A model generated the notes under the pieces. The model was not told the DNA's origin, did not search any database, and saw nothing but the letters and a program-made list of their open reading frames with translations. From positions 1 through 11,804 of the forward strand of contig JABMDH010000017.1 of the NCBI GenBank assembly GCA_015904075.1: a DNA stretch of 11,804 bases, given 5' to 3'. The translations under genes and the position numbers were made by a program. Shown here one piece after another: positions 1 to 11,804 of this stretch (its first letter is position 1; each line of letters begins with the position of its first letter). This stretch comes from Nitrospira sp. GTDB taxonomy: Bacteria; Nitrospirota; Nitrospiria; Nitrospirales; Nitrospiraceae.

Positions 1-54
1 TTTTTCAAGACTCTTTAGGCGATTCTCTACGGTCCTGCGCACCTACGCTGTCGC

Positions 55-351
55 TTACTCAATCGGTATCGTAGTTGCGGGAGGATAGCTTGGTTTTCGG
101 CGACTTACGAAATCCTGATCAATCGCCTTTAGGGCCTCCAACTGGGACATCAGCTCCTCAATGCGCCGATCGCGCTCCTTGACTTGCCGCTGGAGGGACT
201 TGACTAGATCCGATTCGATGGCAACCGATTCACTTCTCTGCACATTCTTGGACGCGGATACCGTAGAGAGTGATTCACATCCACCTAGAATGAAAGCGCA
301 GAACAAACCAATGACGGAAAAACTCCAGGGCATCTGGTAGATCATCTTCAT
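55..351 (-). CDS. Small coiled-coil lipoprotein, function unknown
   Basis: A 98-residue protein with a bacterial lipoprotein signal: a hydrophobic stretch at about residues 9-22 is followed by the lipobox ILGGC, with the acylated Cys at residue 25. The next residue is Glu, which favours outer-membrane sorting. After a Ser-rich linker, residues about 47-78 are rich in Lys, Arg, Glu and Leu with heptad-like spacing and probably form a coiled coil; the tail is Pro-rich. It may be a periplasmic spacer or scaffold, but I do not recognise a named family. The start is the first ATG; no strong Shine-Dalgarno sequence precedes it, and an ATG two codons later is an alternative. It is divergent from the Adhesin_E-like gene to its right. 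A heavily decayed partial copy lies at about 2789-2968. The gene call is fairly safe; the function is open. Confidence 0.72.
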   Translation of the reverse strand: MKMIYQMPWSFSVIGLFCAFILGGCESLSTVSASKNVQRSESVAIESDLVKSLQRQVKERDRRIEELMSQLEALKAIDQDFVSRRKPSYPPATTIPIE

Positions 352-666
352 TTTAAAAACATCTCACGACCCCTCACATCGCGCAAGAGCAATTTCAAAT
401 CTCTCTATCTTCCAAGATCGACAGCGGCTCATCACAAGCACAGGGACAAATATCCAAGAAAACAAAAGATGGCTGGCCTCCGGGATGAGTGACAGGGTTG
501 CGACTTAGCAGAATGTCGCCTCAGGCATCGAAATCTGCGAGACGTTCAGCGGGTAGCATGAGCTTTTCTACAACCTGTTAGAGCGGCTGCCCTTGCGTCT
601 ATCGACGACAGAATCCTAAAATAGTCTCGCTACAGCCTTCCAATGCATATACCAGCAGACACCATC
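352..666. other. Divergent intergenic region, no gene seen
   Basis: These 315 bases separate the minus-strand lipoprotein from the plus-strand Adhesin_E-like gene. I see no convincing coding sequence or RNA gene. The left part (about 352-580) has no counterpart near the second copy. The right part (about 582-666) is clearly homologous to about 2970-3053 and carries the promoter-like pair described separately. Confidence 0.6.
593..622 (+). promoter_or_regulatory. Candidate sigma70-type promoter upstream of Adhesin_E-like gene, copy I
   Basis: TTGCGT (593-598) and TAAAAT (617-622) are separated by 18 bases. Both hexamers and the spacing are kept in the second copy (2979-3008), although nearby bases have changed. 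The -10 matches consensus at five of six positions; the -35 is weak. This is inferred from sequence only. Confidence 0.3.
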
Positions 667-1140
667 ATGGGCATACAACGCAATGTTCGCTATAGCCAAT
701 ATCCATTTATCAAGCACACTGCTGCCAGCCTCATTCTTTGCCTGCTATTACAGTGTTTGTTCCTGGCGTTCGGAGATCACCAGGCATCTGCGGAATGGGT
801 GACCGTTGAGAAGGCTTATCCGGTTCGTGAATTACAGACCCTCTACATTGATCCGGCGACTATACGCAGGGAAGGCAACCTTGTGGAGGTCTGGCAATTG
901 ACGGACTATAGGTGGATGCAAGGGGGGCCAAAAGCAACTCCCCGCTTTTTATCGACGACAACCCACAAACAGTTCGAATGCACGGATAAACGCCTTCGAC
1001 TATTGGCCTATACTGAGTTCTCGCACCGAATGGCTGCCGGTAACGCATCGAACGGTTATGTCGACAAGGATAGGTGGTTACCGGTTGAAGCGGATAGTAT
1101 CAATGAAGCGTTGTGGAACATTCTCTGTAGCCAGCAATAA
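667..1140 (+). CDS. Adhesin_E-like exported protein, copy I
   Basis: A 157-residue protein with an N-terminal signal peptide: a basic start, a Leu-rich core at about residues 22-36, and a probable cleavage after the Ala-Ser-Ala near residue 43. The mature part has the layout of the surface-adhesin E family (Adhesin_E): a YIDPATIRR motif, a VWQLTDYR strand, a Cys in CTDKRLR and a second Cys near the C terminus that could form a disulfide, and a late W.PV...S..E.LW segment. Haemophilus protein E binds host proteins, but environmental homologues have no established role, so only an exported location is claimed. The start at 667 matches the only possible start of the second copy; an upstream in-frame ATG at 643 exists. 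No clear Shine-Dalgarno sequence is visible. It is followed after 68 bases by the DUF1566 gene, the same gap as in the other copy, and differs from that copy at about 20 of 157 residues, mostly in the leader. Confidence 0.75.
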   Translation: MGIQRNVRYSQYPFIKHTAASLILCLLLQCLFLAFGDHQASAEWVTVEKAYPVRELQTLYIDPATIRREGNLVEVWQLTDYRWMQGGPKATPRFLSTTTHKQFECTDKRLRLLAYTEFSHRMAAGNASNGYVDKDRWLPVEADSINEALWNILCSQQ

Positions 1141-1208
1141 TCCGGCACGGCGGACCTCTCAAATCTTGCCGGTAACAGTCAGCATCGGTTCTCGTCAACA
1201 CATACCCT

Positions 1209-1781
1209 ATGCTTGCTAAATGGGTACTGATCACGGCTGGAATCGTTATAGTCGCTACAGGCATTTTGCTTTGGGGAAATGCATTGATGAGCACCCAAGC
1301 TACGACTGCGCCGGTTCGAGAAGAGGTGATTGCGGACATCATCCGCAACTGGCAGAATGCTCACCCGGCAGGGCAGCGGTTTAGCCTCCTACCCACCTTC
1401 AACAACGACGCAGTTTTTGACAAGGAAACCGGCCTTGTATGGGAATTATCGCCGCAGGCAGTAACTGTCACGTGGAACGAGGCCCGCACCACTTGTGTCA
1501 ATCGGGTAATAGGCGGACAAAAGGGGTGGCGGCTCCCTGCTCCAAGCGAAATGCGCAGTCTGGTGGGTCCGGCAGTCGATGCCCCAGGTCCAAACCTTCC
1601 CCCAGGCCACCCCTTTGTGAACGTCCAACCGACTTCCTATTGGACGGTCGTGCCGGAAGCAAACCAACCTTCCTACGCACGATATGTGGATGCGTTCCTG
1701 GGTAATGTGCTCAGCCTCGTCAGGGTTTACACATTTCCTGTGTGGTGCGTCCAAGGCCCTATGAATACCGATGCCTATTGA
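1209..1781 (+). CDS. Membrane-anchored DUF1566 (Lcl C-terminal-like) protein, copy I
   Basis: A 190-residue protein with one N-terminal membrane segment (about residues 5-24) and an exported domain. Residues about 67-184 carry hallmarks of the DUF1566/Lcl_C family: FDKETGLVWE, a VTWNEA...C helix, GWRLP...E..SLV, a PGHPF..VQ..YWT block, and a closing WCVQG. These C-type-lectin-like domains occur in many environmental exported proteins with unknown ligands. In-frame upstream sequence contains a stop, so the ATG at 1209 is the first usable start; it has no obvious Shine-Dalgarno sequence and may rely on coupling to the gene 68 bases upstream. Compared with its paralogue at 3596-4168 there are about 19 differences; 11 fall in the first 36 residues, and the exported domain is nearly invariant. 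The family call is good; the biochemical role is unknown. Confidence 0.8.
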   Translation: MLAKWVLITAGIVIVATGILLWGNALMSTQATTAPVREEVIADIIRNWQNAHPAGQRFSLLPTFNNDAVFDKETGLVWELSPQAVTVTWNEARTTCVNRVIGGQKGWRLPAPSEMRSLVGPAVDAPGPNLPPGHPFVNVQPTSYWTVVPEANQPSYARYVDAFLGNVLSLVRVYTFPVWCVQGPMNTDAY

Positions 1782-1804
1782 GATATCCAGAAAGACGTAG
1801 CACA

Positions 1805-1810
1805 TAAAAT
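1805..1810 (+). promoter_or_regulatory. pyrE: Candidate -10 element upstream of truncated pyrE
   Basis: TAAAAT followed by a conserved stretch up to the pyrE start. The same hexamer and following sequence precede the intact pyrE (5591-5596). Homology between the two pyrE upstream regions begins at about this hexamer, so the -35 regions differ and are weak in both. Confidence 0.25.
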
Positions 1811-1878
1811 AGAGTGTCTTCGGCTACCGGGCCACTGTAGAATGCCGAGCGGTTTCAATTCCGGTGCAGGGGGAAGGG

Positions 1879-2241
1879 ATGATGAGTACACTGCGGGAAC
1901 AACTCGCGAAGGCGTTCCATGATACGCAGTCCTTCAAGTGGGATGCCGAGAAGGGATTTAAGCTGGCGTCCGGAGAAATCAGCCCTTTCTATGTCGATTG
2001 TCGCGCACTTGTGGCCCACCCGGAGGCCCGCCGGCTGGTGGCTGAGCTAGCCTATGCCAAACTTACGGGGATTGAACTGGACTGCCTCGGTGGACTCGAA
2101 ATCGGAGCGATCCCCATTGCGGTGACTATCTCGGACTTTGCCTGTGCGGCTACACATCAACGGCTGTGGAGAACCTTCGTGGTAAGAAAACAGGCCAAAG
2201 ATCACGGCTTGGGAAAACTGATCGAGGGAAGTATTCGATGA
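1879..2241 (+). pseudogene. pyrE: Truncated pyrE, 5' part (orotate phosphoribosyltransferase)
   Basis: The first 120 codons of orotate phosphoribosyltransferase, which makes OMP from orotate and PRPP in pyrimidine synthesis. The GFKLASGEISPFYVDCR substrate region and the RKQAKDHG catalytic-loop region are present. Homology to the intact copy at 5668-6249 stops at base 2237; the next codon pair is CGA TGA, so the frame closes at the junction. The PRPP-binding loop (VDDVLTSGG) and the rest of the fold are missing here and lie at 9812-10048. The start was chosen at the ATG behind a GGGGGAAGGG ribosome binding site; a GTG at 1864 is in frame but unlikely. Only eight of about 119 shared residues differ from the intact copy, so the break is recent relative to the duplication. 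Without the loop the product should be inactive. Confidence 0.85.
2224..2237. repeat. pyrE: 14-base direct repeat, left end of nested segment
   Basis: GAGGGAAGTATTCG, the last pyrE bases before the sequence switches to amoC. It recurs at 9812-9825 as the first pyrE bases of the 3' fragment, and at 6013-6026 inside the intact pyrE. The two outer copies flank the nested segment like a target-site duplication or an integration core. Confidence 0.8.
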
Positions 2242-2513
2242 TCCAGGTTCGCCAGGTTCCGATCCCGCGTCACCCAGAGCCAGCCGATCGTCACGGCAAA
2301 GAAGGCGGCATTGGCCAAAATGTTAAACCGCCACAGTCCCATCCACACGGATTCGAATTCCGGAGTCATCGAATCCAGACCGTGCGAGTACCCAAACGCC
2401 CGCTGGTACAACACCCAAAACACCCCGATCGCCAGCATCGCAAACCAGCCGATCTTCACGGGCTTGGAATCGTACCACTGCGAGATATCGTATCCCCTGT
2501 CAGAGGCTGCCAT
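2238..2513 (-). pseudogene. amoC: amoC fragment, N-terminal 92 codons (ammonia monooxygenase subunit C)
   Basis: Residues 1-91 read as the N terminus of AmoC, the membrane subunit of copper-dependent ammonia monooxygenase, which oxidises ammonia to hydroxylamine. Visible features are YDISQWYDSK (residues 8-17), a first membrane segment at about 22-38, the family-typical YSHGLDSMTPEFE (42-54) followed by VWMGLWR (56-62), and a second membrane segment at about 64-80 ending in WVTRDRNL. The frame then runs into antisense pyrE at base 2237 and has no AmoC sequence after it. The downstream helices with the Asp and two His copper ligands are absent, so the product cannot be active. An AAGGAGGA ribosome binding site supports the start. 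No other amo gene lies in the window. AmoC is preferred over PmoC from the context, but the fragment alone does not fully separate the two. Confidence 0.85.
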
Positions 2514-2520
2514 AGTTCAT

Positions 2521-2528
2521 TCCTCCTT
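2521..2528 (-). promoter_or_regulatory. amoC: Strong ribosome binding site of the amoC fragment
   Basis: On the minus strand this reads AAGGAGGA, seven bases before the ATG at 2513. It is the best Shine-Dalgarno sequence in the window. It shows that the fragment is a genuine gene start with its leader and not a random internal piece. Confidence 0.8.
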
Positions 2529-2788
2529 ATGTAAAATAAACAACTTTCAGCATTGTTCGAAGTTCTAATTCAAAAGGTAAAGGTAGTGAATGGGGCCGCT
2601 ATGAAGATCCCACTGCCTCTCATTCGTATGGAGATGGTACTCCATGAAAGTCTGCTTTGCAAGCATCCTCTCTACTTCGACCTTTCACAGAATTTGATTC
2701 TATCCTTTTCTCAAATCAATGACTTCTGAATGCAGGACACATATTGGCAACTGGCCTGGATTGAGATTTCGAACTGTACAAATAAAGC
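2529..2788. other. amoC upstream region, no gene seen
   Basis: AT-rich non-coding sequence upstream of the amoC fragment. It probably includes the amoC leader and promoter, but I cannot fix a convincing -35/-10 pair. A short hairpin with 6-base arms lies at 2628-2633 and 2640-2645. No tRNA or other RNA gene is recognisable. It has no visible counterpart in the first copy, whose equivalent would lie left of the window. Confidence 0.45.
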
Positions 2789-2968
2789 TCTTTGCCGATC
2801 TCTTAACGAGATCCTCTAACGCTTTGCCCACATACACAGTCGCGTACATAACGGGTGTCGTGATCGCATGGCAATAGATTGTTTATCAATGTCTTACGAG
2901 ATGATGGCCATCATTACATCATCTACTCTGGAACGTTCCTTCATTAATACGACGATCACACTCCTTGA
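2789..2968 (-). pseudogene. Decayed remnant of the coiled-coil lipoprotein gene
   Basis: About 180 bases align with positions 1-183, which cover the 3' half of the lipoprotein gene and its downstream flank. The last 40 bases match at roughly 29 positions by eye. On the minus strand the start of the remnant still reads KECDRRINE where the intact gene has KERDRRIEE, then reaches a TGA and shifts frame. The signal peptide, lipobox and first half of the coil are missing: the match ends at 2968 and continues directly with sequence homologous to about 582 onward. So the 5' half and most of the divergent intergenic region were deleted. There is no function to expect. Confidence 0.65.
2797..2813. repeat. 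Short perfect hairpin
   Basis: GATCTC and GAGATC pair across a TTAAC loop next to the remnant lipoprotein gene. It could be a leftover terminator, but it lacks a T-run and may be chance. Confidence 0.25.
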
Positions 2969-2978
2969 AGGGCTGCCC

Positions 2979-3008
2979 TTGCGTCTATTGACGACAGAGT
3001 CCTAAAAT
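2979..3008 (+). promoter_or_regulatory. Candidate sigma70-type promoter upstream of Adhesin_E-like gene, copy II
   Basis: TTGCGT (2979-2984), 18 bases, then TAAAAT (3003-3008): the same elements and spacing as at 593-622. Their preservation between diverged copies is the only support. Confidence 0.3.
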
Positions 3009-3053
3009 GGGCTCACTACTGGCTTCCTCTACCATGGGCCAGCAGACACCATC

Positions 3054-3527
3054 ATGGGTATACAACGCAATGTTCGCTATAGCCGACATCCGTTTATCAA
3101 GTACACTGCTGCCGGCCTCATTCCTTGCCTGCTGGTACCGTGTTTGTTGTTGGCGTTTGGAGTTCACCAGGCATCTGCGGAATGGGTAACCATTGAGAAA
3201 CCTTATCCGGTTCGTGAACTACAGACCCTCTACATTGATCCGGCGACCATACGCAGGGGAGGCAACCTTGTAGACGTCTGGCAATTGACGGACTATCGGT
3301 GGATGCAAGGGGGGCCAAAAGCGACTCCTCGATTTTTATCGACGACAATCCACAAGCAATTCGCATGCACTGACAAACGACTTCGGCTATTGGACTATAC
3401 TGAATTCTCGCACCGAATGGCTGCTGGCAACGCATCGAACGGTTATGTCGATAAGGACAGATGGCTGCCAGTTGAAGCGGATAGCATCAATGAAACGTTG
3501 TGGAACACTCTCTGTAACCAGCCATAA
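3054..3527 (+). CDS. Adhesin_E-like exported protein, copy II
   Basis: A 157-residue paralogue of the protein at 667-1140. The signal peptide (core about residues 20-36, cleavage after Ala-Ser-Ala) and the Adhesin_E-like mature domain are intact: YIDPATIRR, VWQLTDYR, CTDKRLR, a C-terminal Cys. About 20 residues differ from the first copy, several of them in the leader (Pro for Leu, Val for Asp), while long tracts of the mature domain are identical. No stop or frameshift is present, so it is likely functional. The ATG at 3054 is the start; no good Shine-Dalgarno sequence precedes it in either copy. It is followed 68 bases later by the DUF1566 gene. The ligand and role are unknown. Confidence 0.75.
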   Translation: MGIQRNVRYSRHPFIKYTAAGLIPCLLVPCLLLAFGVHQASAEWVTIEKPYPVRELQTLYIDPATIRRGGNLVDVWQLTDYRWMQGGPKATPRFLSTTIHKQFACTDKRLRLLDYTEFSHRMAAGNASNGYVDKDRWLPVEADSINETLWNTLCNQP

Positions 3528-3595
3528 CCCGGTACGGCGGGCCTCTCAAATCTCGCCGGTAACAGTCCACTTCGGTTCTCGTCACCACACACCCC

Positions 3596-4168
3596 ATGTT
3601 TTCTAAATGGGTACTGATCACCGCTGGAATTGTTATTATCGCCACAGGCCTTATCCTTTTTGGATATAAATTGATGCGCACACAAGCCACGATTGCACCA
3701 GAACGAGAAGAGGTAATTGCGGACATCATCCGGAACTGGCAGAATGCTCACCCGGCAGGACAGCGGTTCAGCCTCTTACCTACATTCAACAACGCCGCCG
3801 TTTTTGACAAAGAAACCGGCCTTGTGTGGGAATTATCGCCGCAGACAGCAACTGTCACGTGGAACGAGGCCCGCACCACCTGTGTCAACCGGGTGATAGG
3901 CGGACAAAAAGGGTGGCGGCTCCCTGCTCCAAGCGAAATGCGCAGTCTGGTGGGCCCGGCAGTCGATGCCCCAGGCCCAAACCTTCCCCCGGGCCACCCC
4001 TTTCTGAATGTCCAACCGACTTCCTATTGGACGGTCGTGCCGGAAGCAAATCAACCTTCCTACGCACGGTATGTGGATGCGTTCCTCGGTAATGTGCTCA
4101 GCCTCATCAAAATTTACACATTTCCCGTGTGGTGCGTCCAAGGCCCCATGAATACCGATGCCTCTTGA
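3596..4168 (+). CDS. Membrane-anchored DUF1566 (Lcl C-terminal-like) protein, copy II
   Basis: A 190-residue paralogue of the protein at 1209-1781, same length and no gaps. One membrane anchor (about residues 5-25) precedes an exported DUF1566 domain with FDKETGLVWE, GWRLPAPSEMRSLV, PGHPF, SYWT and WCVQG all kept. The anchor has diverged (residues 2-3, 15-28) while residues 37-168 differ from the first copy at only four places, the pattern of selection on the exported domain. Here the gene is followed by the DUF523/CbiX pair; in the first copy pyrE follows directly. Confidence 0.8.
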   Translation: MFSKWVLITAGIVIIATGLILFGYKLMRTQATIAPEREEVIADIIRNWQNAHPAGQRFSLLPTFNNAAVFDKETGLVWELSPQTATVTWNEARTTCVNRVIGGQKGWRLPAPSEMRSLVGPAVDAPGPNLPPGHPFLNVQPTSYWTVVPEANQPSYARYVDAFLGNVLSLIKIYTFPVWCVQGPMNTDAS

Positions 4169-4232
4169 GATACCGAGAAATCTGCTTCTGGTCGACAGGC
4201 CTGAGATCACATGATCATTGTCGTTGAATAAC

Positions 4233-5063
4233 ATGAAAGAGGGACAGGGTTCTGAAAACAGACGTTTACTAGAATCGCGGTCGGCATCGTGTCGCATCCG
4301 CCTTGGCATCAGCCGATGCCTGCTTGGCGACGCCGTCCGGTATGACGGCGGACACAAACATGACCGTTATTTGGCCGAAGTGCTATCTCGTGTGATTGAA
4401 TGGGTGCCAGTCTGCCCGGAAGTCGAAGCAGGGCTGGGAACGCCGCGTGAACCGATGCAACTGGTCGGTACTGTAGGACGGGCCAAATTGCTGACGCTCA
4501 CGACGAGACAAGACAGAACCAACATGTTAGAGTCTTTCTCTCACCGACGTATTTCCGAATTGAAATCGATGAATCTATCCGGCTACGTCTTTAAGGCGCG
4601 TTCGCCTAGCTGCGGCGTCGAACAAGTTCCATTGTACGATCGGGATGGCAACGTCACGCCTGGAGGCACAGGTCTCTTTGCACAGCTCTTTCGAAATGAG
4701 TTTCCGTTGATTCCTGTAACCGATGAAGGACATCTTGCCGATCCCATATCCCGCCAACACTTCCTCGAACAAGTGTTTGGCTATTCTCGCTGGCAGGCCC
4801 TAATGTGCGGCCCTATGACCCGACAACGTATCGCCCGATTCCATAGGAGAGAGGCCGAAGAATTGCAGAAACGTTCCCCCTCACATTATGTAATGCTGAG
4901 CCGTCTTGTTTCAGAGACTAGCCAATATCATCCCAACGACCTGGCGGCACGATATGGGCAAGTCTTCATGCAAGCGCTCAATGTTGCACCATCAACCCAC
5001 ATGCAGGCCGGTCTACGACATTCCAGGCACCAATACCCAATCCAAAAGGACACGTCACTATGA
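4233..5063 (+). CDS. DUF523 protein with partial DUF1722 domain
   Basis: About 276 residues. An N-terminal DUF523 domain shows IRLGISRCLLGDAVRYDGGHK, a VCPEVEAGLGTPRE block, ARSPSCGV and GTGLF; the three Cys of CLLG, CPE and SPSCG are all present and may bind a metal or react as thiols. A DUF1722-like segment follows (IARFHRREAEELQKRSPSHYVMLSRLV). The fused family normally carries roughly another 50-80 residues of DUF1722; here the C terminus is short and unlike the family after about residue 255. Its biochemical role is not established. The ATG at 4233 is chosen; a TTG at 4218 is an alternative and neither has a clear ribosome binding site. The stop overlaps the CbiX start by four bases (ATGA), so the two are translationally coupled. 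Copy I of the locus lacks both genes. Confidence 0.75.
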   Translation: MKEGQGSENRRLLESRSASCRIRLGISRCLLGDAVRYDGGHKHDRYLAEVLSRVIEWVPVCPEVEAGLGTPREPMQLVGTVGRAKLLTLTTRQDRTNMLESFSHRRISELKSMNLSGYVFKARSPSCGVEQVPLYDRDGNVTPGGTGLFAQLFRNEFPLIPVTDEGHLADPISRQHFLEQVFGYSRWQALMCGPMTRQRIARFHRREAEELQKRSPSHYVMLSRLVSETSQYHPNDLAARYGQVFMQALNVAPSTHMQAGLRHSRHQYPIQKDTSL

Positions 5064-5593
5064 GTCAATGCAAAGAAGGTGTCATTCTTGTCGGTCACGG
5101 TGGTATTCCGAAGGGATGCCCATCGGAATTGGTCAGCAAACTGAAGCGACTGGAAGGACAGCGGCGGTCGGCGGGGACACCGATGTCGGCGGAGGAACTC
5201 GAATTGGATACCAAGATCCGCCACTGGCCGAGAACACCCGAAACAGATCCCTATCAAACAGGTCTCGAATCAGTTGCTGGACAACTGCGCGCCGCACTGG
5301 GAAACGTACTCTTTGCCGTCGCGTACAACGAATTTTGCGCGCCGACTTTGGAAGAATCGATACAGGACCTCGTCCGGAAAGGTGCGACTGACATTACTGT
5401 GACCACAACCATGTTTACCCCAGGCGGGTCTCATTCAGAGATAGAGATTCCAGAAATCCTCGACCATGTACGGATACAGTATCCGGAGATCACCATCCGA
5501 TACGCCTGGCCATTTGATCTGAGTCTTGTCGCTAATACATTAGCGGAACAGGTCAGGCGCTTCTCTCAGAAGTCTCTTCACGCCATGTCCTAA
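5060..5593 (+). CDS. CbiX/SirB-type chelatase family protein
   Basis: A 177-residue single-domain member of the CbiX/SirB family, whose characterised members insert Co or Fe into sirohydrochlorin for cobalamin or siroheme. The N-terminal VILVGHGG motif provides the conserved His (residue 13), and TMFTPGGSHSEIEIPE supplies the second His (residue 125) and acidic residues, in the spacing expected of the short CbiX type. VAYNEFCAPTLEES is a further family-like block. The start overlaps the preceding stop by four bases and has AAGGA nine bases upstream. No other tetrapyrrole gene is nearby, so the metal and substrate cannot be fixed. It ends just before the conserved pyrE upstream sequence. Confidence 0.75.
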   Translation: MSQCKEGVILVGHGGIPKGCPSELVSKLKRLEGQRRSAGTPMSAEELELDTKIRHWPRTPETDPYQTGLESVAGQLRAALGNVLFAVAYNEFCAPTLEESIQDLVRKGATDITVTTTMFTPGGSHSEIEIPEILDHVRIQYPEITIRYAWPFDLSLVANTLAEQVRRFSQKSLHAMS

Positions 5594-5596
5594 AAT
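5591..5596 (+). promoter_or_regulatory. pyrE: Candidate -10 element upstream of intact pyrE
   Basis: TAAAAT overlapping the CbiX stop codon, with the following 70 or so bases conserved relative to the truncated pyrE. A good -35 is not seen, so pyrE may instead depend on readthrough from CbiX. Confidence 0.25.
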
Positions 5597-5667
5597 AGAA
5601 TATCTTCAGCTATCAGGCCACTGTAGAATACCGGCTGGCTTCGATTACGATGTACGGGGGGAAAGGG

Positions 5668-6249
5668 ATGATGGTTATGTTGCGGGAACAACTGGCGAAC
5701 GCGTTCCATGATACGCAGTCCTTCAAATGGGATGCCGAGAAGGGATTTAAGCTGGCGTCCGGCGAGATCAGCCCCTTCTATGTCGATTGTCGTGCGCTCG
5801 TGGCCCACCCGAAGGCCCGCCGGCTTGTGGCGGAGCTCGCCTATGACAAACTGGCAGGGATTGAACTGGACTGCCTCGGTGGGCTTGAAATCGGAGCAAT
5901 CCCCATTGCAGTGACGATCTCAGACTTTGCCTGTGCTGCCGCTCGTCAGCGGCTGTGGAGAACCTTCGTGGTAAGGAAACAGGCCAAAGATCACGGCTTG
6001 GGAAAACTGATCGAGGGAAGTATTCGCTCGGGTGATCGCGCTCTCATCGTGGACGATGTGCTCACGAGCGGTGGGTCACTGCTCAAAGCCGTCGCAGCCG
6101 CTCGAGAAGCCGGGTTACGAGTCGATCATGCGTTGGTGATAGTCGACCGTCAAGAACAGGACGGGAAAGCCCGGGTAGAACGGGAACAGCTCACACTCAT
6201 CAGCCTCCTCACGGTGCAAGACCTGCTCGACGCTATGAAACGATCCTAG
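5668..6249 (+). CDS. pyrE: Orotate phosphoribosyltransferase, intact copy
   Basis: 193 residues from the ATG behind a GGGGGGAAAGGG ribosome binding site (an in-frame ATG lies 18 bases upstream). The enzyme converts orotate and PRPP to OMP in cytosolic pyrimidine synthesis. Visible motifs: GFKLASGEISPFYVDCR near the N terminus, VVRKQAKDHG with the catalytic-loop Lys residues (about 102-110), and the PRPP-binding signature ALIVDDVLTSGGSLL (about 125-139). Length fits the family. It is the only uninterrupted copy in the window; the outer copy is split into 1879-2241 and 9812-10048. It is convergent with the lipoprotein gene 29 bases downstream. Confidence 0.95.
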   Translation: MMVMLREQLANAFHDTQSFKWDAEKGFKLASGEISPFYVDCRALVAHPKARRLVAELAYDKLAGIELDCLGGLEIGAIPIAVTISDFACAAARQRLWRTFVVRKQAKDHGLGKLIEGSIRSGDRALIVDDVLTSGGSLLKAVAAAREAGLRVDHALVIVDRQEQDGKARVEREQLTLISLLTVQDLLDAMKRS

Positions 6250-6258
6250 ACATCACTT

Positions 6259-6269
6259 ACAGACTCTGT
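6259..6269. promoter_or_regulatory. Palindromic motif ACAGA-N-TCTGT, left of lipoprotein gene
   Basis: A perfect 5-base inverted repeat around one base, between the pyrE stop and the lipoprotein stop. The same motif class occurs on the other side of the lipoprotein gene (6608-6622), and an exact match to this one occurs at 10060-10070 in the other copy. It could be a binding site or part of a weak convergent terminator. Confidence 0.3.
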
Positions 6270-6278
6270 CCCTCAGTA

Positions 6279-6596
6279 TTATCGGCACTGAAACTGAATC
6301 CCCCAGCGCCGTTCCTCTATGGCTTCTTCCTGCCCTTCGATCGGACTAATCACGCGTATCCGGCCTTTGGTTTCTCCTTCACGAACAATCTCATAGGATC
6401 GTTCGCCGCACTTTTTGTCGATAACGGTAAGGGCATCCTTACGGAATGAGGATAGGATGTAACCCTGTTCTCCCTTAAAGGGATACACCACCACGCCGCC
6501 ATTCTCGTGTTCTTGAATGAGCTTGGTCCCATCGGCACAACCGACAAGAGTGGACACTAGAGCCGCAACCGTCACTCTTGACCAGACTTTTCTCAT
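6279..6596 (-). CDS. Small lipoprotein, function unknown, copy II
   Basis: 105 residues starting at MRKVW. A basic start and hydrophobic core (about residues 7-17) lead to the lipobox LVGC with the acylated Cys at residue 19, followed by Ala-Asp. The mature part is short and soluble, with a GGVVVYPFKGEQG strand pair, a Cys in KKCG and a Cys next to the C-terminal Arg that may form a disulfide. The upstream in-frame ATG at 6650 would bury the signal peptide and overlap the rhodanese leader, so it is rejected. I do not recognise the family. It is divergent from the rhodanese gene and convergent with pyrE, an order kept in the other copy (10080-10397), from which it differs at six of 105 residues. 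Confidence 0.75.
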   Translation of the reverse strand: MRKVWSRVTVAALVSTLVGCADGTKLIQEHENGGVVVYPFKGEQGYILSSFRKDALTVIDKKCGERSYEIVREGETKGRIRVISPIEGQEEAIEERRWGIQFQCR

Positions 6597-6651
6597 GGCT
6601 CTATTATGAACAGAGTCTGTTCCGGTCTCAATATGCCTGGGAGGAAACATA
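6597..6651. promoter_or_regulatory. Shared divergent control region with palindrome
   Basis: 55 bases between the divergent lipoprotein and rhodanese starts. It holds GAACAGA-G-TCTGTTC at 6608-6622, a perfect inverted repeat with 7-base arms, and the rhodanese ribosome binding site GGGAGGAA. The palindrome is a plausible operator for one or both genes. In the other copy one arm base has changed (10409-10423). Confidence 0.35.
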
Positions 6652-7077
6652 ATGCGGTTCTATAGAATCGTCGCAGTCGGATGCCTGGTTGCCGCAAGCC
6701 TACTGTTCAGCGAAGTCGCCCAATCTCACCATTCGTATCTGCTGACTGTGCAACAATTGCAATCCGGTCTTTCCATCTCTCGATTCATGACCCAGAAAGG
6801 TTTCATATTAGTCGATGTCCGTTCCCCGGAGGAACATCTGGCCGGCAGCATCCCCGGCACCGACCGCAACATCGACTTCCGCGAGATCCAGTCGCGGCAT
6901 CGTGAGATCGGTGCAAAATTTGAGGATCATATCGTCGTCTATTGTCAATCAGGACGTCGGAGCAATATCGCGGCGGAGGCCCTGGCGGATCTCGGATATC
7001 GCCATGTGTACAATGTTGAGGGCAGCATGAACGCATGGATAGAAGCAGGGTTTCCGGTCGCACGATCGCAGCAGTAA
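6652..7077 (+). CDS. Periplasmic single-domain rhodanese, copy II
   Basis: 141 residues with a Sec signal peptide (core residues about 5-20, probable cleavage after AQS near residue 25) and one rhodanese domain. Family marks are LVDVRSPEEHLAGSIPGT (53-70), the active-site loop VVYCQSGRRS with catalytic Cys at residue 98, and the closing NVEGSMNAW...GFPV. Rhodaneses carry sulfane sulfur on this Cys and pass it to acceptors; in the periplasm the acceptor is unknown. A GGGAGGAA ribosome binding site fixes the start. The paralogue at 10453-10842 lacks twelve residues at the end of the domain, so this copy is the one most likely to be active. Confidence 0.88.
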   Translation: MRFYRIVAVGCLVAASLLFSEVAQSHHSYLLTVQQLQSGLSISRFMTQKGFILVDVRSPEEHLAGSIPGTDRNIDFREIQSRHREIGAKFEDHIVVYCQSGRRSNIAAEALADLGYRHVYNVEGSMNAWIEAGFPVARSQQ

Positions 7078-7215
7078 CCATTGTCCCCAACAGACAACGA
7101 CGACATATGGATCACTCTCCCCTTATCTCAATCGAGGGCCGCTCCTCAGACTTGGGAATATCTCCACTCGTTGGCCGATTGAGACGCAATGCGTGACGAT
7201 CTCGCACCGCTATTC

Positions 7216-8121
7216 TTAGCGTCGGCTGACACCGATAACTGTCGGCAATGGGATATGCGCGGACGTGCTCCCGCCAAACAAGGCCTTCCAGAATATTCGA
7301 TGCTCATTCTGCAGATTGCTCTGCCACAGTGACTCTGAAACAAGTAGGTCTGACGATGAGCCTCCATCCATAGCCATCGCCCGACGCACAACGGGCAACG
7401 TATCCCGAAGACATCGGCCGATATCGTACAGAGACGTCACGTCTCGGCTTTTAAAGATGAGAATCCGTCCCTGGTCCGTTTCAGCAATGATCGTTTGATA
7501 CGCCCGTTTCCCTGTCTCACGAACACGAATCGTCTTATTCCGGTCCAAGAGCATCAGCGCCTGGGCGGCCTCTTGATAGGGCGGATGTTGCTCATCAAAG
7601 GCCTCCACCGCCAAGTCAAGTACCCGAGCCTTCTTCAGACCTGGAGCCAAGGGCTCCGCGACGAATAATCCCTGCCACGTTGTGTGCCGGCGGCTTCCCA
7701 ATGACCGCCCGTCTTTATACAACAGGCCGAGATAGGCGAAGTTTTCACGAAATAACCCGGCGTTGAAAATGACATCATGGCCCGTCCGTTTCTGCCATTC
7801 TTCAATCGTCGGAGGATGTACAAGTTTTTCATGCGCATAGTGATGGATCACAAACCTGGCACGATCCGGATCGATCTCAATGGCCAACAGGGACGGCACG
7901 GCCGGACAAGGCTCGTCCGGATTCCACACTGACACAGCAACACCATCCGCAAGCTGTTCCCACTGGATGTTCTCAGCAAGCGCGAGGCACGGCAGCGCAC
8001 AGAGCGCAAGAACATAGCCGAATAGACGACCCACTTTTCCAGCGGCAACGGTCGGGAATCGCCGCCGTTCGATTGAATCGGAGGCTCCGCAGTGAACAGC
8101 TGGTGTGAAGTCGTCGATCAT
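7216..8121 (-). CDS. Phosphodiester glycosidase (NAGPA domain) family protein, copy II
   Basis: About 301 residues from the ATG at 8121. A hydrophobic export signal lies at about residues 32-50 and ends in ALAE, so the true start may be the GTG at 8034, which would give an ordinary signal peptide; the other copy has GCG there, which argues against it. The exported domain has the family marks of the NAGPA-type fold: VIFNAGLF near residue 120 and AMDGGSSSDLLV near residue 252, plus VIGVSRR at the end. Characterised relatives remove a capping sugar from a phosphodiester or process exopolysaccharide; the substrate here is unknown. It lies 53 bases downstream of the hybrid kinase stop on the same strand, so the two could be one transcript. 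Confidence 0.78.
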   Translation of the reverse strand: MIDDFTPAVHCGASDSIERRRFPTVAAGKVGRLFGYVLALCALPCLALAENIQWEQLADGVAVSVWNPDEPCPAVPSLLAIEIDPDRARFVIHHYAHEKLVHPPTIEEWQKRTGHDVIFNAGLFRENFAYLGLLYKDGRSLGSRRHTTWQGLFVAEPLAPGLKKARVLDLAVEAFDEQHPPYQEAAQALMLLDRNKTIRVRETGKRAYQTIIAETDQGRILIFKSRDVTSLYDIGRCLRDTLPVVRRAMAMDGGSSSDLLVSESLWQSNLQNEHRIFWKALFGGSTSAHIPLPTVIGVSRR

Positions 8122-8174
8122 GGCATATAGCCGATAGATCGTGGTCTGAATGGTTACCGGATCACTGTCCCTTG

Positions 8175-9761
8175 CTAACTGGATACAGCCGTGCTCGCCG
8201 GCCTGCAATCCAGAAGCTCGCGAATGGCCCTCGCCAGTGCCTCCGGAGTGAACGGCTTTTGAAGATACCCGCAGGCTGGATCTCCGGCACCGAGACCAAC
8301 ATCATCGGCATAGCCGGATATGAAGAAGAGTTTCAGTTCAGGCTTGATCACACGAAGGTGCTGGGCTAATTCCGTCCCATTCATTCCCGGCATTACCACA
8401 TCTGTGAGCAGAAGCTGGAGCCGTCCTATCTGCTGCGTACCGACAAGGCAGGCCTCCAAGCCGTGTTTGGCCTCGAAGACCCGATATCCGAGCTTGCGAA
8501 GTTCATCTCGAATCAGCCCCCGGACGCCCGCATCATCTTCGACCAGCAGAATAGTCTCATGACCGCTCATGGATGACGGCGCTACCTCCTGGCCATCTGC
8601 TCGATCCGGTTCCTCGATAATCCTCGGAAGGTAAATATCAAAGCGGGTGCCGCGCCCGATCGCGCTGGACACATCAAGCCCGCCACCGCTTTGCGTGACG
8701 ATGCCGAATACGGTGGAAAGTCCGAGTCCCGTACCTTTCCCTTCTTCCTTCGCCGTGAAAAATGGCTCAAACATATGAGCTTGGACATCCGGTGAAATCC
8801 CGCAGCCGGTGTCGGACACCGAAAGTTTCACGTAGGTGCCGGGAGGCAAGGGACTCAGATGATACATCGGCGTCCGGTCAATCTCGACCGAAGTGGTTTC
8901 GATGATCAGCGTTCCGCCCTTGGGCATGGCATCGCGTGCATTGACAACGAGATTCATGACGATCTGTTCGAGTTGCACGGGGTCTGTCTTGACTCGAAGA
9001 GGCTCCCGGCTTGCGCGTAAAACCAATTCGATATCTTCACCGATTAAACGTCGAAGCATCGTCTCAAAGTTGCCGATGACCGGATTCAGATCCAGTACCT
9101 TCGGCTCAGCCGGCTGCTTTCTGCTGAACGTCAGCAATTGTTTGATCAACGCCGCTGCGCGATCGCCGGCCTTTCGCATCTCTTCGATCTTGCCCCTCTC
9201 AGGATGCTCCGACGGCAAATCATTGAGCAACACTTGGCTATGGCCCATGATGACAGTGAGAATATTGTTAAAATCGTGTGCCAGTCCCCCGGCCAATCGG
9301 CCGACAGCCTCCAGCTTTTGCGCCTGACGAAGCTGTTGCTCGCTCTGGCGCAACGCCTCCTCGGCCCGCTTTCGCTCCATCCGATCGTGTCGTTCACGAA
9401 GCGCTCGTTGAATCGATGGAACAAGCCGGCCGATGCGTTGTTTCAAAATATAATCCGTGGCTCCGCGGTGCATGGTATCGATAGCAAGTTCCTCACCGAG
9501 CGTCCCGGAAACAAAAATAAACGGGACCTCAGGAGCCAGCTTGCGCGCAAGCTCAAGCGCGGCAGCACCATCGAATCCAGGAAGAGAATAGTCGGCCAGG
9601 ATCAGATCAATCAGGCCTTCTTTAAGGACTGCAACAAACGCCGCTCGACTTTCCACGCGGATCGGTGCGCAAGGAATTCCCCCTTCTGCCAACAGCGTGG
9701 CGATGAGGTCGGCATCTGTCTGATTATCCTCTAGTTGGAGGACTCGCAAAGGAGTGGTCAT
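8175..9761 (-). CDS. Hybrid histidine kinase, REC-HisKA-HATPase-REC
   Basis: About 528 residues from the ATG at 9761 (GGAAC about six bases upstream; a GTG at 9782 is in frame). Numbered from that GTG: receiver domain at about 11-128 with acidic pair E18/D19, phosphoacceptor D64 and K114; a charged helical linker at 130-157; HisKA with H169 in LAHDFNN; an HATPase domain with N box NLVVNARDAM (277-286), G1 DTGCGIS (324-330) and G2 GKGTGLGLS (348-356); and a second receiver at about 410-525 with E415/D416, D461 and K509. No membrane segment or PAS/GAF sensor is present, so input probably comes through the first receiver from a partner kinase. All phosphotransfer residues are there. The sequence only 50 bases upstream of its start is the pyrE 3' fragment, so its native promoter may have been lost. 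Confidence 0.92.
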   Translation of the reverse strand: MTTPLRVLQLEDNQTDADLIATLLAEGGIPCAPIRVESRAAFVAVLKEGLIDLILADYSLPGFDGAAALELARKLAPEVPFIFVSGTLGEELAIDTMHRGATDYILKQRIGRLVPSIQRALRERHDRMERKRAEEALRQSEQQLRQAQKLEAVGRLAGGLAHDFNNILTVIMGHSQVLLNDLPSEHPERGKIEEMRKAGDRAAALIKQLLTFSRKQPAEPKVLDLNPVIGNFETMLRRLIGEDIELVLRASREPLRVKTDPVQLEQIVMNLVVNARDAMPKGGTLIIETTSVEIDRTPMYHLSPLPPGTYVKLSVSDTGCGISPDVQAHMFEPFFTAKEEGKGTGLGLSTVFGIVTQSGGGLDVSSAIGRGTRFDIYLPRIIEEPDRADGQEVAPSSMSGHETILLVEDDAGVRGLIRDELRKLGYRVFEAKHGLEACLVGTQQIGRLQLLLTDVVMPGMNGTELAQHLRVIKPELKLFFISGYADDVGLGAGDPACGYLQKPFTPEALARAIRELLDCRPASTAVSS

Positions 9762-9811
9762 CAGAGTTCCATTCACAGTCACTTGCCGGAACCGGCTCCC
9801 TGCGGTGGAGG

Positions 9812-9825
9812 GAGGGAAGTATTCG
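9812..9825. repeat. pyrE: 14-base direct repeat, right end of nested segment
   Basis: Identical to 2224-2237. Bases before 9812 do not match pyrE; bases after it do. Removing 2238-9825 would rebuild a continuous pyrE reading frame. Confidence 0.8.
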
Positions 9826-10048
9826 CCCGGGCGATCGCGCTCTGATTGTGGACGATGTCCTCACAAGCGGCGGGTCACTGCTCAAAGCAGTCGCAGCCGC
9901 TCGTGAGGCTGGATTACGAGTCGATCATGCGTTGGTGATTGTCGACCGTCAAGAACAGGACGGGAAAGCCAGAGTGGAACGGGAACAGCTCTCACTCATC
10001 AGTCTCCTCACCGTGCAAGACCTGCTCGTCGCTCTCAAGCGACCATAA
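9812..10048 (+). pseudogene. pyrE: pyrE 3' part, detached from its 5' half
   Basis: 78 codons plus stop matching the end of orotate phosphoribosyltransferase, from EGSIR to the stop, including the PRPP loop LIVDDVLTSGGSLL. No start codon with a ribosome binding site lies upstream in frame, and bases before 9812 belong to the hybrid-kinase leader. Few residues differ from the intact pyrE (SLIS for TLIS, VALKRP for DAMKRS at the end). It joins the 5' part at 1879-2237 without loss or gain if the intervening segment is removed. It should not be active. Confidence 0.85.
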
Positions 10049-10059
10049 GACACCACCTT

Positions 10060-10070
10060 ACAGACTCTGT
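10060..10070. promoter_or_regulatory. Palindromic motif ACAGA-N-TCTGT, copy I
   Basis: Exact match to 6259-6269, at the same place between pyrE and the lipoprotein stop. Confidence 0.3.
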
Positions 10071-10079
10071 CCCTCATCG

Positions 10080-10397
10080 TTATCGGCACTGAAACTGTAT
10101 CCCCCAACGCCGTTCCTCTATGGCTTCTTCCTGCCCTTCGATCGGACTAATCACGCGTATCCGACCTTTCGTTTCTCCTTCACGAACGATCTCATAAGAT
10201 CGGTCGCCGCATTTCTTGTCGATAACTGTGAGGGCTTCCTTACGGAATGAGGATAGGATGGAACCCTGTTCTCCCTTAAAGGGATACACAACCACGCCAC
10301 CGTTCTCGTGTTCTTGAATGAGCTTGGCTCCATCGGCACAACCGACAAGAGTTGAAACTACGGCCGCAACAGTCACGCTTGACCAGACTTTTCTCAT
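10080..10397 (-). CDS. Small lipoprotein, function unknown, copy I
   Basis: 105 residues starting at MRKVW, paralogue of 6279-6596. The lipobox LVGC with Cys at residue 19, the GGVVVYPFKGEQG segment and both mature Cys residues are kept. The six differences are mostly conservative (Leu to Val, Asp to Glu, Glu to Asp), with Ser replacing Tyr in the middle. There is no stop or frameshift. The upstream in-frame ATG at 10451 is rejected because it would precede the signal peptide with unrelated residues and overlap the rhodanese start. Confidence 0.75.
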   Translation of the reverse strand: MRKVWSSVTVAAVVSTLVGCADGAKLIQEHENGGVVVYPFKGEQGSILSSFRKEALTVIDKKCGDRSYEIVREGETKGRIRVISPIEGQEEAIEERRWGIQFQCR

Positions 10398-10452
10398 GGT
10401 TCTATTATGAAGAGAGTCTGTTCCGGTCTCAATATGCCAGGGAGGAAACATG
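10398..10452. promoter_or_regulatory. Shared divergent control region, copy I
   Basis: Equivalent of 6597-6651. The palindrome here reads GAAGAGA-G-TCTGTTC (10409-10423), with one arm base changed, and the GGGAGGAA rhodanese ribosome binding site is kept. Confidence 0.3.
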
Positions 10453-10842
10453 ATGAGATTCTATAGAATCGTCGCGGTCGGCTGCCTGGTTGCCGCAAGC
10501 CTGACATTCGGTGAGGTTGCTCAATCCCACCATTCGTATCTGATGACCGTGCAACAATTGCAAGCCGGTCTTTCCATGGCTCGGTTCATGACCCAGAAAG
10601 GTTTCATATTGGTCGATGTTCGCTCGCCGGAGGAGCATCTGGCCGGCAGCATCCCCGGCACCGACCGCAATATCGACTTCCGCGAGATCCAGTCGCGTCA
10701 TCGTGAGATCGGCGCAAAACTGGAGGACCATATCGTCGTCTATTGCCAATCAGGACGTCGGAGCAATATCGCAGCGGAGACCCTGGCGGATCTCGGATAT
10801 CGCCATGTAGCAGGGTTTCCGGTCGTACGATCGCAGCAGTAG
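10453..10842 (+). CDS. Periplasmic rhodanese with a 12-residue internal deletion, copy I
   Basis: 129 residues, paralogue of 6652-7077. The signal peptide, LVDVRSPEEHLAGSIPGT and the active-site loop YCQSGRRS are intact. A 36-base in-frame deletion has removed YNVEGSMNAWIE between YRHV and AGFPV, the conserved last strand and helix of the rhodanese fold. The catalytic Cys remains, but packing of the domain is probably disturbed, so the protein may be inactive or on the way to a pseudogene. An ATG at 10450 directly before 10453 is also usable behind the GGGAGGAA site. Confidence 0.75.
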   Translation: MRFYRIVAVGCLVAASLTFGEVAQSHHSYLMTVQQLQAGLSMARFMTQKGFILVDVRSPEEHLAGSIPGTDRNIDFREIQSRHREIGAKLEDHIVVYCQSGRRSNIAAETLADLGYRHVAGFPVVRSQQ

Positions 10843-10983
10843 CCATTCCCCTCAATAGATAACGACGACATGTGTATCGTACTTCCCTTATCTCTAGCGA
10901 GGGGCCGTTCCACATGCTTTGCAGTATCTTCCCTCGTTGGCTGGCTGAGACGCAACGTGTGACGATTCTCGTACCACTATATC

Positions 10984-11804
10984 TTAGCGCCGGCTGACAC
11001 CGATGACCGTCGGTAGGGGGATGTGCGCGGAGGTGCTTCCACCAAACAAGGCCTTCCAGAAAACTTGATTCTCATACTGCTGGCGTCTCTGCCACAGTGA
11101 CTCCGAAACAAGTACGTCTGACGATGAGCCTCCGTCCATAGCCATCGCCTGACGCACGACGGACAACGTATCCCGAAGACATCGGCCAATATCATACAAA
11201 GACGTGATCTCTCGACTCTTGAAGATGAGAATACGTCCCTTGTCCGTTTCAGCAATGATCGTTTGATACGCCCGTTTCCCTGTCTGACGAACACGAATTG
11301 TCCTATTCCGGTCCAAGAGCATCAGCGCCTGGGCTGCCTCCTGATAGGGCGGATGTTGCTCATCAAAGGCCTCCACCGCCAAGTCGAGTACCCGAGCTTT
11401 CTTCACACCTGAAACCAAGGGCTCCGCGACGAATACTCCCTGCCATGTTGTGTGCCGACGGCTCCCCAATGACCGGCCGTCTTTATACAGCAAGCCGAGA
11501 TAGGCGAAGTTTTCACGAAATAAGCCCGCGTTGAAAATGACATCGTGGCCCGTCCGCTTCTCCCATTCTTCGATCGTCGGAGGCTGTGCAAGTTTTTCAT
11601 GCGCATAGTGATGGATGGCAAACCTGGCAAGATCCGGATCGATCTCAATGGCCAACAAGGACGGCACCGCCGGACAAAGCTCGCCTGGATTCCACACCGA
11701 CACAGCAACACCACCCGTAAGCTGTTCCCACTTGATATCCTCAGCAAAAGCGACACAGGGCAGCGTGCAAAACGCAAGAACATAGCCGCAAAGACGACTC
11801 GCTT
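10984..11804 (-). CDS. Phosphodiester glycosidase (NAGPA domain) family protein, copy I, partial
   Basis: The gene runs off the right edge; its start is outside the window. On the minus strand the frame stays open to the last base, reading a signal-peptide-like CGYVLAFCTLPCVAFAE and then DIKWEQL. VIFNAGLF, AMDGGSSSD and the VIGVSRR end are kept relative to 7216-8121. Differences cluster near the C terminus (RRQQYENQV for SNLQNEHRI). At the position of the possible GTG start in the other copy, this copy has GCG, so a start further upstream is needed. Whether a kinase gene follows beyond the edge, as in the other copy, cannot be seen. Confidence 0.78.
   Translation of the reverse strand, partial: ASRLCGYVLAFCTLPCVAFAEDIKWEQLTGGVAVSVWNPGELCPAVPSLLAIEIDPDLARFAIHHYAHEKLAQPPTIEEWEKRTGHDVIFNAGLFRENFAYLGLLYKDGRSLGSRRHTTWQGVFVAEPLVSGVKKARVLDLAVEAFDEQHPPYQEAAQALMLLDRNRTIRVRQTGKRAYQTIIAETDKGRILIFKSREITSLYDIGRCLRDTLSVVRQAMAMDGGSSSDVLVSESLWQRRQQYENQVFWKALFGGSTSAHIPLPTVIGVSRR

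Follow-up and report, generated by a model that had tools for sequence, protein, structure and literature searches.

Some transposons, casposons among them, have long target-site duplications and are flanked by direct repeats of about 14 bp, and the locus described here resembles them in that a segment is flanked by direct repeats of this length. Unlike them, the stretch examined carries neither a Cas1-like nor another integrase among its scanned reading frames and lacks terminal inverted repeats, and the segment is ordinary chromosomal DNA. A second group of comparable cases is computational. Two assembly studies treat chimeric contigs as an assembler-dependent error in benchmarks (PMC11261854) and describe chimeras of two organisms as an error termed rare, and the duplicated overlap at a scaffold join as another, with such overlaps flanking Ns (PMC7111523). 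The locus is like these metagenome chimeras and local assembly errors (PMC7111523, PMC11261854) in that two related organisms would share one contig and an overlap appears twice; it differs from what is described there in that the overlapping ends do not flank Ns and would have an entire 7.6-kb contig between them. Finally, partial amoC genes were found at scaffold ends in a comammox Nitrospira bin (PMC4863621). There, as here, a contig of the amo region terminates inside amoC, but in the bin this is a plain scaffold end, whereas in the present case the fragment abuts pyrE.

The DNA analyzed (hereafter, the window; 11,804 nt) is from a Nitrospira of the ammonia-oxidizing type and consists of three segments: S1 (1–2237), S2 (2238–9811), and S3 (9812–11804). 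S1 and S3 hold the two parts of one locus (copy I), and S2 holds a second version of it (copy II). The segment between the outer repeats is 7,574 nt long; the end at 9825 given in the earlier note takes in the second repeat. The features, from left to right, are as follows.

55–351, minus strand: 98-aa ORF left of copy I, S1 (ORF listing; no Pfam family).
643–1140, plus strand: Adhesin_E protein, copy I, S1 (PF16747, 1.4e-27).
1209–1781, plus strand: Lcl_C protein, copy I, S1 (PF07603, 4.6e-17).
1864–2237, plus strand: 5′ part of pyrE copy I, S1 (aligned with copy II and P0001).
2188–2237, plus strand: 50-nt run in which copy I equals copy II (5977–6026), ending at the left joint (sequence comparison).
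2224–2237, plus strand: 14-mer GAGGGAAGTATTCG at the left joint, end of S1 (repeat search).
2238–2513, minus strand: amoC fragment, first 92 codons, left end of S2 (PF04896; AmoC at 1.9e-27 for the ORF 2202–2513).
3054–3527, plus strand: Adhesin_E protein, copy II, S2 (PF16747).
3596–4168, plus strand: Lcl_C protein, copy II, S2 (PF07603).
4218–5063, plus strand: DUF523 / 2-thiouracil desulfurase family protein, S2 only (PF04463).
5060–5593, plus strand: CbiX family protein, S2 only (PF01903).
5650–6249, plus strand: intact pyrE copy II, S2 (PF00156; alignment).
6013–6026, plus strand: 14-mer GAGGGAAGTATTCG within the undisturbed pyrE copy II of S2 (repeat search).
6279–6650, minus strand: 123-aa ORF, copy II (kept beside pyrE in relatives; no Pfam family).
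6652–7077, plus strand: rhodanese, copy II (PF00581).
7216–8208, minus strand: NAGPA (phosphodiester glycosidase) protein, copy II (PF09992).
8175–9782, minus strand: hybrid histidine kinase; S2 stops 29 nt beyond its listed start (PF00072, PF02518, PF00512).
9812–9825, plus strand: 14-mer GAGGGAAGTATTCG at the right joint, start of S3 (repeat search).
9812–10048, plus strand: 3′ part of pyrE copy I, S3 (joined frame; aligned with copy II and P0001).
10080–10451, minus strand: 123-aa ORF, copy I, S3 (ORF listing).
10450–10842, plus strand: rhodanese, copy I, S3 (PF00581).
10984–11804, minus strand: NAGPA protein, copy I, S3, running past the window edge (PF09992 for 10984–11703).

The earlier note had claimed that pyrE is split at one point, with the same 14 bases at either end of the break, and this holds: the 14-mer stands at 2224 and again at 9812, the 5′ part in S1 runs into a stop at 2241 when left unjoined, and connecting 1–2237 to 9826 onward yields a single open pyrE frame. 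Its description of the inner segment as a second, diverged locus with an intact pyrE of its own (copy II, 5650–6249) is likewise borne out. The 300-nt blocks common to the two loci are 88–92% identical, and the PyrE proteins share 93% identity. It had also suggested a search for an unbroken copy I, and an unbroken protein of that type was found: P0001 from a public protein set (41 member sequences, 2 contigs, the longest 30,682) is an intact PyrE, 97% identical to joined copy I and identical to it past the joint. Thus, an intact pyrE of the copy-I type exists elsewhere, and the restored frame is more than chance. The left joint falls on the final base of the 50-nt run, the second-longest exact run between the copies; of the 4,216 positions of copy I, 12 are no more than 1 nt away from the end of a run of at least 50 nt, a figure to be read as a guide and not as a test, as the coincidence was spotted after the fact. 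At the right joint, no repeat was found on the kinase (S2) side. A further difference between the copies lies in the rhodanese gene, which in copy I (10450–10842) is 36 nt shorter in frame (near 10808), a loss that shortens the domain at its C-terminal end.

S2 is an ordinary Nitrospira locus, amoC on the minus strand, Lcl-DUF523-CbiX-pyrE on the plus strand, and NAGPA and kinase on the minus strand, truncated at both ends. In the 80 Nitrospira pyrE loci retained from 155, the usual order starts with Lcl or other genes and an optional DUF523-CbiX pair, followed by pyrE (plus), the 123-aa ORF (minus), an optional rhodanese, NAGPA (minus), and kinase (minus). Upstream of pyrE, amoC is present on the fetched stretch of 15 of these 80 loci, and also in five of six long-contig regions (L094–L098, not L093). 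Homology of S2 to the amoC of relatives starts at 2238–2242 and spans 92 codons; the full gene has about 268–270 codons in nine of ten loci read, and the tenth ends with its contig. On the right, the window tracks its relatives to just beyond the kinase start and then departs: where the six relatives compared continue into another conserved sequence, the window continues into pyrE.

Gene content and affinity vary within this neighborhood. The DUF523-CbiX pair, present in copy II (4169–5649) and absent from copy I (1782–1863), occurs in both states among related loci (without, L014–L016 and L022; with, L011, L013, and L020). The affinity of 5650–9782 is mixed, with PyrE nearest to loci lacking a rhodanese match (84–86%, L001–L005) and the kinase nearest to loci having one (81% L042, 79% L047). 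In one genome (G032, L091:6228–7454), a single 452-aa frame apparently unites DUF523 with the C-terminal two thirds of pyrE, CbiX being absent between them.

The gene in which S2 begins is a repeated one. A match to amoC was found in 59 of the 76 genomes searched, with six matches each in G067, G068, and G011, and in these 76 genomes, at least 27 matches start within 5 nt of the first base of a contig. Among the 15 pyrE loci with amoC, nine start no more than 3 nt from a contig tip that lies inside amoC; L029 is a tenth case, with its tip another 93 nt into the gene. In an ungapped comparison, in which one G067 copy (L138) was misaligned, four of five amoC copies of G068, four of five of G011, and two of G067 had 97–100% identity in all 60-nt windows but the first; copies outside these near-identical sets diverge more, and in G067 the picture varies by pair. 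The idea that the copies turn identical exactly at codon 92 was discarded, because four of the five G068 copies are identical from the second window on and G067 depends on the pair. Nor is a break hot spot at that codon claimed: tips inside amoC do lie near codon 93 (G042), 94–96 (G059), and 97–100 (G015), but the partial amoC matches listed end at many codons. The left end of S2 is, hence, inside a repeated gene, yet at no special point of it. That S2 starts inside amoC, where related contigs often end, is absent from the earlier note and points to an assembly join.

Unusual amoC forms were encountered along the way. G022 has an apparently internally deleted amoC (L129:8290–8679), in which about 93 codons are joined to the C-terminal end, far from the tips of a 403-kb contig; an AmoC-like protein on an 841-base contig (P0121) departs from the family after NLANLD, no more than a codon away from the point at which the amoC fragment in the window ends. 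No sign of the amoC-pyrE joint was seen in five sequences read of the 46 matched AmoC proteins.

The earlier note regarded the two copies as paralogs of one genome, and here the relatives speak against it. Of 79 Nitrospira genomes, 71 had a pyrE match, and two close full copies occurred in none of them; a second search of the same 79 genomes from another center left this tally unchanged. The second match in G041 is a relative with 34% identity. Partial pyrE genes in G044 and G051 were considered as split genes and set aside, both being at contig edges and the two matches in G044 being halves. Moreover, copy I 11–182 aligns with S2 2800–2968, the amoC–Adhesin_E spacer (score 87; the best of 500 shuffles reached 36). 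Copy I, therefore, probably also lies beside amoC, just past the left edge of the window. With this spacer common to both and pyrE single-copy in relatives, the copies look like orthologs from two organisms. Across seven common gene pieces, dS is 0.25–0.42 and dN/dS 0.07–0.19, with the lowest ratios in the two halves of the split pyrE, a pattern in keeping with functional orthologs from two sister species and with a split either very recent or not real. An old duplication of the locus within one genome, rearranged later, would likewise place two diverged copies, both under purifying selection, on one contig. Given that such a pair is missing from all 71 genomes that matched pyrE, and that the joints fit no boundary of homology between the copies, we consider it very improbable.

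If the segment did enter a chromosome, an enzyme might have put it there. Direct target repeats at both ends, as expected of a transposon, are present, and a transposase or integrase acting in trans could have produced them, either by cutting with a 14-bp stagger or by using a core site of 14 bp. The remaining evidence runs against such an enzyme. The earlier note saw no recombinase, and a Pfam scan of 20 of the 46 ORFs of at least 70 aa in the window agrees, as it returned no recombinase, transposase, or integrase family. Terminal inverted repeats are absent: the first and last 80 nt score 18 against each other, a value reached by 138 of 500 shuffles, and the repeat search of the window showed no inverted pair linking the segment ends. 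Neither a tRNA nor an Rfam match was found in the window. Searches of plasmids and phages returned no near match to the segment (AmoC matched on one Nitrosomonas plasmid, at 55% identity only), and the left joint occurred in none of the viral contigs. The earlier note had proposed a search for other segments bounded by the repeat; the 14-mer is found in 0 of 147 other loci. An enzyme supplied in trans is, thus, very improbable. Integration of a circle finds no better footing, with no integrase family among the 20 scanned ORFs, no tRNA, and the 14-mer unseen as an att core in those 147 loci. Specifically, a circle entering by single crossover in pyrE predicts a hybrid pyrE at both ends and a kinase/amoC joint in mid-segment; the actual arrangement is an intact inner pyrE with three 14-mers, and this form was rejected on anatomy.

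The lack of a recombinase and of terminal inverted repeats, together with the plain truncated ends, makes capture or template switching the likeliest route for a real insertion. In the first case, a staggered break in pyrE would have taken up a linear 7.6-kb fragment of a sister Nitrospira, reaching from amoC over pyrE to the kinase; in the second, the fragment would have been copied in. Fill-in of a 14-nt overhang, or resumption 14 nt upstream, would leave the direct repeat, and the cell would remain prototrophic via the pyrE on the inserted piece. Exact 14-bp repeats at both ends, the otherwise intact halves of copy I, S2 ends that are plain truncations, as for a broken fragment, and the absence of recombinase families from the scanned ORFs all suit such a repair event. 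It leaves unaccounted for, however, that the left joint sits exactly at the end of the 50-nt run, and one end of the piece lies inside amoC, a frequent contig end. Long homology at ∼90% should, we infer, favor homologous exchange instead. Nor was a second genome with the split found: the pyrE matches in 71 of 79 genomes are unsplit except at contig edges, and the best 120 of 982 relatives of the 5′ half are 187–206 aa long except for P0173, the sole short one among them, which its source names partial. An insertion by this route we regard as unlikely, and the same holds for the self-complementing replacement it would amount to, in which a 7.6-kb piece from a sister species entered pyrE without a recombinase and broke and substituted the gene in one step. 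All forms of a real insertion taken together are only slightly less doubtful.

We favor reading the window as a chimeric contig in which metagenome assembly combined two sister Nitrospira loci, and assign this a probability of roughly 0.65; the involvement of two organisms and the computational origin of the joints are both inferred. S1 and S3 would be two pieces of the pyrE locus of one organism, Nitrospira A, and S2 would be the ortholog of that locus in a sister, Nitrospira B, with DNA differing by about 10% and a contig beginning inside the multicopy amoC. Assembly or scaffolding would have put the B contig between the two ends of the A locus, and, with these ends lying within the 50-nt run common to both and overlapping by 14 nt, an apparent 14-bp target-site duplication would result. 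Joints of a chimera are expected at repeats or common runs, and the left joint has amoC on one side and the end of the 50-nt run on the other. Several points count against the chimera. An overlap of 14 nt is short for an assembler, one real insertion would leave just such a pair of joints, 14 nt apart in a single gene, Ns are absent from both joints, and no repeat was found on the kinase side of the right joint. In addition, the amoC copies of the genomes compared show no onset of identity exactly at codon 92, and chimeras of two organisms are termed rare (PMC7111523). If the contig is chimeric, the argument of the earlier note, that an insertion supplying a second pyrE would be selectively tolerable, is left with nothing to explain.

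Were the repair event true, it would stand as a strikingly clean example of a large piece of DNA captured illegitimately by one nitrifier from another living alongside it; a large foreign segment would have entered the chromosome by end capture despite long homology, and the disrupted gene would have been replaced at once. If, as we favor, the contig is a chimera, the lesson is a practical one: amoC in these Nitrospira is a repeat within which contigs end, and direct repeats of 14 bases that bracket a diverged second copy can mimic a target-site duplication.
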